From NCBI RefSeq assembly GCF_002196705.1, contig NZ_NADJ01000026.1:62001-126000 (forward strand): a DNA stretch of 64,000 nucleotides. Direction: 5' to 3'. Position numbers and translations under genes: made by a program. This document shows positions 1 through 64,000 of the stretch, piece after piece (within the stretch, counting starts at the first letter, position 1; every line of letters starts with the position of its first letter). The notes under the pieces were generated by a model that saw only the letters and a list, made by a program, of their open reading frames with translations, was not told the origin of the DNA and did no database searches. The DNA comes from Desulfosporosinus sp. FKB. GTDB taxonomy: Bacteria > Bacillota > Desulfitobacteriia > Desulfitobacteriales > Desulfitobacteriaceae.

Positions 1-1465
1 GAAAAGCCTCAAAAAGTTCTGCATAGGAACTAAAGTTTTGGGGATCACCGGTTTCCAGACCCAATTGCCGACCGGTCCGCGGATCGACCCCGTTGTGCAG
101 GGTCAGTTCAAAAATCTTCGGCAAGTTGAAATACCCTGTAAGGATATAACTTTCTTTGCCAAAGGCGCCTGTCTCAACGCAGCCGCTGGTACCGCCTTGG
201 CGGGCGTCCTCAATGGATTTACCCTGGCGCAGCAATTCTTCAACCACAGAGTCGGCATTAAAGACGGAAGGCTGACCCCAGCCTTTGCGGATGATGCGAG
301 CCGCTCTTCTGATAAAACGATCAGGATTCTTTTTGCTCAGTTGAATATTGGAACTGGGCTGCAAAAGGCGCATTTCATCGATGACCTCTAAAACGAGGTA
401 AGTGACATCATTGACTCCATCCGACCCATCCGCTTTAAGTCCGCCGCTGTTGATATTGGCGAAATCCGTATAAGTTCCGCTTTCCGCTGCGGTTACCCCC
501 ACTTTAGGCGGTGCCGGCTGGTTGTTAAACTTGACCCAAAAACACTGCAAAAGTTCCTTTGCTTTTTCTTCGGTCAAAGTCCCATCAGCTAAACCTTTCT
601 TATAAAAAGGATATAAATGCTGATCCAGCCTTCCCGGGTTAAAGGCATCCCATGTATTAAGTTCCAGGATAACACCGAGATGAACAAACCAGTAAGCCTG
701 CAGAGCCTCCCAGAAATTTCTCGGGGCATGGGCAGGAACATGGGAACATACTTCGGCAATGGTTTCCAGTTCCACCTTGCGCAACGGGTCTGTCTCAATT
801 TGGGCAATTTCTTTAGCTTTTTGGGCATACCGCTCAGCAAATGAAATGATCGCTTCAGCGCAGATCCTCATGGCCTTTAGTTCTTCCTGCTTCTGATACG
901 CTTCTGCATCGTTTAAATAATCCAGCCTTGCCAAGTGATCATCAATTTTCCGGATAAAATTCAAAAAGCCGAAACGATAGATTTTATCATCAAGAACGGT
1001 ATGGCCTGGTGCCCTCTGTTCCATAAACTCCGTGAAAATACCGGCATCATATGCTTTTTTCCATTCCTCGGACATCTCCTGAAAAATCAAATCACGTATA
1101 GAATTTCCTTGCCAATAGGGAATAATTCGCTGTTCGTAAGCATCACGAACCTCCTGACTTACTTTAAAAGAAATCTTGGGCCGTGAGTCAAGAATATCTA
1201 AATCCTCAAGAGAGTGACAGCAAAGTTCAGGATAGGTATAAGTCGCCTTGGGCGCAGGCCCTCTCTCCCCTACGATCAATTCTCCCGGATTGAGGCAAAT
1301 CTCTTTGCGCTCCAGCATGTACTTAAAGGCCAACGCCCTGCGGACGGGTACGGAGGTATTGTTGGCTTGACGATAAAATTCCGTCATCAATTCTGCCCTT
1401 TCCGCTGAAATATAGGCTTCGGTTTCTAAACTCTGCTGCCGGAGCATGGTTACTCGTTCATTCAT
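1..1465 (-). CDS. hypD: trans-4-hydroxy-L-proline dehydratase (glycyl radical enzyme), N-terminal part
   Basis: The first 488 residues of a glycyl radical enzyme; the gene runs off the left edge, so the C-terminal glycyl radical loop is not visible. HypD dehydrates trans-4-hydroxy-L-proline to pyrroline-5-carboxylate in the cytoplasm of anaerobes. The active-site loop reads GGTSGCVETG with the thiyl Cys at 429 and the general-base Glu at 431. The segments TEFMEQRAPGHTV and WDAFNPGRLDQHL and the text around KFNNQPAPPK match what I recall of Clostridioides difficile HypD almost residue for residue, which separates it from choline lyase (GCVEP) and PFL. The ATG at 1465 is preceded by a GGGGAGGAAAGG ribosome binding site. 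An activase gene lies upstream in the same direction, separated by a structured 340-nt spacer. Family assignment is firm; substrate is inferred from similarity. Confidence 0.88.
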   Translation of the reverse strand, partial: MNERVTMLRQQSLETEAYISAERAELMTEFYRQANNTSVPVRRALAFKYMLERKEICLNPGELIVGERGPAPKATYTYPELCCHSLEDLDILDSRPKISFKVSQEVRDAYEQRIIPYWQGNSIRDLIFQEMSEEWKKAYDAGIFTEFMEQRAPGHTVLDDKIYRFGFLNFIRKIDDHLARLDYLNDAEAYQKQEELKAMRICAEAIISFAERYAQKAKEIAQIETDPLRKVELETIAEVCSHVPAHAPRNFWEALQAYWFVHLGVILELNTWDAFNPGRLDQHLYPFYKKGLADGTLTEEKAKELLQCFWVKFNNQPAPPKVGVTAAESGTYTDFANINSGGLKADGSDGVNDVTYLVLEVIDEMRLLQPSSNIQLSKKNPDRFIRRAARIIRKGWGQPSVFNADSVVEELLRQGKSIEDARQGGTSGCVETGAFGKESYILTGYFNLPKIFELTLHNGVDPRTGRQLGLETGDPQNFSSYAELFEAF

Positions 1466-1591
1466 TTCGACCTTTCCTCCCCTCGGAAACTTCAACATTT
1501 CTTGATACTTCTATTACCTTAATACTCAAAATACCAATACCTAAAAATAATGCTTGAATTACTTTACATTTTAAGATTTTAATACATAACC

Positions 1592-1621
1592 AGTGAACTC
1601 GCTTAGCTAAAGCTGAACATC
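1592..1621 (+). repeat. intergenic repeat copy A (partner at 54877-54908)
   Basis: About 30 nt centred on GCTAAAGCTGA matches 54877-54908 with only transition differences and one 2-nt indel. Both copies lie outside genes on the plus strand. A chance match of this quality is not excluded in 64 kb. Confidence 0.45.
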
Positions 1622-1634
1622 GGGGCTTCAGATA

Positions 1635-1659
1635 CAATAATGTCCAGTGGACATTATTG
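1635..1659. repeat. perfect 25-nt palindrome (12-nt arms)
   Basis: Arms CAATAATGTCCA and TGGACATTATTG are exact reverse complements around a single central G. In RNA the innermost bases cannot pair tightly, so this looks more like a DNA-binding dyad or a mobile-element hairpin than a terminator; no T-run follows on either strand. It lies about 170 nt upstream of the hypD start. Confidence 0.85.
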
Positions 1660-1805
1660 CCGAGCCGCCTTTCCCAATTGGAATACTTAGCGGCGAAGGA
1701 GGACTCTACCCCACCTGAAGTTAACGAAGGATCCACCCCCACTTATATAAAATGCAACACTAAAGTTCAGCCCAACCATTCTTTTTTGATGATTAATTTT
1801 CAGTA

Positions 1806-2720
1806 CTAACCACCGATTTTAACCTTTAACCCATACTGTTCCAACTCACTTTTGATCCGCTCCATCTGCTCATTCTCAGGAGCTTGGATGTCCGGCAGCT
1901 GATATTCCAGACCCAACCGTTTGTATTTATCTACACCAGCCCGGTGATAGGGCAGCAAATGAAGTTCTTGAACTCTTTTCAAGGAGGCAACGAATTCTCC
2001 AAGTTGGTGAAGGTTTTCTTTATCATCATTACAGCCGGGAATGATCGGTACACGAACAAGAACCTTAGAATGGTGCTCTGTCAGCCAGCGCAAATTTTCC
2101 AGGATAAGTTCATTCGGCACCCCGGTGTAGTATTGGTGTCTCTGAGAATCCATGAGTTTTAAATCGTATAAAAAGAGATTAACATTGGGGCTGATTGTTT
2201 GGAGAATTTCAGGCTTAACATAGCCGCAAGTCTCTACTGCTGTGTTTATCTCCTTCTTTTGGCAGTCTTGAAGCAGTTCTGTTAAAAAGATAGGCTGCAT
2301 CAAGGCTTCTCCACCTGAAAAAGTAACTCCACCTCCCGATTCATCATAAAAGACCAAATCTTTTTCAATCTCGGCCATGACCTGACCTACAGACATAGTT
2401 TTAGCCACCAGATCTCTCGCTCCGGCATGACAGACTGTACAGCAATCCCCGCATACCTTGCACTGAGCGCGATTATAGTCCAGTTTATTGGACGTCAGCC
2501 TAATCGCGCCACTGGAACAACTCTCCAGGCATTGTCCGCAGCCGATACAGCGATCCGGCCAATAGAACAGCTCCTGGTCATACTTTTGACTTTCCGGATT
2601 ATGACACCAAAGGCAATTAAGAGGACAGCCCTTAAAGAAAACTGCCGTTCGAATACCTGGGCCGTCATGAATAGAATATTTCATGATATTGATGATCTTA
2701 CCATTTGTCACGTTCAACAC
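1806..2720 (-). CDS. glycyl radical enzyme activating enzyme, probably for HypD
   Basis: A radical SAM activase of 304 residues that would use S-adenosylmethionine and a 4Fe-4S cluster to install the glycyl radical on its partner. The SIHDGPGIRT and FFKGCPLNCLWCHNPESQ segments give the radical SAM CxxxCxxC motif; an inserted ferredoxin domain carries two cysteine sets (CIGCGQCLESC and CKVCGDCCTVC). The GTG at 2720 overlaps the stop codon of the preceding activase, implying translational coupling; an internal ATG at 2684, closer to the SIHDG motif, is an alternative start. It is the gene immediately upstream of hypD, so pairing it with HypD (the role called HypE) is likely but not proven. Confidence 0.85.
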   Translation of the reverse strand: MLNVTNGKIINIMKYSIHDGPGIRTAVFFKGCPLNCLWCHNPESQKYDQELFYWPDRCIGCGQCLESCSSGAIRLTSNKLDYNRAQCKVCGDCCTVCHAGARDLVAKTMSVGQVMAEIEKDLVFYDESGGGVTFSGGEALMQPIFLTELLQDCQKKEINTAVETCGYVKPEILQTISPNVNLFLYDLKLMDSQRHQYYTGVPNELILENLRWLTEHHSKVLVRVPIIPGCNDDKENLHQLGEFVASLKRVQELHLLPYHRAGVDKYKRLGLEYQLPDIQAPENEQMERIKSELEQYGLKVKIGG

Positions 2721-3832
2721 CCCGTCTGTCCAGCTATCAACTCACCGTCAACTCTGATTGGTACTCCAGGGTTTTGTTGGGCAAGAAATATAGCTCGTTC
2801 TATGATTTTTTCCCGCGCCGGCGGCAGCACATCTGGCAAAGAATAATCTCTCTGGAGACTTCTATAGGTCTCCAGGCCAAGCCGGTGATAGGGCAAGAGT
2901 TCGATCTCTTGAAGTTTCCGCAGGGATTGGCAAAATTCCGCAACGGCAAGGAGATTCGAATCTGAGTCATTAACTCCCGGAACCAAAGGGATGCGCGCAA
3001 TAATATCAAGGGAAGCGTCAGAAGCATCGACCTTCCTCAAATTATCGAGTATCTGAGAATTATCTGCTCCCACCCATTGTTTATGTAGTTCTTTATTCAT
3101 ATGTTTTAGATCAACGTATAAAAGATTGAGCCAAGGCAAAACCTTCGAGATACTCTCAAAGGAGGCGTAAAAACTACTCTCCATGGCTGTATGAATTCCC
3201 AGTTCCCGGCACCTTTTTAATACTTTGGAGACAAATTCAGATTGGCCTAAAGGCTCTCCACCACTAATAGTAACACCGCCGCCCGAATAAAAAAAGAAAA
3301 TCTCATCCTTGGAGATTTCTCGGACTATTTCTGATACCAACATTAAACGCCCGTATTTTTTCATGGCATTCTGCGGGCATTTTTCTGCACAAGTAAAACA
3401 TTTTCGGCATTTTAAGTAATCGCTGATGACTTTGCGCTCTCTCTTAGATATGACAAGAGCTTCTTGGGGACAGAGACTAACACATGTACCACAGCCATTA
3501 CAGCGATCAGAAACATAACCTCTTTCCGGGTCTGGTCTCTGAGATTCGGGTGTGGAACACCATTGACATCGCAGAAGACAGCCCTTAAGGAAAATCACAG
3601 TCCGCAGCCCCTGCCCGTCGTGGATTGATGCCCGTTCGATTCTGAGAACAGATCCCATTAATTCTTCAGACGTATTAGCCTGTGTTTCAATTGGAGATTC
3701 CGCGAAACCTAAGGCAGCACCTACAGGGTCTCCAAGAGACCTCGGGGATGGCATTTTAGTCATATCCAGTTCCGTCACAACCTTCCCCCCATAACCTTTA
3801 CAGTGATAACCTTTACCCTGCTGAAATTCCAT
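2714..3832 (-). CDS. glycyl radical enzyme activating enzyme with N-terminal extension
   Basis: A second radical SAM activase. The core begins at RIERASIHDGQGLRT and has the CLLRCQWC cluster motif plus two ferredoxin-like cysteine sets (CNGCGTCVSLC and CRKCFTCAEKC). It probably activates the enzyme encoded just upstream (3813-6206), whose 3' end it overlaps. The start is uncertain: the ATG at 3832 gives 372 residues with an extension of about 65 residues before the core, whereas family members usually begin about ten residues before the SIHDG motif, which would fit the ATG at 3658. A GGGGGGAAGG run near 3784 suggests a start in the 3763-3775 area as a third option. The C-terminal tail is also slightly longer than in the neighbouring activase. 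Confidence 0.82.
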   Translation of the reverse strand: MEFQQGKGYHCKGYGGKVVTELDMTKMPSPRSLGDPVGAALGFAESPIETQANTSEELMGSVLRIERASIHDGQGLRTVIFLKGCLLRCQWCSTPESQRPDPERGYVSDRCNGCGTCVSLCPQEALVISKRERKVISDYLKCRKCFTCAEKCPQNAMKKYGRLMLVSEIVREISKDEIFFFYSGGGVTISGGEPLGQSEFVSKVLKRCRELGIHTAMESSFYASFESISKVLPWLNLLYVDLKHMNKELHKQWVGADNSQILDNLRKVDASDASLDIIARIPLVPGVNDSDSNLLAVAEFCQSLRKLQEIELLPYHRLGLETYRSLQRDYSLPDVLPPAREKIIERAIFLAQQNPGVPIRVDGELIAGQTGC

Positions 3833-6206
3833 GCTGCACTGTACGCCCAATAATCTCATCCTGGACATCTTTGCCGAGTTCTACAAAATAAGCCGTATAA
3901 CCAGCAACCCGTACGAGAAGCCCTCGATACTCATCGGGATTTTTTTGTGCCTGCAACAATTTTTCCTGATCAATTACGTTAAATTGAACATGGAAAACAC
4001 CCAAGCTGCACATGCTTTTCAGCAAAGCCATCATTTGGATAATGCCGTTTTCTGTAGATAATAGCTCCGGTTCAACTTTCATATTCAACAGTGTTCCCTG
4101 AACAAATCGATCATGTGGAATATTTGCCACTGATTTCAAAACCGCTCCCGGGCCGTTCAAATCCGTACCGCCGCTGGGACTGACACCGTCAGCCAGGGGG
4201 TTCCAGGCCCGGCGGCCGGAAGGCAGGGCGCCTACTTCCAAACCAAAAGGAGTATTTCCGGACACAGGGAGAATACCGGGAGTCATGCGTCCAAATTTAC
4301 TGCTGTATTTTTCAATCTCATCGGCAATAAACGTAAACATTTCTCCCGCAATATCATCAACCAGGGGATCATCATTGCCATACTTCGGGGAGTCTAAGCA
4401 AAGTTTTCGAATATCGTCATGTCCCGCAAAGTCAGCATCAAGAGCAGTTAGGAGCTGTTCCATGGTCGCTTGTTTTGTTTCAAAGACGATATGCCGCACA
4501 GCCGCTAAACTGTTGATTAAATCGGCAACTCCAATCAAAATGATGCCATTGCCGACATTATATTTAGCTCCGCCCCAGGCATAATCTTCGGCCTTCTCAA
4601 TACATTCCTTAAAGGTTAAGGAGAGAGCCGGAACAGGACGATGCATGCCGATTTCATCAATCACATGGCTTCCTTTCACCACGGCCCGGGTCACATATTC
4701 AATCTGCTTCTTGACGGCAGTCGAAAACTCGTCATAGGTCTTAAAGTCCAGCGGATTTCCAGTTCGCACAGAGATATAGTCGCCGCTCTTCCGGTTTCTT
4801 CCGTCCAGAAGAGTAAACTCGACAATGCTCCCCAGATTAATATCTGCCAGGGCTGTGTATTGGCGCAGACGTCCCTCCAAATTTGTCTCGACACAGCCGC
4901 AGGGATTCCAGTTAAAAGCTTCTTTAAGGGGAATCCCCTTATTTAAGAGCATGCGTATCCCGATATCACCGTTATGGAAGGCCGGGAACCCTGTTCCGAG
5001 TCGAATGAGCTCTACGACCTTTCTCAAGAAGGAGTTGGGATTCTTGGCCAGGCTATAGCGAACTGAAAGGGAAGGCTGATAGAGCCGAACATCCATAGTC
5101 GCCTGCAGGATCAAATAGGAAAGGTCGTTAACGGCATTCCGTCCGGAACTGTCCACACCACCGACACAAACATTCTGAAACATAGGATACCCTGCGGCGA
5201 ATTCCGCTGTAACGGCATCCTGGAAGAGGCAGGGTTCACTGAACTTAACCCACAGGCAGTCCAAAAGTTCCTGGGCTTCTTCAGACGTTAAGCGCCCGGC
5301 TTCAAGATCTGCATGATAATAGGGCCAGAGATACTGATCCATGCGTCCCGGATTATAGCTTGCGGCATTCTGCTCCATGAAGATTGCCGTTTGATAGAAA
5401 TAAAAGGACTGCAACGATTCGCGAAATGTTCGCGCCGGATTGGCCGGTACCTGATGACAAACTTCGGCGATCTCCAGAAGTTCCTTTTTCCTCTGAGGAT
5501 TTTCTTCTGCTGCTGCCAGTTTTTCCGCTTCCAGAGCATAGCGTTCCCCTAAGGTCTTTAACCCTTCAGAGACAATCAGGAGAGCATTTAAATAGTAATC
5601 GTTTTCATAATCTCCCGGCTTAGTAATATCCAAAGCCGCTTTTCTTTCTTCCACCTGTTTTTGAATACCGCTGACTCCCTCGCGGATCAGCCATTCATAA
5701 CCGGCTGTGGTTTCCCCCCAGCCACGAACTGCTTTGCGGTTAATGTAGATGACTCCATAATCTCTCAGAATACGGGTGTCCTCAGGAATCTGGGCTAACC
5801 ACTCTTCATAGGTGGATTTTCCCAGCCAATAAGGGCGAATCTCTTCTTCAAAAATTCTCCGATCTTCCGGTTTTAAATAAAAAGGGTCATAGCGGCGTTC
5901 ATTAATTGTCTCCAATTCTTCGTTGAGCACGGACCAGCAAGTATCTGCACATAAAATACCCCCGCGCATCTTGCTTCCGGAGCACCCCACGATCAGCTCG
6001 TCATCCCAAATCTTCACAGTTTTTTCCTGACACTGCTTGTGAAAAGCCTTGGCTTTACGCAGGACAAGAGGCTCCCCTTCAGTTTCCTTAAAACCTTCGG
6101 TAAGAATTCGCGCGTTCTCCAGATCCATCTCCGGACGAGTTTCCAGGACTCTTTTCTTGAGGCGATTCACGCGCTCCATGTACCCGCTCTGTGCTCCTCG
6201 TGACAC
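3813..6206 (-). CDS. glycyl radical enzyme of the PFL2 type, substrate unassigned
   Basis: A complete glycyl radical enzyme of 797 residues. The active-site loop NPCGCVET places the thiyl Cys at 438 and the catalytic Glu at 440, and the radical motif VRVAGY places the glycyl residue at 769. Cys-x-Glu is shared by HypD, diol dehydratases, isethionate lyase and arylacetate decarboxylases, so the motif alone does not set the substrate. The GRLRQYT segment just after the loop reminds me of hydroxyphenylacetate decarboxylase, but no small HpdC-like subunit is present, and overall it is clearly different from the HypD in the same operon. Start: GTG at 6206 with GGAGGTG seven bases upstream; an in-frame ATG follows at 6179. 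It lies downstream of livF and is likely co-transcribed with the LIV importer. Confidence 0.85.
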   Translation of the reverse strand: MSRGAQSGYMERVNRLKKRVLETRPEMDLENARILTEGFKETEGEPLVLRKAKAFHKQCQEKTVKIWDDELIVGCSGSKMRGGILCADTCWSVLNEELETINERRYDPFYLKPEDRRIFEEEIRPYWLGKSTYEEWLAQIPEDTRILRDYGVIYINRKAVRGWGETTAGYEWLIREGVSGIQKQVEERKAALDITKPGDYENDYYLNALLIVSEGLKTLGERYALEAEKLAAAEENPQRKKELLEIAEVCHQVPANPARTFRESLQSFYFYQTAIFMEQNAASYNPGRMDQYLWPYYHADLEAGRLTSEEAQELLDCLWVKFSEPCLFQDAVTAEFAAGYPMFQNVCVGGVDSSGRNAVNDLSYLILQATMDVRLYQPSLSVRYSLAKNPNSFLRKVVELIRLGTGFPAFHNGDIGIRMLLNKGIPLKEAFNWNPCGCVETNLEGRLRQYTALADINLGSIVEFTLLDGRNRKSGDYISVRTGNPLDFKTYDEFSTAVKKQIEYVTRAVVKGSHVIDEIGMHRPVPALSLTFKECIEKAEDYAWGGAKYNVGNGIILIGVADLINSLAAVRHIVFETKQATMEQLLTALDADFAGHDDIRKLCLDSPKYGNDDPLVDDIAGEMFTFIADEIEKYSSKFGRMTPGILPVSGNTPFGLEVGALPSGRRAWNPLADGVSPSGGTDLNGPGAVLKSVANIPHDRFVQGTLLNMKVEPELLSTENGIIQMMALLKSMCSLGVFHVQFNVIDQEKLLQAQKNPDEYRGLLVRVAGYTAYFVELGKDVQDEIIGRTVQHGISAG

Positions 6207-6314
6207 ATCAACACCTCCGCTAACGGTTTAGAGCAACTGCCACTCTAGGCAAATTTCATTGTAAGTGATTGATTATTGAGACAAGCCCTCGCTCAAAAGA
6301 GCTGAAATTAAGAA

Positions 6315-7031
6315 TTATTCTCCCAGATAAGCCTTTGTTATTCTTTCGTCTTTCCTGAGCTCGGTACTGTCCCCTTCCATGACCAACTCACCGGTCTCCA
6401 AGACATACCCATAATCCGCCAATTTTAGGGCTATCTTAGCATTTTGCTCCACAAGCAATATTGTAGTTCCTTCAGAATTCAGCTGCTTAATAATTCGCAT
6501 AATATCTTGAACAATCAGAGGAGCCAGGCCCATGGAAGGCTCGTCCAATAAAAGAAGCTTAGGGTCAGTCATCATGGCGCGGCCTATGGCCAACATTTGC
6601 TGTTCCCCACCAGAGAGAGTTCCTCCAATTTGTTTTTGCCGATCTTTTAAACGAGGAAACATTTCAAAAACGTGTTCAATTCGCTTACGGCGCAAGGATT
6701 CATCTTTAAGGGTAAATCCCCCCAGTTCAAGATTTTCCTTAACCGATAAATCCTTGAAAATTCGCCGTCCTTCGGGGACATGGATTAAACCCATGCTGAC
6801 AATATTGTGGGCTTTCTCTTTACTTATATCCCGTCCATAAAACTCGATTTTGCCTGCAGATGCCTGAATCAATCCGGAAATTGTCTTTAACGTTGTTGTT
6901 TTTCCGGCACCATTGGAACCAAGCAGTGTCACGATCTTCCCCTTGGGCACTTCCAGACTTACTCCTTTAAGAGCATGAATTTTCCCATAAAACGTTTCAA
7001 CATTTTGTAGGACGAGTGCTAAGTCGTTCAT
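6315..7031 (-). CDS. livF: branched-chain amino acid ABC transporter ATPase LivF
   Basis: An ATP-binding subunit of 238 residues for a LIV-type importer. Walker A GSNGAGKT lies at 38-45, the LSGGEQQ signature at about 139-145, and the Walker B LLLLDEP at about 159-165. The start ATG at 7031 overlaps the livG stop codon in an ATGA arrangement, typical of coupled livG-livF pairs. Residues after the signature (MTDPKLLLLDEPSMGLAP) match LivF rather than LivG. The glycyl radical genes begin about 110 nt downstream with no terminator visible between. Confidence 0.93.
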   Translation of the reverse strand: MNDLALVLQNVETFYGKIHALKGVSLEVPKGKIVTLLGSNGAGKTTTLKTISGLIQASAGKIEFYGRDISKEKAHNIVSMGLIHVPEGRRIFKDLSVKENLELGGFTLKDESLRRKRIEHVFEMFPRLKDRQKQIGGTLSGGEQQMLAIGRAMMTDPKLLLLDEPSMGLAPLIVQDIMRIIKQLNSEGTTILLVEQNAKIALKLADYGYVLETGELVMEGDSTELRKDERITKAYLGE

Positions 7032-7798
7032 TCCTCATCCTCCTTACCCAAGTAGGCTTCGATGACTTTGGGATTATTCTTGACTTCTTCAGCAGTTCCT
7101 TCAGCAATTTTCTGGCCATAGTCAATGACCACAATTTTTTCCGAAACTTTCATGACCAGCCCCATATCATGTTCAATCAAGAGGACTGTGATCCCCAAAT
7201 CCTTCTGAATGCACCGTATTAAGTCAACTAGCTGATCTTTTTCATCATGGTTGAGACCGGCTGCCGGTTCATCCAATAAAAGAAGTTGCGGATGAGTCGC
7301 CAAAGCTCTGGCCCACTCCACACGACGCTGGTCGCCATAGGCCAGATTACGGGCTAAACGATCTTGCTTATCTAAAATGCCTACAAAGTCAAGACACTCT
7401 TCGCTTACCTGCCGAATTTTCTTTTCTTCCTGACGCTGACTCGGAAGTCTCAGAACAGCTCCCAGAACGCCGGCGGACGTTCGGCTGTGCATGCCGGACA
7501 TGACGTTTTCTAAAACCGTCATATCTTTGAATAGACGCAAATTCTGAAAAGTTCTCGCCATACCCAATTTCGTAATTTTATGCGGCTTCTGCCTAAAGAT
7601 ACTTTGACCTTGAAATAAGATATCGCCTTCACTGCCTTTATAAAAACCCGTCAGACAATTAAACGCTGACGTTTTTCCTGCACCGTTGGGGCCTATCAGA
7701 CTTACAATTGAATTCTCATCCATATCGAAACTAAGGTTATTTACTGCTGTTAACCCACCAAAACGAAGAGTTAACTTTTTCACTTCTAAGATAGGCAT
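7028..7798 (-). CDS. livG: branched-chain amino acid ABC transporter ATPase LivG
   Basis: The second ATPase of the LIV importer, 256 residues from the ATG at 7798, which has an AAGGA site about ten bases upstream; a longer frame to 7930 would add residues unlike the family. Walker A GPNGAGKT is at 36-43, followed by the LivG-typical long helical region, and the Walker B text LLLLDEPAAGLN is clear. It couples to livF by a 4-nt overlap. Its gap from livM is about 110 nt. Confidence 0.93.
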   Translation of the reverse strand: MPILEVKKLTLRFGGLTAVNNLSFDMDENSIVSLIGPNGAGKTSAFNCLTGFYKGSEGDILFQGQSIFRQKPHKITKLGMARTFQNLRLFKDMTVLENVMSGMHSRTSAGVLGAVLRLPSQRQEEKKIRQVSEECLDFVGILDKQDRLARNLAYGDQRRVEWARALATHPQLLLLDEPAAGLNHDEKDQLVDLIRCIQKDLGITVLLIEHDMGLVMKVSEKIVVIDYGQKIAEGTAEEVKNNPKVIEAYLGKEDEE

Positions 7799-7908
7799 TC
7801 TACTCAAATCCTTCTTTTTTAAGTTCCGGACATTCAAGCCGCTTTCACAACGAGTAAAGGAAGTAAAAAACATTAAACTTCTAAGTTCTTTGAAGCCCAA
7901 ATGCCTCT

Positions 7909-8865
7909 CTAGCTTTTTCGTTCCGGCCAAAGACCTTGCGGGCGAAACACCATAATAATAACCAGGAGAATGCCAAATAAGAGCATCCGCATCTGACCGA
8001 TTTCCCGAAATATCTCTGGGAAGAAAACCAGGAATACGGCTCCAAGAATCGCACCGGGAATCTTACCCATTCCTCCTAAGATTACGGCCAAGAGAATCAT
8101 TGCCGATTGAGTAAACGCAAAGGTCTCCGGCGAAATGGCTGTCATCTTAACTGCAAAAAACGCTCCTGCCACACCGCCAAATGCAGCTCCAATCATATAG
8201 GCGTAGAGTTTTGTTTTTACAGGATCAATGCCCATTGCTTCAGCAGCATCTTCATCTTCGCGAATATATTGCCAAGCTCGTCCCAGACGAGAATGATAGA
8301 TGCGCAGAGACACGATAATCGCCAGAATAACTAAGATGAAAAATGTGTAATAAAAATCTGTAATTTGATAAAGCTTATGTCCAAAGATAGTCGGCCGTTG
8401 AATACCCACCAAACCACTTGCCCCACCAGTAATCTTTAAGTTGCGGGCGGTAATGCGGGTGATTTCCCCAAATCCCAAGGTTACTATAGCTAAGTAATCG
8501 CTGCGCAGTCTTAAGGTCGGCCCCCCGATGATAATCCCGGCTATAACGCAAAAGATAACAGCGATGGGTATGGTAAGCCAAAAGTTCAGGCCGTATCTCA
8601 TAAGAATTCCCGTTGTATAAGCTCCTACAGCAAAAAAGGCAGCATAGCCAAGGTCGACTAAGCCGGCATAACCAATAACGATGTTTAAGCCTAGAGCGAG
8701 AATAATATAGAAAAAAGTGTTCGTCATAACTTCTTCTACATAGTTATTGACACCCAGAGGCAGTAAGACAACGATTATAATTAATAGCGACAAGAAAAAA
8801 GCACGCGTTTTTTTGCCGTTTATCGTTTCAAGCACACGATCTTTAAAACCAACAGAATAAACCAT
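7909..8865 (-). CDS. livM: branched-chain amino acid ABC transporter permease LivM
   Basis: A membrane permease of 318 residues with about eight to nine hydrophobic segments. The stretch YAGLVDLGYAAFFAVGAY and the GGxxGLVGIQRP loop are typical of LivM. It starts three bases after the livH stop with a GAGAGG site inside the livH end. The ending FRPQGLWPE is the usual LivM C-terminus. It pairs with LivH to form the transmembrane channel. Confidence 0.92.
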   Translation of the reverse strand: MVYSVGFKDRVLETINGKKTRAFFLSLLIIIVVLLPLGVNNYVEEVMTNTFFYIILALGLNIVIGYAGLVDLGYAAFFAVGAYTTGILMRYGLNFWLTIPIAVIFCVIAGIIIGGPTLRLRSDYLAIVTLGFGEITRITARNLKITGGASGLVGIQRPTIFGHKLYQITDFYYTFFILVILAIIVSLRIYHSRLGRAWQYIREDEDAAEAMGIDPVKTKLYAYMIGAAFGGVAGAFFAVKMTAISPETFAFTQSAMILLAVILGGMGKIPGAILGAVFLVFFPEIFREIGQMRMLLFGILLVIIMVFRPQGLWPERKS

Positions 8866-8868
8866 CTG

Positions 8869-9789
8869 CTACATCCTCTCAATCTCGCTTTTACCTAAAA
8901 TTCCAGTCGGTTTTGTAACCAGCAATAGGATTAAGATACCAAACGTAAAAACGTCTTTCCAAGCAGAGCCTACAAAAGGAAGCTGCGTTCCGGCCGTTTC
9001 CAAAAGGCCCAAAATAAGGCCTCCGAGCATTGCTCCTGGTATACTGCCGATCCCGCCGATAACTGCTGCAGTAAATGCCTTTAAGCCAATGATAAAACCC
9101 ATGTAAAAATGAATGCTTCCATAATAGACTCCCGCCATGACACCGGCAGCAGCAGCCAAGGCTGAACCGACAAAAAAGGTTAAGCTGATGGTCTTGGTGA
9201 CATTAATTCCCATCAGGCGGCAAGCATCCTGATCAAGGGCTATGGCGCGCATAGCTTTGCCATACATAGTGCGGTTGATAAACCAATATAAGCCAAGCAT
9301 CAGAACAGCCGTCGCAACCACCATAATTATCTGGGTATAGGTAATATTAATAGGCCCAATACTGATTCCGTCGTAGCCCAGACTGGTTGTGAAGGCTTTA
9401 TATTCCCCGCTCGTCATAACCATGACGGCGTTGAATAAAGTAAAGGATACACCTACCGCCGTAATTAAAAGAGACATGCGGGGGGCATTTTTATTTAAGA
9501 GGGGCTGGTAGGCAATTCTATGTATTACTATTCCTAGGAATCCCACAAGAACCATACTGATTACCAAAGCTACTGTGATTCCTAACCAACCGATCCCCAA
9601 AGCATTTCCGAAAATACCGAGAGCCCCAAATCCCACAAAGGCTCCTACCATATAAATATCTCCATGGGCAAAATTAAGGAGTTTTATAATGCCGTAAACC
9701 ATGGAATAACCGAGAGCGACAAGGCTATAAAAAGAACCTAAAATTAAACCATTCACAAGTTGTTGAATAATAGTATAAAAGACCGTCAT
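8869..9789 (-). CDS. livH: branched-chain amino acid ABC transporter permease LivH
   Basis: A permease of 306 residues from the ATG at 9789 (AAGGGG eight bases upstream); a GTG at 9798 with its own GAGGG site could add three residues. The N-terminal text QQLVNGLILGSFYSLVALGY and the GIIKLLNFAHGD loop are diagnostic of LivH. The C-terminal KAFTAAVIGGIGSIPGAMLG segment is the conserved coupling region. It is separated from livK by a spacer carrying a strong hairpin. Confidence 0.92.
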   Translation of the reverse strand: MTVFYTIIQQLVNGLILGSFYSLVALGYSMVYGIIKLLNFAHGDIYMVGAFVGFGALGIFGNALGIGWLGITVALVISMVLVGFLGIVIHRIAYQPLLNKNAPRMSLLITAVGVSFTLFNAVMVMTSGEYKAFTTSLGYDGISIGPINITYTQIIMVVATAVLMLGLYWFINRTMYGKAMRAIALDQDACRLMGINVTKTISLTFFVGSALAAAAGVMAGVYYGSIHFYMGFIIGLKAFTAAVIGGIGSIPGAMLGGLILGLLETAGTQLPFVGSAWKDVFTFGILILLLVTKPTGILGKSEIERM

Positions 9790-9833
9790 GGCGTGCACCC
9801 CTTCACCCTCTTTGAGCTAAAGACAAAGATTGT

Positions 9834-9871
9834 CTAAGGACGACTGGGAATAAGTGCCCGGTCGTCCTTAG
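9834..9871 (-). other. hairpin between livK and livH (mRNA processing or attenuation)
   Basis: Inverted repeat CTAAGGACGACTGGG (9834-9848) and CCCGGTCGTCCTTAG (9857-9871), 15 base pairs with one wobble, directly after the livK stop. There is no T-run after it on the minus strand, so it probably acts as a 3' stabiliser that raises the level of the binding protein over the membrane subunits, rather than as a complete terminator. Confidence 0.7.
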
Positions 9872-9895
9872 CATCAGTTAATTTTCATACTTTCT

Positions 9896-11056
9896 CTATT
9901 GCAAAACGAATTGTCCGTTCTTGATTTGCAGGACGATAAAGTTACTCTCTTGTAACGTCTTATTGGGAGCAAAGGTTACTTTGCCGGCTAAACCCTGGAA
10001 ATCCTTAGTTTCAGTCAAGGCCTTAATGATGGCCTTGCCATCAGTATTTCCAGCTCGTTTCATGGCATCTGCCAGCAAGTTAATCCCGTCATAAGCCAAC
10101 GGGGCATAAGCTCCGGGAGTCTGACCATATTTTGCTTTATAAGCATCGGCAAACTGTTTTGCCGTCGGGAGGAATTCAGCAACGGGAGGCGAGAGTACAT
10201 AGGTGCCTTCTCCGGCAGCTCCGGACATCTGGATGAGTTTGGGATCGCTGCTGCCGTCACCAACAACAATAGCTCCTTTATAACCGCCTTGACGCAATTG
10301 CTTAATTAAGAGGGCACCATCTGCATAATAAGCGGTCCAAAATACCAAATCCGTATTTTTAGATTTTAAACTTGTTACTAAGGAAGAAAAATCCTGTTCT
10401 CCTTTAGTTGTTACGTCATGGGAAACGACTGTATTTCCTGCGGCTTTCCAAGCAGCTTCGGTTTGCTTTGCCAAATCAGAGGAATAAGCATCCCCTTGTT
10501 CAACAATGGCAACATTTTTGGCTTCCAACTTTTTAAAGAGTTCAACCGCTTTTTGAGTCTGGTGTACAGCCGTACCATTAATCTGGAAGGTATTTCCGGG
10601 ATTTTGATCTGTAATTTTTGATGAGTTGGCAGCTTCAACGATATAAGGAATATTTTTCTCGTTGTAAATCGTTAAGGTTGGAACAACTGCACCGGAGCAA
10701 TATCCTCCGACAATGGCTACCACCCCTTCAGAAACTAACTTATTGGCAGCTGCCGTTGCTTGCTGTGGATCACAGGCATCATCACCTGTAACGGTTCCTA
10801 ATTTTTTACCATTAATCCCGCCTTTGGCATTCACCTCATCGACAGCCATTTTGATGGCATTTTCCATATCTTTGCCGTAGGTGGCCTCAGAACCGGTCAT
10901 GGGTAATGGTACGCCGATCTTAATATCACCGCTGCTTGCCGCTGACTGATCGGATGAACCCGATGACGTTGCGCTGGATTGAGTACCGCAGCCTGTAACA
11001 ATTACCGTAAAGGATAGAAGTGTCACCGCAAGTACACTAAGAAACTTTTTGGACAT
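9896..11056 (-). CDS. livK: LIV-type ABC transporter substrate-binding lipoprotein
   Basis: A periplasmic-binding-fold protein of 386 residues anchored to the outer face of the membrane. The signal peptide ends in the lipobox VTGC with the lipid-modified Cys at 23, followed by a Ser-rich linker. The segments IKIGVPLPMTGSEATYGKDM and GGINGKKLGTVTGDDACDP are standard for type I LIV-binding proteins. The first gene of the operon, it has a good AGGAGGGG site. Specificity is unknown; the downstream glycyl radical genes suggest a hydroxyproline-like or other amino-acid-like ligand rather than leucine. Confidence 0.9.
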   Translation of the reverse strand: MSKKFLSVLAVTLLSFTVIVTGCGTQSSATSSGSSDQSAASSGDIKIGVPLPMTGSEATYGKDMENAIKMAVDEVNAKGGINGKKLGTVTGDDACDPQQATAAANKLVSEGVVAIVGGYCSGAVVPTLTIYNEKNIPYIVEAANSSKITDQNPGNTFQINGTAVHQTQKAVELFKKLEAKNVAIVEQGDAYSSDLAKQTEAAWKAAGNTVVSHDVTTKGEQDFSSLVTSLKSKNTDLVFWTAYYADGALLIKQLRQGGYKGAIVVGDGSSDPKLIQMSGAAGEGTYVLSPPVAEFLPTAKQFADAYKAKYGQTPGAYAPLAYDGINLLADAMKRAGNTDGKAIIKALTETKDFQGLAGKVTFAPNKTLQESNFIVLQIKNGQFVLQ

Positions 11057-11128
11057 TTCAAATTTCCCCTCCTCATTTATGTAGGTTATATTCCGTGGTA
11101 ATTATGTGCTAAACATCACCTCCTATTT

Positions 11129-11194
11129 CCGGATCTAAACTTCATGCCTCGTAAGACTCGTAAGAGCCGGAATTCACCAAATATTCAGATCCGG
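11129..11194 (-). other. inverted repeat in livK leader
   Basis: Perfect 8-nt arms CCGGATCT/AGATCCGG (11129-11136 and 11187-11194) would enclose a 50-nt loop containing the tandem TCTTACGAG repeat and lie just upstream of an AGGAGG sequence. The position would suit control of access to the ribosome, but this is inference. Confidence 0.5.
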
Positions 11195-11552
11195 TTACAT
11201 GCAGAAAAACCGCGATCAAAATAACCTCAGCTTCGCTATAGTTAACAAGCCGAATCAGCCAAAGTAAAGAAATCATAAATAAGGTAAGGTACCACTAAAA
11301 AGCAGCACCAAAAAGCAGAGGCAATAGCTAAGCAAGTTAAAAAAGCAACAAGGTGTCAAATCTTGGCTAAGTGCTTAACAACATCAACCCGTAACGGAAC
11401 TTACACAAAGAAATTAGGCATAACAGGTTATATAGTAAAATTATGGCAATTCTATATAATTTAATACTCCGCCTTGTTTTCGGTAAACAACATTGTTCCC
11501 TCAAAAACTGTCAAATTTACAAATACATTTCTCTTAAAACATATTTAATATG

Positions 11553-11581
11553 ATGATATAGTGCAATACTAGCTCTGTCAA
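11553..11581 (-). promoter_or_regulatory. predicted sigma-A promoter for livK operon
   Basis: Minus-strand TTGACA (11576-11581), 17-nt spacer, TATCAT (11553-11558): six of six at -35 and five of six at -10. The expected start of transcription is near 11546, about 490 nt before the livK ATG. Confidence 0.7.
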
Positions 11582-11654
11582 TAATTTATTACCTAATATA
11601 CATTATACTTTATATGTGTTATATAGAAGGAAGGAAATCCTTAGGAAAGTCTAC

Positions 11655-12461
11655 TTAAATTGCTAAATTCCTTCGTCGGAATACGAACCCTGAAAGAAGC
11701 AGACAAATTCCCGAAATACAGCTTAAGATAAGGCATTCTTTTGTCGGCAGCAATTTTCCCCGAAGAACTTCTTGAGGACGAAACAGACCAAAAGGCGTTA
11801 CGTTTTGCAAGCGGGAAAATCGTTCACTGAGAGATGACATGACGTCGAGCCCGTAAAAAATGACGGTTAATGCGCTTACCAAAGGAACAGATACTTCTTC
11901 TGAGTTTAGGGACACTCCAAAGAGCATACTGTAGCCACTGACCACCGTACTCAAGCAAAAGCCTAAGATTCCCATTCTGAAGAATTGCCACCTGTCAATG
12001 GTTACCTTAAAAAAGGCTGTTGCAGAATATATTCCTCCTACCGTGGCGCCGGTTAACAACATTAATTCCGTTAAAAGCACTCCAATTTGAGTATTGATAA
12101 TTTCCGAGCGGGACACTGGTGATGATAAAGGATAGGCCATAAAACCTTGTTCAAGCATATGCGCAGCCAGGGCATTTGATGCGCTTATTCCGTAAACGGA
12201 AATAAGCAGCGTCCAGAACCTTCCTAATAATTGCGCCGAGATATAGGATTCATAAGATATATCTGTCTCTTCCGCGGAAACGCCAAACGCTCGTTTAACC
12301 GATGTCGGAAAACTGTTGGGAAGATCTTCGATCACAGGTGATTCAATAAGAATCGGGTAAACCCAGGTTATCAGCCACTCATATAGCATCAGACTCAGGG
12401 AATAACCTATGACCTTTTTACCCTCATATTTAAGCATTGACCAATACAGTGCATCGTTCAT
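11655..12461 (-). CDS. ABC-2-like exporter permease (paralogue of 13556-14356)
   Basis: A membrane protein of 268 residues with about six hydrophobic segments, last gene of the cyclase operon. It is an evident paralogue of the other permease: MNDALYWSMLKYEGKK aligns with LNRALFRAMFKRQGKK at the N-terminus, MAYPLSSPVSR with MAYLLSSPAGR in the middle, LFRPQEVL with WFRPQEVL later, and both end in a basic FxRRxxL-type tail. The start is set at the ATG 12461, eight bases after the GAGG that overlaps the methyltransferase stop, and supported by that alignment. It would form a heterodimeric channel with its paralogue, driven by the ATPase at 14325-15278. Substrate unknown. Confidence 0.78.
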   Translation of the reverse strand: MNDALYWSMLKYEGKKVIGYSLSLMLYEWLITWVYPILIESPVIEDLPNSFPTSVKRAFGVSAEETDISYESYISAQLLGRFWTLLISVYGISASNALAAHMLEQGFMAYPLSSPVSRSEIINTQIGVLLTELMLLTGATVGGIYSATAFFKVTIDRWQFFRMGILGFCLSTVVSGYSMLFGVSLNSEEVSVPLVSALTVIFYGLDVMSSLSERFSRLQNVTPFGLFRPQEVLRGKLLPTKECLILSCISGICLLLSGFVFRRRNLAI

Positions 12462-12466
12462 CATCG

Positions 12467-13510
12467 TCACCTCGGCGTTTCTAGACACTCATCCGTTTTT
12501 CTGGCAAAGAAATAGTGGGACGTTCCCAAAGGCATGACCGCAATATCAACATCGCCGTATCCGGTTTGGAGCAATAAAGATCTAATTTCCTCTGTGGTGG
12601 GAAGTCCCTCGAAGCCCTGATGGCAGGCCAGAAAGAAGCTCATAAGATTTTGGGGAAGATGAGTCCGAAAGACTCGAACGGGAGAGCCCTTGCGTACTGC
12701 TGTTAATATCCCTACTTGGCCGCCCGGCTTTAAAAATTCTCTAATGCTTCCCAGAAGTTGAATTCGTTGTTCCTGGGTGAAGAAGTGGATACTATTGTTA
12801 AGCAGACAAAGATCGAAGTTGCCTAATTCCAGGAGAGACTCTTTCTGCTGGTCAACTAACGAGAAAATATCCTTACACAGAATTCGAATTCTTCCGTCAG
12901 ATTCTTTAACTTTTTCCTGCGCTCTTTCAGCAACGGCGGGATTCATTTCAATACCTACTCCGCATAGATCTGAAAATTCGCTGCTTAAAATCTTTAAATA
13001 GCGTCCTTCCCCACAGCCCAGATCCAAAACACTCTTCCATTGTTCTTTTTGGCACTTACTGCGCAAGTAGGGCCAGACGAATGGTTCAGAGACGATGGAC
13101 GCTTTGGCAATCAGTTCTTCCATTTCGTTCTCTAACGTTAATTTTGCACGTTGTTTGGTAATCAGACGAGGAAGTTCTGCAAAGCCTAAGGTCCAATGCT
13201 CTATGAGTTCCTTATATAAGGCCTCTAAGCCAAGGTTTCTATATTTATTAATAGCTTTCGCTAATTTCGTCGATTGAAAAAGATCGTTCTTCTTGGTTAG
13301 CAGTTCCATATAGTGAGCTTGTTCTAACCAATGATCTAACAAGATTTCGTCCCACTCCGGATGCATGATCATAAGTTCTTCTAAACTTCTTGCTGTTTCC
13401 ATCTCCGCCCAGAGATTCAGCTCTAAGCCGGTTTGAACCACCCACAAAAAACCAAGGTATTCCATCATACTGGTAGTTTTCGCAAGCAATGACAACATAC
13501 TTACGTCCAA
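12467..13510 (-). CDS. class I SAM-dependent methyltransferase with N-terminal helical domain
   Basis: A protein of 347 residues. The N-terminal part (about 1-120) is helical and resembles the dimerisation domain of small-molecule O-methyltransferases; the SAM site is the VLDLGCGEG loop at about 161-169, followed by an acidic GVGIEMN strand and an FDLCLLNNSIHFF motif IV region. Likely role: tailoring of the product of the neighbouring cyclase, or of a lipid, in the cytoplasm. The start is taken as the TTG at 13510, eight bases after AGAGGAG; a longer frame to 13537 runs through that site and an ATG follows at 13498. The stop codon lies inside the ribosome binding site of the next permease. 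Confidence 0.8.
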   Translation of the reverse strand: MDVSMLSLLAKTTSMMEYLGFLWVVQTGLELNLWAEMETARSLEELMIMHPEWDEILLDHWLEQAHYMELLTKKNDLFQSTKLAKAINKYRNLGLEALYKELIEHWTLGFAELPRLITKQRAKLTLENEMEELIAKASIVSEPFVWPYLRSKCQKEQWKSVLDLGCGEGRYLKILSSEFSDLCGVGIEMNPAVAERAQEKVKESDGRIRILCKDIFSLVDQQKESLLELGNFDLCLLNNSIHFFTQEQRIQLLGSIREFLKPGGQVGILTAVRKGSPVRVFRTHLPQNLMSFFLACHQGFEGLPTTEEIRSLLLQTGYGDVDIAVMPLGTSHYFFARKTDECLETPR

Positions 13511-13555
13511 GCGTCTCACTCCTCTATACTTTTCCAAGCAGATCGTTTCTTCGTT

Positions 13556-14356
13556 CTAAACGCAGAGGTCTTTCCTCTCAAAAACATAACAGGCAAGGGT
13601 CAAAAAGGCTGCTGAAAGGGTCATTAATGACACGATTTGCCAAGCCGGCGTGTCTCCTTCCAGTACTTCTTGAGGACGAAACCAACCAAAAATCGTAAGA
13701 TGTTTAACCCAGGAAAAGCGATCGTCAAGACTCGAAAAAATATCGAAAGCATACCCGGTAAACGTTAAGCAGGCAGCGCTCAGAATAACGTATTCTTCAT
13801 TATTAAAAAGGGTTGAAAAAAATAAACTATAGGAGCCTACGGTGAGAAACAGCGCAATGGCCAGGACTCCCAGTCTGAGATAAGCTTTTTTTGCCAACGA
13901 TAAGGCAAATAGTTTTGCCTCTGCCCATATCCCCAGCTCCGTCAGAAGCACCATAAGAACCAATCCACTGATGAGTACCGCAGCCTGGGTTGAAAAAACC
14001 TGCAAACGTCCTGCAGGAGAGGACAGCAAATAAGCCATTCCACCCTCGGAAACGTAGTGGGCTATTAATTCGTTAGCCGTACTTATGGTGTAAATCCCCA
14101 TAACCAGGACCCAAACCTGCCCGAAGCATTGACTGGCGGCAAAAGACTCGAAACGGCTGAGAGCATAATCTGAAGTCAACCTAAAAACTCGCGCCAATTT
14201 CGGCAAGTTCTGAGATAGTTTAGCCATACTACTCGACTGAGACAAGGTCGGAAAAACCCCAATCAACAAAAGATTATAAAGGGACAGACCCAAAGCATAG
14301 CTGCAGGTTTTTTTACCTTGTCTTTTAAACATGGCTCGAAATAATGCTCTGTTCAA
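13556..14356 (-). CDS. ABC-2-like exporter permease
   Basis: A membrane protein of 266 residues with about six hydrophobic stretches, partner of the ATPase encoded just upstream, whose end it overlaps by about 30 nt. I place the start at the TTG 14356, directly after a G-rich GGGGGGAGGAGG ribosome binding sequence, because from there LNRALFRAMFKRQGKK aligns without gaps to the start of its paralogue; frames from 14374 or 14332 are alternatives. The charged loop and the RPQEVL segment near the C-terminus are shared with the paralogue. Transport direction (export) is inferred from the ATPase type. Confidence 0.78.
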   Translation of the reverse strand: MNRALFRAMFKRQGKKTCSYALGLSLYNLLLIGVFPTLSQSSSMAKLSQNLPKLARVFRLTSDYALSRFESFAASQCFGQVWVLVMGIYTISTANELIAHYVSEGGMAYLLSSPAGRLQVFSTQAAVLISGLVLMVLLTELGIWAEAKLFALSLAKKAYLRLGVLAIALFLTVGSYSLFFSTLFNNEEYVILSAACLTFTGYAFDIFSSLDDRFSWVKHLTIFGWFRPQEVLEGDTPAWQIVSLMTLSAAFLTLACYVFERKDLCV

Positions 14357-15278
14357 CCTCCTCCCCCCTTTCATAGAACTGCATAAATGCTTCTTCTAAT
14401 TCCGTCATCCTCTGCAAAAAATCCTTAACCTGAACTTGAGCTAAAACCTTTAAAAGCGGATTTATATCACCCTGAATTTCAACAGAAACTTGATTATCAC
14501 CGATTCGGTCAGCTTTTAAACCGCTCTCACAGATAAGTTGAGCCTGTTCAGGGGTTTCAAGCGTAATTTCAAAAGTCCGGCGTTGTTCCTGCCGCAGTTT
14601 TTGAATTCCTTCGACAGCAGCCAACTCTCCTGCCCGAATGATCCCAACCCGGTCACATGTCCGTTCTATCTCCGGAAACATATGTGAAGAAATTAAGATG
14701 GTTTTTCCACGGTCCTTTTCCTCTAAAACTAAATCAATAAATACTTTTTGCATCAGGGGATCGAGACCGGAGGTAGGTTCATCCAAAATTAAAACCTCAG
14801 CATCCAACATCATCGTGTTAATAATCCCTAATTTTTGTTTCATCCCTTTGGACATTTTTTTGATAGGCTGTTTTAAGTTAAGATCCAAGCGCTCAGCTAA
14901 AGCATCGCGCCGCCTTGAAAAAACGGGACGGTTTCCATGCATTCCCGCCATTAAATTTAAAAACTCAAGACCGGACATTTCTTTGAGAAAATTCATTTCT
15001 CCGGGAAGATATCCCACGAAAGCTTTAACCTCCTTGGCCTCTTCCCAACAATCCAGGCCCTTGATCCGAGCAAATCCAACATCCGGTTTAAGAAAGCCCA
15101 TCAAATGGCGGATCACTGTGGTCTTCCCCGCACCATTGGGCCCTAACAAACCAAATACTTCCCCCTGTTGAACATGAAAGGTGACATCTTTAAGCCCTGC
15201 AATATGATTTGAGATTGCCTTTCTATTCTTTGGCCGAACTTTCGTATAAACTTTCGACAATCCTTTAACCTGAATCAT
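14325..15278 (-). CDS. ABC exporter ATP-binding protein (drug/lipid export type)
   Basis: An ATPase of 317 residues. Walker A GPNGAGKTT is at 46-54, the signature appears as MSKGMKQKLG at about 142-151 (SKGMK in place of LSGGQ, usual for bacitracin/CcmA-type exporters), and Walker B LILDEPTSGLDP at about 163-174. The C-terminal 80 residues form the accessory domain found in this exporter class (ERGEEVEQ tail). It begins three bases after the UbiB-like gene and overlaps the permease, so the operon is tightly coupled. Confidence 0.9.
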   Translation of the reverse strand: MIQVKGLSKVYTKVRPKNRKAISNHIAGLKDVTFHVQQGEVFGLLGPNGAGKTTVIRHLMGFLKPDVGFARIKGLDCWEEAKEVKAFVGYLPGEMNFLKEMSGLEFLNLMAGMHGNRPVFSRRRDALAERLDLNLKQPIKKMSKGMKQKLGIINTMMLDAEVLILDEPTSGLDPLMQKVFIDLVLEEKDRGKTILISSHMFPEIERTCDRVGIIRAGELAAVEGIQKLRQEQRRTFEITLETPEQAQLICESGLKADRIGDNQVSVEIQGDINPLLKVLAQVQVKDFLQRMTELEEAFMQFYERGEEVEQSIISSHV

Positions 15279-15281
15279 GGT

Positions 15282-16610
15282 TTAACACCTTCTTAGACCT
15301 AAATACTTTTTGAACCAATCTTTAAGGCTCCACTGCTCCCGAAGCCAAAAACGTCGTAATGGTTTAATTAATTCCGCTAAACTCATGGAAGGATCGAGTT
15401 CATGAATGACTCCTTCAAGGGTTAACAGCGATTTACCCAAGAGGATAAACTCAGGAGGAAATTCAAGCTCATATTGAAAAGCCAAGTTCATACAGTCGTT
15501 AATGGCCTGCCGCAAATCCACTTGGCCAAAGGGAACGTCCAAATGTCTTCGCTGTATTTCCGCAAGGTCCTGACATAAGCTTGCAAAGTCCACCCTTTTA
15601 GAAGAAACTGCCAAACGCATTAAAGACCCGGCCATGGCCTTAGAATTACGCCGTCTTAAGGCCAGGATTACATTCAATAATTGTCGTTTTAAACGCGGAT
15701 TCAAAACTCCTACAATTCCAAAATCGATAAATCCGATTCTTCCTCCGGATAAAACGATAATGTTTCCGGGATGGGGGTCCCCATGAAAAAAACCGTCTCT
15801 TAAAATTTGCAGGAGTAATGCCCGACCTAAAAGCTCAGCGATTGTTCTGCCATCATAAAGAGTTAAGATTTTTTGCCGCTCATTAAGTTTTATTCCCTCG
15901 AGATAGGACATAGTCAGAACCTTTTTGGTTGTATGAGTCCAAAAGATTTGCGGAAAAATTACTTGCGGATCTTTGCTGAATCCTTGAGCCATCCTCTCAG
16001 CGTTTTTGCCCTCCGCTAAATAATCCTGTTCTTCTTGCAGCCATCTCGAAAATTCCGCAAGCATTCCTCGGAGGAAATAGCGTTTTAAGTTTGGAAAGCG
16101 GTACTCCACGACAGGAATGATTTCTCTCAGAATTTCCAAATCCGTTTCAATGACTCCCGTATCGGGACGCTGGACTTTAACGGCAACCAGTTCACCGGAT
16201 TTCAGACGGCCGACATGGACTTGGCCAATCGAGGCCGATGCCAGGGGAGAAGGGGTAATGTCCTGAAAAAGTTCTTGGATTGGAGCTCCTAACTCCTGCT
16301 CAATGGTCCGGCTTATAAGAGCAAAGGGAACCTGAGAAACCCTGTCTTGAAGCTGCTCCAACTCATGAACAATGGGTATGGGGATAATATCCGGACGTGT
16401 GCTCGCGAACTGACCGAGTTTTATAAACGTTGGACCTAGCTCGCTCAAAACTCGACGAATCCGCTGGCCGAGATGGGCCATGACAACTTCATTTTTTCCC
16501 TGATTTTTTAGTCCCCTGCTTTCGAAGAGAATAAAGCCAAATCCATGGCGAATCAGCACGGAAACAATCTCTTGATATCGGCCAAAATGCTGAAAAATCA
16601 TTTCAAGCAC
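15282..16610 (-). CDS. UbiB/ADCK (ABC1) family atypical kinase
   Basis: A protein of 442 residues of the UbiB family, atypical protein-kinase-fold ATPases tied to isoprenoid lipid (ubiquinone, menaquinone) metabolism and stability. Visible hallmarks: the KLGQ motif at 64-67, the Ala-rich ASASIGQ loop at about 124-130 replacing the usual Gly loop, the Lys of VAVKVQ at 145, the catalytic FFHGDPHPGN segment near 272-281 and FIDFGI near 292. The start GTG at 16610 has AAGGAG ten bases upstream; an ATG lies at 16601. A UbiB member beside a terpene-cyclase-like gene supports an isoprenoid substrate for the operon. Unlike many homologues, no clear C-terminal transmembrane pair is present. Confidence 0.87.
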   Translation of the reverse strand: MLEMIFQHFGRYQEIVSVLIRHGFGFILFESRGLKNQGKNEVVMAHLGQRIRRVLSELGPTFIKLGQFASTRPDIIPIPIVHELEQLQDRVSQVPFALISRTIEQELGAPIQELFQDITPSPLASASIGQVHVGRLKSGELVAVKVQRPDTGVIETDLEILREIIPVVEYRFPNLKRYFLRGMLAEFSRWLQEEQDYLAEGKNAERMAQGFSKDPQVIFPQIFWTHTTKKVLTMSYLEGIKLNERQKILTLYDGRTIAELLGRALLLQILRDGFFHGDPHPGNIIVLSGGRIGFIDFGIVGVLNPRLKRQLLNVILALRRRNSKAMAGSLMRLAVSSKRVDFASLCQDLAEIQRRHLDVPFGQVDLRQAINDCMNLAFQYELEFPPEFILLGKSLLTLEGVIHELDPSMSLAELIKPLRRFWLREQWSLKDWFKKYLGLRRC

Positions 16611-16806
16611 GGGAAAAGCGCTCCTTTTTAACCTTCCTCAACGTCATAATCTATAATATTCCAAGATACCCAATTATGACTCTTTTTCTAGCCTGCACTA
16701 GGTATCATAGTTCTCACAATCATTTCAAGGAAACAAACAAACTATCCAGACCAAGATCTTCATTGCTAAGAATCCAGTCAGGATAGTATTGTTTTTGATC
16801 TTTAAC

Positions 16807-18399
16807 TCAAAAACCCAAAAACGACCGTTTGGGAGTATATATGATCTGGTATCGTTGTAAGGCCCGAATAGCGGTTAAAGCCGTTGTCAGGGGTTCCTCA
16901 TAATTCCAGCCCTTAGCATAGATTCCGCGGTAAGACGGCTGAAAGGAACCATTGTCTTTCTGCGCGCTGAGAAGGTTTTGGATGCCCTTATCCATGACCT
17001 CCTTGGGCACGAATCGGCTATACCTCCATAATCCCGATAAGGCCAACCCCGTCTCCACAACCGAGCCCCAGTCTCCTTGATTCTGAGCTTTGAGCAGAAA
17101 CTCCAATCCCTTTTTGCGAGCCACTTGAATATTGCGCGGAATTGTCCAGCGTTCCCAGCTAATTCTCCATTTGCTAAGAAGTTCAAGAGCCTGAGCCGTG
17201 CTGTAGACTCTCCCCTCAAACCAAGATCCCGGAAAGGCTCCCTGCTTATCCTGCTGAGAAATCAGCCAATTAAGTCCTCGCCAAATTGTTTCATCTTGCC
17301 CTCGAGAGGAACCCCATAACGCTTCCAAAACATGAATCGTCACATCAACACTTGAAATATAGACAGGAAATTCCGAAGAAATAGCGGGGGGTACTCCAGT
17401 AAAGCTGGGAAATGTTCCCCAGCTCCCATCAGAATTTTGCAGTCTTCTCAGCAGCTCTACACCCTGCTTATTCTGCTTTCCAAGCATCTGATGATAAGCC
17501 ATTAAGGCAACAGAGGTATCGTCCAGATCAGGATGAGTATGTGGAGGAGTGCTTCCGTAACTCCCGTCGGAATTCTGCCCTTGCTTAAGATAATCCATCG
17601 CCTGAGAAAGCCAAGGATACGTTTCATTCCTTTTCATCTGTTCGCCAAAAACACAAACTGCCCAGGCTACCGCCCAGACCTTAAGCTGATCGAAGGCCGG
17701 CCAGCCGCCGCTGGAGTACTGCTTGGAAACTAACCATTGCCCTGCTTTCTCCGCTCGTTTACTGTTGCCGCCCCGCCGCAGGAGAGCCAAGATACCTAAA
17801 CTTGTAGCCACAATATCCTCAGCCCAGGAACCATCAGACATTTGCGTTTCCAGAAGATATTGGATTCCTTGGCTGATTCCCTCTGGAGAATCGGAAGCGA
17901 GAATTGATGCTGCAACAACGACCGGGCGACCATAGAGAGGTAATTTGGCCAAAACATGGTCTTGAAGAATATTGGGAAGCAAGATTTCTTCCGGTGTAGG
18001 TCCTTCTAAACCAGGCACCACCCTTTGCCCTAACGATAATATCATCTCAGAAAATTGCCGGGCCTGAGATAAAAGCCGGATTTTAGCTCTCCAGCCCCCC
18101 TCACTTCCTTGTATAACTGAATTGACGATCTGAGTTATTTCCGGATCCGGCTGGTCGCCGGGAAATTTCCCCCAACCTCCGCGGCGATTTTGCCATAGCC
18201 ACTGAACTCCTTGCCTTTGGGCGCTTTCAAACCCTCTTCCTATTGCCAGAAGGGCAAGAGCGGCGAGGGCTGAAGCTCCCGGACTTGGAGATACTCCGTG
18301 CATTTCATCAAGATTTCCTGTTACGATTTGTTCTATGCCCTCAGCTACATAGCTCCTGGCTTTAGCAAGACATTCGTTAACATCACCTTTTAGCTCCAT
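16807..18399 (-). CDS. class II terpene cyclase-like protein (prenyltransferase/squalene-oxidase repeats)
   Basis: A protein of 530 residues built from alpha-alpha barrel repeats with QW-type motifs (QNSDGSYGS, QNSDGSWGT, QQDKQGAFPGSW, QNQGDWGS, QKDNGSF). It contains DLDDT at about 291-295, the D-x-D-D acid motif that protonates the substrate in squalene-hopene and class II diterpene cyclases. Squalene-hopene cyclases are usually about 630 residues with the motif near 375; length and motif position here are nearer the bacterial class II diterpene cyclases of about 500-520 residues. Product unknown; loss of activity with a structural role cannot be excluded. The ATG at 18399 follows AAAGGAGAGG. 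It is the first gene of the operon that continues with UbiB, exporter and methyltransferase, 196 nt before UbiB. Confidence 0.8.
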   Translation of the reverse strand: MELKGDVNECLAKARSYVAEGIEQIVTGNLDEMHGVSPSPGASALAALALLAIGRGFESAQRQGVQWLWQNRRGGWGKFPGDQPDPEITQIVNSVIQGSEGGWRAKIRLLSQARQFSEMILSLGQRVVPGLEGPTPEEILLPNILQDHVLAKLPLYGRPVVVAASILASDSPEGISQGIQYLLETQMSDGSWAEDIVATSLGILALLRRGGNSKRAEKAGQWLVSKQYSSGGWPAFDQLKVWAVAWAVCVFGEQMKRNETYPWLSQAMDYLKQGQNSDGSYGSTPPHTHPDLDDTSVALMAYHQMLGKQNKQGVELLRRLQNSDGSWGTFPSFTGVPPAISSEFPVYISSVDVTIHVLEALWGSSRGQDETIWRGLNWLISQQDKQGAFPGSWFEGRVYSTAQALELLSKWRISWERWTIPRNIQVARKKGLEFLLKAQNQGDWGSVVETGLALSGLWRYSRFVPKEVMDKGIQNLLSAQKDNGSFQPSYRGIYAKGWNYEEPLTTALTAIRALQRYQIIYTPKRSFLGF

Positions 18400-18426
18400 A
18401 GCACCCTCTCCTTTAAAGCATCCCAT

Positions 18427-18734
18427 AATATGATTTATGTTTGGAGAGGGATAATCGTTCCAATAGTCTTCTTTTCCTTTACTTATGTAGAAACATTGGA
18501 TTTAGGTAACTCCTTAAGCGAGCTATTACTAAAGGTATCAATAATAAAAAAAGGTTTTTCAGTCTACACCGAAAAACCTTTTTCAAAATTTATTCCTTCT
18601 TAACTTCTTAAACTAATTAATTTCTTAAACTTATTAACTTTTATTTACGCACTTGATTACATTGTTGTATTTATAGTTCTTCATTCAACGTAAGACTCCC
18701 ACCACTACAAGTGGAAGTGGTTCCCATACCGAGT
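18427..18734. other. 308-nt gene-free region between topB and the cyclase operon
   Basis: It holds the terminator at 18548-18583, a small imperfect hairpin at about 18692-18720 (CCACT/AGTGG core), and presumably the promoter of the cyclase operon, for which I find no convincing -35/-10 pair. Confidence 0.5.
18548..18583 (-). terminator. bidirectional intrinsic terminator downstream of topB
   Basis: Perfect 13-nt arms AAAAAGGTTTTTC (18548-18560) and GAAAAACCTTTTT (18571-18583) with a 10-nt loop. The arms carry their own A/T tracts, so it can work on both strands; the minus-strand reading ends the topB/ybaK/aspartate kinase transcript. Confidence 0.8.
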
Positions 18735-20918
18735 TCACTTCTTAATTTGCAATTTCGCTAAAGCATCTGCTAAGGCTGTATTTTTTAGAGTTTCATCATT
18801 TTGCTTTTTCAAATAGGCGTGTACTTCTTTTTTATTGCCGGTACTCTTTTCAGCCTCTTTTCGTTTCTTAAAAGCAGAAAGTTTTTCCCGGTAGCCGCAG
18901 ACACATACGAACAATTTATTTTCGCCCTCTCCCCGAATCTCCATTTTCTTGTGGCATTCCGGGCAGCGCGCATTAGATATTTGGGAAATAGCCTGCCTGT
19001 AACCACATTCGCGGTCTTGACAGACGTACATTTCCCCTTTCTTGCCCTTCACCTGTAAGAGGAACTTACCGCAATCAGGACACTTTGTTCTAGTTAAGTT
19101 ATCATGTTTAAAGGATTGAGTGCTGCCGTTGACTGTAGCAACAAGCTGAGTGGCGTACCCCCGCATTTCCTTTATGAATGTCTGAGCATTTGCCCGCCCT
19201 TTGCTTATCTCATTTAATTGTTGTTCCCATTGGGCGGTTAACTCCGGTGATTTAAGTTCCGGAGGAACTAAGTTAATCAATTGAATCCCTTTGGACGTCG
19301 GCATAATTTCCTGGCCCTGCCTGCTCATATAAAACGAGTTAAAGAGCTTTTCAATGATCTCGGCCCTTGTTGCCGGGGTGCCCAGGCCATGACTTTGATC
19401 CATAACCTCTCTCAGCTGCCGGTCTTCAATCATTTTGCCGGGATGTTCCATGGCAAAAAGTAAGCTGGCTTCCGTATGTCTTGACGGAGGCTTTGTTTTC
19501 TTGGCTTCCAGATGTATTGACAAATTCTTCAGTGTATCACCAAGGCTAATTTGGGGTAAGGTCTGCAATCTCTGATCTTCCCCTTCATCCTCATCCTCTA
19601 CCCCTGGGTAAGTCGAATAGACATCTTTCCAGCCTTTTTTGAGGACAATTCTCCCCTTTGTAGTAAATATTTCGCCATTGACTCTCACCTTTACGGTCGT
19701 TTGCTGATATTCAAAGGCCGGCGAAAGTACAGCCAAAAACCTGCGCACGATTAAATCATAAATCTTAAGTTCTTCTGAACTAAGTCTATTCAACATAGCA
19801 GGCTGTTCTGTGGGAATAATTGCATGGTGATCCGAAACTTTAGAGTTATCGACAAAACGTTTGGTAATGTTGAGTTTATTTCTTAAGATTCCTCGAGCCA
19901 AATTCACGTAAGAACCCTGGGCAACACTTTTCAAGCGTTCAGATAGTGTCGGTACGATATCCTCACTGATATAACGCGAATCTGTGCGCGGATAAGTCAC
20001 CAACTTATGATTCTCATAAAGCAGCTGCATGATGTTCGACGTTGTTTTGGCAGAAAAGCCATATTTTCGGTTAGCATCCCGCTGTAGTTCCGTAAGATCA
20101 TAAGCTAGGGGGGGCAGCTCTTTCTTGGCCTCTTTTTTTACGTCAACAATTTCTCCGACGTGACCCTTTACTTTCGTTAAAATCTTATCCGCCTTTTGGG
20201 AGTCAAAAATGCGGGTTTGCCCATTCTGGCCCTGCCAGCGCAGGTCAAAGGTTCCTGTGGAGGCAACCACCGACCAATATTCTTGCGGAACAAATTCCTT
20301 GATTTCTCTTTCCCGTTCAACGACCATAGACAAGGTAGGCGTTTGGACTCGGCCGGCTGAAAGTTGGGCATTGAACTTACATGTCAACGCGCGGGTAACG
20401 TTTAAGCCCACCAGCCAATCGGCTTCTGCACGGCATTCTGCTGCCGAATAGAGCGCGTTAAAATCTTTACCGGGCCGTAATTGTTTAAAACCGTCCCTGA
20501 TTGCCTTCTCGGTCAGAGATGAGATCCACAACCGTTGAATGGGTTTGCGCCAGCCGACTTTCTTGATAATCCATCGTGCCACCAGTTCACCTTCACGCCC
20601 TGCATCAGTGGCAATAATCAGCTCATCCACTTCCGGACTTCTCATTAAACTCTTAACAGCCCCAAATTGTTTGGCAGTTTCTTTGATGACCACTAATTCC
20701 ATTTTCGACGGCAGCATAGGGAGATCTTCAGCTCTCCAAGTTTTGTAGCCGGGATCATAGACTTCAGGGTCAGCAAGGGTTACCAAATGCCCTAAAGCCC
20801 AGGCGACAATAAATTTTGCTCCTATAAGGCAACCATTTCCCTTCTGGGAACAGTTTAAAATTTTAGCCACTTCGCGGCCAACGGAAGGTTTTTCAGTTAA
20901 TACTAAGGTTTTCCCCAT
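18735..20918 (-). CDS. topB: DNA topoisomerase III
   Basis: A type IA topoisomerase of 727 residues that unlinks single strands, mainly for decatenation of replication and recombination intermediates. The Toprim domain starts at residue 1 (LVLTEKPSVGREVA, acidic motif ATDAGREGE at 103-111); the catalytic Tyr is 309 in LVTYPRTDSRY. The C-terminal third carries two zinc-ribbon motifs (CPDCGKF...CQDRECG and CPECHKK...CVCG), a common accessory in Firmicute TopB. It is 12 nt downstream of the YbaK gene and ends in a Lys-rich tail. Confidence 0.95.
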   Translation of the reverse strand: MGKTLVLTEKPSVGREVAKILNCSQKGNGCLIGAKFIVAWALGHLVTLADPEVYDPGYKTWRAEDLPMLPSKMELVVIKETAKQFGAVKSLMRSPEVDELIIATDAGREGELVARWIIKKVGWRKPIQRLWISSLTEKAIRDGFKQLRPGKDFNALYSAAECRAEADWLVGLNVTRALTCKFNAQLSAGRVQTPTLSMVVEREREIKEFVPQEYWSVVASTGTFDLRWQGQNGQTRIFDSQKADKILTKVKGHVGEIVDVKKEAKKELPPLAYDLTELQRDANRKYGFSAKTTSNIMQLLYENHKLVTYPRTDSRYISEDIVPTLSERLKSVAQGSYVNLARGILRNKLNITKRFVDNSKVSDHHAIIPTEQPAMLNRLSSEELKIYDLIVRRFLAVLSPAFEYQQTTVKVRVNGEIFTTKGRIVLKKGWKDVYSTYPGVEDEDEGEDQRLQTLPQISLGDTLKNLSIHLEAKKTKPPSRHTEASLLFAMEHPGKMIEDRQLREVMDQSHGLGTPATRAEIIEKLFNSFYMSRQGQEIMPTSKGIQLINLVPPELKSPELTAQWEQQLNEISKGRANAQTFIKEMRGYATQLVATVNGSTQSFKHDNLTRTKCPDCGKFLLQVKGKKGEMYVCQDRECGYRQAISQISNARCPECHKKMEIRGEGENKLFVCVCGYREKLSAFKKRKEAEKSTGNKKEVHAYLKKQNDETLKNTALADALAKLQIKK

Positions 20919-20930
20919 GTCATACTCCTT

Positions 20931-21386
20931 TTATTGAGCAACATCTATCCATTGTCCACAGGTTAGTTTCTGCAGAGCATCCACTGTTAATTTAATGGCC
21001 GTATTGGGTTCACCGGCCGCAGGAAACACATGAGTATAGGCTTGCAGTGAATAATCCAAATAGACCGGAATAGGTTTCTTTAAGCCGAAGGGACAAACAC
21101 CGCCGACCGGATGCCCGGTGACACTTATTACTTCTTCAGCCTCAGGCATCTTAGCCTTTGCCGCAAAGACGTCTTTAAATTTCCTATTATCCAAACGTTT
21201 ATCGCCAGCCATCAGAATCATAACAAATTGCTCTTTAGTTTTAAAGAGCAAGGATTTAGCGATTTCTCCGGGGGTTACCTTTAAGGACTCAGCCGCTTTA
21301 GCAACGGTGCTGGTATCTTCAAAGGTTAAGATTTCAATATCTTGCTTGTTCTCTTTTAAGAACTCCTTGACCAGTTCAACAGACAT
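20931..21386 (-). CDS. YbaK/EbsC family Cys-tRNA(Pro)/aminoacyl-tRNA deacylase
   Basis: A single-domain protein of 151 residues. Members hydrolyse mischarged tRNA in trans. The conserved Lys in the AKSLLFKT segment (about 43-50), the GDKRLDNRK loop and the GGVCPFGLK motif (about 94-102) are typical; the last separates YbaK/EbsC/ProX types from the IMS ThrRS-like editors. It lies between aspartate kinase and topB, within 10-12 nt on both sides, so all three are likely one transcript. Which mischarged tRNA it acts on cannot be read from sequence. Confidence 0.88.
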   Translation of the reverse strand: MSVELVKEFLKENKQDIEILTFEDTSTVAKAAESLKVTPGEIAKSLLFKTKEQFVMILMAGDKRLDNRKFKDVFAAKAKMPEAEEVISVTGHPVGGVCPFGLKKPIPVYLDYSLQAYTHVFPAAGEPNTAIKLTVDALQKLTCGQWIDVAQ

Positions 21387-21395
21387 AACTTCCTC

Positions 21396-22784
21396 CTAAT
21401 ATTCGGCGACACACAAATCTTCATTCAGGCAAACGATGGCTTTAGCATACATTTTCCGATCAATGACAAATTGCATATTGACCTGCCGTAAGGACTGGGC
21501 GACACATTTGATATTAATATCATTTTTAGCCAAAGCGTTTGCTGCCCGTGCAAGAATTCTTGGCATCGCGATATTTGAACCAATAACGCAGACGATAGCA
21601 GCCTCTTGAACTGTTACAGTCTGATAGTTTTCTTTCAGCTCTGCAACCAATTGATCATTGAGATCTGATTCCCAAATTACAAGTGAAATACTATTGGCAT
21701 TAGTCGCTTTGGTAATATAACTAATATTGTGTTCCTTAAACTTCTTCATAATTTCATAGTCGAAGCCAATCTCCCCGACCATTAATGTGTCATGAATCTC
21801 CAAGACTACAATCTTGTCAGAACCAGCGACGATTTCTATTCTGGCTTTGGGGCCAATATAATCCTTGGAAATGAGGGTTCCTGGATGGCTCGGTTCAAAG
21901 GTATTCTTGATGCGCAAGTTAATTCCAGCCATTTCTAAGGGTTTGGAAGCATTGGGATGAATGGCCTCCATTCCGATATCTGCCAGCTGATCGGCAACGT
22001 CATAATTCGTCTTGCCAACGGGAATAGCCTTTTCAACTCCAACAATCTTAGGATCTGCTGAGGAAAGATGAAACTCTTTATGAATAATCGCTTCATTGGC
22101 TTGTAAATGCGTAGCAATCTTGGAAAAGGTAATTTCCGAATAACCTCGTTCATATTGCCGCATAATTCCCTCGACTCCTTTAGTATAGCCTGTCGCCACG
22201 ATGATGGCGTCAAAGGGATTAACATTCTTAAACGTTCTTTCGATACGCTCGCTGAATGAAAGCTGCTTCGAATCCCTGAAACCGGTGAGGTCCACAAGTT
22301 CGGCACGAATTCCCCGATTACGAAGAATATTAACCGTGTTAAAGGCCGAATGGGCTTCTCCGATGGAAGCCAATAGTTCCCTGGCCGCCGATAAGATACT
22401 TCCCCGCTCGACATACCCTGAAGCAATAATATCTTCCATACTGCTCAGATAAGCTTTGGTCTGATTAATTCGCTCCAGTAAGAAATCACGGCAGACTTGA
22501 TAGTCCAAACCAATTTCCACAAAGGATTCGTTAATCTGAAGCATCCGTTCTAATAACTGATTTATGGAAGTTTCATAGTCTTCCCCTTTAATAAAATGTT
22601 GGTAAACTCCAGGCGCTTTGGTTTTTTTATCTTCTAACAGCCAATTCGTTACCCCGGCATAAGCAGAGACGACAAAGACTCTGCCGTAGTGAAAGCCTTC
22701 TGAACCCGGATAACCAATAATGTCATTAAGCACATTTTGAAATTGAGACATCGATGTGCCACCAATTTTTTCTACAGTTAACAT
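21396..22784 (-). CDS. aspartate kinase (possibly of the Ask_Ect-like group)
   Basis: A protein of 462 residues catalysing ATP-dependent phosphorylation of aspartate, the entry to lysine, threonine and methionine synthesis. The N-terminal VEKIGGTSMS takes the place of the usual VxKFGGTSxx, and the catalytic core VVATGYTKGVEGI is longer than in LysC; both features recall aspartate kinases of the ectoine-linked group. Two ACT-type regulatory segments follow residue 310 (IVVLEIHDTLMVGEIGFDYE and AAIVCVIGSNIAM). No ectABC genes are in the window. The start ATG at 22784 has AAGAGGGG at a rather long distance; a longer frame to 22832 adds an unlikely basic leader. Confidence 0.88.
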   Translation of the reverse strand: MLTVEKIGGTSMSQFQNVLNDIIGYPGSEGFHYGRVFVVSAYAGVTNWLLEDKKTKAPGVYQHFIKGEDYETSINQLLERMLQINESFVEIGLDYQVCRDFLLERINQTKAYLSSMEDIIASGYVERGSILSAARELLASIGEAHSAFNTVNILRNRGIRAELVDLTGFRDSKQLSFSERIERTFKNVNPFDAIIVATGYTKGVEGIMRQYERGYSEITFSKIATHLQANEAIIHKEFHLSSADPKIVGVEKAIPVGKTNYDVADQLADIGMEAIHPNASKPLEMAGINLRIKNTFEPSHPGTLISKDYIGPKARIEIVAGSDKIVVLEIHDTLMVGEIGFDYEIMKKFKEHNISYITKATNANSISLVIWESDLNDQLVAELKENYQTVTVQEAAIVCVIGSNIAMPRILARAANALAKNDINIKCVAQSLRQVNMQFVIDRKMYAKAIVCLNEDLCVAEY

Positions 22785-23039
22785 AGTTAATGCTGAACCC
22801 CTCTTCTTAATTCTAAAATACAGAAATCCCAATTTTAAGACTATATGATAACAGTCGTATCTTAGTTATACCTCGATCAGCGACAATTGTCCACCTTAAT
22901 ACATGCTCCCCTGATAGTACTACTGTTCTGACCATACTCATTTTTCCTTAATCAAAGGAGTAGTCCCCTTGAAATCTTGTTTTCAAGAGTATACGCTATA
23001 ACTATTAATTCCAAACGGCGAAAGAAGGGAAGTAGGTCT

Positions 23040-24185
23040 ATGAAATACCGTAAATTTGGCAGTTTAGATTATCAAGCTTCAATTCTGGGATTTGGCTGTA
23101 TGCGTCTCCCTACCCTGAATGGAGATCCCAGTAAAATCAATGAGCCGGAAGCGATCTCCTTAATCCGTTATGCTATCGACAACGGAGTTAACTATATTGA
23201 TACGGCTTATCCCTACCATCAAGGGCAAAGTGAAGTATTAGTAGGAAAAGCGCTGCAAAACGGTTACCGGGAAAAAGTTAAGCTTGCTACGAAGCTTCCT
23301 CTTTTTCACTGCCAAAGTCGTGAAGACTTTGACCGCATCCTCAACGAACAATTGAAAAAACTTCAAACGGACCACATTGACTTCTATCTTTTGCACGGCC
23401 TTAGCAAAGCCACCTGGGAAAAGGCCAAGAGCTTTGACTTTGCAGACTTTCTCAAAAAGGCTTTGGCAGATGGACGAATAAACTATGCTGGATTTTCCTT
23501 TCATGATAAGTTCCCGGTTTTTCAGGAAATTGTCGACGCCTACCCTTGGACCTTCTGTCAAATCCAATATAACTACATGGATACGGAGTTTCAAGCGGGT
23601 AATAAGGGACTAAAGTATGCGGCAGAAAAAGGGCTCGCCGTCATCGTTATGGAGCCTCTGAAGGGCGGCAAACTCGTTAAAAATCCTCCGTCTTCCATAC
23701 TTAAACTCTGGGACAAGGCGGAGGTCAAACGGTCGCCAGCTGAGTGGGCATTGCGCTGGGTTTGGAACCATCCTGAAGTGACCTTACTCTTAAGCGGGAT
23801 GGGCACCAAGGAGCAAGTTGAAGAGAATTTGCGCCTGGCGGGCATTTCCGAAGCCAATTCCCTAACGGACAATGAACATCAATTAATAGACGAAGTTAGA
23901 AAACAATACTTATCCTTAAACAAGGTTGACTGTACGGCCTGCGGCTATTGCCAGCCCTGTCCTTCCGGTGTAAATATTCCCAACAACTTCGCCCTTTATA
24001 ATGACGCCCATATATATGATGATTTTGGTTCCTCCCGTTTTGCGTATAACACCTTCTTTACCCCGGAAAGTAAAGCTTCCGCCTGTATAGAGTGCGGTGC
24101 CTGTGAAGAAGTCTGTCCTCAGCAGCTTCCCATTCGAGAACACTTGAAGGAAGTCCAAAAAGCCTTTGAGCCAAACCCCTCTTAA
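23040..24185 (+). CDS. aldo/keto reductase with C-terminal 4Fe-4S ferredoxin domain
   Basis: A protein of 381 residues. Residues 1-285 form an aldo/keto reductase barrel with the catalytic set Asp54, Tyr59, Lys85 and His119 in the expected motifs (YIDTAYPYH, LATKL, FYLLHG). Residues 298-359 carry two ferredoxin cysteine groups: C298-x2-C301-x2-C304-x2-C307 (CTACGYCQPC) and C349-x2-C352-x2-C355-x3-C359 (CIECGACEEVC). This fusion is frequent in anaerobes and suggests electrons come from, or go to, ferredoxin rather than only NAD(P)H; substrate unknown. The start is the ATG at 23040 after GAAGGGAAGTAGG; a longer frame from 22977 lacks a site. It is divergent from the aspartate kinase. Confidence 0.9.
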   Translation: MKYRKFGSLDYQASILGFGCMRLPTLNGDPSKINEPEAISLIRYAIDNGVNYIDTAYPYHQGQSEVLVGKALQNGYREKVKLATKLPLFHCQSREDFDRILNEQLKKLQTDHIDFYLLHGLSKATWEKAKSFDFADFLKKALADGRINYAGFSFHDKFPVFQEIVDAYPWTFCQIQYNYMDTEFQAGNKGLKYAAEKGLAVIVMEPLKGGKLVKNPPSSILKLWDKAEVKRSPAEWALRWVWNHPEVTLLLSGMGTKEQVEENLRLAGISEANSLTDNEHQLIDEVRKQYLSLNKVDCTACGYCQPCPSGVNIPNNFALYNDAHIYDDFGSSRFAYNTFFTPESKASACIECGACEEVCPQQLPIREHLKEVQKAFEPNPS

Positions 24186-24197
24186 GATTAAAAATAT

Positions 24198-24240
24198 AAG
24201 GGTTGTAACAGATTCGGAAAATGAACCTGTTACAACCCTT
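24198..24240 (+). terminator. intrinsic terminator of the aldo/keto reductase gene
   Basis: Perfect 14-nt arms AAGGGTTGTAACAG (24198-24211) and CTGTTACAACCCTT (24227-24240), followed by TTCTATTTTT. Confidence 0.9.
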
Positions 24241-24323
24241 TTCTATTTTTAAAAAACCTCTGATTTGATTCATTTAACATTTAATAATAAGATGTTAAAT
24301 TCATAACATTATAAGCCCTAAAC

Positions 24324-24911
24324 TTACTGACTTTCGAAACTGCGGCTTGAATTAGCCAGAATAAACAGCGGCTGCCGGAGATAGTCCACCGGATAAAGAT
24401 CATCTCTTGCGGAAATTAAAGCCATGACTCTAGCCACATTGGAAAGGGGATCCAGCGAAAGAATAACAAAGGCATCTTTCTCTGCAGTTAAGGGATAAAT
24501 AACGTTGTCCTTGTTTAAAACATCAAGATAAGCATCCAGCGTCAGCACTCTAAAATCTTGATTCCGCCAGCGCACATCGTAAAGCTTAAAGGCCTGATGA
24601 GCCACAAGGGGCAAGAGGATGTCTTCTGTTAAATAAAGTTCAATCCCCATCATATAACCTTCACTATCAAGATCATTCCAATATTCGCAATGAAACACAT
24701 TATTGACTGCCTCTCGATAGGTCTTTACCGACAAGCGCATCTGATTTAAAAGTTGGCCCATGCCCGGCCATTTTATTCTTGGTATACTGAGACTTTCGAT
24801 GTCGTAATATAATCCAATGTCGCTTTCCTCGAGGGTATACTCAACAGTTGTATCATTGGGCATCAAGTAAATATAGCCCATTTGCATATTGTTGTCACAT
24901 GTGATAAGCAT
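24324..24911 (-). CDS. hypothetical protein, DUF2283-like N-terminus
   Basis: A soluble protein of 195 residues that I do not recognise. The first 40 residues (a run of beta strands with GYIYLMP and an acidic GLYYDIE segment) faintly resemble the small DUF2283 proteins; the remainder is mixed alpha/beta with a conserved-looking ELYLTEDILLPLVAHQAF stretch. No signal peptide or membrane segment. The ATG at 24911 follows GGGGGGAGATG. It stands alone, with the aldo/keto reductase gene convergent on one side and the permease upstream in the same direction; the coding quality and ribosome site make it real. Confidence 0.65.
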   Translation of the reverse strand: MLITCDNNMQMGYIYLMPNDTTVEYTLEESDIGLYYDIESLSIPRIKWPGMGQLLNQMRLSVKTYREAVNNVFHCEYWNDLDSEGYMMGIELYLTEDILLPLVAHQAFKLYDVRWRNQDFRVLTLDAYLDVLNKDNVIYPLTAEKDAFVILSLDPLSNVARVMALISARDDLYPVDYLRQPLFILANSSRSFESQ

Positions 24912-25085
24912 AGCACATCTCCCCCCAAAGCTTCGTATTGTAGCTTGTCTACCTCTTCTACATATAGGCTCATTTATCCTGCAATAGAAGCAGCGACATT
25001 ATCCTGATGATTTAACAAGATACACAAAAAAACGGTCTTGATCCTCTCTATAAAGAGTAATTTCGACCCATCTTGACGAAGAGAT

Positions 25086-27014
25086 TTAATTTCCTATGCG
25101 CCTTCTCTCGTCTTCAGGATGATATGGGACACTCGTTACTAAAATACTCTTCCTAAGAAGCAGCATAACCTTAAGTAATTGTCCTGTTTGATTATGCAAA
25201 ATGTTATGCCACAGTTTTACAGGTACATATTCCGGAATCGCAACGGTTATGGTTTCAAATTCCCCTTTCTTCTCAACGTTATCAACGTAATTCAAAAAAT
25301 CGTGAACAACTGCCCTATAGGGAGATTCAACAATTTCCAAGGGAATTTCAATGTGGTGTTCTGCCCAATGCTTCAGCAGCTTTTCCGTTCGTTTGGGATC
25401 GGAGGCAATATGAACGGCAGAAACTTGAGGCGTTAAGGCATAGGCATACCTTAATGTTTTAAGCACTATTAGGTTCAGATCATATACCGGCACAATAATT
25501 TTATTTTTATAGTCTGTAAGCTCCACATTCTCCCTTCGTTGTTTTACTTTCATCACGTAAGTGTGGAATTCAACTGTAGCTTCCCGGGTAACCTCGATGT
25601 TTTGAATTTCCCCTCGATAAACACGGTTAATACCCCGAAATATGAAAACCAGCAAAGGCATAATCAACAAAATAATCCAAGCGCCTTGGGTAAACTTAGT
25701 CGTTATAAAAACTATTAAGACCAGAAAGGAAACAATGCCTCCAAAGCTAAAAACAGCGAAGTCTGACTTCCACTTCATTCCTTTCTCCTGCCAAGTATTT
25801 TTGGCCAGACCGGCGCCCGTCAAGGTGAAGGAAATAAATACACCAATAGCGTAGAGGGGAAGCATCATATGAGTATCCCCTTGAAAAATAATGATGAGAA
25901 AACTGGAAACAAAAAATAAGGTCCAAATACCTACACTATATACTAATCGGTCCCCCAAATTTTTAAAATACCTGGGCGTAAATCCATCCCGTGCCATTAA
26001 ACTCAATAAAATAGGTAGTCCTGCATAAGGTGTGCTTGAAGCAATAATTAGTATGGCCGCTGCAGTCCCCATGAGTACAAAATAAGGAATTGTTCGTCCA
26101 AAGATGATGATACCCAATTGATTTAAGATGGTATTCCCTTCCGAAGGCTCAAGCTGATATGCACCCGCTAAATAAGTTAAACCGATTAATCCTGCTGACA
26201 CAATAACTGCAAGGATAAACAAGGTATGAATAGCTCGCTTTTGAGCAGGATTTTTAAAGGCTGTTACTCCATTGCTTACAGCCTCAAAACCCGTCAAAGC
26301 TGTTGTTCCGCCGGCAAAGGCCCGCGCCAAAATAAACCAGGTCATCTCGCCGGCAGAGGATGCTGCCTGATGCCCAGTTGCTGCGGCAGCAGGTGTCACC
26401 CCATGAGTAAAAATCTCTGTCAGTCCGGTTCCGATTAAAAGTGCCAAAGTTAAGATATAAAGATATACAGGGACAGCAAATAGTTTAGCGGATTCTTTTA
26501 AGCCTCTCAGATTAACCCAAGCCATAAAAATAATGACAAGACAATCAGCAATGACTTTATGGGGAGTGGGAGCAAGCCAGGGAAAAATCCCAGTCAGGTT
26601 TTCGATCGCCGAGCTGACGCTGACGGCAACCGTCAGGACATAATCCAAGGTCAAACTTGCCCCGGCGATCAGGCCATAGGTATCACCCAAATAAGCCTTG
26701 GCAATCGTATAGGATCCACCGCCTTCCGGATATTTCTGGATCGCTTTACGATAAACCAGGAAAATACTGATGACTAAAAGTACAATGGTAAATGAGACTT
26801 TTAAAATATAGGCAAACCCCAATGAACCGGCAAGCAGGAGGATATATAAAATCTCATCAGGAGCATACCCCTGAGACGAAATAATATCCGACCCGAAAAC
26901 CGGAATTCCTCCGCTAACCCCAACTTTTGCCTCCTCAGCATTATGCGTCGCCAAAGGATGACCGAAAATTGCTGTTCTAATTTTAAGCCATACCAACTTG
27001 TTAGTATTTGCCAT
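25086..27014 (-). CDS. APC-family permease, KimA-like potassium or amino acid transporter
   Basis: A protein of 642 residues: about twelve transmembrane segments (residues 45-470) and a cytoplasmic C-terminal domain of about 170 residues. The segments YPEGGGSYTIAKAYLG, GASLTLDYVLTVAVSVSS and NLRGLKESAKLFAVPVYLY closely follow the Bacillus KimA (YdaO) K+ importer family, in which the C-terminal domain binds cyclic di-AMP. K+ uptake is therefore the leading guess, amino acid transport the alternative. In Bacillus kimA sits behind a c-di-AMP riboswitch; none is visible here, only a 7-nt inverted repeat at 27072-27089. The start ATG at 27014 has GAGAGG at a long spacing. Divergent from the SNF2 helicase. 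Confidence 0.82.
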   Translation of the reverse strand: MANTNKLVWLKIRTAIFGHPLATHNAEEAKVGVSGGIPVFGSDIISSQGYAPDEILYILLLAGSLGFAYILKVSFTIVLLVISIFLVYRKAIQKYPEGGGSYTIAKAYLGDTYGLIAGASLTLDYVLTVAVSVSSAIENLTGIFPWLAPTPHKVIADCLVIIFMAWVNLRGLKESAKLFAVPVYLYILTLALLIGTGLTEIFTHGVTPAAAATGHQAASSAGEMTWFILARAFAGGTTALTGFEAVSNGVTAFKNPAQKRAIHTLFILAVIVSAGLIGLTYLAGAYQLEPSEGNTILNQLGIIIFGRTIPYFVLMGTAAAILIIASSTPYAGLPILLSLMARDGFTPRYFKNLGDRLVYSVGIWTLFFVSSFLIIIFQGDTHMMLPLYAIGVFISFTLTGAGLAKNTWQEKGMKWKSDFAVFSFGGIVSFLVLIVFITTKFTQGAWIILLIMPLLVFIFRGINRVYRGEIQNIEVTREATVEFHTYVMKVKQRRENVELTDYKNKIIVPVYDLNLIVLKTLRYAYALTPQVSAVHIASDPKRTEKLLKHWAEHHIEIPLEIVESPYRAVVHDFLNYVDNVEKKGEFETITVAIPEYVPVKLWHNILHNQTGQLLKVMLLLRKSILVTSVPYHPEDERRRIGN

Positions 27015-27071
27015 TTGTCAAATGCTGACCTCTCTTCCCTATCACGGCTGTCATATACAACTTGAAGCGTC

Positions 27072-27089
27072 AGGTTAGACGCCTAACCT
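27072..27089. promoter_or_regulatory. small inverted repeat in the divergent kimA-like/SNF2 spacer
   Basis: AGGTTAG (27072-27078) and CTAACCT (27083-27089) flank a 4-nt centre in the 148-nt spacer. Position is compatible with an operator for either gene, or with a short leader hairpin. Confidence 0.45.
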
Positions 27090-27162
27090 CATTTATGATA
27101 TTCTTAACTCGATTCCTGTAAAAATTAGTCTAGTTGCATTATGCCGCTAAAGGAGTAATTTC

Positions 27163-30100
27163 ATGCCTCGTTTTTTAATCTCAGAACCACAAATCATGAA
27201 ACTAGCTGATAATGACCGTGTCTATAAAAAGGGAGTCTCCTATTTTTTAACCAATAGGGTTCGTGATTGTAGCTATGACTCTGAGAAAGGTACTGTCAGT
27301 GCTTCTGTCATCGGCAATTTACGTTATGAAGTCCAGTTAGTCTTCGCAGAAGAGGGAGCCTTACACTCCTATTACTGTACCTGTCCTGCCTTTGCCGAAT
27401 ATCACGGTGCATGTAAGCACGTCATTGCAGTTCTAAAAACTATTCTGCAAAAAACAATGTCTTGGTCTAAGCCCTCGAAACAGAATCAGGCTGCGGAGAA
27501 ATTCCTTCAAGCCTTTTCTCATCAGCAGCGGGACTTTCATTTAGAAGAGCTAACCTTAAATGCAGAGCTCACTATTATGACTGGCTATCACTTATCGGCT
27601 GATTTACAGCTTAAAATTGGGCTGCAGCGCCTTTATATCGTGAAAGACTTTGAGCAATTCCTTACTGCTCTTAAAACAGGCCAATCTCTGGAATTTGGCA
27701 AACAATTCACCTTTGAGCCTCAGCGTCAAACCTTTAAGGCAGAAGATCAAGGGCTGGTTTCCATGTTGATTAAGATGTATGAACAACATGCTTCACTGCT
27801 TGAAATGCAGGGAAGCTATTATAGTTCGAATTTGTTTAAACAAAGACCCCTGCCTTTATCCGGCTATTATCTGACGAAATTTTTGGATGCAATGGACAAT
27901 AAAGAATTTCTTTGCCAGGTTAATAGTTCGACTCCACAAAGAATGCGTATTGTCAGAGATGGTCTGTCCTTGGAATTTTCTCTGAATTCCCAGGATCAAG
28001 ACCTGGCCTTGACCCTGGAATCCGCTGATATCCCCCTGCAATTGACAGCAGACGGCAGCTATTATTTGTACCATCAAACCATTTATCAGGCGACTGCAGC
28101 TCAAAAAGACCTGCTCCCATCCCTTATAAGCAGCCTGAATGGGAATGCTGCGACGGACATTGTTATTCCGGCGGCTCAAAAAGAAACGTTTGTCTCCGAA
28201 TCCTTGCCCATGATTGAAAAAATAGGAACGATCTCTATTGACCCCATCTTAGAAGACAAATTCAGTCAAGATATGTTAGAAGCCAAACTATTCTTTGATC
28301 GCTCCGAAGATATGAGCATTACGGCCCGCTTAGAATTTCATTACGGAAATGTTGCCATAAACCCTTTCACCTCAACTCGTGACATTACCACTAACTCCGC
28401 CGATGAGACCATCCTCATTCGATCCATCACACAAGAACGGACAATCCTTAGTATTTTGGAGCAGGCCGAATTTATTGTTTCCAAAGGACGCATTTACCTT
28501 GATGACGACGATAAAATCTTTGAATTCATAGCCAAAGGAATCCCCCTGCTGCAGAATCTGGCCGAGATATACTATTCCGATCAATTCAAACTCAAAATTC
28601 GTTCCGCTCCGACCTTCTTCGGTCAAGTTCGTTTAAATGAAACGTCAGACATCCTTGAAGTATCCTTTCAATACAACGATATTGATCCCAGCGAATTAAC
28701 AGATTTATTTTATTCCCTGCATTTAAAGAAAAAATACCACCGCCTGCGCGATGGTTCCTTTCTTGATTTAAACCAACCTGAGTTAACCTCCGTTGCTCAG
28801 CTCTTTGATAATTTAAATCTCAATGTCAAAGATCTGGACCAAAAACTTATTAATCTTCCTAAATACCGGGCCATGTATATTGACAGTTTTCTCCGTCAGG
28901 CTAATCTCCCCGGAATGCAGCGCAACAAGGCCTTTAAACAACTCGTGCAAAGCGTTCTTGAGCCACAGGATGGAGACTATGAACTTCCCGCAGATGTGAG
29001 TCCTGTTTTGAGAGATTACCAGAAGACAGGGTTTCAATGGTTAAAGACTTTAGCTGCCTGCGGTTTAGGCGGTATTCTAGCCGATGACATGGGCCTGGGC
29101 AAGACTCTCCAGATTCTCTCTTTCATTTTATCCGAAAAAAAGACATCATCAGATCCTGCCCTGGTTATAGCCCCTACCTCACTGATTTATAACTGGCAGA
29201 CAGAAGCCCAAAAGTTTACACCCTCTCTAAAAATTCTTGTCATCGATGGAACACCGCAGGAAAGACAAGCTCAAATAGAAGGTATCAGCCAGTGGGATCT
29301 TGTTGTTATCTCCTATCCTATTATTCGCCGTGAGATTGACAATTTGAAGGATGTTATGTTTTCCTATTGCTTTCTTGATGAAGCCCAGCATATCAAAAAC
29401 TCACAAACCCTGAATGCTAAATCTGTTCAACAAATTCAAGCCAAAGGGTATTTTGCCTTAACAGGAACGCCTATCGAAAATTCCCTTTCTGAGCTATGGT
29501 CTCTTTTTAATTTTATCATGCCAGGCTATCTCCTCACCTACCCGGAATTTCGCAAAAAGTTCGAAGTCCCCATTGCCAAAGGAGAAGAAACGCCTCTTAC
29601 CGAGTTAAGCCGCCATGTGAATCCATTCATCTTACGCCGTCTGAAAAAAGATGTTCTTAAAGAACTGCCGGATAAAATTGAAACTCAGCTTTATGCGTCT
29701 TTAACAGAAGAACAGAAAAAACTGTACCTTGCTTATTTACAAGAAGCAAAAGGTCAGATAGCTCAAGAGCTGGCTGTTGCAGGCTTTAATAAAAGTCACA
29801 TTAAGATTCTCGCAGCTCTTACCAGGCTTCGGCAGATTTGCGGCCACCCAGCCATGTTCCTCAATGATTACGCCGGCGAAAGCGGAAAAATGCTTCTCTT
29901 GCAGGAAGTCATCACAGATGCCTTGGGCAGCGGCCACCGCATCCTTCTTTTTTCCCAGTTCACCACCATGCTGGATCTTATTGAGAAGTTCTTAGACTCA
30001 CAGAACATTGAACATTTCTATCTTTCAGGAGCGACCAAAGCTGCCGAGCGGCTGAAAATGGCCAACGCTTTTAATGCAGGAAGCGGCCAGGTCTTTTTAA

Positions 30101-30396
30101 TTTCATTAAAGGCCGGGGGAACTGGCCTCAATTTAATTGGTGCTGACATGGTTATTCATTACGATCCCTGGTGGAACCCCGCAGTGGAAGATCAAGCCAC
30201 AGACCGAGCTCACCGAATTGGCCAAAAAAACTCTGTTCAAGTGATTCGACTTATTGCTCAAGGAACTGTTGAAGAAAAAATCAGTGCTTTGCAAGCGAAA
30301 AAAAAAGCTCTCGTAGATTCCGTGATTCAACCTGGAGAAACGTTCCTTTCCAAGTTGTCTGAGGAGGAGCTTAAAGAAATTTTTGATTTGAGTTAA
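27163..30396 (+). CDS. SWIM zinc finger SNF2-family helicase
   Basis: A protein of 1077 residues, a DNA-translocating ATPase of the Swi2/Snf2 class. The N-terminal SWIM zinc site is C72-x-C74...C84-x-H86 (CTCPAFAEYHGACKH). A long bacterial SNF2-associated region spans about 110-600, then the helicase core: motif I DDMGLGKT near 642-649, DEAQ near 736-739, SLTGTPIEN-type text (FALTGTPIEN) in motif III, QFTTMLDLI and the motif V/VI pair SLKAGGTGLNL and DRAHRIGQ towards the C-terminus. All motifs are intact. Homologues are common in Firmicutes and of poorly known role, probably transcription or repair related. The ATG at 27163 follows AAAGGAG. Ends in a strong hairpin. Confidence 0.93.
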   Translation: MPRFLISEPQIMKLADNDRVYKKGVSYFLTNRVRDCSYDSEKGTVSASVIGNLRYEVQLVFAEEGALHSYYCTCPAFAEYHGACKHVIAVLKTILQKTMSWSKPSKQNQAAEKFLQAFSHQQRDFHLEELTLNAELTIMTGYHLSADLQLKIGLQRLYIVKDFEQFLTALKTGQSLEFGKQFTFEPQRQTFKAEDQGLVSMLIKMYEQHASLLEMQGSYYSSNLFKQRPLPLSGYYLTKFLDAMDNKEFLCQVNSSTPQRMRIVRDGLSLEFSLNSQDQDLALTLESADIPLQLTADGSYYLYHQTIYQATAAQKDLLPSLISSLNGNAATDIVIPAAQKETFVSESLPMIEKIGTISIDPILEDKFSQDMLEAKLFFDRSEDMSITARLEFHYGNVAINPFTSTRDITTNSADETILIRSITQERTILSILEQAEFIVSKGRIYLDDDDKIFEFIAKGIPLLQNLAEIYYSDQFKLKIRSAPTFFGQVRLNETSDILEVSFQYNDIDPSELTDLFYSLHLKKKYHRLRDGSFLDLNQPELTSVAQLFDNLNLNVKDLDQKLINLPKYRAMYIDSFLRQANLPGMQRNKAFKQLVQSVLEPQDGDYELPADVSPVLRDYQKTGFQWLKTLAACGLGGILADDMGLGKTLQILSFILSEKKTSSDPALVIAPTSLIYNWQTEAQKFTPSLKILVIDGTPQERQAQIEGISQWDLVVISYPIIRREIDNLKDVMFSYCFLDEAQHIKNSQTLNAKSVQQIQAKGYFALTGTPIENSLSELWSLFNFIMPGYLLTYPEFRKKFEVPIAKGEETPLTELSRHVNPFILRRLKKDVLKELPDKIETQLYASLTEEQKKLYLAYLQEAKGQIAQELAVAGFNKSHIKILAALTRLRQICGHPAMFLNDYAGESGKMLLLQEVITDALGSGHRILLFSQFTTMLDLIEKFLDSQNIEHFYLSGATKAAERLKMANAFNAGSGQVFLISLKAGGTGLNLIGADMVIHYDPWWNPAVEDQATDRAHRIGQKNSVQVIRLIAQGTVEEKISALQAKKKALVDSVIQPGETFLSKLSEEELKEIFDLS

Positions 30397-30403
30397 ATAA
30401 TCA

Positions 30404-30445
30404 ATGAACAAGGCGCATCCAATTTATTGGGTGCGCCTTGTTCAT
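30404..30445. terminator. terminator-like hairpin after the SNF2 gene
   Basis: 17-nt arms ATGAACAAGGCGCATCC (30404-30420) and GGGTGCGCCTTGTTCAT (30429-30445), pairing with one wobble. No T-run follows, so termination may be partial. Confidence 0.65.
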
Positions 30446-30489
30446 GTACTCTTCAGATACTATATTAGAGACACCTATACCAATGATGC

Positions 30490-30543
30490 GGGAGCTTTAC
30501 CGCCTTTCCATACAATGAGTTCACTCTTGTGGGCGAAGCTCCC
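30490..30543. other. hairpin with 38-nt loop in the SNF2-kdgK spacer
   Basis: Exact arms GGGAGCTT (30490-30497) and AAGCTCCC (30536-30543), followed inside by CGCC/GGGCG complementarity. It is 64 nt downstream of the kdgK stop on the minus strand, where it could end the uronate operon transcript; no T-run was seen. Confidence 0.45.
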
Positions 30544-30606
30544 TTCCTTATAGGTCTATATTTATAGGTCATATTTTTCGAGGATGTGATATTCATTATC
30601 TCGTAT

Positions 30607-31608
30607 TTAGCGTTGGACTCGCAGCATAGAATCTCCCTGAAGAAGCGATTCCACTTCTCCCAGGGTGACTAAGTTAACGTCACCTGGAATGGTATGCTTC
30701 AATACTGATGCGGCGACTGCAAAATCCAGGGATTTTTGAGGGCCATAATTGGACAATTGGCCATAAATCAAGGCACCAAAGAAGGCGTCCCCTCCCCCGA
30801 TCCGATCCACAATCTCCAGCGCATACTCAGGCGCTGTATACAAGGTGCTTCCGTCAAATAACCAGGCAGAAAAAAGGTGACGATTGGCAGATTGGCTTTT
30901 ACGCAGTGTATTAAGGACTTGTTTAAAACCAAAACGGTCCATTAACTGCGAGGCTAAGTCCTGATAGGTGTTGGAGGAAGTTGCCCTAATGCCAAAGATA
31001 GTCTCCGCTTCGACCGGACCTATTCCCGAGACGATATCCACCTGTTCTAAAATGGGGGCCATAACCTCTCCGGCCCGTTGTGGTGACCAGAGTTTTTGGC
31101 GGTAATTGAAATCACAGCTAACGGTAAGCCCTAATTTTTTAGCCGTTTTTACACCCTCTAAGACAGCTGCCGCACATCCTTCGCCTAAAGCCGGCGTGAT
31201 TCCTGTAATATGAAACCAGTCTTTATCTTGTAAGAGAGTCTCCCAAGCAATTTCCGTTTCCCTTAATTCACTGACAGAAGAATCAGCACGATCATAAATG
31301 ACTTGAGAGGCTCTCTGAGAAAATCCGGCTTCAGCAAAATAAATACCTAAGCGTTTTCCGCCCCAAAGCATTGATTCCGTATTGACACCATAGCGGCGCA
31401 GATGCTGGTTCGCCGAATGGCCTAAGGGATTGTCGGGCAGTTTACTGACAAAATAACTATCTGCTCCTAAGCAGGCCAGAGTTACACATACGTTGGCTTC
31501 ACTCCCGCCGTACACTGCCTCAAACTGTTCCGCCTGCACCAAGCGTTGATAGCCTGGCGGTGACAGCCGAAGCAGTAATTCTCCAAAGGCTATGACCTTC
31601 TGATTCAT
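30607..31608 (-). CDS. kdgK: 2-keto-3-deoxygluconate kinase
   Basis: A PfkB-family sugar kinase of 333 residues that phosphorylates 2-keto-3-deoxygluconate to KDPG in the cytoplasm. N-terminal FGELLLRLSPPGY and the YGGSEANV loop fit KdgK; the catalytic base is in GGGDAFFGAL (C-terminal PfkB signature). It is the last gene of the hexuronate operon, directly after the KDPG aldolase, which supplies the next step, so function is well supported by both sequence and context. Confidence 0.92.
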   Translation of the reverse strand: MNQKVIAFGELLLRLSPPGYQRLVQAEQFEAVYGGSEANVCVTLACLGADSYFVSKLPDNPLGHSANQHLRRYGVNTESMLWGGKRLGIYFAEAGFSQRASQVIYDRADSSVSELRETEIAWETLLQDKDWFHITGITPALGEGCAAAVLEGVKTAKKLGLTVSCDFNYRQKLWSPQRAGEVMAPILEQVDIVSGIGPVEAETIFGIRATSSNTYQDLASQLMDRFGFKQVLNTLRKSQSANRHLFSAWLFDGSTLYTAPEYALEIVDRIGGGDAFFGALIYGQLSNYGPQKSLDFAVAASVLKHTIPGDVNLVTLGEVESLLQGDSMLRVQR

Positions 31609-31631
31609 AATACCACTCCTAGCGTAGACTC

Positions 31632-32279
31632 CTAAACTCGCTTGCGGGCTGAACTAATGGCCTCCACAAACTGTCGGGCTGTGGACGTAATCAGATCATA
31701 ATTTCCCGTTTTAGCCCCTGCGGTAAGTTCACTCCCCACACCAACAGCTAAACAGCCATTTTTGATCCATTCGCCGACGTTATCCAAGCTGACTCCGCCT
31801 GTTGGAATGATTTGCACCTGGGGAAGCGGCCCTTTAACCGCCTTGACATATGCAGGCCCATAGGCATTACCCGGGAATAACTTGACTACATCTGCCCCTG
31901 ACTCCATCACCGTAACCATTTCTGTGATAGTTTGAGCACCGGGCATTACAAGTTTTCGATAGCGATTTGCCAACCGAACAACCTCGGGATTAAAACTGGG
32001 ACTGACAATAAACTCTGCTCCCGCCAGCAGACAGACGCGTGCTGTCTCACTGTCCAGGACTGTACCGGCTCCAAGGACAATTTCTCCCTGTCTATAGGTA
32101 TTAGCTAATTCCTGAATAGCTGCCAGGGCTCCCGGAACTGTCATAGTAATCTCGATAATGTCAATCCCGCCCGCGCGGCAGGCTTCCGTGATACGGATCG
32201 CCTGTTCGGCGTTTTCTGCCCTGACTACTGCCACAATTCCTGTGTTTATGACACGCTGCAAGCTTTCTTCTTTTGTCAT
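31632..32279 (-). CDS. kdgA: KDPG/KHG aldolase
   Basis: A class I aldolase of 215 residues that splits 2-keto-3-deoxy-6-phosphogluconate into pyruvate and glyceraldehyde 3-phosphate. The Schiff-base Lys lies in DVVKLFPGN and the catalytic Glu in DIIEITM; PTGGVSLDNV is the phosphate-binding loop. The start is the ATG at 32279 preceded by GAGAGGTG; a longer frame from 32354 overlaps uxaA and adds non-family residues. The gene sits between uxaA and kdgK. Confidence 0.93.
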   Translation of the reverse strand: MTKEESLQRVINTGIVAVVRAENAEQAIRITEACRAGGIDIIEITMTVPGALAAIQELANTYRQGEIVLGAGTVLDSETARVCLLAGAEFIVSPSFNPEVVRLANRYRKLVMPGAQTITEMVTVMESGADVVKLFPGNAYGPAYVKAVKGPLPQVQIIPTGGVSLDNVGEWIKNGCLAVGVGSELTAGAKTGNYDLITSTARQFVEAISSARKRV

Positions 32280-32307
32280 TGATTTGCACCTCTCAACCTC
32301 TGCGAAA

Positions 32308-33795
32308 CTACAAAGTAACTCCGCTCTTAAATATAGCAATCTCCCTAAATCCAAGTTTCTCGGATTGAGTTTTATTGCCGTTAGCTATCGTTAAAACATG
32401 ATCCCAAAACTCCAGCGCTAAATCGTCCATACTCAGGCCTTCCAAAAGCCTGCCGGCATTAAAATCCATCCAATTAGTTTTATGCTTAAACAATTCCGAA
32501 TTCGTAGCAATTTTGAGAGTTGGTACGCAAGTACCTAAGGGAGTACCTCGCCCTGTTGTGAAGAGGATTAATTGGCATCCCGCAGCCGCCAAAGCCGTGG
32601 AAGCCACCATATCATTGCCCGGAGCCGAAAGAAGATTCAATCCTCTGGCGTGAACTCTCTCCGCATATTTAAGAACATCAACGACTTGTGAATTGCCGCC
32701 TTTTTGAGTGCACCCCAAGGCTTTATCTTCCAACGAACTTATGCCCCCTTGCTTATTGCCAGGGGATGGGTTTTCATAAATTGGTTGTTCATGAAAAGCA
32801 TAATATGCTTTAAAATCGTTAATTAAGCTGACGGTTTTCTCAAAGACCTCTTGATTTAGAGCACGATTCATTAAGATAGTTTCTGCTCCAAACATTTCCG
32901 GAACCTCGGTAAGAATCGTCGAACCGCCTTGAGCTATAAGGTGATCAGAAAAACGCCCTACCAAAGGATTGGCGGTGATCCCGGAAAAGCCATCAGAACC
33001 GCCGCATTTCAATCCCACAGTCAGCTCCGCAACAGAGCATCCTTCCCGTTTAAAGGATCGAACGTAATCCGCAAGTTGGAGTACTAATTGGACACCGGTC
33101 TCAATTTCGTCCTCTACCTCTTGAGCCACCATAAATTTAACACGTTCCGGGTCATAGTCTCCTAAACGCTTCTTTATTTCAGCAATATTGCTGTTCTCAC
33201 AGCCCAAGCCCAAAACCAGAACGCCTCCGGCATTGGGGTGATGGATTAAATCGGCCAGAATCTGCTGGGTCAAGAGTTGATCTTCACCCATTTGAGAACA
33301 TCCATAAGGATGCTTAAACTCGAAGACCCCATCTATAGTCTCGCGTTGTTTCAGAGTTTCCCCAGCAGTTTTAGCAATAAGTTCGGCAATTCTATTGACA
33401 CAGCTGACCGTGGGAATTACCCATATCTCATTGCGTATCCCCACCTTGCCGTCGGTCCGGCGAAAACCCTGGAACGTTGCCGCCGGAGCAGGATTCACGC
33501 TATCAGTTTTTCTGGGGGAATAGTGATAAGTGAGAACTTCGCCAAGGTTTGTTTTCAAATTATGAGTATGGACCCATTGCCCTTGGGGAATATCTTCAGC
33601 AGCTTTTCCAATGGGAAAGCCATATTTAACGATATTCTCACCAGCGTGAATTTCCTGAAGTGCCACCTTATGTCCGCCGGGAATATCCCTCAGAGGACAA
33701 ACCTCACCTTCATTATATGAAACGATCTCTCCTGCTCGAAGGTTTTTTAAGGCAACGGCGACGTTATCTCGAGCGTTTAGTTTTAAGAGATCCAT
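32308..33795 (-). CDS. uxaA: altronate dehydratase
   Basis: A protein of 495 residues converting D-altronate to 2-keto-3-deoxygluconate. It has the N-terminal SAF-type domain (about 1-95) joined to the large C-terminal dehydratase domain with the conserved HPYGCSQMGEDQ, LKCGGSDGFSGI and TTGRGTPLG segments. The ATG at 33795 has AGGAGTT eight bases upstream; the longer frame to 33873 overlaps uxaB. It lies 19 nt downstream of uxaB. Confidence 0.93.
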   Translation of the reverse strand: MDLLKLNARDNVAVALKNLRAGEIVSYNEGEVCPLRDIPGGHKVALQEIHAGENIVKYGFPIGKAAEDIPQGQWVHTHNLKTNLGEVLTYHYSPRKTDSVNPAPAATFQGFRRTDGKVGIRNEIWVIPTVSCVNRIAELIAKTAGETLKQRETIDGVFEFKHPYGCSQMGEDQLLTQQILADLIHHPNAGGVLVLGLGCENSNIAEIKKRLGDYDPERVKFMVAQEVEDEIETGVQLVLQLADYVRSFKREGCSVAELTVGLKCGGSDGFSGITANPLVGRFSDHLIAQGGSTILTEVPEMFGAETILMNRALNQEVFEKTVSLINDFKAYYAFHEQPIYENPSPGNKQGGISSLEDKALGCTQKGGNSQVVDVLKYAERVHARGLNLLSAPGNDMVASTALAAAGCQLILFTTGRGTPLGTCVPTLKIATNSELFKHKTNWMDFNAGRLLEGLSMDDLALEFWDHVLTIANGNKTQSEKLGFREIAIFKSGVTL

Positions 33796-33814
33796 GGTTT
33801 TAACTCCTATCAAT

Positions 33815-35341
33815 TTATTTATTGAGAAAGGACCGTTCAATTGCCTTTTTAACACCATCCTGGAGAATGGCATACAAATCGGCTCCGACTTTTTCTGCTA
33901 AGCCGGTGATCTCATTAAGATCTTGTCCCCAAACCTTTGTTTCTGCAAATATCCTGCGTACGAGATGCAAGACGGATTCTAAACTTTGATCACATTCTGA
34001 CCAGGCAGCCTGCATCATTTGTAATGTTGCGAGATCATCTTTCATATCAACGTCTTTATCGCCAATACGACATTTCATGACGGTGCCTTCAACAGTTCCG
34101 CGATAAACTGCGAAAAGAGCTGCCATGGAGAAACAGAGTTTATAGGGCAGCAAGCCGGTCTTTTTGGTATAGTTCAAGAGTGAAGGCAAGACACGGGTTT
34201 TAAATTTGGAGGTCGAATTTAACAGGATGCTCAATAGATAATGTTTAATATAGGGATTCTCAAATCTTTCCAAGACGGACTGAGCATACTCCGTCAACAT
34301 TGACTCGTCAAGGTCCACTGAGGGAATGATTTCCTCGAAAATAACTTCTCGAGTATAGCGTCCTAACACATCATGCTCGACCATTTCGCCCACCGTTTCC
34401 AAGCCATAGAGAAACGCTACCGGAACACTAGAGGTATGAGCACCGTTTAGAATACGAACTTTGCGTGTGCGGTAGGGTGTCATATCCCCTGTCCAAATCA
34501 CATTCAGACCTGCTTCTACGAATGGAAGTTTTTCTTGAACTCCTTCGGCTCCTTCAATGACCCAGAGATGAAAGAGTTCTCCCGTATCCATCAATTGATC
34601 CTTATAGCCTAATTGATTAGTGAGCTCAGCAATTTCATCTTTGGGATAACCAGGGACCACTCGATCCACCAGTGTATTAAAGAAGCGGTTATGTTCCTCA
34701 AGCCAGGTTTTAAAGGCTTCAGGCCAACCCCATTCAGCTGCCAGGCGAAGAATAATACCTTTAAGCTGATCTCCATTACGATCAATCAATTCACAAGGAA
34801 GGATGGTCATCCCTTTTTGAGGATCGCCGGCAAAATGCTGGTAGCGGTGATAAAGATAAACAGCGAGCTTTCCGGGGAAGGACGCTGGAGGAGTATCCTC
34901 CGGACGGTCACTGGGGTTATAGACAATGCCGGCTTCCGTTGTATTAGAAACGACATATTCGATCTCAGGGTTTTCCGCACATTTTAAAAATTCCTGCCAC
35001 TCTGTATACATATCTATTCCCCGGCTGATGGAACGGATAATTTGCTCTCGGCTTACCGCTTCCCCCTGACTCATTCCTCTTAGGATTAGAGTATAGAGAC
35101 CGTCTTGAGCGTTTAATTGAGGAATTAATCCCGCCGGCAGAGGAGAAACAACCACTACCCGACCGTTAAAAAGGCCTTTTTGATTCATTTCGTGAACCAT
35201 CCAATCCACAAAGGCCCGCAAAAAATTACCTTCACCAAATTGGATAATCTTCTCCGGAAGTTGTTTAGAATCCTTACCAATATCTAATCCTTCAGGAAAA
35301 TGGAAATTCCCTTCTAACAGTGATCTATTTAATTGCAACAT
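33815..35341 (-). CDS. uxaB: altronate oxidoreductase (tagaturonate reductase)
   Basis: A mannitol-dehydrogenase-family enzyme of 508 residues that reduces D-tagaturonate to D-altronate with NADH. The IIQFGEGNFLRAFVDWMVH segment near the N-terminus is the nucleotide-binding hallmark of this group, and the VRILNGAHTSSVPVAFLYG segment holds the catalytic Lys/Asn/His cluster. Start ATG at 35341 with GGGGGAG upstream; a TTG at 35344 is immediately before. Next to uxaA as in other hexuronate operons, but the uxaC isomerase that usually supplies its substrate is absent here. Confidence 0.92.
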   Translation of the reverse strand: MLQLNRSLLEGNFHFPEGLDIGKDSKQLPEKIIQFGEGNFLRAFVDWMVHEMNQKGLFNGRVVVVSPLPAGLIPQLNAQDGLYTLILRGMSQGEAVSREQIIRSISRGIDMYTEWQEFLKCAENPEIEYVVSNTTEAGIVYNPSDRPEDTPPASFPGKLAVYLYHRYQHFAGDPQKGMTILPCELIDRNGDQLKGIILRLAAEWGWPEAFKTWLEEHNRFFNTLVDRVVPGYPKDEIAELTNQLGYKDQLMDTGELFHLWVIEGAEGVQEKLPFVEAGLNVIWTGDMTPYRTRKVRILNGAHTSSVPVAFLYGLETVGEMVEHDVLGRYTREVIFEEIIPSVDLDESMLTEYAQSVLERFENPYIKHYLLSILLNSTSKFKTRVLPSLLNYTKKTGLLPYKLCFSMAALFAVYRGTVEGTVMKCRIGDKDVDMKDDLATLQMMQAAWSECDQSLESVLHLVRRIFAETKVWGQDLNEITGLAEKVGADLYAILQDGVKKAIERSFLNK

Positions 35342-35376
35342 CAATGACTCCCCCTTAAAGAATTCGCATGACGGTA

Positions 35377-36183
35377 TTAAAGAGTTTCCAGCTTCCGCAG
35401 TTCCTTAAAGTTCGGATCATCGTTGGGAAGCATTTTTCGACCCATGTTTCCGGCCAAGAACCACAGATAATACACTTTAATTGAAGGCGGAGCAACAACA
35501 GGATGATATCCTTTAGGAATAAAAACACTGTCAGTATCTCGGATCAGATAAGCCTCATTTAATTCCCGATCTTCAGTATAGAGCACTTGAATCCCGAAGC
35601 CGCTGTCAGGACTCACCCTGTAATGGTAAATTTCCACAAGTTCAGTTTCCATACCGGGAACATAGGTATCGTGCTTATGAGAGGGGAAACTTGACCAGTT
35701 GCCGGGCGCACTATACGTTTCTCCTACGACGATCCGGCCGACTTTTCCTTCGCCATTGTCTACGATAATATCATGAACCTCCCGCTGCCAATTGGTCTCT
35801 CCTCCACGTTGGTTAACCACAACCTCTTCCGGTTTTACAACAAAGGAAGGATACTTTTCCTCCACTTGAACAAAACAGAGCGCCGCTTCAAAGTTCTCGC
35901 TTTTGGCCTTTACCTGATACTTACTGTCTCGAGGAATGTAAACTGTTGCTGCTCTGCCCGAAAAAACGTCTTTCCGTTCTCCTAAATCTTTATACTCTTG
36001 CTCGTCAACGCGTACAGTCGCTTTTCCGCTTAGAATTACTAAAGCAATCTCAAATCGTCCTGATTCCCCGGTATACTCTTCCTGATCGTTCAGTTTGAGC
36101 AATCCGAAGGACATTAATCCCTCATTGGCAGGAATTACTTCCCGATAGCCGGTATAAGCTTGTCCCTTGTAATGTAAATCCAT
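35377..36183 (-). CDS. iolB: IolB/KduI-family isomerase (5-deoxyglucuronate isomerase-like)
   Basis: A bicupin of 268 residues matching IolB, which isomerises 5-deoxyglucuronate in inositol catabolism; the metal-binding motif SFPSHKHD and the VFIPKGYHPVVAPP segment are clear. In this operon it precedes uxaB, where a uronate isomerase would be expected, and no other inositol genes (iolC, D, E, G) are present. I infer that it may isomerise a hexuronate here, as the related KduI has been reported to do, or that the substrate is a modified uronate. The ATG at 36183 has AAAGGAG in front. Confidence 0.85.
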   Translation of the reverse strand: MDLHYKGQAYTGYREVIPANEGLMSFGLLKLNDQEEYTGESGRFEIALVILSGKATVRVDEQEYKDLGERKDVFSGRAATVYIPRDSKYQVKAKSENFEAALCFVQVEEKYPSFVVKPEEVVVNQRGGETNWQREVHDIIVDNGEGKVGRIVVGETYSAPGNWSSFPSHKHDTYVPGMETELVEIYHYRVSPDSGFGIQVLYTEDRELNEAYLIRDTDSVFIPKGYHPVVAPPSIKVYYLWFLAGNMGRKMLPNDDPNFKELRKLETL

Positions 36184-36313
36184 AATTATCTCTCCTTTAA
36201 AAACAGCAATTTAAAATTTTAGTATTAGAGTGGTTCCCATACCTTGCTTCAATGGGGTAGAGTTCTAAGTCCCAAGAGCAACAGGAAAACAGTCTCTAAA
36301 TCCAGCTCATCCG

Positions 36314-37393
36314 TTATTCAGGAAGTTGAAACGTACCTTCACCGAAAACTATGGTTTTGCCTTCTGCCTGACTTTTATAGGCCAGTTCGATTAAGCGAAT
36401 CGTAATCCACGCTTGTTCAGGTTTAACCTGTAAATTGCTTTTCCCGGTGATTGCTTCATAGACATTTCTGTAATATGCGCGGTAATCCCCAAGCTTAGTT
36501 TCCAACTTTCCAACAAAGTGGGTGCCGGAAATTTCCGTATTGAGTTTTCCCCATAAAGATTCGGGTTCCGCACCCCAATTACTATCTTCTCCCGGCCTTC
36601 GCCCGCCGCGCAGGGCAGCTTCCTGGGGATCTATTCCATATTTTAAGAATGACCCTTTGGTACCATGCAAGAGAAAATGAGGTCCCGGTTCTCGGACCAA
36701 CATACTGGCTTTTAAGGTAACCTTTAAGGAGTTTTGGTAACCTAATTGAATCTCAAAATAATCTTCAATTTCCGTCCCTTCCCTATGCGAACGAATATCC
36801 GCTGTTACACTGAGAGGGATTCCAAATAACATCTGAGCTTGATCCAGCAGATGAGACCCTAAATCATAGACAATGCCGGAGCCGGGAAGAGGCTTTTCTT
36901 TCCAGGTATTGGGGCGCAGAGTTTCTAAATACTTATCGAAATGTGCCTCATATTCTGTCAATCGTCCCAGTATTCCCTGTTCAATTACTTGTCGAACGGT
37001 GAGAAAATCCCCGTCCCAGCGCCGGTTTTGGTAGACACTTAAAATCCGTTTCTTGCTGCGGGCAAGTCGTATTAATGCTGCAGCTTCCTGAGATGTCACG
37101 GAAAAAGGTTTTTCAACCACTACGTGCTTTCCCTGTTCAAGAGCTTGTCTCACATAATTAAAATGTGTCTCATTGGGTGTAGCCACAACGATTAAATCAA
37201 TACTGTCATCTGTGAAAACATCCTCTACATCGTGAACCACTTCAACCCACGGATAATCTTCCTTCGATTTTGAGGTCTTTCGTTCAACAACAGTTTTAAG
37301 CCGAAGCCCGGGAACTGCCGTAATAATTGGGGCATGAAAGGCTTGACCGGCCATACCAAAGCCAATTAAACCCACGTTAAGAATTCTATCCAT
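36314..37393 (-). CDS. Gfo/Idh/MocA-family dehydrogenase (IolW/YvaA-like)
   Basis: An NAD(P)-dependent sugar or inositol dehydrogenase of 359 residues. The Rossmann loop GLIGFGMAGQAFHAP and the EKP motif (KHVVVEKPFSV) are intact, and the catalytic-domain segments GSGIVYDLGSHLLDQA and SVYQNRRWDGDF are close to scyllo-inositol dehydrogenase (NADP) of Bacillus. With IolB beside it, oxidation or reduction of a cyclitol or uronic acid is likely. It ends 11 nt before the M24-like gene's stop-side neighbour and starts the second half of the operon. Confidence 0.85.
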   Translation of the reverse strand: MDRILNVGLIGFGMAGQAFHAPIITAVPGLRLKTVVERKTSKSKEDYPWVEVVHDVEDVFTDDSIDLIVVATPNETHFNYVRQALEQGKHVVVEKPFSVTSQEAAALIRLARSKKRILSVYQNRRWDGDFLTVRQVIEQGILGRLTEYEAHFDKYLETLRPNTWKEKPLPGSGIVYDLGSHLLDQAQMLFGIPLSVTADIRSHREGTEIEDYFEIQLGYQNSLKVTLKASMLVREPGPHFLLHGTKGSFLKYGIDPQEAALRGGRRPGEDSNWGAEPESLWGKLNTEISGTHFVGKLETKLGDYRAYYRNVYEAITGKSNLQVKPEQAWITIRLIELAYKSQAEGKTIVFGEGTFQLPE

Positions 37394-37404
37394 AGTTCAC
37401 CAAC

Positions 37405-38520
37405 TCATCTTTCTAAAATCAGAGGCACCTCAAAGGTCTCCCCTGCAATCTGAACAATCTGCGTCGGAAATTTCCCAGTGGCTGTAAGATTACGCAGCCC
37501 CTCCGACCTCACTAAAATAGTGTCTTCCGCCTTAGCACCCTGAATCGTCGGATTCCAGGCTAAGGCTTGCCCAACGACAATCTGTTCTTTTGAATCCGGG
37601 AGAGCTTTAATTTCTCTTGATTGATAACCTGCTAAACCACCTTGATGGTGACATTTCCATTCCTCAGGATAACCGCTATTAGCATATTCCTCCTGGCCCG
37701 CCCGGAAAGCCTCTCCAAGGGATATTCCCGGCTGAGACTTCGCCCAATAGGCGGCAATCACCCTATTAACTGCCTTCTGCTTTTGGCTAAGCTCAGAAGG
37801 TATAGCTCCAAAATACACCCCTCGAGAAACAGAGGCTACCAATCCCCACCGCCTGGCACCCAGGACAAGCAGACCGTATTTATTGACGGGTTTAAACGTC
37901 GGCAGAGGATGGCGCCGGGAAAGGACACGTTCATCGGCTCCGACTAAACAAACGATGGGCTCCATTCCCCGCTCAAAACAAGCTTTGGCCATCCTGCCGG
38001 CAACCTCCAGCTCTGTTTCCCCGGGGTTAAATTCTCTGGCCACAGATTCCACTGTCTCCGCCGCCATTTGACCCAAGGCTGCATACCTTTCTTGTTCTGC
38101 CTCAGTTAAAGTTTGCCGCAGTTTAGATAAGGGAGAAGCAAGATCTCCTTCTTCAGCTGTCTTCAATCCTTTAAAGCGCTCTGCCAAGCCATCTGCTTTT
38201 TGCTTGTCATCGTGCCAGGGAAAAATGATAGTCTTATCACAGATCTCAGCGGCCCCTTCTTCCTCCCAAAGCCTCTGAACTTCGATATTATTGACAATCA
38301 GTTCAACAGTTTCCCGCCCAATCCAAAGTTGAGCAAGTCCGTCAACTGAGGCAGAATTAACGAAATACCTTCCCCCGGTTAACCAGCTGAGATTAACCTG
38401 AGAAGAAACAAGAAGACCGTCATAGCCTTCTTGAGTTATAAGCGTTCGAATCTGGTTAACCTTCTCCTGGATTTCTTCTCTTGTTACAACCAGTCCCTTA
38501 TAAGTGTAACTATTTGACAT
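37405..38520 (-). CDS. M24 (aminopeptidase P/creatinase-fold) protein lacking the metal-binding Asp residues
   Basis: A protein of 371 residues with the two-domain creatinase/prolidase architecture: N-terminal domain to about 150 and a pita-bread domain after it. In active M24 peptidases two Asp ligands occur in VDxG and SDxTR contexts; here the matching strand reads YGLLVLGARRWGLVASVSR, with both Asp replaced. The later HHQGGLAGYQ and WNPTIQGAKAEDT segments keep only part of the His/Glu set. I infer a non-peptidase, possibly creatinase-like hydrolase or a binding protein. Start ATG at 38520, with a TTG at 38547 as an alternative. It lies between dctM and the Gfo/Idh gene in the uronate operon. 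Confidence 0.75.
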   Translation of the reverse strand: MSNSYTYKGLVVTREEIQEKVNQIRTLITQEGYDGLLVSSQVNLSWLTGGRYFVNSASVDGLAQLWIGRETVELIVNNIEVQRLWEEEGAAEICDKTIIFPWHDDKQKADGLAERFKGLKTAEEGDLASPLSKLRQTLTEAEQERYAALGQMAAETVESVAREFNPGETELEVAGRMAKACFERGMEPIVCLVGADERVLSRRHPLPTFKPVNKYGLLVLGARRWGLVASVSRGVYFGAIPSELSQKQKAVNRVIAAYWAKSQPGISLGEAFRAGQEEYANSGYPEEWKCHHQGGLAGYQSREIKALPDSKEQIVVGQALAWNPTIQGAKAEDTILVRSEGLRNLTATGKFPTQIVQIAGETFEVPLILER

Positions 38521-38565
38521 ACTTATACTACCACCGTTCAATTTCAATCCACGATTTTTATAGTC

Positions 38566-39852
38566 TTAATGAGTCAGGAAATGAGGCAAGGTCATAGATA
38601 CTGCCGGCACATAAGTGAGTAACAGAAGCATTACGATCATAACGCTGAGAAAGGGCAGCATGGCTTTAAAGGCCTTCTCTAAGCTTAGTTCCCCAATGGT
38701 GCAGCCTACAAAAATAGCGCTTCCTACCGGAGGAGTCAGTAATCCGATCCCCAAATTCAGCATAAGCATTACGCCAAATTGAATAGGATCCATGCCATAT
38801 TGCGTAGCAACTGGAAGCAAGATCGGAGTGGCAATCAAAATCAACGGCGCCATATCCATAATCATACCCAGCACCAGCAAGATGACATTCAGTAAAAGAA
38901 GAACAACATATTTGTTACTTGAGATCGAAGTAATAAAGGTCATAACCATGTCCGGTATACGGAGATAAGAAAGAAACCAGGCAAAAGCTGATGATGCAGC
39001 AATTAAAAAGAGGACAACAGCTAATTTACGGAACGTTTCGATTAAAATGTGATTAATGTTTTTAAACGTGACTTCACGAAAAACAACAATTACAAGAATT
39101 AAAGAATAGACGACGGCAATGGCAGCAGACTCATTGGCCGTAAAGACTCCCAGCAAAACACCTGCGACGATGATTAAGGCTGTTGTCAGGCTCAAAATTC
39201 CTTCGATAATAACGCGCATCATTTCATTACGCGGAATACTCTCCCCTTTGGGATAGCGTCGCCGAACAGCAATAATATAACTGGTTACCATAAGAGCAAG
39301 GCCTAAAACAATTCCCGGAACTAAACCCGCTGCAAACAATCCAGCAATGGAAACCCCGCCGGCTGCCAGAGAATAAAGAATAATATTGTGACTTGGGGGC
39401 AGCAAAACCCCTTGAATTGCGCCAGTACATGTAACACTGACGGCATAATCGTTGTCGTAGCCACGCAATCTCATCATGGGGATCATAATACTGCCGATCG
39501 AAGAGGCATCAGCTACAGCAGAACCTGTAATCCCCCCGAAAAACATGGTCGAAAGAACGTTAACAATAGCCAACCCGCCCCGGAAACGACCCACTAAAAG
39601 ATTAGAAAGTTTGATTAGGCGTCGTGAAATCCCGCCTTCGCCCATGATTTCTCCGGCAAAAATGAACAAGGGAATTGCCATCATGGAGAAGGAATTTAAT
39701 CCATTCAGCATCCTCTGTCCAATAACCTCAAGAGGAACATGGAGGTAGATTCCTGTAAGAACTGAAGAAACAGCTAATGCCAAAGCTACCGGAACCCGCA
39801 TTAAGAATAGCAGGAAAAATGAGCCGAGCAAAATCGCAATTCCTAAGGTCAT
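38566..39852 (-). CDS. dctM: TRAP transporter large permease DctM
   Basis: A membrane protein of 428 residues with about twelve transmembrane helices, the channel subunit of a tripartite ATP-independent importer. Typical stretches: NGLNSFSMMAIPLFIFAGEIM, GGITGSAVADASSIGSI and LPPSHNIILYSLAAGG. The start overlaps the dctQ stop by an ATGA. Within the uronate operon it is likely to import a hexuronate or related acid with Na+. Confidence 0.93.
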   Translation of the reverse strand: MTLGIAILLGSFFLLFLMRVPVALALAVSSVLTGIYLHVPLEVIGQRMLNGLNSFSMMAIPLFIFAGEIMGEGGISRRLIKLSNLLVGRFRGGLAIVNVLSTMFFGGITGSAVADASSIGSIMIPMMRLRGYDNDYAVSVTCTGAIQGVLLPPSHNIILYSLAAGGVSIAGLFAAGLVPGIVLGLALMVTSYIIAVRRRYPKGESIPRNEMMRVIIEGILSLTTALIIVAGVLLGVFTANESAAIAVVYSLILVIVVFREVTFKNINHILIETFRKLAVVLFLIAASSAFAWFLSYLRIPDMVMTFITSISSNKYVVLLLLNVILLVLGMIMDMAPLILIATPILLPVATQYGMDPIQFGVMLMLNLGIGLLTPPVGSAIFVGCTIGELSLEKAFKAMLPFLSVMIVMLLLLTYVPAVSMTLPHFLTH

Positions 39853-40364
39853 GATCCTTCCTCCTCACCAATAAGCAACCAATATAATCCGTAAATTACA
39901 ATTAAGATTCCGGTAACAGGGACAATCAGGTACTGTAAACCATTCGGCCAACCGGTTGCCGGCAAAATAGAGCTCCAAGTCAGAGTCGTAAATTTGTAAC
40001 CTTCATAAAATAAGAAAACCCCAAACAAAATAATGATAATATCGTTTAGTAAATCGAGAACTTTGCGAACAGGCTGAGGTAATTTGTCAAACAAAAGCGT
40101 GACACTTAAATGACTTTTGCGGCCAAAACCAGTGGCAATACTTAAGAAACCATAAGCAGTCATAAACAGAAGAGCCACTTCTTCGCTCCAGGCAGGTGTT
40201 TTGTGCAAGACATAACGCCCAAAGACCTGGTAAATTACGATACCGACCATTATGGCCATCATATAAGCGCCGAAGACTTCTACAACGTTTTCCAGGCCAT
40301 GGATTACCTTCCTGACAGAGTGCTTGAACCCATAGCGTTGTTCTTCAGATTCCAGTCGACTCAA
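39849..40364 (-). CDS. dctQ: TRAP transporter small permease DctQ
   Basis: A four-helix membrane protein of 171 residues. The QVFGRYVLHKTPAWSEEVALL segment is the DctQ signature region. A TTG at 40364 with GAAGG eight bases upstream gives the best start; a GTG at 40373 sits too close to the same site. Couples to dctM by a 4-nt overlap. Confidence 0.88.
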   Translation of the reverse strand: MSRLESEEQRYGFKHSVRKVIHGLENVVEVFGAYMMAIMVGIVIYQVFGRYVLHKTPAWSEEVALLFMTAYGFLSIATGFGRKSHLSVTLLFDKLPQPVRKVLDLLNDIIIILFGVFLFYEGYKFTTLTWSSILPATGWPNGLQYLIVPVTGILIVIYGLYWLLIGEEEGS

Positions 40365-40563
40365 TCCAGCCACCTTCTTTCATATCGACGATGTTTCTAT
40401 GGGAATTATTTTTTTGGAAAATATCAATAGTTATTGTAAAATATAACATTTTGCCAAATGAAGAAACCTTGTTCTGTCACCCGAGGGCACAGTTTCTGCA
40501 CTTATTATGCGCGAGCCCAAGCTCCGTCTCCTTATTGCGCTGATGCGTAAAAAATACTCACCG

Positions 40564-40579
40564 TGCCGTTATAACGGCA
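40564..40579. repeat. 16-nt perfect palindrome in dctP-dctQ spacer
   Basis: TGCCGTTATAACGGCA reads the same on both strands. It could be an operator half-way down the operon or the tip of a small hairpin; no associated promoter was found. Confidence 0.6.
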
Positions 40580-40600
40580 GTACAAACGATTTAGATAAAC

Positions 40601-40631
40601 CAGGGTGACCGGTTGACTGCCAGTCACCCTG
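40601..40631 (-). other. hairpin after dctP
   Basis: Perfect 9-nt arms CAGGGTGAC (40601-40609) and GTCACCCTG (40623-40631). It lies 17 nt after the dctP stop with no T-run on the minus strand: probable partial terminator or 3' stabiliser. Confidence 0.65.
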
Positions 40632-40647
40632 CAGATGTCACCTATTA

Positions 40648-41664
40648 TTATTTTGTAGCACGAATCTGATCAATGATAGAGGTATAATCTTTGCCATATT
40701 TATCATAGAGAGGTTGAGCAGCCTTTTGCCATTCGGTGATATCAACTTTAGTTACAACGTTCCCATTGTCCTTAGCTGCTTGAATTGCCTTGTTCTCTAA
40801 ATCAGTCCAAGCTTTACGCTGAACAGCCTGAGAATCTTTTGCTGCTTGAAGAACAATCTTTTGATCATCAGCAGACAACTTATTCCAAGTCGATTGGCTT
40901 GCTAAGAGAATTTCCGGTGTACGGGAGTGCTCATCAAGCGTGAGGTACTTAGCGACTTTATAATGGTTGGTTGAATAATAGCTGGGCCAGTTGTTTTCCG
41001 CACCATCAATGACGCCTGTCTGCAAAGCGCTGTAAACTTCACCATAAGCCATCGGGGTCGGGGAACCGCCAAGAGTCTTAACGAGATCAATAAACATGTC
41101 TGATTGTTGAACCCGAATCTTAAGTCCGGCTAAATCTTGTGGATGAACGACAGGTTTTTTAGAATTGTAAAAATTTCTGGCTCCTGAATCGTAATAGGTC
41201 AGACCGATCATTTTTGAATCTTTGAGCCCCGCCAGCATTTGATCACCAATAGGTCCGTTGAGGACTTTCCACATTTGATCACTGCTGGAGAACAGGTAAG
41301 GTAAGTTAAAAACGTTTAGCTGTTTGTCGAAAGATGCCAATGGGGAAGCATTAATCCGGCCAAAATCGATGGCACCTAATTGCAGTTGTTCAATTGCGGT
41401 TTTTTCGTCACCTAATTGCGCATTAGGATATACAGAAATCGTTATCCGTCCATTTGTCCGTTCCTTTACCAATTTGGCAAACTCGTTATCCCCTACAACT
41501 GTTGGATAATCTGCAGGTTGAATATCTGCTAAACGCAAGGTCATTTTTTGACCGGAAGTACTTCCGCTTTGACTCGGCGTCGTATTTTGGGAAGTACCGC
41601 AGGCTGTTAAGCCCAAAACAAGGGTTGCACTTAGGGCAGCAAGAGCAATTCTTTTCAATTTCAT
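40648..41664 (-). CDS. dctP: TRAP transporter substrate-binding lipoprotein DctP
   Basis: An extracytoplasmic solute receptor of 338 residues with a lipobox GLTAC (Cys22). The segments RLADIQPADYPTVVGDNEFA, LGDEKTAIEQLQLGAID and GVIDGAENNWPSYYS are typical of the DctP family; the Arg that binds the carboxylate is in the LKIRVQQSDMF stretch. First gene of the uronate transport/catabolism block, 170 nt downstream of the ROK regulator gene. Confidence 0.93.
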   Translation of the reverse strand: MKLKRIALAALSATLVLGLTACGTSQNTTPSQSGSTSGQKMTLRLADIQPADYPTVVGDNEFAKLVKERTNGRITISVYPNAQLGDEKTAIEQLQLGAIDFGRINASPLASFDKQLNVFNLPYLFSSSDQMWKVLNGPIGDQMLAGLKDSKMIGLTYYDSGARNFYNSKKPVVHPQDLAGLKIRVQQSDMFIDLVKTLGGSPTPMAYGEVYSALQTGVIDGAENNWPSYYSTNHYKVAKYLTLDEHSRTPEILLASQSTWNKLSADDQKIVLQAAKDSQAVQRKAWTDLENKAIQAAKDNGNVVTKVDITEWQKAAQPLYDKYGKDYTSIIDQIRATK

Positions 41665-41777
41665 TTAACTATTTCCTCCTCCAATTGCTTAAAGATTCTG
41701 TTTTTAAAAAGCGCCAAAAGATATTTTTATTTTTACGAATCACACCCTTTCGTTATTCATATTGCCACATTGATTGA

Positions 41778-41809
41778 TTGCTAATAAAATAGTGCATTTT
41801 TATTAGCAA
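41778..41809. promoter_or_regulatory. predicted ROK repressor operator upstream of dctP
   Basis: Perfect 12-nt arms TTGCTAATAAAA (41778-41789) and TTTTATTAGCAA (41798-41809) with an 8-nt centre, between the ROK gene and dctP. The right part on the minus strand overlaps a possible promoter (TTAGCA, 17 nt, TATGAA). No T-run follows, so it is not a terminator of the ROK gene. Size and A/T-rich arms suit a NagC/XylR-like dimer. Confidence 0.6.
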
Positions 41810-41834
41810 CATATTAAATAAGGAACATCTATTT

Positions 41835-43076
41835 TCAAATAACAGTCATGGAATAAATGTTCTCCGTTCTGTCATTTGAAAAAAGCTTTTTAATGCCCAC
41901 CAAGCAGGCGCCGTAGAATGCTGCTTGGCGGCCGATGAGAGAGATTTCTACTCTTGTATTCTTGGAAATCTCAGGAAAGGCATGGGCATGCATACTTTCG
42001 ATGAGTGGTTCCATGAGAACTGACCCTGCTCCGGCCAGAATGCCCCCAAGGACTACCATTTCCGGATTATAAAAATTAATGAGGTTGGCGACACCCGTTC
42101 CCATATACCAACCGGCTTGTTTGATGAGTTCCCAGGCATAGGAATTGACATCTGAAGCACAGGTTATAATATCTTCAATGGTAACCTGCCCTTTGCTTTC
42201 CCAGATTTGCTTTAACGAATCTGAGATCGAACATAAAGGCAGTTCATTATTCGCTTTACGAACCAATGCCGGAACAGCGTAGAGACTTTCCAGGCACCCT
42301 TTGTTGCCACAGTTACAGAGAGGACCGTTTTCAACGATAACAACATGTCCCATCTCTCCGGCATAACCTCTTGAGCCATAAAGAATTCGGTCGTCCATAA
42401 TAACTCCGGCACTTAAGCCTTCACCTAAATTGACATAGGCCAAATCTTTAACATGCTTGCCTTGCCCCAAAGTGTATTCCGCCAAGGCAGCGGCGTTAGA
42501 ATTGTGTTCTATAAAAAAGGGCACAGATATAACGTCTTGCAGCCAATCTCGAATAGGAGCATTGCGCCAACCCTCTCCAAGATTTGGAGAGTGCTTAATA
42601 GAATTGTTTTTACGGTCATATAAACCCGGGAGTGCAAAGCCAGCCCCCATGATTTTTTTCGCAGGGATCTCCGTTTCATTAATGAGCCTATCGATACAAT
42701 TTTTAAGGGCAAGAAGTCCCTCTTGAGGATTTGACATATTAATTGAAGCTTCAATGATTTTGATTGGTTTAGCTTGTAGGTCGACAATTCCCAGAGTTGT
42801 TCTATTTCTGGTAATCTCCACTCCAATAACATATCCCGCTTCAGGATTGAATTTGAGTTTAATTGGGCGCCGACCCCCGCTGGACTCTCCGGGTCCAAGT
42901 TCGATAACATTTCCCATTTGGACAAGTTCTCTGACAATACCCGTGATTGCTGCCGGGGTAAGTCCAGTTAGCTTGGCCAACTCTTGCCGAGACATTTCTT
43001 GATTTTCCCGGATTAAATTTAAAACCTTAAGACGATTCAGGGTTTTTAGATAGTCAAGATTGGCTACGTCTTTCAT
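41835..43076 (-). CDS. ROK-family transcriptional repressor
   Basis: A protein of 413 residues of the XylR/NagC type. N-terminal winged helix (residues about 10-75; HTH text MSRQELAKLTGLTPAAITGI) joined to a ROK sugar-kinase-like domain with the zinc motif CNCGNKGCLE and the GEMGH segment. The ATP phosphate loop is only partly kept, as in regulators. It lies just upstream of dctP and in the same direction, with a large palindrome in the gap, so it very likely represses the uronate operon and responds to a sugar acid. The ATG at 43076 has a GGGGGAG site. Confidence 0.9.
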   Translation of the reverse strand: MKDVANLDYLKTLNRLKVLNLIRENQEMSRQELAKLTGLTPAAITGIVRELVQMGNVIELGPGESSGGRRPIKLKFNPEAGYVIGVEITRNRTTLGIVDLQAKPIKIIEASINMSNPQEGLLALKNCIDRLINETEIPAKKIMGAGFALPGLYDRKNNSIKHSPNLGEGWRNAPIRDWLQDVISVPFFIEHNSNAAALAEYTLGQGKHVKDLAYVNLGEGLSAGVIMDDRILYGSRGYAGEMGHVVIVENGPLCNCGNKGCLESLYAVPALVRKANNELPLCSISDSLKQIWESKGQVTIEDIITCASDVNSYAWELIKQAGWYMGTGVANLINFYNPEMVVLGGILAGAGSVLMEPLIESMHAHAFPEISKNTRVEISLIGRQAAFYGACLVGIKKLFSNDRTENIYSMTVI

Positions 43077-43140
43077 GGCTCCCCCGTCCTTATTTAACAG
43101 TGTTTATCATTATAAGTGAATTTATGTCATTTTAGTGTGA

Positions 43141-43169
43141 ATTATACCCTATATTAGCGAAAGAGTCCA
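43141..43169 (-). promoter_or_regulatory. predicted promoter of the ROK regulator gene
   Basis: Minus-strand TGGACT (43164-43169), 17-nt spacer, TATAAT (43141-43146). A second TATAAT without a good -35 lies at 43109-43114. Confidence 0.6.
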
Positions 43170-43361
43170 CAAACTTAATTAACTCTGTTAACTATGTAAT
43201 TATTCGACATTGCTCCAAAAAATCCTTTTTTAAAAAGTTTCGATTAAGTAAATATTTTTAAGAATTCTCTGGTATCTTCTGCCTTTTTTAAAACCTCACC
43301 CAATGTTCATCAAGTACTTGCCAATCAGTAAACACTGCTCACGAAATGTATACAATGTTTT

Positions 43362-43386
43362 TTGCGAAAGTATCTAGACTTCGCAA
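43362..43386. promoter_or_regulatory. inverted repeat across the -35 box (possible operator)
   Basis: TTGCGAA (43362-43368) and TTCGCAA (43380-43386), 7-nt exact arms, spanning the -35 hexamer of the amt-block promoter: a position suited to a repressor. Confidence 0.5.
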
Positions 43387-43403
43387 CAATTACTCCGTAT
43401 AAT
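43375..43403 (+). promoter_or_regulatory. predicted promoter of the amt block
   Basis: TAGACT (43375-43380), 17-nt spacer, consensus TATAAT (43398-43403). The predicted start near 43410 lies almost at the base of the first hairpin. Confidence 0.65.
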
Positions 43404-43417
43404 AACCGTAATGAGCA

Positions 43418-43450
43418 AAGGCGCTCTCGAATGACTTTCGAGAGCGCCTT
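43418..43450 (+). terminator. leader terminator in front of the amt block
   Basis: Perfect 14-nt arms AAGGCGCTCTCGAA (43418-43431) and TTCGAGAGCGCCTT (43437-43450), then TTATTTATTT. It stands about 15 nt after the promoter's -10 box and 70 nt before the first gene, so most transcripts should stop here unless something prevents it. Confidence 0.85.
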
Positions 43451-43467
43451 TTATTTATTTCAAGCAA

Positions 43468-43497
43468 AGACGCTTGGGCAATGATGTCCGAGCGTCT
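43468..43497 (+). other. second leader hairpin before the amt block
   Basis: Arms AGACGCTTGG (43468-43477) and CCGAGCGTCT (43488-43497) pair with one wobble, followed by CTTCTATTTT and then directly by the AAGGAGGTGATT ribosome binding site. It may be a second terminator or a 5' stabiliser. Confidence 0.6.
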
Positions 43498-43521
43498 CTT
43501 CTATTTTAAGGAGGTGATTCC

Positions 43522-43728
43522 ATGAAAATACTCAAGGTCCTGATTGGTGCAGACATTTTTATTATACTTTCCGGTTTAGCCTGGCTGTTGATAATTCCAA
43601 ACTTCTATTTAAGCGCTTTTAACCGGCCATTGCCGTCAACGTTTCTAGGAATGTTGGTGCTATTATTCGGTATCTACAAAGGTTTTCATTTGCGCAGGAC
43701 CTATTTGAGACTCAGAAGTCAACCCTAA
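43522..43728 (+). CDS. small two-helix membrane protein upstream of amt
   Basis: A protein of 68 residues with two hydrophobic helices (about 5-25 and 39-55) and a basic tail (RRTYLRLRSQ). No known family recognised. The ribosome binding site is close to perfect (AAGGAGGTGATTCC before the ATG), so it is translated well. It precedes amt by about 100 nt behind the same promoter and terminator leader. A role in ammonium transport is only inferred from position. Confidence 0.7.
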   Translation: MKILKVLIGADIFIILSGLAWLLIIPNFYLSAFNRPLPSTFLGMLVLLFGIYKGFHLRRTYLRLRSQP

Positions 43729-43825
43729 CAGCTTGATAAATTCATCGTTAGCTATTATTCCTTTTTAATATGTGGAAATTGAACCACCGTAAAACGTCTA
43801 TTATTAATGAAAGGGGCAGGGAAAA

Positions 43826-45346
43826 ATGAAAAGATCTAAATTGATCAAAATCACGTTGTTAACCGTATTTTTAATTCTCATGATTGCTACAGTAGCCTTG
43901 GCAGCCGGTGATCCCTCGGGAGCAAACACCGGAGGAATCGCCGATATCGCCGCGGCCAAAGCTGGAGACCCAACATTATCGGAAGTTGCCGCTCAAGTTG
44001 GTAAGAACAAAATTGGGATCAATTTTGTTTGGACCTTACTTACGGGTTTTATGGTTTTCTTCATGCAAGCAGGGTTTGCCTTAGTTGAAGCCGGTTTTAC
44101 CCGTGCAAAAAATGCCGCTCATACCATGGCTATGAACTTAATGGTCTTCTTGGTGGGAGCTATCGGTTATTATCTGGTAGGATTCGGTTTGATGTTTGGC
44201 GGTGTCGGTGCAGTGGGCGCCTTAGGCGGAACACCGCCCCTCACCGGCGAATTTGCTGTTAATGGTTGGGGCTTGTTCGGTCATACAGGTTTTTTCCTAA
44301 CTTCAGGAGGAACTTATGACGTGGGAGTATTTATTCTCTTCCTGTTCCAAATGGTATTTATGGATACCGCAGTGACTATACCAACAGGAGCACAGGCAGA
44401 GCGAATCAAGTTCTCCGCAGTTGTCATTGGCAGCTTCTTTATTTCAATGATTCTTTACCCGATTTATGGAAACTGGGTTTGGGGCGGCGGCTGGCTTTCT
44501 CAAATCGGTTCACACTGGGGCTTGGGACACGGTGCTGTAGACTTTGCTGGTTCCGGAGTAGTACACAGCATCGGTGGAGGCTGTGCCTTGGCAGCGGCCT
44601 TAGTATTGGGGCCTCGTATTGGAAAGTATGTTAACGGAAAAGTCAACGTTATTCCCGGCCACGATATACCGATGGCGATTCTAGGCACCATTATCTTGTT
44701 CTTCGGATGGTTCGGCTTTAATCCCGGCAGTACTTTAGCCGGAACGGACTTACGCATTTCCGTGGTCGCTGTTAATACCATGTTAGCCGGTGCCGTGGGC
44801 GGCTTTGTAGCCATGATGATTATGTGGATTAAGTATAAAAAGCCAGACCCTTCTATGATGTGTAACGGTACTTTAGCAGGCTTAGTGGCGATTACTGCTC
44901 CTTCTGCCTTCGTCTCAGTCAATTCCGCTGTTCTTATTGGAGCAATAGCCGGGGCCCTTGTAGTAGCCAGCGTACTCTTTATCGATCGCAAACTGAAAAT
45001 TGATGACCCTGTGGGAGCTATCTCCGTTCATATGGTTAATGGCATCTGGGGCGTCATCAGTGTCGGGATCTTTGCCGACGGCACCTACGGAGATGGCCTC
45101 AACGGAGTTGCCGGAGGAGTAACCGGCCTGCTTTATGGAAATGTCGGGCAGTTTGGCGCCCAATTGATCGATGCTGCAGTAGTTCTGGTTTGGAGTATTG
45201 GCTTGTCTTATATCTTCTTTAAGATTCTCAATGCTACTCTTGGTATGCGTGTAAAACCGGAGGATGAATTAGCCGGATTGGATATTCCGGAAATGGGCAT
45301 GTTAGCTTATCCAGAATTCGTCATGCAGTCTTCCACCGGTGAATAA
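43826..45346 (+). CDS. amt: ammonium transporter with cleavable signal peptide
   Basis: An Amt/Rh-family channel of 506 residues. An N-terminal signal (residues 1-27, ending in LAAGD) and a short extracellular segment precede eleven transmembrane helices. The conserved segments AGFALVEAGFTRAKNAA, GAGAxxx-like FNPGST and VHMVNGIWG, and the twin pore His regions (GSGVVHSIGG and VHMVNG), are present. Together with the PII gene 60 nt downstream this is the usual amtB-glnK pairing, in which the PII T-loop plugs the channel. It imports ammonium across the cytoplasmic membrane. Confidence 0.95.
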   Translation: MKRSKLIKITLLTVFLILMIATVALAAGDPSGANTGGIADIAAAKAGDPTLSEVAAQVGKNKIGINFVWTLLTGFMVFFMQAGFALVEAGFTRAKNAAHTMAMNLMVFLVGAIGYYLVGFGLMFGGVGAVGALGGTPPLTGEFAVNGWGLFGHTGFFLTSGGTYDVGVFILFLFQMVFMDTAVTIPTGAQAERIKFSAVVIGSFFISMILYPIYGNWVWGGGWLSQIGSHWGLGHGAVDFAGSGVVHSIGGGCALAAALVLGPRIGKYVNGKVNVIPGHDIPMAILGTIILFFGWFGFNPGSTLAGTDLRISVVAVNTMLAGAVGGFVAMMIMWIKYKKPDPSMMCNGTLAGLVAITAPSAFVSVNSAVLIGAIAGALVVASVLFIDRKLKIDDPVGAISVHMVNGIWGVISVGIFADGTYGDGLNGVAGGVTGLLYGNVGQFGAQLIDAAVVLVWSIGLSYIFFKILNATLGMRVKPEDELAGLDIPEMGMLAYPEFVMQSSTGE

Positions 45347-45371
45347 GTTCAGGCAGTTCAGGTAGAATTAA

Positions 45372-45746
<375 letters not shown>

Positions 45747-45766
45747 CGATGGTAAAGGTTAGAGAA

Positions 45767-45796
45767 GGCTGATTATTTACGAATAAATAATCAGCC
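45767..45796 (+). terminator. intrinsic terminator after glnK
   Basis: Perfect 13-nt arms GGCTGATTATTTA (45767-45779) and TAAATAATCAGCC (45784-45796), a 4-nt loop, then GCCTTTATTTTAG. Confidence 0.88.
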
Positions 45797-45840
45797 GCCT
45801 TTATTTTAGCTTCTTGCCAACCTGGAAAGGAGAGCAGAAT

Positions 45841-47124
45841 GTGACATTAGCTGAGCCTTTAGTAATAACCCTAGTCATCTTCCTTTTAACCTACAGCCTC
45901 ATAATCACAGAAACTCTTAACCGAACCGTTGTTGCTTTAATTGGCGCTAGTTTAATACTTTTCGCTAATGTTCTAAATCAGGAACAAGCAATTCAAGCCA
46001 TTGACTTCAATACAATTGGTCTGCTAATTGGAATGATGATCATTGTTGGTGTAACTCGTCGAACGGGAGTTTTTGAATATATGGCTATCAAAGCCGCCAA
46101 GCTTGCTCAAGGTGACCCAGTATTGATTTTAGTGGCTCTTTCTACAGTAACGGCAATAACTTCGTCATTACTTGATAATGTAACAACGGTTTTGCTGATA
46201 GTACCCGTAACATTTTCCATTTGTTCTGAGTTGTCTATCGATCCCATACCTTTTCTTATCAGCCAAATCCTCGCCTCGAATATCGGCGGTACCGCAACTT
46301 TAATCGGAGATCCTCCCAATATTATGATTGGCAGTGCTTCCGGCCTGAGCTTCCTGGATTTTGCTCTAAATCTCTTCATCCCCATTGCCGCTACATTCTT
46401 AGCAACCATGCTGATTTTACGGGTTATCTATCGTAAAAAGCTAAAAGCATCGGAACTTGCCAGGGCTCGAATTATGGATTTGCCGGAACTCGAAGCTATA
46501 AAAGATTTTGCTTTGCTAAAAAAGTCTCTGTTCGTCCTAAGTCTGACAATTTTAGGCTTCCTATTGCATAAAGTACTTAATTTCGAACCAGCGACTATTG
46601 CCATAGGGGGAGCCACGCTTTTATTGTTAATTACAAAGGAAGAACCTGAAGATATCTTTCTGACTATCGAATGGCCGACTCTCTTTTTCTTTGCAGGCTT
46701 ATTTATCATTATTGGCGCTTTAGATCAAGTCGGAGTGATTGAATGGGTTGCCAGGAGATCTATTGAAGCTACAGGCGGAGTTATCTCTGCTACGACGATG
46801 TTAATCTTGTGGTTGTCCGCTGTTGCGTCTGCATTTATCGATAACATCCCTTTCGTCGCTACAATGATTCCGCTTATTCAAAAGATGGGGCAAATCGGAG
46901 GAATTACAAACTTGAAACCCTTATGGTGGGCTTTATCCTTGGGAGCATGCTTGGGTGGCAACGGGACACTTATTGGAGCTTCTGCTAACGTCATTGTAGC
47001 AGGGCTAGCTGAAAAAAACGGAGTTATCCTCACTTACAAAGGTTTCCTTAAAATAGCTTTCCCTTTAATGATTTTGTCGGTTATCATTTCCACTGTTTAT
47101 ATTTTCGCAGTATATCTCAGGTAG
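45841..47124 (+). CDS. ArsB/NhaD-type ion transporter
   Basis: A membrane carrier of 427 residues of the ion transporter superfamily, about eleven helices. The two inverted repeats each carry the family loops: GGTATLIGDPPNIMIG near 160-175 and GGNGTLIGASANVIVAG near 375-391. These fit NhaD/ArsB/CitM-like carriers of the P-protein type; the ion (Na+/H+, arsenite, or a carboxylate) cannot be read from sequence. The start is the GTG at 45841 with AAAGGAG upstream. It stands alone after the glnK terminator. Confidence 0.87.
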   Translation: MTLAEPLVITLVIFLLTYSLIITETLNRTVVALIGASLILFANVLNQEQAIQAIDFNTIGLLIGMMIIVGVTRRTGVFEYMAIKAAKLAQGDPVLILVALSTVTAITSSLLDNVTTVLLIVPVTFSICSELSIDPIPFLISQILASNIGGTATLIGDPPNIMIGSASGLSFLDFALNLFIPIAATFLATMLILRVIYRKKLKASELARARIMDLPELEAIKDFALLKKSLFVLSLTILGFLLHKVLNFEPATIAIGGATLLLLITKEEPEDIFLTIEWPTLFFFAGLFIIIGALDQVGVIEWVARRSIEATGGVISATTMLILWLSAVASAFIDNIPFVATMIPLIQKMGQIGGITNLKPLWWALSLGACLGGNGTLIGASANVIVAGLAEKNGVILTYKGFLKIAFPLMILSVIISTVYIFAVYLR

Positions 47125-47198
47125 TTAAAAATTTATCATTGGAAAACTTCACAACCGGGCACCAAATCTTGCCAAGATTTGTAGTGATAAAGTGTTTT

Positions 47199-47232
47199 AG
47201 TGAGCCCTCTGTCTATGGAAACAGGGCTCACT
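47199..47232 (+). terminator. intrinsic terminator of the ArsB/NhaD-like gene
   Basis: Arms AGTGAGCCCT (47199-47208) and AGGGCTCACT (47223-47232), followed by TTTGCTTTTTT. A smaller inverted repeat AAATCTT/AAGATTT lies just before it (47164-47180). Confidence 0.85.
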
Positions 47233-47263
47233 TTTGCTTTTTTACGGTTAGGAGGATGCGCTC

Positions 47264-48784
47264 ATGAAGTATAACCTAAAACCTCAAGACAAACTACAAG
47301 ATAAACTAAGTGATGTATTAGGAGAGGAAATGTTCAACGTTTGTCTTGAAAGCCCAGAAAAAGCAGCCGCTTTTGGATGGTTGTTCTCATTTGCTATTGC
47401 AGATTTTGATCAAAAACAAGGGATATCTTCCGTCACTTCCAATGTACTTCTTAAAACTAAAGAAGAATTGGGGGAAGCGTTCTGTCTCTGGTGTTCACAG
47501 AACTCTTCAAACCTCAGGAGCCTAATAACTTTGTTAGACTCGTATGTAAACACCTATGAGGCAAATAAAAAAAATAAAGATCATCTCAATCATCTTTTCC
47601 AAAGCATTCATAGCAGCAATTACAAGGCTAGGGCAGTTCCCTTGGTTAAAGCCTATAAAAAGGGTCAACCCACAAATCTAATCGATCTCTTTCAAAGAAT
47701 CAACATAACCCTTGTGAGTGACCTTAAGGGGATATTCTCCCAAAGGTTATGTGCCGACGATGAATCTGATCTTCGAGGATTCATGGGATGGTTAAAGGAA
47801 GACCTTATGGCGGTTTTATCTAATGACCTCCAAAGATTATTTAATAAATCTCGAACATTAAAACTAATAAGAAGTCGTGCCATGGGATCAACACTTCATG
47901 AAATTAGTTTAGATTTAGGAATCACCCGACAAAGAGTACGTCAAATCGAGAAAACGCTGCAAAATCATTTTAACAATTATGTTGCAACGTTTTGGCCCCA
48001 TTATATTCTTTCTGCCTTTACCGAAACTATAAATTATGTTTCAGTTAACGCCCTCGAAGAATATTTCGGCAGTTTATCAGACATTCTTTCCTATTGTCTA
48101 AAAGAAAGTGATTGCTCTAGCTTACAATGGTGCAGCGAGCTTAACGGTTTTATTATTGGAGATGGGCATTGGTATTCGCTATTAAAAGACTATAAAAACT
48201 TACTGCCTGAAATGCTCGATTATGATTTCGTAGATCCTTTAATTCATGAAATTATGCTAAAGTTCTCGCTTCCCATAGGCTTTAAAGACACAAAAACGGT
48301 CATTCTTTCCGGGTACAGTCTATCAGGCAAAGTATATTTAAAAAATAAGATCAGCCTTTCTCAAATGTATCATGCCGTCCTCGAAAGGTTTTATCCCAAT
48401 GGGATCGAACTTTATAACCCTTCCGAAGCGAATTGTTTTCGTAATTATGTACGAAGATTATTCGGAGAGGTAAATCTCCCCAAAAATAACCGCGCTCTTG
48501 ATGTACGTCTAGCTGACTTTACAATCTTATGCGATAGGAGAAAGCGCATTTTGCCAAGCGGTGTCAAAGTCTCCCTGGATTTGCTGAACAAGATCCACGA
48601 AGCCATCAAGGCATCTAAAAAACACGAAATCCTGTTTAAAGAACTATTCGAAACCTTTAAAAATGAACTTTTACAAACAAGTAATATTTCAAACAGTTAT
48701 TTTCTACAGGGTCTTCTGAAATATACTTTTTCTGATGAATTCGAATTTACCCGATATTCTCTAAGAAAACGAGAAGATAATTAG
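47264..48784 (+). CDS. unknown protein with sigma-region-4-like helix-turn-helix
   Basis: A soluble protein of 506 residues that I do not recognise. In the middle (about 207-235) it has TLHEISLDLGITRQRVRQIE, which matches the -35-binding helix-turn-helix of sigma-70 region 4, but no regions 2 or 3 are present. The N-terminal 180 residues are helical; the C-terminal 200 residues (around YHAVLERFYPNGIELYNPSE and RLADFTILCDRRKRILPSG) look like one or two further winged-helix-type domains. The start ATG at 47264 has TTAGGAGG upstream. It is a monocistronic gene, convergent with the NhaP antiporter (stops 6 nt apart). Possible roles are transcription regulator or part of a defence or DNA-processing system; neither is shown. 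Confidence 0.7.
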   Translation: MKYNLKPQDKLQDKLSDVLGEEMFNVCLESPEKAAAFGWLFSFAIADFDQKQGISSVTSNVLLKTKEELGEAFCLWCSQNSSNLRSLITLLDSYVNTYEANKKNKDHLNHLFQSIHSSNYKARAVPLVKAYKKGQPTNLIDLFQRINITLVSDLKGIFSQRLCADDESDLRGFMGWLKEDLMAVLSNDLQRLFNKSRTLKLIRSRAMGSTLHEISLDLGITRQRVRQIEKTLQNHFNNYVATFWPHYILSAFTETINYVSVNALEEYFGSLSDILSYCLKESDCSSLQWCSELNGFIIGDGHWYSLLKDYKNLLPEMLDYDFVDPLIHEIMLKFSLPIGFKDTKTVILSGYSLSGKVYLKNKISLSQMYHAVLERFYPNGIELYNPSEANCFRNYVRRLFGEVNLPKNNRALDVRLADFTILCDRRKRILPSGVKVSLDLLNKIHEAIKASKKHEILFKELFETFKNELLQTSNISNSYFLQGLLKYTFSDEFEFTRYSLRKREDN

Positions 48785-48790
48785 GAAAAG

Positions 48791-50338
48791 CTAAATGTTA
48801 GATTCATTATGCTTCTCATTATTGTCATTTTCCAGATCGCCAATAATTTTTGCCGCCATAGTATAATCGATAATTCCATTGCGCGCTGCCTCTTGCAAAG
48901 CATTTCGTTGAGCCGTCAAAATAATTTGGCCCGCTTTGTCTCCCTCTGCTGCCATAATTACCTCGTTTTTTAAATGAAGCTCCTTAATCAAAGCGTCTAT
49001 TTCCTTCTGTCTTTCGAGTAATGCCTCTACCGCATCATCACGGGCAATTTGGGATACGTTTCCATTAAGTACATGGCGATCAATCTCTGCTAAAGCTGAA
49101 CGTAAGGCCATACTTTCTCCTAACAGGCTTTGGTAATCTCTCAACTCCTCATTAGTAGTAGTCAGTCCCAATTTGTTAATCAGATGCTCTATCGTCAAGC
49201 CCTGTACTACCAAGGAAAAGAGAACTACTCCAAAGGTAACTGTAATTAAGAAACTGCGTTCCGGTATAGAAGCCTCCAGGCCCAAGACCATTGCCATTGA
49301 CAAAGCTCCCCGCAGACCGCTCCAGACTAAAACATGTTGGAAGTTCCCAGGAATTGATAATCCAAACCTATTTAAAAGGGCCGATAATCCATAGATTGAA
49401 AATACCCGTCCCAACAAAACAGCGATTACAGCAATTACAACTGAGAAAAGATTATCTCTGAATGTTATATTCGTCATTTCCAACCCAACGAGTAAGAATA
49501 CCAGAGAATTGGCTACAAAAGCTGCATATTCCCAGAACGAAAGTACTGCCATACGCGATACAGGAGTCATACCGCTTTTCATTCCATAATTTCCAACCAC
49601 TAAACTAGCGGCGACTACAGAAATGACCCCAGAAACATGAAATCCTTCAGCAGCCATATAAGAACCGAAAGCTGTAATTGTCGTTAAGGTTATTTCCAAT
49701 AAATGATCATCGAATTCCCGAGTGATTCTGGAGGCTGCTGCTCCAATAGCAATGCCCACAAGAGCTCCACCGAAAAAGGTTCGAATAAAGGCTAATTCGC
49801 TCTGAGCCAGAGAAAAGGTTCCGGTTATAAGGATACCTTGGATAACACTGAATAAAATGACGGCGATTCCATCATTAAACAGGCTCTCCGCTTCGACAAT
49901 GACTGACAGTCGCTTGGCAACACCTAAACGTTTAAAAATTGCTAAAACAGAAATTGGATCCGTTGGTGATATAATTGCCCCAAACAAGAGGGTCAGCAAA
50001 AGCTGCAGTCCCAAGAGTATATGCAGCGAATAGCCCACAACGAGGGTAGATAATACCGTTCCCAGTAAAGCTAAGGCAGTAATAATCTTCCAATTCTTCT
50101 TCAGAGGCTCCAAGTGAATATTAATCCCAGCCTCAAACAAAAGCGGCGGCAGGAAAATCGCAAATAAAACCTCTGGTTCCAAATGTACTCCCGGCAAAAG
50201 TTTTAAATAACCAACAAATAAACCGGTTAATACCAAGGCAATAGTATAAGGTATTTTAATAAACCGTCCTAACATTGCCACAACTGAGGTTAAAAGCAGC
50301 AGCCAGATAAAAACCGATGAATGAACAAGCCCTGTCAT
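48791..50338 (-). CDS. Na+(K+)/H+ antiporter, CPA1/NhaP family
   Basis: A protein of 515 residues with twelve to thirteen transmembrane helices and a charged cytoplasmic tail (about 385-515). The ion-binding ND pair occurs in ESLFNDGIAVILF and the SPTDPISVLAIF segment is typical of CPA1. The C-terminal tail is helical and rich in Glu and Ala, as in regulated NhaP. The ATG at 50338 has AAGGAGGGTG upstream, which decides it over a frame to 50431. Exports Na+ or K+ in exchange for protons. Confidence 0.9.
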   Translation of the reverse strand: MTGLVHSSVFIWLLLLTSVVAMLGRFIKIPYTIALVLTGLFVGYLKLLPGVHLEPEVLFAIFLPPLLFEAGINIHLEPLKKNWKIITALALLGTVLSTLVVGYSLHILLGLQLLLTLLFGAIISPTDPISVLAIFKRLGVAKRLSVIVEAESLFNDGIAVILFSVIQGILITGTFSLAQSELAFIRTFFGGALVGIAIGAAASRITREFDDHLLEITLTTITAFGSYMAAEGFHVSGVISVVAASLVVGNYGMKSGMTPVSRMAVLSFWEYAAFVANSLVFLLVGLEMTNITFRDNLFSVVIAVIAVLLGRVFSIYGLSALLNRFGLSIPGNFQHVLVWSGLRGALSMAMVLGLEASIPERSFLITVTFGVVLFSLVVQGLTIEHLINKLGLTTTNEELRDYQSLLGESMALRSALAEIDRHVLNGNVSQIARDDAVEALLERQKEIDALIKELHLKNEVIMAAEGDKAGQIILTAQRNALQEAARNGIIDYTMAAKIIGDLENDNNEKHNESNI

Positions 50339-50410
50339 AGCACCCTCCTTACTTCGCCAACTTAACCGTAATATCTTGCTTTGAGAATCGAATAAGTCCA
50401 CCTTTATAGC

Positions 50411-50448
50411 ATAGGCACTTCGCTTCTTCATGAAAGCGAAGTGCCTAT
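50411..50448 (-). terminator. strong hairpin downstream of aguB
   Basis: Perfect 15-nt arms ATAGGCACTTCGCTT (50411-50425) and AAGCGAAGTGCCTAT (50434-50448) with an 8-nt loop, between aguB and the antiporter gene. No T-run on the minus strand; termination strength uncertain. Confidence 0.65.
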
Positions 50449-50492
50449 CAACTTTTCTCCGGATGACAACGATATATAAGCCCCGGAATAAT

Positions 50493-51368
50493 TTAAATTG
50501 TTATCTCGCCATCATAGGTTGCAATAATCTTGTATAAATCTGGCCGCCGGTCTCGAAAAATTCCCCATTCTAATCTTTGGATCTCCAATTGATCTAAATC
50601 AAACTCAGCTACTAAAGTAGTTTCCTCTGTACGACCAGCCTCAACTATCTTATTTCCCTGTGGACCGGCAATGAACGACGAACCGTAGAACGTAATACTG
50701 GAATCTTCATCGTCTTCAACACCCACACGATTGGAGGCAACCACTGGGATCAAATTAGCCGCTGCATGCCCCAGCATACAGCTCTGCCAGTGATCCCGCG
50801 AATCAATGGAACCATCTTGCGGCTCAGAACCTATGGCAGTCGGATAAAACAACAACTCAGCTCCCATTAAGGCCATACACCGTGCAGCCTCAGGATACCA
50901 CTGATCCCAACAGACCCCTACCCCAATTCTGGCATAACGTGTCTTCCAAACTTTAAATCCCGTATCTCCGGGATTAAAATAGAACTTTTCCTCGTAACCC
51001 GGGCCATCAGGTATATGACTCTTGCGATACTTACCCAATAGTTCCCCATTGGCATCAATGACAGCCAAAGAATTGTAACGGGCATTGTTTTTCTTTTCAT
51101 AAAAGCTTATGGGTAAGACAACCTGAAGCTCTTTAGCAACCTTTATGAAATGTTGAACTGCCTTATTTTCTTCCAGCTCGGAAGCGTAGCGATAATAATC
51201 AGCCTTTTCTTTTTGACAGAAATAAGGCGTTTCGAAAAGCTCTTGCAATAAAATAATTTGTGCACCTTTCCCTACAGCTTCGCGAACTAATCTGTCTGCC
51301 TTAGCAATATTTTCAGTGACGTTGTCCGAACAACTCATTTGGGTTGCAGCAACTTTGACTGTTCTCAT
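50493..51368 (-). CDS. aguB: N-carbamoylputrescine amidase
   Basis: A nitrilase-superfamily hydrolase of 291 residues that releases putrescine, CO2 and ammonia from N-carbamoylputrescine. The catalytic triad is visible as Glu in LLQELFETPYF, Lys in YRKSHIPDG and Cys in GVGVCWDQWYPE, all characteristic of AguB. The start is the ATG at 51368 (MRTVKVAATQM) after AAAGGAATT. It follows aguA by 13 nt and completes the agmatine route to putrescine. Confidence 0.95.
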   Translation of the reverse strand: MRTVKVAATQMSCSDNVTENIAKADRLVREAVGKGAQIILLQELFETPYFCQKEKADYYRYASELEENKAVQHFIKVAKELQVVLPISFYEKKNNARYNSLAVIDANGELLGKYRKSHIPDGPGYEEKFYFNPGDTGFKVWKTRYARIGVGVCWDQWYPEAARCMALMGAELLFYPTAIGSEPQDGSIDSRDHWQSCMLGHAAANLIPVVASNRVGVEDDEDSSITFYGSSFIAGPQGNKIVEAGRTEETTLVAEFDLDQLEIQRLEWGIFRDRRPDLYKIIATYDGEITI

Positions 51369-51381
51369 GATAATTCCTTTC

Positions 51382-52425
51382 TTAAAGTCTATTGATCCCA
51401 GCCGGCATTTGCTGAGTAGTACAATGGACGTTTCCGCCCTCCCTGATAACCCCCATACCATTTACAGTACGAATCCGCCGTTGTGGAAAGATTCTCGTCA
51501 GAGTCAATTTGGCTAATTCATCCGTTTCAGCAGCCTGGCCGCCAAAGACTGGAAGGATGATTCCCCCATTAACAAAATAGAAATTAAGATAACTTAACGT
51601 TAGCCGTGCTCCCGTTTCAGGGTCACATAATTTAGGAGGCTGCTGGATAGGGATAATTTCGAAAGATCTTCCCCGGGCGTCGGTCTCCCCTTGAAGCAAC
51701 TCTAAGTTCGTCCGGGTAATCTCATAGTTTCCGTCATTAGGGTCACTACAAGATTGCAAAAGGATTTTGCCTGGGGCAGCAAAACAGGCAGCGTTATCCA
51801 CATGCCCGTCTGTCTCATCCCCTTCCAACCCCCTTTTCAGCCAGATTACCTTCTTGACATTCAGATAATTTTTAAGCTCAATTTCAACCTGTTCTTTAGT
51901 CAATTCAGAGTTTCGGTTCTGATTAAGCAAACATTCTTCAGTAGTCAAGAGTGTTCCTTCACCATCAACATGAAGAGATCCTCCTTCCATAACGAGAGGA
52001 GCGTCAAACCGTTTGATAGCAAAATGCTCTAAAAGCTTAGACGCGACTTGGTCATCTAAATCCCAGGGTTCATATTTCCCGCCCCAGGCGTTAAAACGCC
52101 AATTCACCCCAGCAAGGTGCCCTAAGTTATTGACCAGAAAGGTTGGGCCGTTATCCCTTAACCAAGCGTCATTGTGTTCAATCTCCAAAAGTTCGATCCT
52201 TTCAGCGGAGAAAATTGAACTGAGAGTTTTTGAATCGCCAGGATTCACAAGCACTGTTATAGGTTCGAATTCGGCAATTGCCTGAATAATCTCTGTATAG
52301 CCCTTGCATACATTTTCATAATCCTCCGGATGGCACATAGAGACTTGAACAGGCCAAGAAATGAAAGTTCGCCTATGTTCGGACCATTCAGCAGGCATTC
52401 GGTAATTGAAATTTATTGGATACAT
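51382..52425 (-). CDS. aguA: agmatine deiminase
   Basis: A guanidine-modifying enzyme of 347 residues converting agmatine to N-carbamoylputrescine and ammonia. Conserved pieces: MPAEWSEHRRTFISWP at the N-terminus, NDAWLRDNGPTF, EGDETDGHVDN and the catalytic Cys in GGNVHCTTQQMP near the C-terminus. Complete length for the family. With aguB it forms a two-gene putrescine operon; no arginine decarboxylase is in the window. Confidence 0.96.
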   Translation of the reverse strand: MYPINFNYRMPAEWSEHRRTFISWPVQVSMCHPEDYENVCKGYTEIIQAIAEFEPITVLVNPGDSKTLSSIFSAERIELLEIEHNDAWLRDNGPTFLVNNLGHLAGVNWRFNAWGGKYEPWDLDDQVASKLLEHFAIKRFDAPLVMEGGSLHVDGEGTLLTTEECLLNQNRNSELTKEQVEIELKNYLNVKKVIWLKRGLEGDETDGHVDNAACFAAPGKILLQSCSDPNDGNYEITRTNLELLQGETDARGRSFEIIPIQQPPKLCDPETGARLTLSYLNFYFVNGGIILPVFGGQAAETDELAKLTLTRIFPQRRIRTVNGMGVIREGGNVHCTTQQMPAGINRL

Positions 52426-52705
52426 TATATATTCCCTTTCATCGTCCTAGCTTATTTCTTAATTAATTCATTTAATTCTACTTCATCATTAGGAGAATTT
52501 AAAGTTGTTTCTTTGGGTAGCGAAATTCAAATTGTTGATTCGAATTGTAGCCGATTTGTATTACCGCTAATAGCTGTAAAAACTAAAAAAGAGCTGCACA
52601 GTTATTTCATTAAACTATTGCCCTTTTCTTTTCGACACATTTTATAAGTATATAAATGCACTCAGAAATCAATATAGTTATATAATCTAAATATATCCAT
52701 TTTTA

Positions 52706-53095
52706 TCAAAAATTAGCCGTTTCCTTCTCTAAGGTTTCTCTAACGGTTTTCAGGAAATACTCCAGATCAAGAGGTTTACTCAAGATGTCGCAGACACCAA
52801 AACTTCGGGCTGTGGCCTCGAGATCCTCTTCTCCGCTGATCATTATCACCGGAATATTCTTGGCTAGATCGTCCTGAGCCAGTTGTGCTAATACCTGTAA
52901 GCCTGTCATTCCCGGCATGCTTTGATCCAAAAGAATAAGCGAAGGTCGGGGAAGGGAAGTGGCGAGGCACAAACATTCTGATCCGCTGGCCACTGCCTTA
53001 ACTTCGTAGCCAAACTGTTCCAAAGCTTTTTGGATAAATAATCGAACAGAAAATTGATCATCGACAACAAGAATATATTTCGACAACTTTTTCAC
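52706..53095 (-). CDS. single-domain response regulator (CheY/Spo0F-like)
   Basis: A stand-alone receiver domain of 129 residues with no output domain. The phospho-acceptor Asp is in LILLDQSMPGMTG (about 57), the acidic pair in VVDDQ (12-13), the switch Ser in VIMISGEED and the Lys in LSKPLD. Neighbouring histidine kinase genes are absent, so the partner is elsewhere. It may act as a phosphotransfer intermediate or bind a protein target. Divergent from the XRE gene. Confidence 0.88.
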   Translation of the reverse strand: MKKLSKYILVVDDQFSVRLFIQKALEQFGYEVKAVASGSECLCLATSLPRPSLILLDQSMPGMTGLQVLAQLAQDDLAKNIPVIMISGEEDLEATARSFGVCDILSKPLDLEYFLKTVRETLEKETANF

Positions 53096-53263
53096 TCCTT
53101 TAAATAATCTCCGATATATTACAAACTTAACTATAATATGAAATTTTACTACATTACTTTCACATTGTATAACTATTTGTTGTTATTTTCAATATAATTA
53201 CATACACACAGTCGCTAAGATGTTTCAAGTGACTACCTTAAAATTGGAACAGGAGGTGATAGA

Positions 53264-53590
53264 GTGTCTAACATTCAAGAGGTTGTCGGAAAAAACATAA
53301 AATTATTCCGCCAGACTAAGGGACTTACACAAGAAAGGCTGGCAGAACTTGTTAATGTCAGTAGTTCATATATCGGCTATCTTGAACGAGGCCTAAGGTC
53401 TCCTTCATTAGACCTCTTAGCAAGAATAGGCACTGCCCTGGATGTCGAACCAACAGTACTGCTCGATACTTCTTCAGAGGAGACCGAACCCATACTCAGA
53501 AAACTCAATGCTCTCCTAATAGGAAAAGATCCAATCCCGATTAATTTCCTTTATGAAGTTGCTGTCGCCTATTTTGAATCTATTAAGTAG
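53264..53590 (+). CDS. XRE-family transcriptional regulator
   Basis: A small regulator of 108 residues: an HTH domain (about 8-65; LTQERLAELVNVSSSYIGYLERG) and a short helical C-terminus. The start is a GTG at 53264 preceded by AGGAGGTGATAGA. A TATAAT sits at 53193-53198 in the divergent spacer. The SinR-like length suggests a homodimeric repressor; target unknown. Confidence 0.87.
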   Translation: MSNIQEVVGKNIKLFRQTKGLTQERLAELVNVSSSYIGYLERGLRSPSLDLLARIGTALDVEPTVLLDTSSEETEPILRKLNALLIGKDPIPINFLYEVAVAYFESIK

Positions 53591-53729
53591 ATAACTATTT
53601 CAGCTATCTTTTGCTATTTTTTAGCTATCTTACATTAATTTAAAATAAAGACAGTATAGCTGTTTAATGGCGAAACCATGGTCATACCCGAAGGTTTCCG
53701 CTATTGGGCATAACGAGCGCATCCTAAAA

Positions 53730-53759
53730 AGGGGCTTTATGTTTTCACATAAAGCCCCT
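53730..53759 (-). terminator. intrinsic terminator of pheA
   Basis: Perfect 13-nt arms AGGGGCTTTATGT (53730-53742) and ACATAAAGCCCCT (53747-53759); the minus strand continues with TTTTTAGG, so it ends the pheA transcript. Confidence 0.88.
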
Positions 53760-53824
53760 AAGTTCAAATATATAAGTTATAACTCCTCATTTAACGATGA
53801 TAACTATTAATAAGTTGATATGCT

Positions 53825-54661
53825 TTAATCAATTTCTGCCATGGGGTAAGAACCTAAAAATTTGTAGAAATTTGTTTTGCGCTGTACCATTGTCAAAGCA
53901 TCGCGAACATCTGGTGCAGATAAATGTCCATCAATATCAATAAAAAAGATGTAACGCCCTAATTGACCACGGGAAGGTCTCGATTCAATTTTAGTCATAT
54001 TAATATCCCATAAATTGAAAATATCCAGGATACACGCTAAACTCCCCGGCTTATGTTCCGTTGAAAAAACTATGGAAGTCTTATTACGGCCTGCCGGAAA
54101 ATGGATTGCCTTCTTGCCGACAACCACAAATCGTGTAAAGTTATTATTTTTATCTTGGATATTTCGCAAGACTACTTGAAGTCCGAATTTGTCTGCTGCA
54201 GCTTCCGGCCCGATTGCCCCCGCAGTTCTCCCAGACATCTGCGCTTGATTAGCTCCTTCGGCATTACTGCTTGTCAAGTATACTTGTGCCTGGGGAAGAT
54301 GGGTTTCCAGAAAGAGCCTGCATTGCCCGGCGGATTGAGGATGGGTATAAATAGAAGAAATTTTTTTCCAATCAGCTCCTGGAGTAACCATCAATGTTTG
54401 AGATATAGGTAAAATAAGCTCATCAACAATCAAAAGGTCGACTTCCCAAGCCAATACATCCAAGACAATATTAACTGACCCTTCTAAGGAATTCTCAAAA
54501 GGGATGACGGCTAAATCCAATTCATTGCGTTGAACAGCCAAAAGAATTTCACGAATACTTGGCAAACTAACTAAAGCTGCTTCTTGTTTATTATTACAAT
54601 AATGTTGAGCAGCTTGCTGGGAAAAGGTTCCTTCCGGTCCGAGATAGCCTATCTTATGCAT
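53825..54661 (-). CDS. pheA: prephenate dehydratase
   Basis: A protein of 278 residues converting prephenate to phenylpyruvate in phenylalanine synthesis. The catalytic domain (1-185) begins with GYLGPEGTFSQQAA and ends with the NFTRFVVVGKK motif containing the catalytic Thr; the ACT domain (about 195-270) has the GSLACILDIF and ESRPSRG motifs that bind phenylalanine for feedback inhibition. No chorismate mutase is fused. Confidence 0.95.
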   Translation of the reverse strand: MHKIGYLGPEGTFSQQAAQHYCNNKQEAALVSLPSIREILLAVQRNELDLAVIPFENSLEGSVNIVLDVLAWEVDLLIVDELILPISQTLMVTPGADWKKISSIYTHPQSAGQCRLFLETHLPQAQVYLTSSNAEGANQAQMSGRTAGAIGPEAAADKFGLQVVLRNIQDKNNNFTRFVVVGKKAIHFPAGRNKTSIVFSTEHKPGSLACILDIFNLWDINMTKIESRPSRGQLGRYIFFIDIDGHLSAPDVRDALTMVQRKTNFYKFLGSYPMAEID

Positions 54662-55025
54662 ATAACCCTCCTGTTCTTACTAACAGAAACTCGATTACTA
54701 TTCTCTAACGTTCAGCTAGGTTAGCCTTCCTTAATAAGCAATAAGCAGTACAAATAATTATAACATTGTTAGAACTTTCCTGTCGAAGAAATATACTCCT
54801 AAAGTGATATTATTATTTCCAGTCTCCCTTCGATGATATTATCCGTCCAAACCTTCTGTATGGATGTGAGATTATAAGTGAGCTCGTTCGGCTAAAGCTG
54901 AGCACATCAGAACACAGGTATTATGTATTAAGCCTATCTTTTGGCTTGCCTTCGGGGCATTTACCGCGTAGACTTAACATAACAAACCGAACAATTAATA
55001 GGACTTTAGAACTGAGAGGGATAGT
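54662..55025. other. 364-nt divergent spacer pheA/MFS with repeat copy B
   Basis: No gene. It contains the repeat copy at 54877-54908, an A/T-rich stretch with several possible -10 boxes and a GAGAGGGATAGT ribosome binding site just before the MFS gene. Confidence 0.5.
54877..54908 (+). repeat. intergenic repeat copy B (partner at 1592-1621)
   Basis: Shares AGTGA-CTCG, GCTAAAGCTGA and CA-ATC blocks with the other copy in the same orientation; all substitutions are transitions. It lies about 120 nt upstream of the MFS gene. Confidence 0.45.
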
Positions 55026-56267
55026 ATGAACCTTAATTCAAGCACAAATTCTTCAGGTAAACCACAACATCCCGAACTTTCGCGCGGACTTCTCTTGATA
55101 CTTGCCATCAGTTCCGGACTGTCTGTCGCTAATCTCTACTACAATCAGCCTCTGCTTGCTGACATGGCTCAAACATTCCATGCTTCTGCCGCTCAAATCG
55201 GAAGCATCTCCACGCTTACACAATTAGGTTATGCCTTAGGCCTCTTTTTATTTGTTCCCCTCGGAGATATTAAGGAAAAAAAATCCTTAATTGTTATTTT
55301 ACTCGGCGCGGTGACAGTCTCTTTGTTGTCCGTAGGGGCATCTGGAAACCTCACCATGTTAGATGCAGCCAGTTTTGCCGTGGGAACAACAACCGTCGTT
55401 CCTCAAATCATCGTTCCTTTGGCAGCCCAACTGGCGAGACCCGATCAACAGGGCCGTATTGTCGGCATGGTCATGAGTGGTTTATTTTTTGGAATTTTAT
55501 TAGCCAGAACCATCAGCGGAATTATCGGCAGTCTTTGGGGCTGGCGCATAATGTATTATATCGCCGCGGTTTTAATGTTTAGTTTAGCCCTAACGCTGTG
55601 GGCTTTCTTACCTCAGACCGGTTCCACATCACGTTTATCTTACCGTCAAACTCTTCATTCTTTATGGGAATATACAATGAAGCTCCCCTTATTGCGGGAA
55701 GCCTCTCTGATGGGGGGACTCCTCTTCGGCACGTTTAGTGTCTTTTGGACAACCTTAGCTTTCTTCCTCAAACAGCCGCCCTATTATTATGGTACTGAAA
55801 TCGCCGGCCTTTTTGGCTTAATTGGTGTAGCAGGCGCCTCATTTGCCCCTGTCGCCGGGCGATTAGCTGATAAAAAGGGTCCCCGAATCGTCGTAGGAAT
55901 CGCTGCGGCAGTGACATTAGTAGCCTATGGTTTCCTCTGGTTGTTCGGCAGACACTTGTGGGGATTAATATTAGGTGTTATTTTATTAGATCTAGGCGTT
56001 CAAGGTGCCCAAATATCGAATCAAGCACGAGTATACGCTTTAGTCCCTGAAGCTAAAAGCAGGTTAAATACCGTATATATGGTTACTTATTTTATTGGAG
56101 GCTCACTGGGATCATTTTTAGGCATGCATGCTTGGAGTCTCTGGCAGTGGAAGGGTGTCTGTCTGGTTGGAAGCTTGCTCATCCTGCTTAGTCTAATTAT
56201 TTGGGGAATGGGGCTTTATGATCAGCGAAAAGGTAACAAGGAAAGGTGTTGCAGCAATAATGTTTGA
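55026..56267 (+). CDS. MFS transporter
   Basis: A major facilitator of 413 residues with twelve helices. The SVANLYYNQPLLADMAQTF start region and the GDIKEKKSL loop between helices 2 and 3 are typical of the YgaY/arabinose-efflux-like group. It ends 8 nt inside the following D-aminoacylase gene, suggesting shared function, perhaps uptake or export of the amidohydrolase's substrate or product. ATG at 55026 with GAGAGGGA upstream. Confidence 0.9.
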   Translation: MNLNSSTNSSGKPQHPELSRGLLLILAISSGLSVANLYYNQPLLADMAQTFHASAAQIGSISTLTQLGYALGLFLFVPLGDIKEKKSLIVILLGAVTVSLLSVGASGNLTMLDAASFAVGTTTVVPQIIVPLAAQLARPDQQGRIVGMVMSGLFFGILLARTISGIIGSLWGWRIMYYIAAVLMFSLALTLWAFLPQTGSTSRLSYRQTLHSLWEYTMKLPLLREASLMGGLLFGTFSVFWTTLAFFLKQPPYYYGTEIAGLFGLIGVAGASFAPVAGRLADKKGPRIVVGIAAAVTLVAYGFLWLFGRHLWGLILGVILLDLGVQGAQISNQARVYALVPEAKSRLNTVYMVTYFIGGSLGSFLGMHAWSLWQWKGVCLVGSLLILLSLIIWGMGLYDQRKGNKERCCSNNV

Positions 56268-57882
56268 TCTTGCCATCATAGGCGGTCTTGTAGTCGATGG
56301 AACAGGAAGCCCCGCCAAACAAAAAGATCTTGGAATTAAGGATGGGCAGATCGTAGAAATAAAACAGACGCTCTCATCAACTGCGGTTAAGACAATTATG
56401 GCCGCTGGCAGCATGGTTACACCAGGCTTTATTGACGTACACAGTCATTGCGATCTAGTACCGTTTATGACCGGCTCTGTTCGCGAAAGTCGTCTGCGCC
56501 AAGGAATCACTACGGAAATTGCCGGGCAATGCGGCCTTGGGTCTGCACCCTGCAGCGATACTATGGAAGATTGGCGCTCCTATCTGACACCTATCCTGGG
56601 CATGGGACCGCAAAAATGGAACTGGCCGGATTACGCAGCCTTTCTTCAGGAAATGAACCGAGCATCAAAACCCAATAACCTCGCTTTCCTTATCGGTCAC
56701 GGAGCAGTGCGAGCCCAAATTTTAGGGCTTAAAAACAATTCTCCGACTTCTAAAGACCTGGCCAACATGTGTGCCCTTGTCGAAGAGGCTATGTCTGCCG
56801 GTGCATTAGGAATTTCCTATGGCTTAGCTTACCTGCCCGGCATGTTTGCTCCTCAGGAAGAGCTTGTCGCTCTTAGTTCTGTGGCAGCAGACCATGACGG
56901 CATCATGATGATTCACATTCGCAGTCACTCGCTTCAAGTTCGGGAAGCAATGGCTGAAGCCCTGGAAGTCGCCAAACGATCGGGAGTCAAATTACAAATT
57001 TCGCATATGCGTTCCTACGCTAACCCCCGTTTTGGCATTACTGGACAGGAATTAATTACTATGGTGGAGAAAGCGCGTTCTGAAGGGATTGATGTTACCT
57101 TTGATGAGCATCCTTATCAGGCGGGCAGCACCTTGCTGTCCCAAATTCTTCCTCCCTGGGCCAAAGAAGGAGGAAGCCCCGAAATTATTAAACGCTTAAA
57201 AGACCCTGTTCTTAGGGCAAGGCTTAACGATGAACTCAGAGAAAACGGACCGGATTATCCGGGTTGGGACAACTTTGTGGGTATGGTGGGCTGGCCAAAT
57301 ATTATGATTAGTTCTGCTTTCAAAAAAGAAAACAAATGGGCGGAAGGACGCAGAGCTCATCAATTGATCCCTGAAGCCGCTTTAAATTACAAATTGCCTG
57401 CCGATAAAATTATCGATCAGGTGGCCAATCTCTTGATTAGTGAAGATTGCCAGTGTTCTATGGTCATGCACGATTTATTCGCCGAAGACGATATTACGAC
57501 GTTATACAAGCATCCTTTATGTCAAGTAGGGTCAGACGGCATTCCGACAGGCACGCCTCATCCACGCTTATATGGCACTTATCCCAAGTTCTTAGGTGAA
57601 TATGTCCGGGAGAAAAAACTTTTAACTTGGGAAGAAGGAATTAAAAGAATCACAGGAGATCCTGCACAGCGCTTAAAACTGAAGCAAAAGGGTTTTCTAA
57701 AAGAAGGCTATGCTGCAGATCTTGTTGTCTTCGACCCTCAGAAAATCAGCGTACCTGAAGATTACACTAAACCCGACCAATTTCCCCAAGGAATAAATTA
57801 CACTGTCCTTAACGGTCAAATTGCTTTAGCAGAGGGCAAGCTTTTAAATTCGGGAGCTGGTCAATTAATTGTTAGTATTTAA
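56260..57882 (+). CDS. N-acyl-D-amino-acid deacylase/D-aminoacylase family amidohydrolase
   Basis: A zinc-dependent amidohydrolase of 540 residues. The N-terminus MFDLAIIGGLVVDGTGSP and the metal motif FIDVHSHCD are typical of D-aminoacylases; further metal residues lie in the QISHMRS and QVGSDGIPTG segments, where the latter gives the catalytic Asp. It removes acyl groups from N-acyl-D-amino acids or a related amide. The ATG at 56260 fits the family start; the frame to 56218 overlaps the MFS gene further. Translationally coupled to the MFS gene by the overlap. Confidence 0.88.
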   Translation: MFDLAIIGGLVVDGTGSPAKQKDLGIKDGQIVEIKQTLSSTAVKTIMAAGSMVTPGFIDVHSHCDLVPFMTGSVRESRLRQGITTEIAGQCGLGSAPCSDTMEDWRSYLTPILGMGPQKWNWPDYAAFLQEMNRASKPNNLAFLIGHGAVRAQILGLKNNSPTSKDLANMCALVEEAMSAGALGISYGLAYLPGMFAPQEELVALSSVAADHDGIMMIHIRSHSLQVREAMAEALEVAKRSGVKLQISHMRSYANPRFGITGQELITMVEKARSEGIDVTFDEHPYQAGSTLLSQILPPWAKEGGSPEIIKRLKDPVLRARLNDELRENGPDYPGWDNFVGMVGWPNIMISSAFKKENKWAEGRRAHQLIPEAALNYKLPADKIIDQVANLLISEDCQCSMVMHDLFAEDDITTLYKHPLCQVGSDGIPTGTPHPRLYGTYPKFLGEYVREKKLLTWEEGIKRITGDPAQRLKLKQKGFLKEGYAADLVVFDPQKISVPEDYTKPDQFPQGINYTVLNGQIALAEGKLLNSGAGQLIVSI

Positions 57883-57977
57883 ATACTCTCCCATAATTTA
57901 ATAAGCGTATACCTTATTAAGTGAAAATTTTTATTCTTGATTAGGTTCAATCTTTAAACTAAGGAGGCCGGAAATTT

Positions 57978-59204
57978 TTGAATAATAGTCTCAATCCTAG
58001 CTCCAGCGCAACCTTCTCCCACTCCCGCCGACTGTGGATCGCTTTTGTTTTAGGTGCCTTATCTGCCTTTGGGCCACTTTCCATCGACATGTACTTACCT
58101 TCATTACCTATTTTAGCTAAAGATTTGCATACCAGCGCCTCTTTCGCTCAATTCAGTCTGACGGCCTGTCTTCTCGGTCTCGCCTTTGGTCAATTATTAA
58201 CAGGTTCCCAGAGCGATGTTCGTGGACGCCGCATGCCTCTTCTCATTGGACTTTTCTGCTATTCCGTCTCTTCCTTGCTTTGTGTAATCAGTCCTTCCAT
58301 CTGGACACTAATTTTACTCCGCTTTATTCAAGGTTTTGCCGGTTCTGCGGGTATTGCTATTTCACGAGCTGTTGTGAGAGATCTCTATTCTGGACCTGAA
58401 ATGACAAGGTTCTTTGCTCTTTTAATGTTAATTAATGGTGTTGGTCCAATAGTAGCTCCGATTATTGGCGGACAGCTTTTAGAGTTCACTTCTTGGCGAG
58501 GTGTTTTTCTTGTTTTAACTCTGGTAGGAATCGCTATGTTCTTGGCGGTCTTTTTTACCTTACCAGAAACCCTGCCGCCTCAACGCCGCTCACAAGGAGG
58601 CCTGAAGAACATTTTAATTACGTTTCGCGATTTAATGTGTGACCGAGTATTTATGGGATATGCATTACCCCAAGGACTCGTCATGGCCGCCATGTTTGCC
58701 TATATCTCTGGTTCACCTTTTGTCATCCAAAATATTTTTGGTGCGTCTCCGCAATTGTTCAGCCTCTTTTTTGCCATTAATGGATTGGGCATCATCATCG
58801 CCGGCCAAATTACCGGCAGAATGGCCAGCTGCATTGCCGGAACAAAACTCTTTATTACAGGCCTCATCTTAGCTACCTTGGGTGGTTTGTGCTTACTGAC
58901 TACAATTCTCCTGGGAGCGGGACTAATGGCCATTTTGTTGCCGTTATTCATTGCCGTATCCAGCGTTGGAGTTGTAACAACAGCCGGCTCATCACTCGCT
59001 ATGGAGAATTACGGTCATTCGGCAGGAAGCGCCTCAGCCTTGCTGGGATTATTTGCTTTTGTCATTGGTGCAGCCGTCGCCCCGCTTGTTGGTCTTGGGG
59101 GAGGCAACACAGCTGTTCCTATGGGGACAGTTATCTCTATATGTGAGGTGGGAGCAATTCTATGCTATTTATTATTAAAAGATAAAAACCTCCGCTTTAA
59201 ATAG
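57978..59204 (+). CDS. Bcr/CflA-family multidrug efflux MFS transporter
   Basis: A twelve-helix transporter of 408 residues. The N-terminal SIDMYLPSLPILAKDL and GQLLTGSQSDVRGRR segments are diagnostic for Bcr/CflA drug/H+ antiporters; FVIQNIFGASPQLFSLFF is the usual second-half motif. The start is a TTG at 57978 with AAGGAGG ten bases upstream. Separate from the upstream pair by 95 nt and ended by a strong terminator. Confidence 0.92.
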   Translation: MNNSLNPSSSATFSHSRRLWIAFVLGALSAFGPLSIDMYLPSLPILAKDLHTSASFAQFSLTACLLGLAFGQLLTGSQSDVRGRRMPLLIGLFCYSVSSLLCVISPSIWTLILLRFIQGFAGSAGIAISRAVVRDLYSGPEMTRFFALLMLINGVGPIVAPIIGGQLLEFTSWRGVFLVLTLVGIAMFLAVFFTLPETLPPQRRSQGGLKNILITFRDLMCDRVFMGYALPQGLVMAAMFAYISGSPFVIQNIFGASPQLFSLFFAINGLGIIIAGQITGRMASCIAGTKLFITGLILATLGGLCLLTTILLGAGLMAILLPLFIAVSSVGVVTTAGSSLAMENYGHSAGSASALLGLFAFVIGAAVAPLVGLGGGNTAVPMGTVISICEVGAILCYLLLKDKNLRFK

Positions 59205-59241
59205 AAGATAACGAGCAATTTTGGATAGAACTTACGACAAA

Positions 59242-59291
59242 AATAATGGGTTGTAACCTAATTGGAGAGACAAAGGTTACAACCTATTATT
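59242..59291. terminator. bidirectional terminator between the Bcr-like gene and ilvN
   Basis: 18-nt arms (59242-59259 and 59274-59291) pairing with one wobble around a 14-nt loop. It can serve the plus-strand transporter gene and, with the A-rich flank, the converging ilvBN operon. Confidence 0.8.
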
Positions 59292-59381
59292 TTGTTGAGA
59301 TTTCTTTACCAGAGCACCAGTTTTCATTCTTTAATGGCGCCGTTAGCGGCAGGGGAGTCTAATTGCCAGGTTGGCTTACTA

Positions 59382-59876
59382 CTAAGCTTTTGCCGGTATA
59401 GGGCCACGTGAAAGGGCGATCTTGCCCGTCCGCGCAATTTCAATAATTCCATGATCCTCTTCAAGGACTTGACAAAGAGCATCAATCTTGGTTTCATCTC
59501 CGGAAAGTTCAATCACCATCGTCTCCCGGCTGACATCCACAATGCTGGCTCGGAAAATATTAACGATATTGATAATGTCTGAACGAGTCTCCAGGCTTGC
59601 TTTAACCTTGATCAAGGCCAGTTCCCGCTGGATGGACTCAACTGCCGTTAAATCACTGATTTTGATAACATCAATTAATTTGGATAACTGATTTACAACT
59701 TGTTCTTGTTCTATTTCATCCCCTTCTACAACAATGGTAATTCTTGTTGTATCCGGCTCTTCAGTATACCCGGCTGCTATACTTTCGATGTTGAAAGCCC
59801 TGCGGCTGATTAACCCCGAAATATGCGTCAAGACGCCCGGCCGGTTTTCAACCAAAACGGCAAGTGTATGCTTCAT
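59382..59876 (-). CDS. ilvN: acetolactate synthase small (regulatory) subunit
   Basis: A protein of 164 residues. The N-terminal ACT domain (ENRPGVLTHISGLISRRAFN) senses valine and the C-terminal part (from about 80) is the conserved ALS small-subunit domain. It activates and regulates the large subunit encoded 4 nt upstream. Complete length for the family. Confidence 0.95.
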   Translation of the reverse strand: MKHTLAVLVENRPGVLTHISGLISRRAFNIESIAAGYTEEPDTTRITIVVEGDEIEQEQVVNQLSKLIDVIKISDLTAVESIQRELALIKVKASLETRSDIINIVNIFRASIVDVSRETMVIELSGDETKIDALCQVLEEDHGIIEIARTGKIALSRGPIPAKA

Positions 59877-59880
59877 CTTC

Positions 59881-61569
59881 TTAACCTCCCATAATCATCT
59901 GATCAAGGCGTGCTCCCGCAGGAACCATCGGGAGGACATCGACTGTCTCAGGAGTTCGTATATCCACTAAAACCGGACCCCTTGTTGCTAAAGCCTGGGC
60001 AAGAACGTTATCCAGCTCCGCAGGCTCAGTTACTCTCAAGCCCGTTACTCCCATAGCTTCTGCCAACTTTACGAAATCAGTATGCCCTTTGAGGCTGGTA
60101 TGGGAATAACGGCCACCATAAAACATCCTTTGCCACTGAGCAACCATCCCTAAGGTTTGGTTGTTCAGAACCAAAACAACCACAGGAAAATCACAATCGG
60201 CAAGGGTCGCTAATTCCTGACAGTTCATCATCAATCCGCCGTCACCAACAAAAAGAACTACCTTTTTATCAGGCAAACCACATTGAGCTCCTAAGGCAGC
60301 TGGCAGGCCATAACCCATGGTTCCTAACCCGCCTGACGTTAAAAACCGACGCGGATGTCTGAAACCATAGAATTGAGCTGCCCAAATTTGATTTTGCCCG
60401 ACATCCGTAACAATCACGGCCTCACCCTGAGTCAATTGACTGACCTTTTCAACCACAGCCTGCGGCATTACAAGATCCTTCCCTTGTTCATAAGTCAGCG
60501 GATAGTCTTGCTTCCAGCCTAATACTTTTTCCCGCCAAGGCCGAACCTGTTCTTGTAATTCGCCGGAAACTCCCCTGATTTTTTCTATTAAGGCTGGTAA
60601 TGACCAGTTTAAATCCCCGATGACCCGTATTTGAGCGATAACATTTTTGTTAATTTCCGCCGGATCTATATCAAAGTGAATAATCTTAGCCTTTGAGGCA
60701 AAATCACTCAAAAGTCCTGTCACCCGATCATCAAAACGAACCCCGATTCCTAAAAGCAAATCGCATTCTGTCGTTGCCATATTTGCGGCGTATGTCCCAT
60801 GCATTCCAACCATTCCCAAAAATTGAGGATGGTCGAAGGGAATACACCCTAAGCCCATTAAGCTGGTAATTACAGGAAAACCACTCTGCTCCACAAATTC
60901 TCTCAACTCCGACGAAGAATCGGATAGATTGACTCCCCCGCCGATAAAAAGCAAAGGCTTGCTGGCCGAACGCAATTCCTCAAAGACCTGATTTATGACG
61001 GTTTGATTTCCTTCATAGACGGGATGATAACCGCGCAGCTTAACTTCTGAAGGATATTCGTAATCAAAGGAAGCTGCAAAAACATCTTTGGCAATGTCTA
61101 CAACGACAGGGCCCGGCCGACCTGTACGCGCAATATAGAAAGCTTCTTTTAAAGCCTGGGGCAACTCTTCAACAGTTTTAACCAAATAGTTGTGTTTAGT
61201 AATTGGAGTTGTAATTCCCCGAATATCTGCCTCTTGAAAGGAATCTCTGCCAATTAAGGGAACGGCAACTTGACCGGTTATTGCTACCATCGGAATCGAA
61301 TCCATATAAGCAGTAGCAATCCCCGTCACCAGATTCGTTGCCCCCGGACCGGAAGTGGCAATAACAACTCCGACTTTTCCCGTGGCTCTGGCATAACCAT
61401 CAGCAGCATGGACAGCACCTTGTTCATGCTTCGTTAAAATATGCCGGAAATTTGCTTTATATAAAGCATCATATAGTGTCAGCACTGCCCCGCCGGGATA
61501 GCCGAAGGCTACATCCACGTTTTCCTTTTTCAGCGATTCGATAATCGCTTCCGCACCCGTCATTATCAT
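59881..61569 (-). CDS. ilvB: acetolactate synthase large (catalytic) subunit
   Basis: A thiamine-diphosphate enzyme of 562 residues, first step of valine, leucine and isoleucine synthesis. Conserved features: GYPGGAVLTLYDAL with the catalytic Glu in TKHEQGAVHAADGYAR, the GDGGLMMNCQELATLA ThDP motif (Mg2+ binding) near 440, and the LVLNNQTLGMV loop. The operon pair ilvBN starts here; no T-box leader is present in the short 5' region. Confidence 0.95.
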   Translation of the reverse strand: MIMTGAEAIIESLKKENVDVAFGYPGGAVLTLYDALYKANFRHILTKHEQGAVHAADGYARATGKVGVVIATSGPGATNLVTGIATAYMDSIPMVAITGQVAVPLIGRDSFQEADIRGITTPITKHNYLVKTVEELPQALKEAFYIARTGRPGPVVVDIAKDVFAASFDYEYPSEVKLRGYHPVYEGNQTVINQVFEELRSASKPLLFIGGGVNLSDSSSELREFVEQSGFPVITSLMGLGCIPFDHPQFLGMVGMHGTYAANMATTECDLLLGIGVRFDDRVTGLLSDFASKAKIIHFDIDPAEINKNVIAQIRVIGDLNWSLPALIEKIRGVSGELQEQVRPWREKVLGWKQDYPLTYEQGKDLVMPQAVVEKVSQLTQGEAVIVTDVGQNQIWAAQFYGFRHPRRFLTSGGLGTMGYGLPAALGAQCGLPDKKVVLFVGDGGLMMNCQELATLADCDFPVVVLVLNNQTLGMVAQWQRMFYGGRYSHTSLKGHTDFVKLAEAMGVTGLRVTEPAELDNVLAQALATRGPVLVDIRTPETVDVLPMVPAGARLDQMIMGG

Positions 61570-61640
61570 ATTTGCCCCTCCCTATACATCTGCCCAATCC
61601 ATGGTGTCTGTTATTACGACAACAATTATTTTTAGACTCT

Positions 61641-61649
61641 ATTATAGCA
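61641..61649 (-). promoter_or_regulatory. predicted extended -10 promoter of ilvBN
   Basis: Minus-strand TGCTATAAT (extended -10 type; TATAAT complement at 61641-61646). The leader of about 65 nt is too short for a T-box. Confidence 0.55.
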
Positions 61650-61723
61650 CAAATCTTCTCTAAACCTACAGAATACTTGCTAAATTACGTTTTGCAAATT
61701 TCATCAATTAGAGTGGGTTTCTG

Positions 61724-61732
61724 TGATATAAT
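61724..61732 (+). promoter_or_regulatory. predicted extended -10 promoter of the amidase gene
   Basis: TGATATAAT (61724-61732; TATAAT at 61727-61732), about 30 nt before the GTG start; no good -35. Confidence 0.5.
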
Positions 61733-61764
61733 CGACATAATGGCAGGAGAAAGGATGAATTAAT

Positions 61765-64000
61765 GTGAAAAAAATCATCACCGCGATGATAGCTTCGCTT
61801 GTGCTTATATTTGCCTTACCAATGATTACTCAAGCAAGTCCTCTAGCTTATGTAACAGAAAGAATAGCAGGTCAAGACCAGATTGAAACAGCCTTGAAAA
61901 TTTCTCAAAAAGGCTGGGATTCCGCTCAAACTGTTATTTTATGCCAGGCCTCAGATTATCCCGATTCTATCGCAGCTACCCCTTATGCTGTTAACTTAAA
62001 TGCCCCAATTCTTTTAACAGGAGGAGACGCTCTTGACTCAAGAGTAGTTCAAGAGCTGCAGCGCCTAAAACCTCAGAAGATTATCTTACTCGGAGGTACC
62101 GCTTGCTTAAAACCGGCGATTGAAAAGAACCTTGAGCAATTGTCCTTAAACTGGGAACGGATAGGAGGAACTGATCGTTACGAGACATCTGTTCTGCTGG
62201 CAAAGCGTTTGACTTCAGATTCTCTGATCATAGTTAATGGCGATAATTTTCCGGATGCTCTGTCAGCGGCCACCTATGCCGGCATTAAACAAATTCCCGT
62301 TGTACTTACTTCAACAACTCTCCCCGACTCTGTCCTGAAGTACTTAAACGAAAATGCACCAAAACATATCACCGTCATTGGCGGAGAAGTTGTCGTTCCC
62401 TCAGAAGAATTGACAAAAAACAACTTTACAATTGAGACTCGCCTTGGCGGAGAGGACCGCTACGATACCAACGCCAAAGTCGTTTCCAGCATGAAAGATA
62501 TCTATCAATCAAACGACCTTTTCTTAGCATCAGGAATCACCTTCCCTGATGCCGTAGCCGGTACTGTTCTCGCCTCAAAAGAAAAGGCTCCGCTTTTACT
62601 CACCGAACAAAATGATATTCCGCCCTCTGTTTATAACGTAATGCGCTTACATATGGTCGTCGAACCCCCTGCATCAACTTCTTCCACTTCTGCCTCAGGT
62701 AACACATCTAAAGCAGGTGTCGTTACGGCTGCAAACGGATTAAATCTTCGTGACACCCCTTCTTCTTCAGGAAATCTACTGGCAACCATTCCCAATGGGA
62801 CTACCCTTGATCTTGGCACCTATCAAAATCACTGGTATCAAACGACCTATCAATCTAAAACCGGCTGGGTTTCTGATGCCTACATTACAATTTCCGCCAA
62901 CAACTCTTCATCGACTTCCAGCAATACCAAAAAGGGAATCGTCAATGCCTCGGCAGGATTAAATTTAAGAGATACACCCTCTTCTACGGGAAAACTTCTG
63001 GCGACGATACCTAAAGACACAACGCTTGATCTTCTTAATTCCCAAAACGATTGGTATCAGACCACTTATCAATCAATAACAGGTTGGGTTTCAGACAGCT
63101 ATGTAACTCTCTCCGCTGCAAGCTCAGACTCTGCCAATGACTTGAGTCCAAACGGCAAAGTCTTTATTCTCGGAGGAACGGGCATTATCAGTACAACGTC
63201 TCAAGCCATTATTGAAGGAAAAGCATCTTCGAATTACAGTTCAAATTTGAAAGCGTTTCCTCAGCTTCCTTCCTCTATACAGCCACCTTCCTCGCCTTCA
63301 TCAGGCGGTTCCTCATCGGGAGGGGACTCTTCTTCGGGCAACTCTTCTTCTGGTAGTTCTTCTTCGGGCGGTTCTTCCTCTGGTGGTTCTTCTTCAGGCG
63401 ATTCCTCTTCATCTCCAACGAATTACGACCCTTCTCAAGAGGTTCTTGTTGATCCTTTCGCCGGAATCCCAGAGAATGCTTTAAGTGGAAAGACCATTAT
63501 GATCGATCCTGGACATGGAAGTCCTGACACCGGAGCAATCGGTCCCAGTGGTACCTATGAAAAGGACAATACTTTAGCCATTGCAGAAGATTTAAATTCA
63601 ATCCTGCAACAGGCTGGGGCGAAGGTTCTCTTAACCCGGGACAATGACTCTTCTCCCGCGGCCAGTGATTTCTCGGAAATCAATGATCTTCAAGACCGAG
63701 TTGACGATGCTGCCAAAAGTAAACCCGACCTCTTTATCTCTATTCATAACGACTCCTTCAGTAATCCCTCCGTTCAAGGCACAACGACCTACTATTGTAC
63801 AGACAATCCTCAAGAACAGAAGAGCCAACAATTGGCCAGCAGTATTCAAAGCGCAATGATCGACACGGTAAAGACCAACAATCGAGGAGTTAAAGACGCA
63901 AATTTCTATGTCATTAAATATACAACAATGCCTGCAGTTTTAGTCGAAACCGCCTTTATCTCCAGTCCCTATGAAGAAGCAAGACTGCAGAACGACACAT
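61765..64000 (+). CDS. N-acetylmuramoyl-L-alanine amidase with CWB2 repeats and two SH3b domains (partial)
   Basis: Runs off the right edge after 745 codons. Start: GTG at 61765 with AAAGGATG upstream. A signal peptide (1-31, ending ITQASP) leads to the wall. Three cell-wall-binding CWB2 repeats occupy about 34-297; the third appears interrupted, its tail (GKVFILGGTGIIS) returning only near 462. Between lie two SH3b domains (about 317-377 and 391-450; each with GLNLRDTPSS and GWVSD), then a Ser/Gly linker (about 505-552). The amidase_3 domain follows, with zinc and catalytic residues His584 (DPGHG), Glu599, His661 (SIHND) and Glu728 (LVETAF). It cleaves the muramoyl-alanine amide of peptidoglycan; the arrangement is unusual. 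The last residues are outside the window. Confidence 0.88.
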   Translation, partial: MKKIITAMIASLVLIFALPMITQASPLAYVTERIAGQDQIETALKISQKGWDSAQTVILCQASDYPDSIAATPYAVNLNAPILLTGGDALDSRVVQELQRLKPQKIILLGGTACLKPAIEKNLEQLSLNWERIGGTDRYETSVLLAKRLTSDSLIIVNGDNFPDALSAATYAGIKQIPVVLTSTTLPDSVLKYLNENAPKHITVIGGEVVVPSEELTKNNFTIETRLGGEDRYDTNAKVVSSMKDIYQSNDLFLASGITFPDAVAGTVLASKEKAPLLLTEQNDIPPSVYNVMRLHMVVEPPASTSSTSASGNTSKAGVVTAANGLNLRDTPSSSGNLLATIPNGTTLDLGTYQNHWYQTTYQSKTGWVSDAYITISANNSSSTSSNTKKGIVNASAGLNLRDTPSSTGKLLATIPKDTTLDLLNSQNDWYQTTYQSITGWVSDSYVTLSAASSDSANDLSPNGKVFILGGTGIISTTSQAIIEGKASSNYSSNLKAFPQLPSSIQPPSSPSSGGSSSGGDSSSGNSSSGSSSSGGSSSGGSSSGDSSSSPTNYDPSQEVLVDPFAGIPENALSGKTIMIDPGHGSPDTGAIGPSGTYEKDNTLAIAEDLNSILQQAGAKVLLTRDNDSSPAASDFSEINDLQDRVDDAAKSKPDLFISIHNDSFSNPSVQGTTTYYCTDNPQEQKSQQLASSIQSAMIDTVKTNNRGVKDANFYVIKYTTMPAVLVETAFISSPYEEARLQNDT
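63282..63420 (+). repeat. Ser/Gly-rich tandem repeat linker
   Basis: Short tandem copies of a TCTTCTTCGGGCGGT-like 15-mer code for a Ser-Gly linker between the wall-binding part and the catalytic domain. Such arrays often vary in copy number between strains. Confidence 0.8.

Follow-up and report, generated by a model that had tools for sequence, protein, structure and literature searches.

A cluster of six genes in Desulfosporosinus sp. FKB points to an undescribed exported lipid made from a source other than squalene. Desulfosporosinus is a bacterium of soil and sediment, and its lineage probably possesses a terpenoid-lipid module that cyclises a polyprenoid other than squalene, methylates it and exports the product, possibly in the course of sporulation. 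In the window, that is the whole stretch of 64,000 nucleotides that was analysed, six ORFs lie on the minus strand between positions 11655 and 18399, coding in order of reading for a cyclase, a UbiB protein, an ABC transporter ATPase, a permease, a methyltransferase and a second permease. An earlier note on this DNA had described six genes in one direction, and all six ORFs were recovered with that position and strand. The features of the region are as follows:

18547..18584, minus strand: terminator-like hairpin between the topoisomerase III gene and the cyclase gene (consensus match only)
18423..18462, minus strand: conserved promoter-like element TGGAAC-N17-CATANNTNATANTATGG, occurring only upstream of the cyclase and resembling the sigma-K consensus
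16807..18399, minus strand: predicted class II terpene cyclase, 530 aa from ATG 18399 (ORF open to 18426), from SQHop_cyclase_C match, motifs and model
16814..16833, minus strand: weak hairpin of terminator type at the cyclase gene's 3′ end (consensus match alone, with a scan count close to the shuffle mean)
15282..16610, minus strand: short UbiB-family atypical kinase/ATPase, 442 aa, with ABC1/UbiB match, KLGQ, ASAS loop, HGD and DFG
14325..15278, minus strand: DrrA-like ABC transporter ATPase (ABC_tran match), a homolog of which adjoins the cyclase in another family
13556..14374, minus strand: ABC-2 permease 1 (ABC2_membrane_2), probable start TTG 14356
12467..13537, minus strand: putative small-molecule SAM methyltransferase with an N-terminal helical domain (Methyltransf_25 and model), probable start TTG 13510
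11655..12488, minus strand: ABC-2 permease 2 (ABC2_membrane_2, 35% identity to permease 1), probable start ATG 12464

From UbiB through permease 2 the genes are tightly packed, with 3 bp between UbiB and the ATPase, an overlap of about 30-50 bp between the ATPase and permease 1, and close spacing on both sides of the methyltransferase gene. For these five genes the overlaps or very short gaps described earlier stand, but they do not extend to the cyclase, which is set 196 bp apart from UbiB; co-transcription of the two is doubtful because this gap is accompanied by the weak terminator-like hairpin. The probable true start of the cyclase, ATG 18399, coincides with the end coordinate given in the earlier note. 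No structured RNA was found in the window with Rfam. A mobile or phage origin of the cluster was rejected, as plasmids and viral contigs contained no relatives.

The cyclase matches the family SQHop_cyclase_C (6.6e-23) and its predicted fold is that of the class II terpene cyclases. The catalytic residues are intact, these being a DLDDT acid motif (residues 291-295) and a relay histidine (residue 356). The DLDDT reported in the earlier note is real, aligning with the DVDDT (D374/D376/D377) of Alicyclobacillus SHC, and is invariant in 18 homologs down to 37% identity. That note had also considered that the protein might fall outside the class II fold, whereas the predicted structure (pLDDT 84.8) matches class II cyclases. 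Alicyclobacillus SHC is its best sequence match and shares with it, as do the enzymes of bacterial hopanoid clusters, the DxDD acid, relay histidine and QW-type repeats. However, the score against the curated hopene-cyclase model TIGR01507 (46.3 bits) lies far below the cut-off (431.1 bits), and no squalene synthase was identified in any of 74 genomes of the order, with positive controls. For these two reasons hopanoid synthesis from squalene was rejected.

In structure the nearest relatives are drimenyl-diphosphate synthases (Z 31-32, 440-451 residues aligned), with SsDMS of Streptomyces showdoensis the best match (Z 32 over 444 residues) and SHC behind (Z 28.6 over 468 residues). SsDMS is also comparable in length and in where its acid motif lies, and several prenyl-diphosphate synthases are encoded in the genome, while at another locus (L058) a HepT-like gene lies close to a methyltransferase-cyclase-ATPase arrangement. 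The enzyme could thus act as a drimenyl- or copalyl-diphosphate synthase, cyclising a prenyl diphosphate with retention of the diphosphate for processing by other enzymes before methylation and export. We regard this as rather unlikely, given that the sequence profile favours SHC (106 vs 61 bits), that QW-type repeats are many, and that the histidine of the SHC-type DVTxH is unmatched in the alignment with SsDMS, to which identity is about 19%. To our knowledge SsDMS has no linkage to UbiB or ABC genes.

The earlier note had found no prenyl-diphosphate synthase in the window and placed the source of the precursor elsewhere. The five PF00348 matches of the genome are indeed all on other contigs, and the source can be narrowed: besides the lack of squalene synthase in the order, a DUF2600/YtpB-type synthase is encoded in the same genome (G000:C27:274472-275455, 3.8e-127), convergent with a long-chain prenyl synthase. 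DUF2600 is also present in nearly all members of the family. A specific form of the favoured explanation is therefore an anaerobe route of the sporulene type, with a long-chain prenyl synthase and a YtpB-type enzyme supplying a C35 tetraprenyl-curcumene-like polyprene that the cyclase converts to a polycyclic C35 spore sesquarterpene. There is precedent in Bacillus subtilis with HepS/HepT, YtpB and SqhC (PMC11708026), likewise a spore former with an SHC-family cyclase and with DUF2600 and long-chain prenyl synthases in its genome. This form is possible, if somewhat doubtful. The Desulfosporosinus cyclase has about 100 residues fewer than SHC and, unlike in B. subtilis, is linked to UbiB, methyltransferase and ABC exporter genes; the YtpB pair is unlinked to it; five high-quality genomes have the cyclase without DUF2600 (G046, G058, G069, G072, G073), and three have DUF2600 and no cyclase (G036, G038, G045).

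The element upstream of the cyclase, single-copy and cyclase-specific, resembles a sporulation sigma-K promoter (consensus from PMC5749712), with mismatches including N3-CA or N3-AA in place of N3-TA and a variable fourth base of the -35 region. Expression of the cyclase probably falls in late sporulation; this points to a lipid of the spore envelope and agrees with a sporulene-type route. The same element was sought at the YtpB/prenyl synthase pair and was not found there. A common promoter for the cyclase and the remaining genes was considered and set aside, with just a partial likeness between GAAC-N17-CATA and [GT]TCAC-N16-CAT[TA]A (6 of 11 type-2 loci).

The UbiB protein (Pfam ABC1, 9.9e-70) has the KLGQ (64), ASAS (124), HGD (276) and DFG (296) motifs, corresponding to the KxGQ, A-rich loop, HGD and DFG of UbiB/COQ8 atypical kinases. 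It differs from these in being short, in ASAS replacing AAAS, in its cassette-specific clade and in lacking the C-terminal transmembrane hairpin, which is present in the 559-aa paralog. Its score against the UbiB equivalog TIGR01982 (382 bits) is below the cut-off (487.55). UbiB proteins of such cassettes form one short clade separate from the housekeeping UbiB, and both the tree and protein length reject a relocated housekeeping copy. The family assignment of the earlier note is therefore kept, while by sequence the protein is a dedicated short paralog. Within a cassette it was seen only in Desulfosporosinus.

The ATPase (ABC_tran, 2.3e-26) and the permeases, both scoring barely above the ABC2_membrane_2 cut-off, belong to the same families as DrrAB-type ABC-2 exporters. 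Unlike DrrAB, there are two permeases, which flank the methyltransferase gene, and the ATPase falls below the cut-off of TIGR01188 (drrA; 188.7 vs 312.45 bits). The methyltransferase (Methyltransf_25, 6e-15) has a predicted model resembling small-molecule O-/C-methyltransferases and reached no cut-off of the UbiE/UbiG profiles.

The UbiB family has a precedent in ubiquinone synthesis. The structural matches of the cyclase model include the merosterol cyclase MstE, and the genome has genes resembling the futalosine set for menaquinone. These would fit a meroterpenoid route with menaquinone or some other prenylated aromatic as substrate, the cyclase cyclising its side chain, the methyltransferase acting on its ring and UbiB working as it does for ubiquinone. 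Such a route is improbable: the cluster has no prenyltransferase or aromatic-ring gene, the methyltransferase is below every UbiE/UbiG cut-off, and no short UbiB adjoins the cyclase-ABC loci of family f3.

The pathway suggested in the earlier note, with an isoprenoid being cyclised, methylated and exported, is supported in part by these results. In the favoured explanation, the DxDD acid of the cyclase, made late in sporulation, would protonate a long-chain non-squalene isoprenoid to give a polycycle, to which, or to a related intermediate, the methyltransferase would add a methyl group. The short UbiB may spend ATP to help the hydrophobic lipid exit the membrane toward soluble enzymes or the exporter. 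The ABC ATPase and two permeases would then move the product, a putative spore-envelope lipid, across or out of the membrane, although the exporter could serve another compound instead.

A search of open-licence texts brought up no description of a system so composed, as the earlier note had supposed. It is conceivable, and we put it forward tentatively, that the cluster represents a new class of lipid, a methylated polycyclic polyprenoid which anaerobic spore formers make and export. A short SHC-type cyclase would here use a precursor other than squalene, which need not be the YtpB product either, and a dedicated UbiB ATPase of soluble type would see to delivery together with an ABC-2 exporter; such coupling of a UbiB to both a terpene cyclase and an exporter would be without precedent. 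Little is known of terpenoid lipids of spore formers beyond Bacillus, and geologists use hopanoid-like compounds as markers of past life. Both areas would be broadened by a cyclase that is independent of squalene and belongs to a widespread lineage of anaerobes. What UbiB proteins do biochemically is an open question in general, which a dedicated short UbiB tied to a defined lipid pathway would make testable in a simple setting.

Searches across genomes, from which the genome-wide counts derive, identified the cyclase in 16 of 16 high-quality Desulfosporosinus genomes, and in a 398-genome sample of the phylum it was confined to the order of Desulfosporosinus and one other family. A single-sequence scan of genome contigs returned two close relatives only. 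The exact six-gene order is found in four closely related genomes and is not due to chance, since it is kept in the three others at 66-95% identity. The neighbourhood is thus conserved in close relatives, contrary to the outcome that the earlier note had set against its own reading, and it also re-forms in distant ones. The gene-order comparison with other Clostridia that it proposed yielded these four genomes and recurring partial linkages, but a fixed six-gene operon across Clostridia was rejected, the exact order being limited to the four.

In most Desulfosporosinus the cyclase stands alone with the UbiB/methyltransferase/ABC cassette at a separate locus. Together with the DrrA-like ATPase, this would suit cyclase and cassette being functionally unrelated neighbours and the exporter a drug-efflux pump. 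That is an improbable reading, as the genetic linkage of cyclase, exporter and methyltransferase recurs in separate arrangements: cyclase-ATPase-permease in another family (L055, L056, L057, L059) and methyltransferase-cyclase-ATPase in L058. Cyclase and permease are also both present in 6 genomes of family f3 and both absent in 19 (Fisher 5.6e-6, uncorrected for phylogeny). Against the favoured module, linkage varies elsewhere, with ATPase-permease and an undetected methyltransferase in the Desulfitobacterium-like genomes G032 and G033, no permease in G034, and cyclase and methyltransferase apart without a cluster-type permease in G042 and G046. Traces of the arrangement remain as a cyclase/permease remnant in G049 and in G022, where a decayed cyclase gene lies 234 bp upstream of the UbiB gene of the cassette.

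The window (G000:C19:62001-126000) belongs to a Desulfosporosinus genome. Six open reading frames are present on its minus strand at 11655-18399, where the earlier note had placed them. In order of transcription these encode a class II cyclase, a UbiB-family protein, an ABC ATPase, permease 1, a methyltransferase (MT) and permease 2, the last five being referred to here as the cassette.

16807-18399, minus strand: cyclase, 530 residues, with the acid motif DLDDT at residues 291-295
18423-18462, minus strand: cyclase-specific 40-bp upstream element, sigma-K-like, present once in each of 15 Desulfosporosinus genomes
18584-18547: terminator-like hairpin on the upstream side, setting the cyclase apart from topoisomerase III

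The tight spacing also described earlier holds from the UbiB gene onwards (3 bp between UbiB and ATPase, overlap of ATPase and permease 1, remaining genes close behind) but not between cyclase and UbiB. There, a gap of 196 bp and a weak terminator-like hairpin where the cyclase ends make a single transcript of the two doubtful. About 600 bp separate the last gene from a livK-like gene. The components are of known kinds and their combination appears undescribed; no system of the same composition was found in searches of an open-licence library, which is weak evidence of absence.

The cyclase possesses a Pfam SQHop_cyclase_C match (6.6e-23). On alignment with the Alicyclobacillus squalene-hopene cyclase, its D291, D293 and D294 correspond to D374, D376 and D377 and its H356 to H451, while DLDDT and the DVTxH histidine are kept across 18 homologues with identity down to 37%. 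Its AlphaFold model (pLDDT 84.8, pTM 0.88) resembles drimenyl-diphosphate synthase (Z 32.4, 444 residues, 3.0 A), squalene-hopene cyclase (Z 28.6) and MstE, Rv3377c and bacterial ent-CPS (Z 25.8-28.1). The modelled fold and the catalytic residues together class the protein as a class II terpene cyclase. By sequence profile the best match is hopene cyclase (106 bits), ahead of drimenyl-PP synthase (61 bits); the curated hopene-cyclase score is not reached, the protein lying far below it.

The cyclase was found in all 16 high-quality genomes of the genus, with 95% identity in the nearest named relative, D. acididurans, and in 30 of the 46 of the order. Among 398 genomes sampled across the phylum it was confined to this order and a single further family, and no relatives were found among plasmids or viral contigs. 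Conservation of the gene order is partial: the exact order exists in four genomes (the window and mapped loci L064/L001, L037 and L063/L002), whereas in other Desulfosporosinus unrelated genes surround the cyclase and the cassette lies at a separate place, in these forms:

L070, L071: UbiB-ATPase-permease1-MT-permease2
L081, L082, L094: the same type without a recognised MT, L082 also being one permease short in this map
L067-L069, L083-L091, L095, L110-L112: UbiB-MT-ATPase-permease and variants

In f3, a family other than the window's own, four loci (L055, L056, L057, L059) have the cyclase followed directly by an ATPase (50-53% identical) and a permease (34-37%), while L058 has the order MT-cyclase-ATPase. 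Cyclase and permease occur together in six f3 genomes and are both missing from 19 (Fisher 5.6e-6, phylogeny ignored), presence and absence being interspersed inside genera. A remnant in genome G049 (L092:8740-9440), in which the N-terminus of the cyclase adjoins the C-terminus of the permease, is consistent with a deletion cutting through a cyclase-ATPase-permease operon. Genome G022 has a decayed cyclase fragment (L083:6043-6162; 60% identity, one stop) 234 bp upstream of the cassette UbiB, and additionally an intact cyclase at another place. The strongest evidence for a shared function of cyclase and cassette genes is that they adjoin each other repeatedly, in separate arrangements.

The cyclase would most likely convert a non-squalene polyprenoid to a polycycle, which the MT would methylate; the short UbiB would spend ATP to help the lipid pass between membrane and enzymes, and the product would be carried out through the ABC-2 exporter. 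None of the order's 74 genomes yielded a squalene/phytoene synthase; the positive controls were matched. The window's own genome has PF00348 at five places, namely a HepT-like gene close to menaquinone (futalosine-type) genes, a gene for a long-chain prenyl-diphosphate synthase in convergent orientation to a DUF2600/YtpB gene (L120:6404-8463; G000:C27:274403-276462), and three others. This convergent pair is kept in the family, also where the cyclase is missing (G036). In B. subtilis, YtpB yields tetraprenyl-curcumene and SqhC then sporulene (PMC11708026), and by analogy a sporulene-like route is plausible in Desulfosporosinus. DUF2600 occurs in 45 of the 74 genomes; it is absent from five high-quality cyclase carriers (G046, G058, G069, G072, G073) and present without the cyclase in G036, G038 and G045, so that, judged by gene content, such a route cannot be general across the cyclase family.

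The genome encodes a housekeeping UbiB of 559 residues and the cluster form of 442 residues, which are 42% identical. The latter retains the KxGQ, HGD and DFG motifs and the A-rich loop, which reads ASAS, but is missing the membrane hairpin at the C-terminus. One clade (99/98), separate from the housekeeping forms, holds every cassette UbiB (436-464 residues) as well as an orphan (L146, G016:C149). Genomes G071, G072 and G073 have 9 to 13 UbiB/ABC1 kinase family matches each, against 0 to 8 elsewhere in the order. The model of the MT, METHYLTRANSFERASE (pLDDT 79.3), is like small-molecule O- and C-methyltransferases that carry a helical domain at the N-terminus, a likeness from which the substrate is not deducible. 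The two permeases are 35% identical, consistent with a heterodimer; single-permease loci would form a homodimer.

Before the cyclase, TGGAAC-N17-CATANNTNATANTATGG is conserved within variable flanking sequence. The AC-N17-CATA spacing is constant in all 25 loci of the genus and is seen again in the f3 loci L055, L057 and L059. Of 46 family genomes, 15 carry the strict pattern, in a single copy each and always at the cyclase (reversed control, 0). The element is similar to the consensus for sigma-K that PMC5749712 quotes, [a/c]AC[a/c]-N16-CATA-N3-TA, differing from it at one or two positions, which suggests that the cyclase may be expressed in the mother cell during sporulation. Elsewhere in the window, GC skew is positive at 44001-46000 and mostly negative in the rest.
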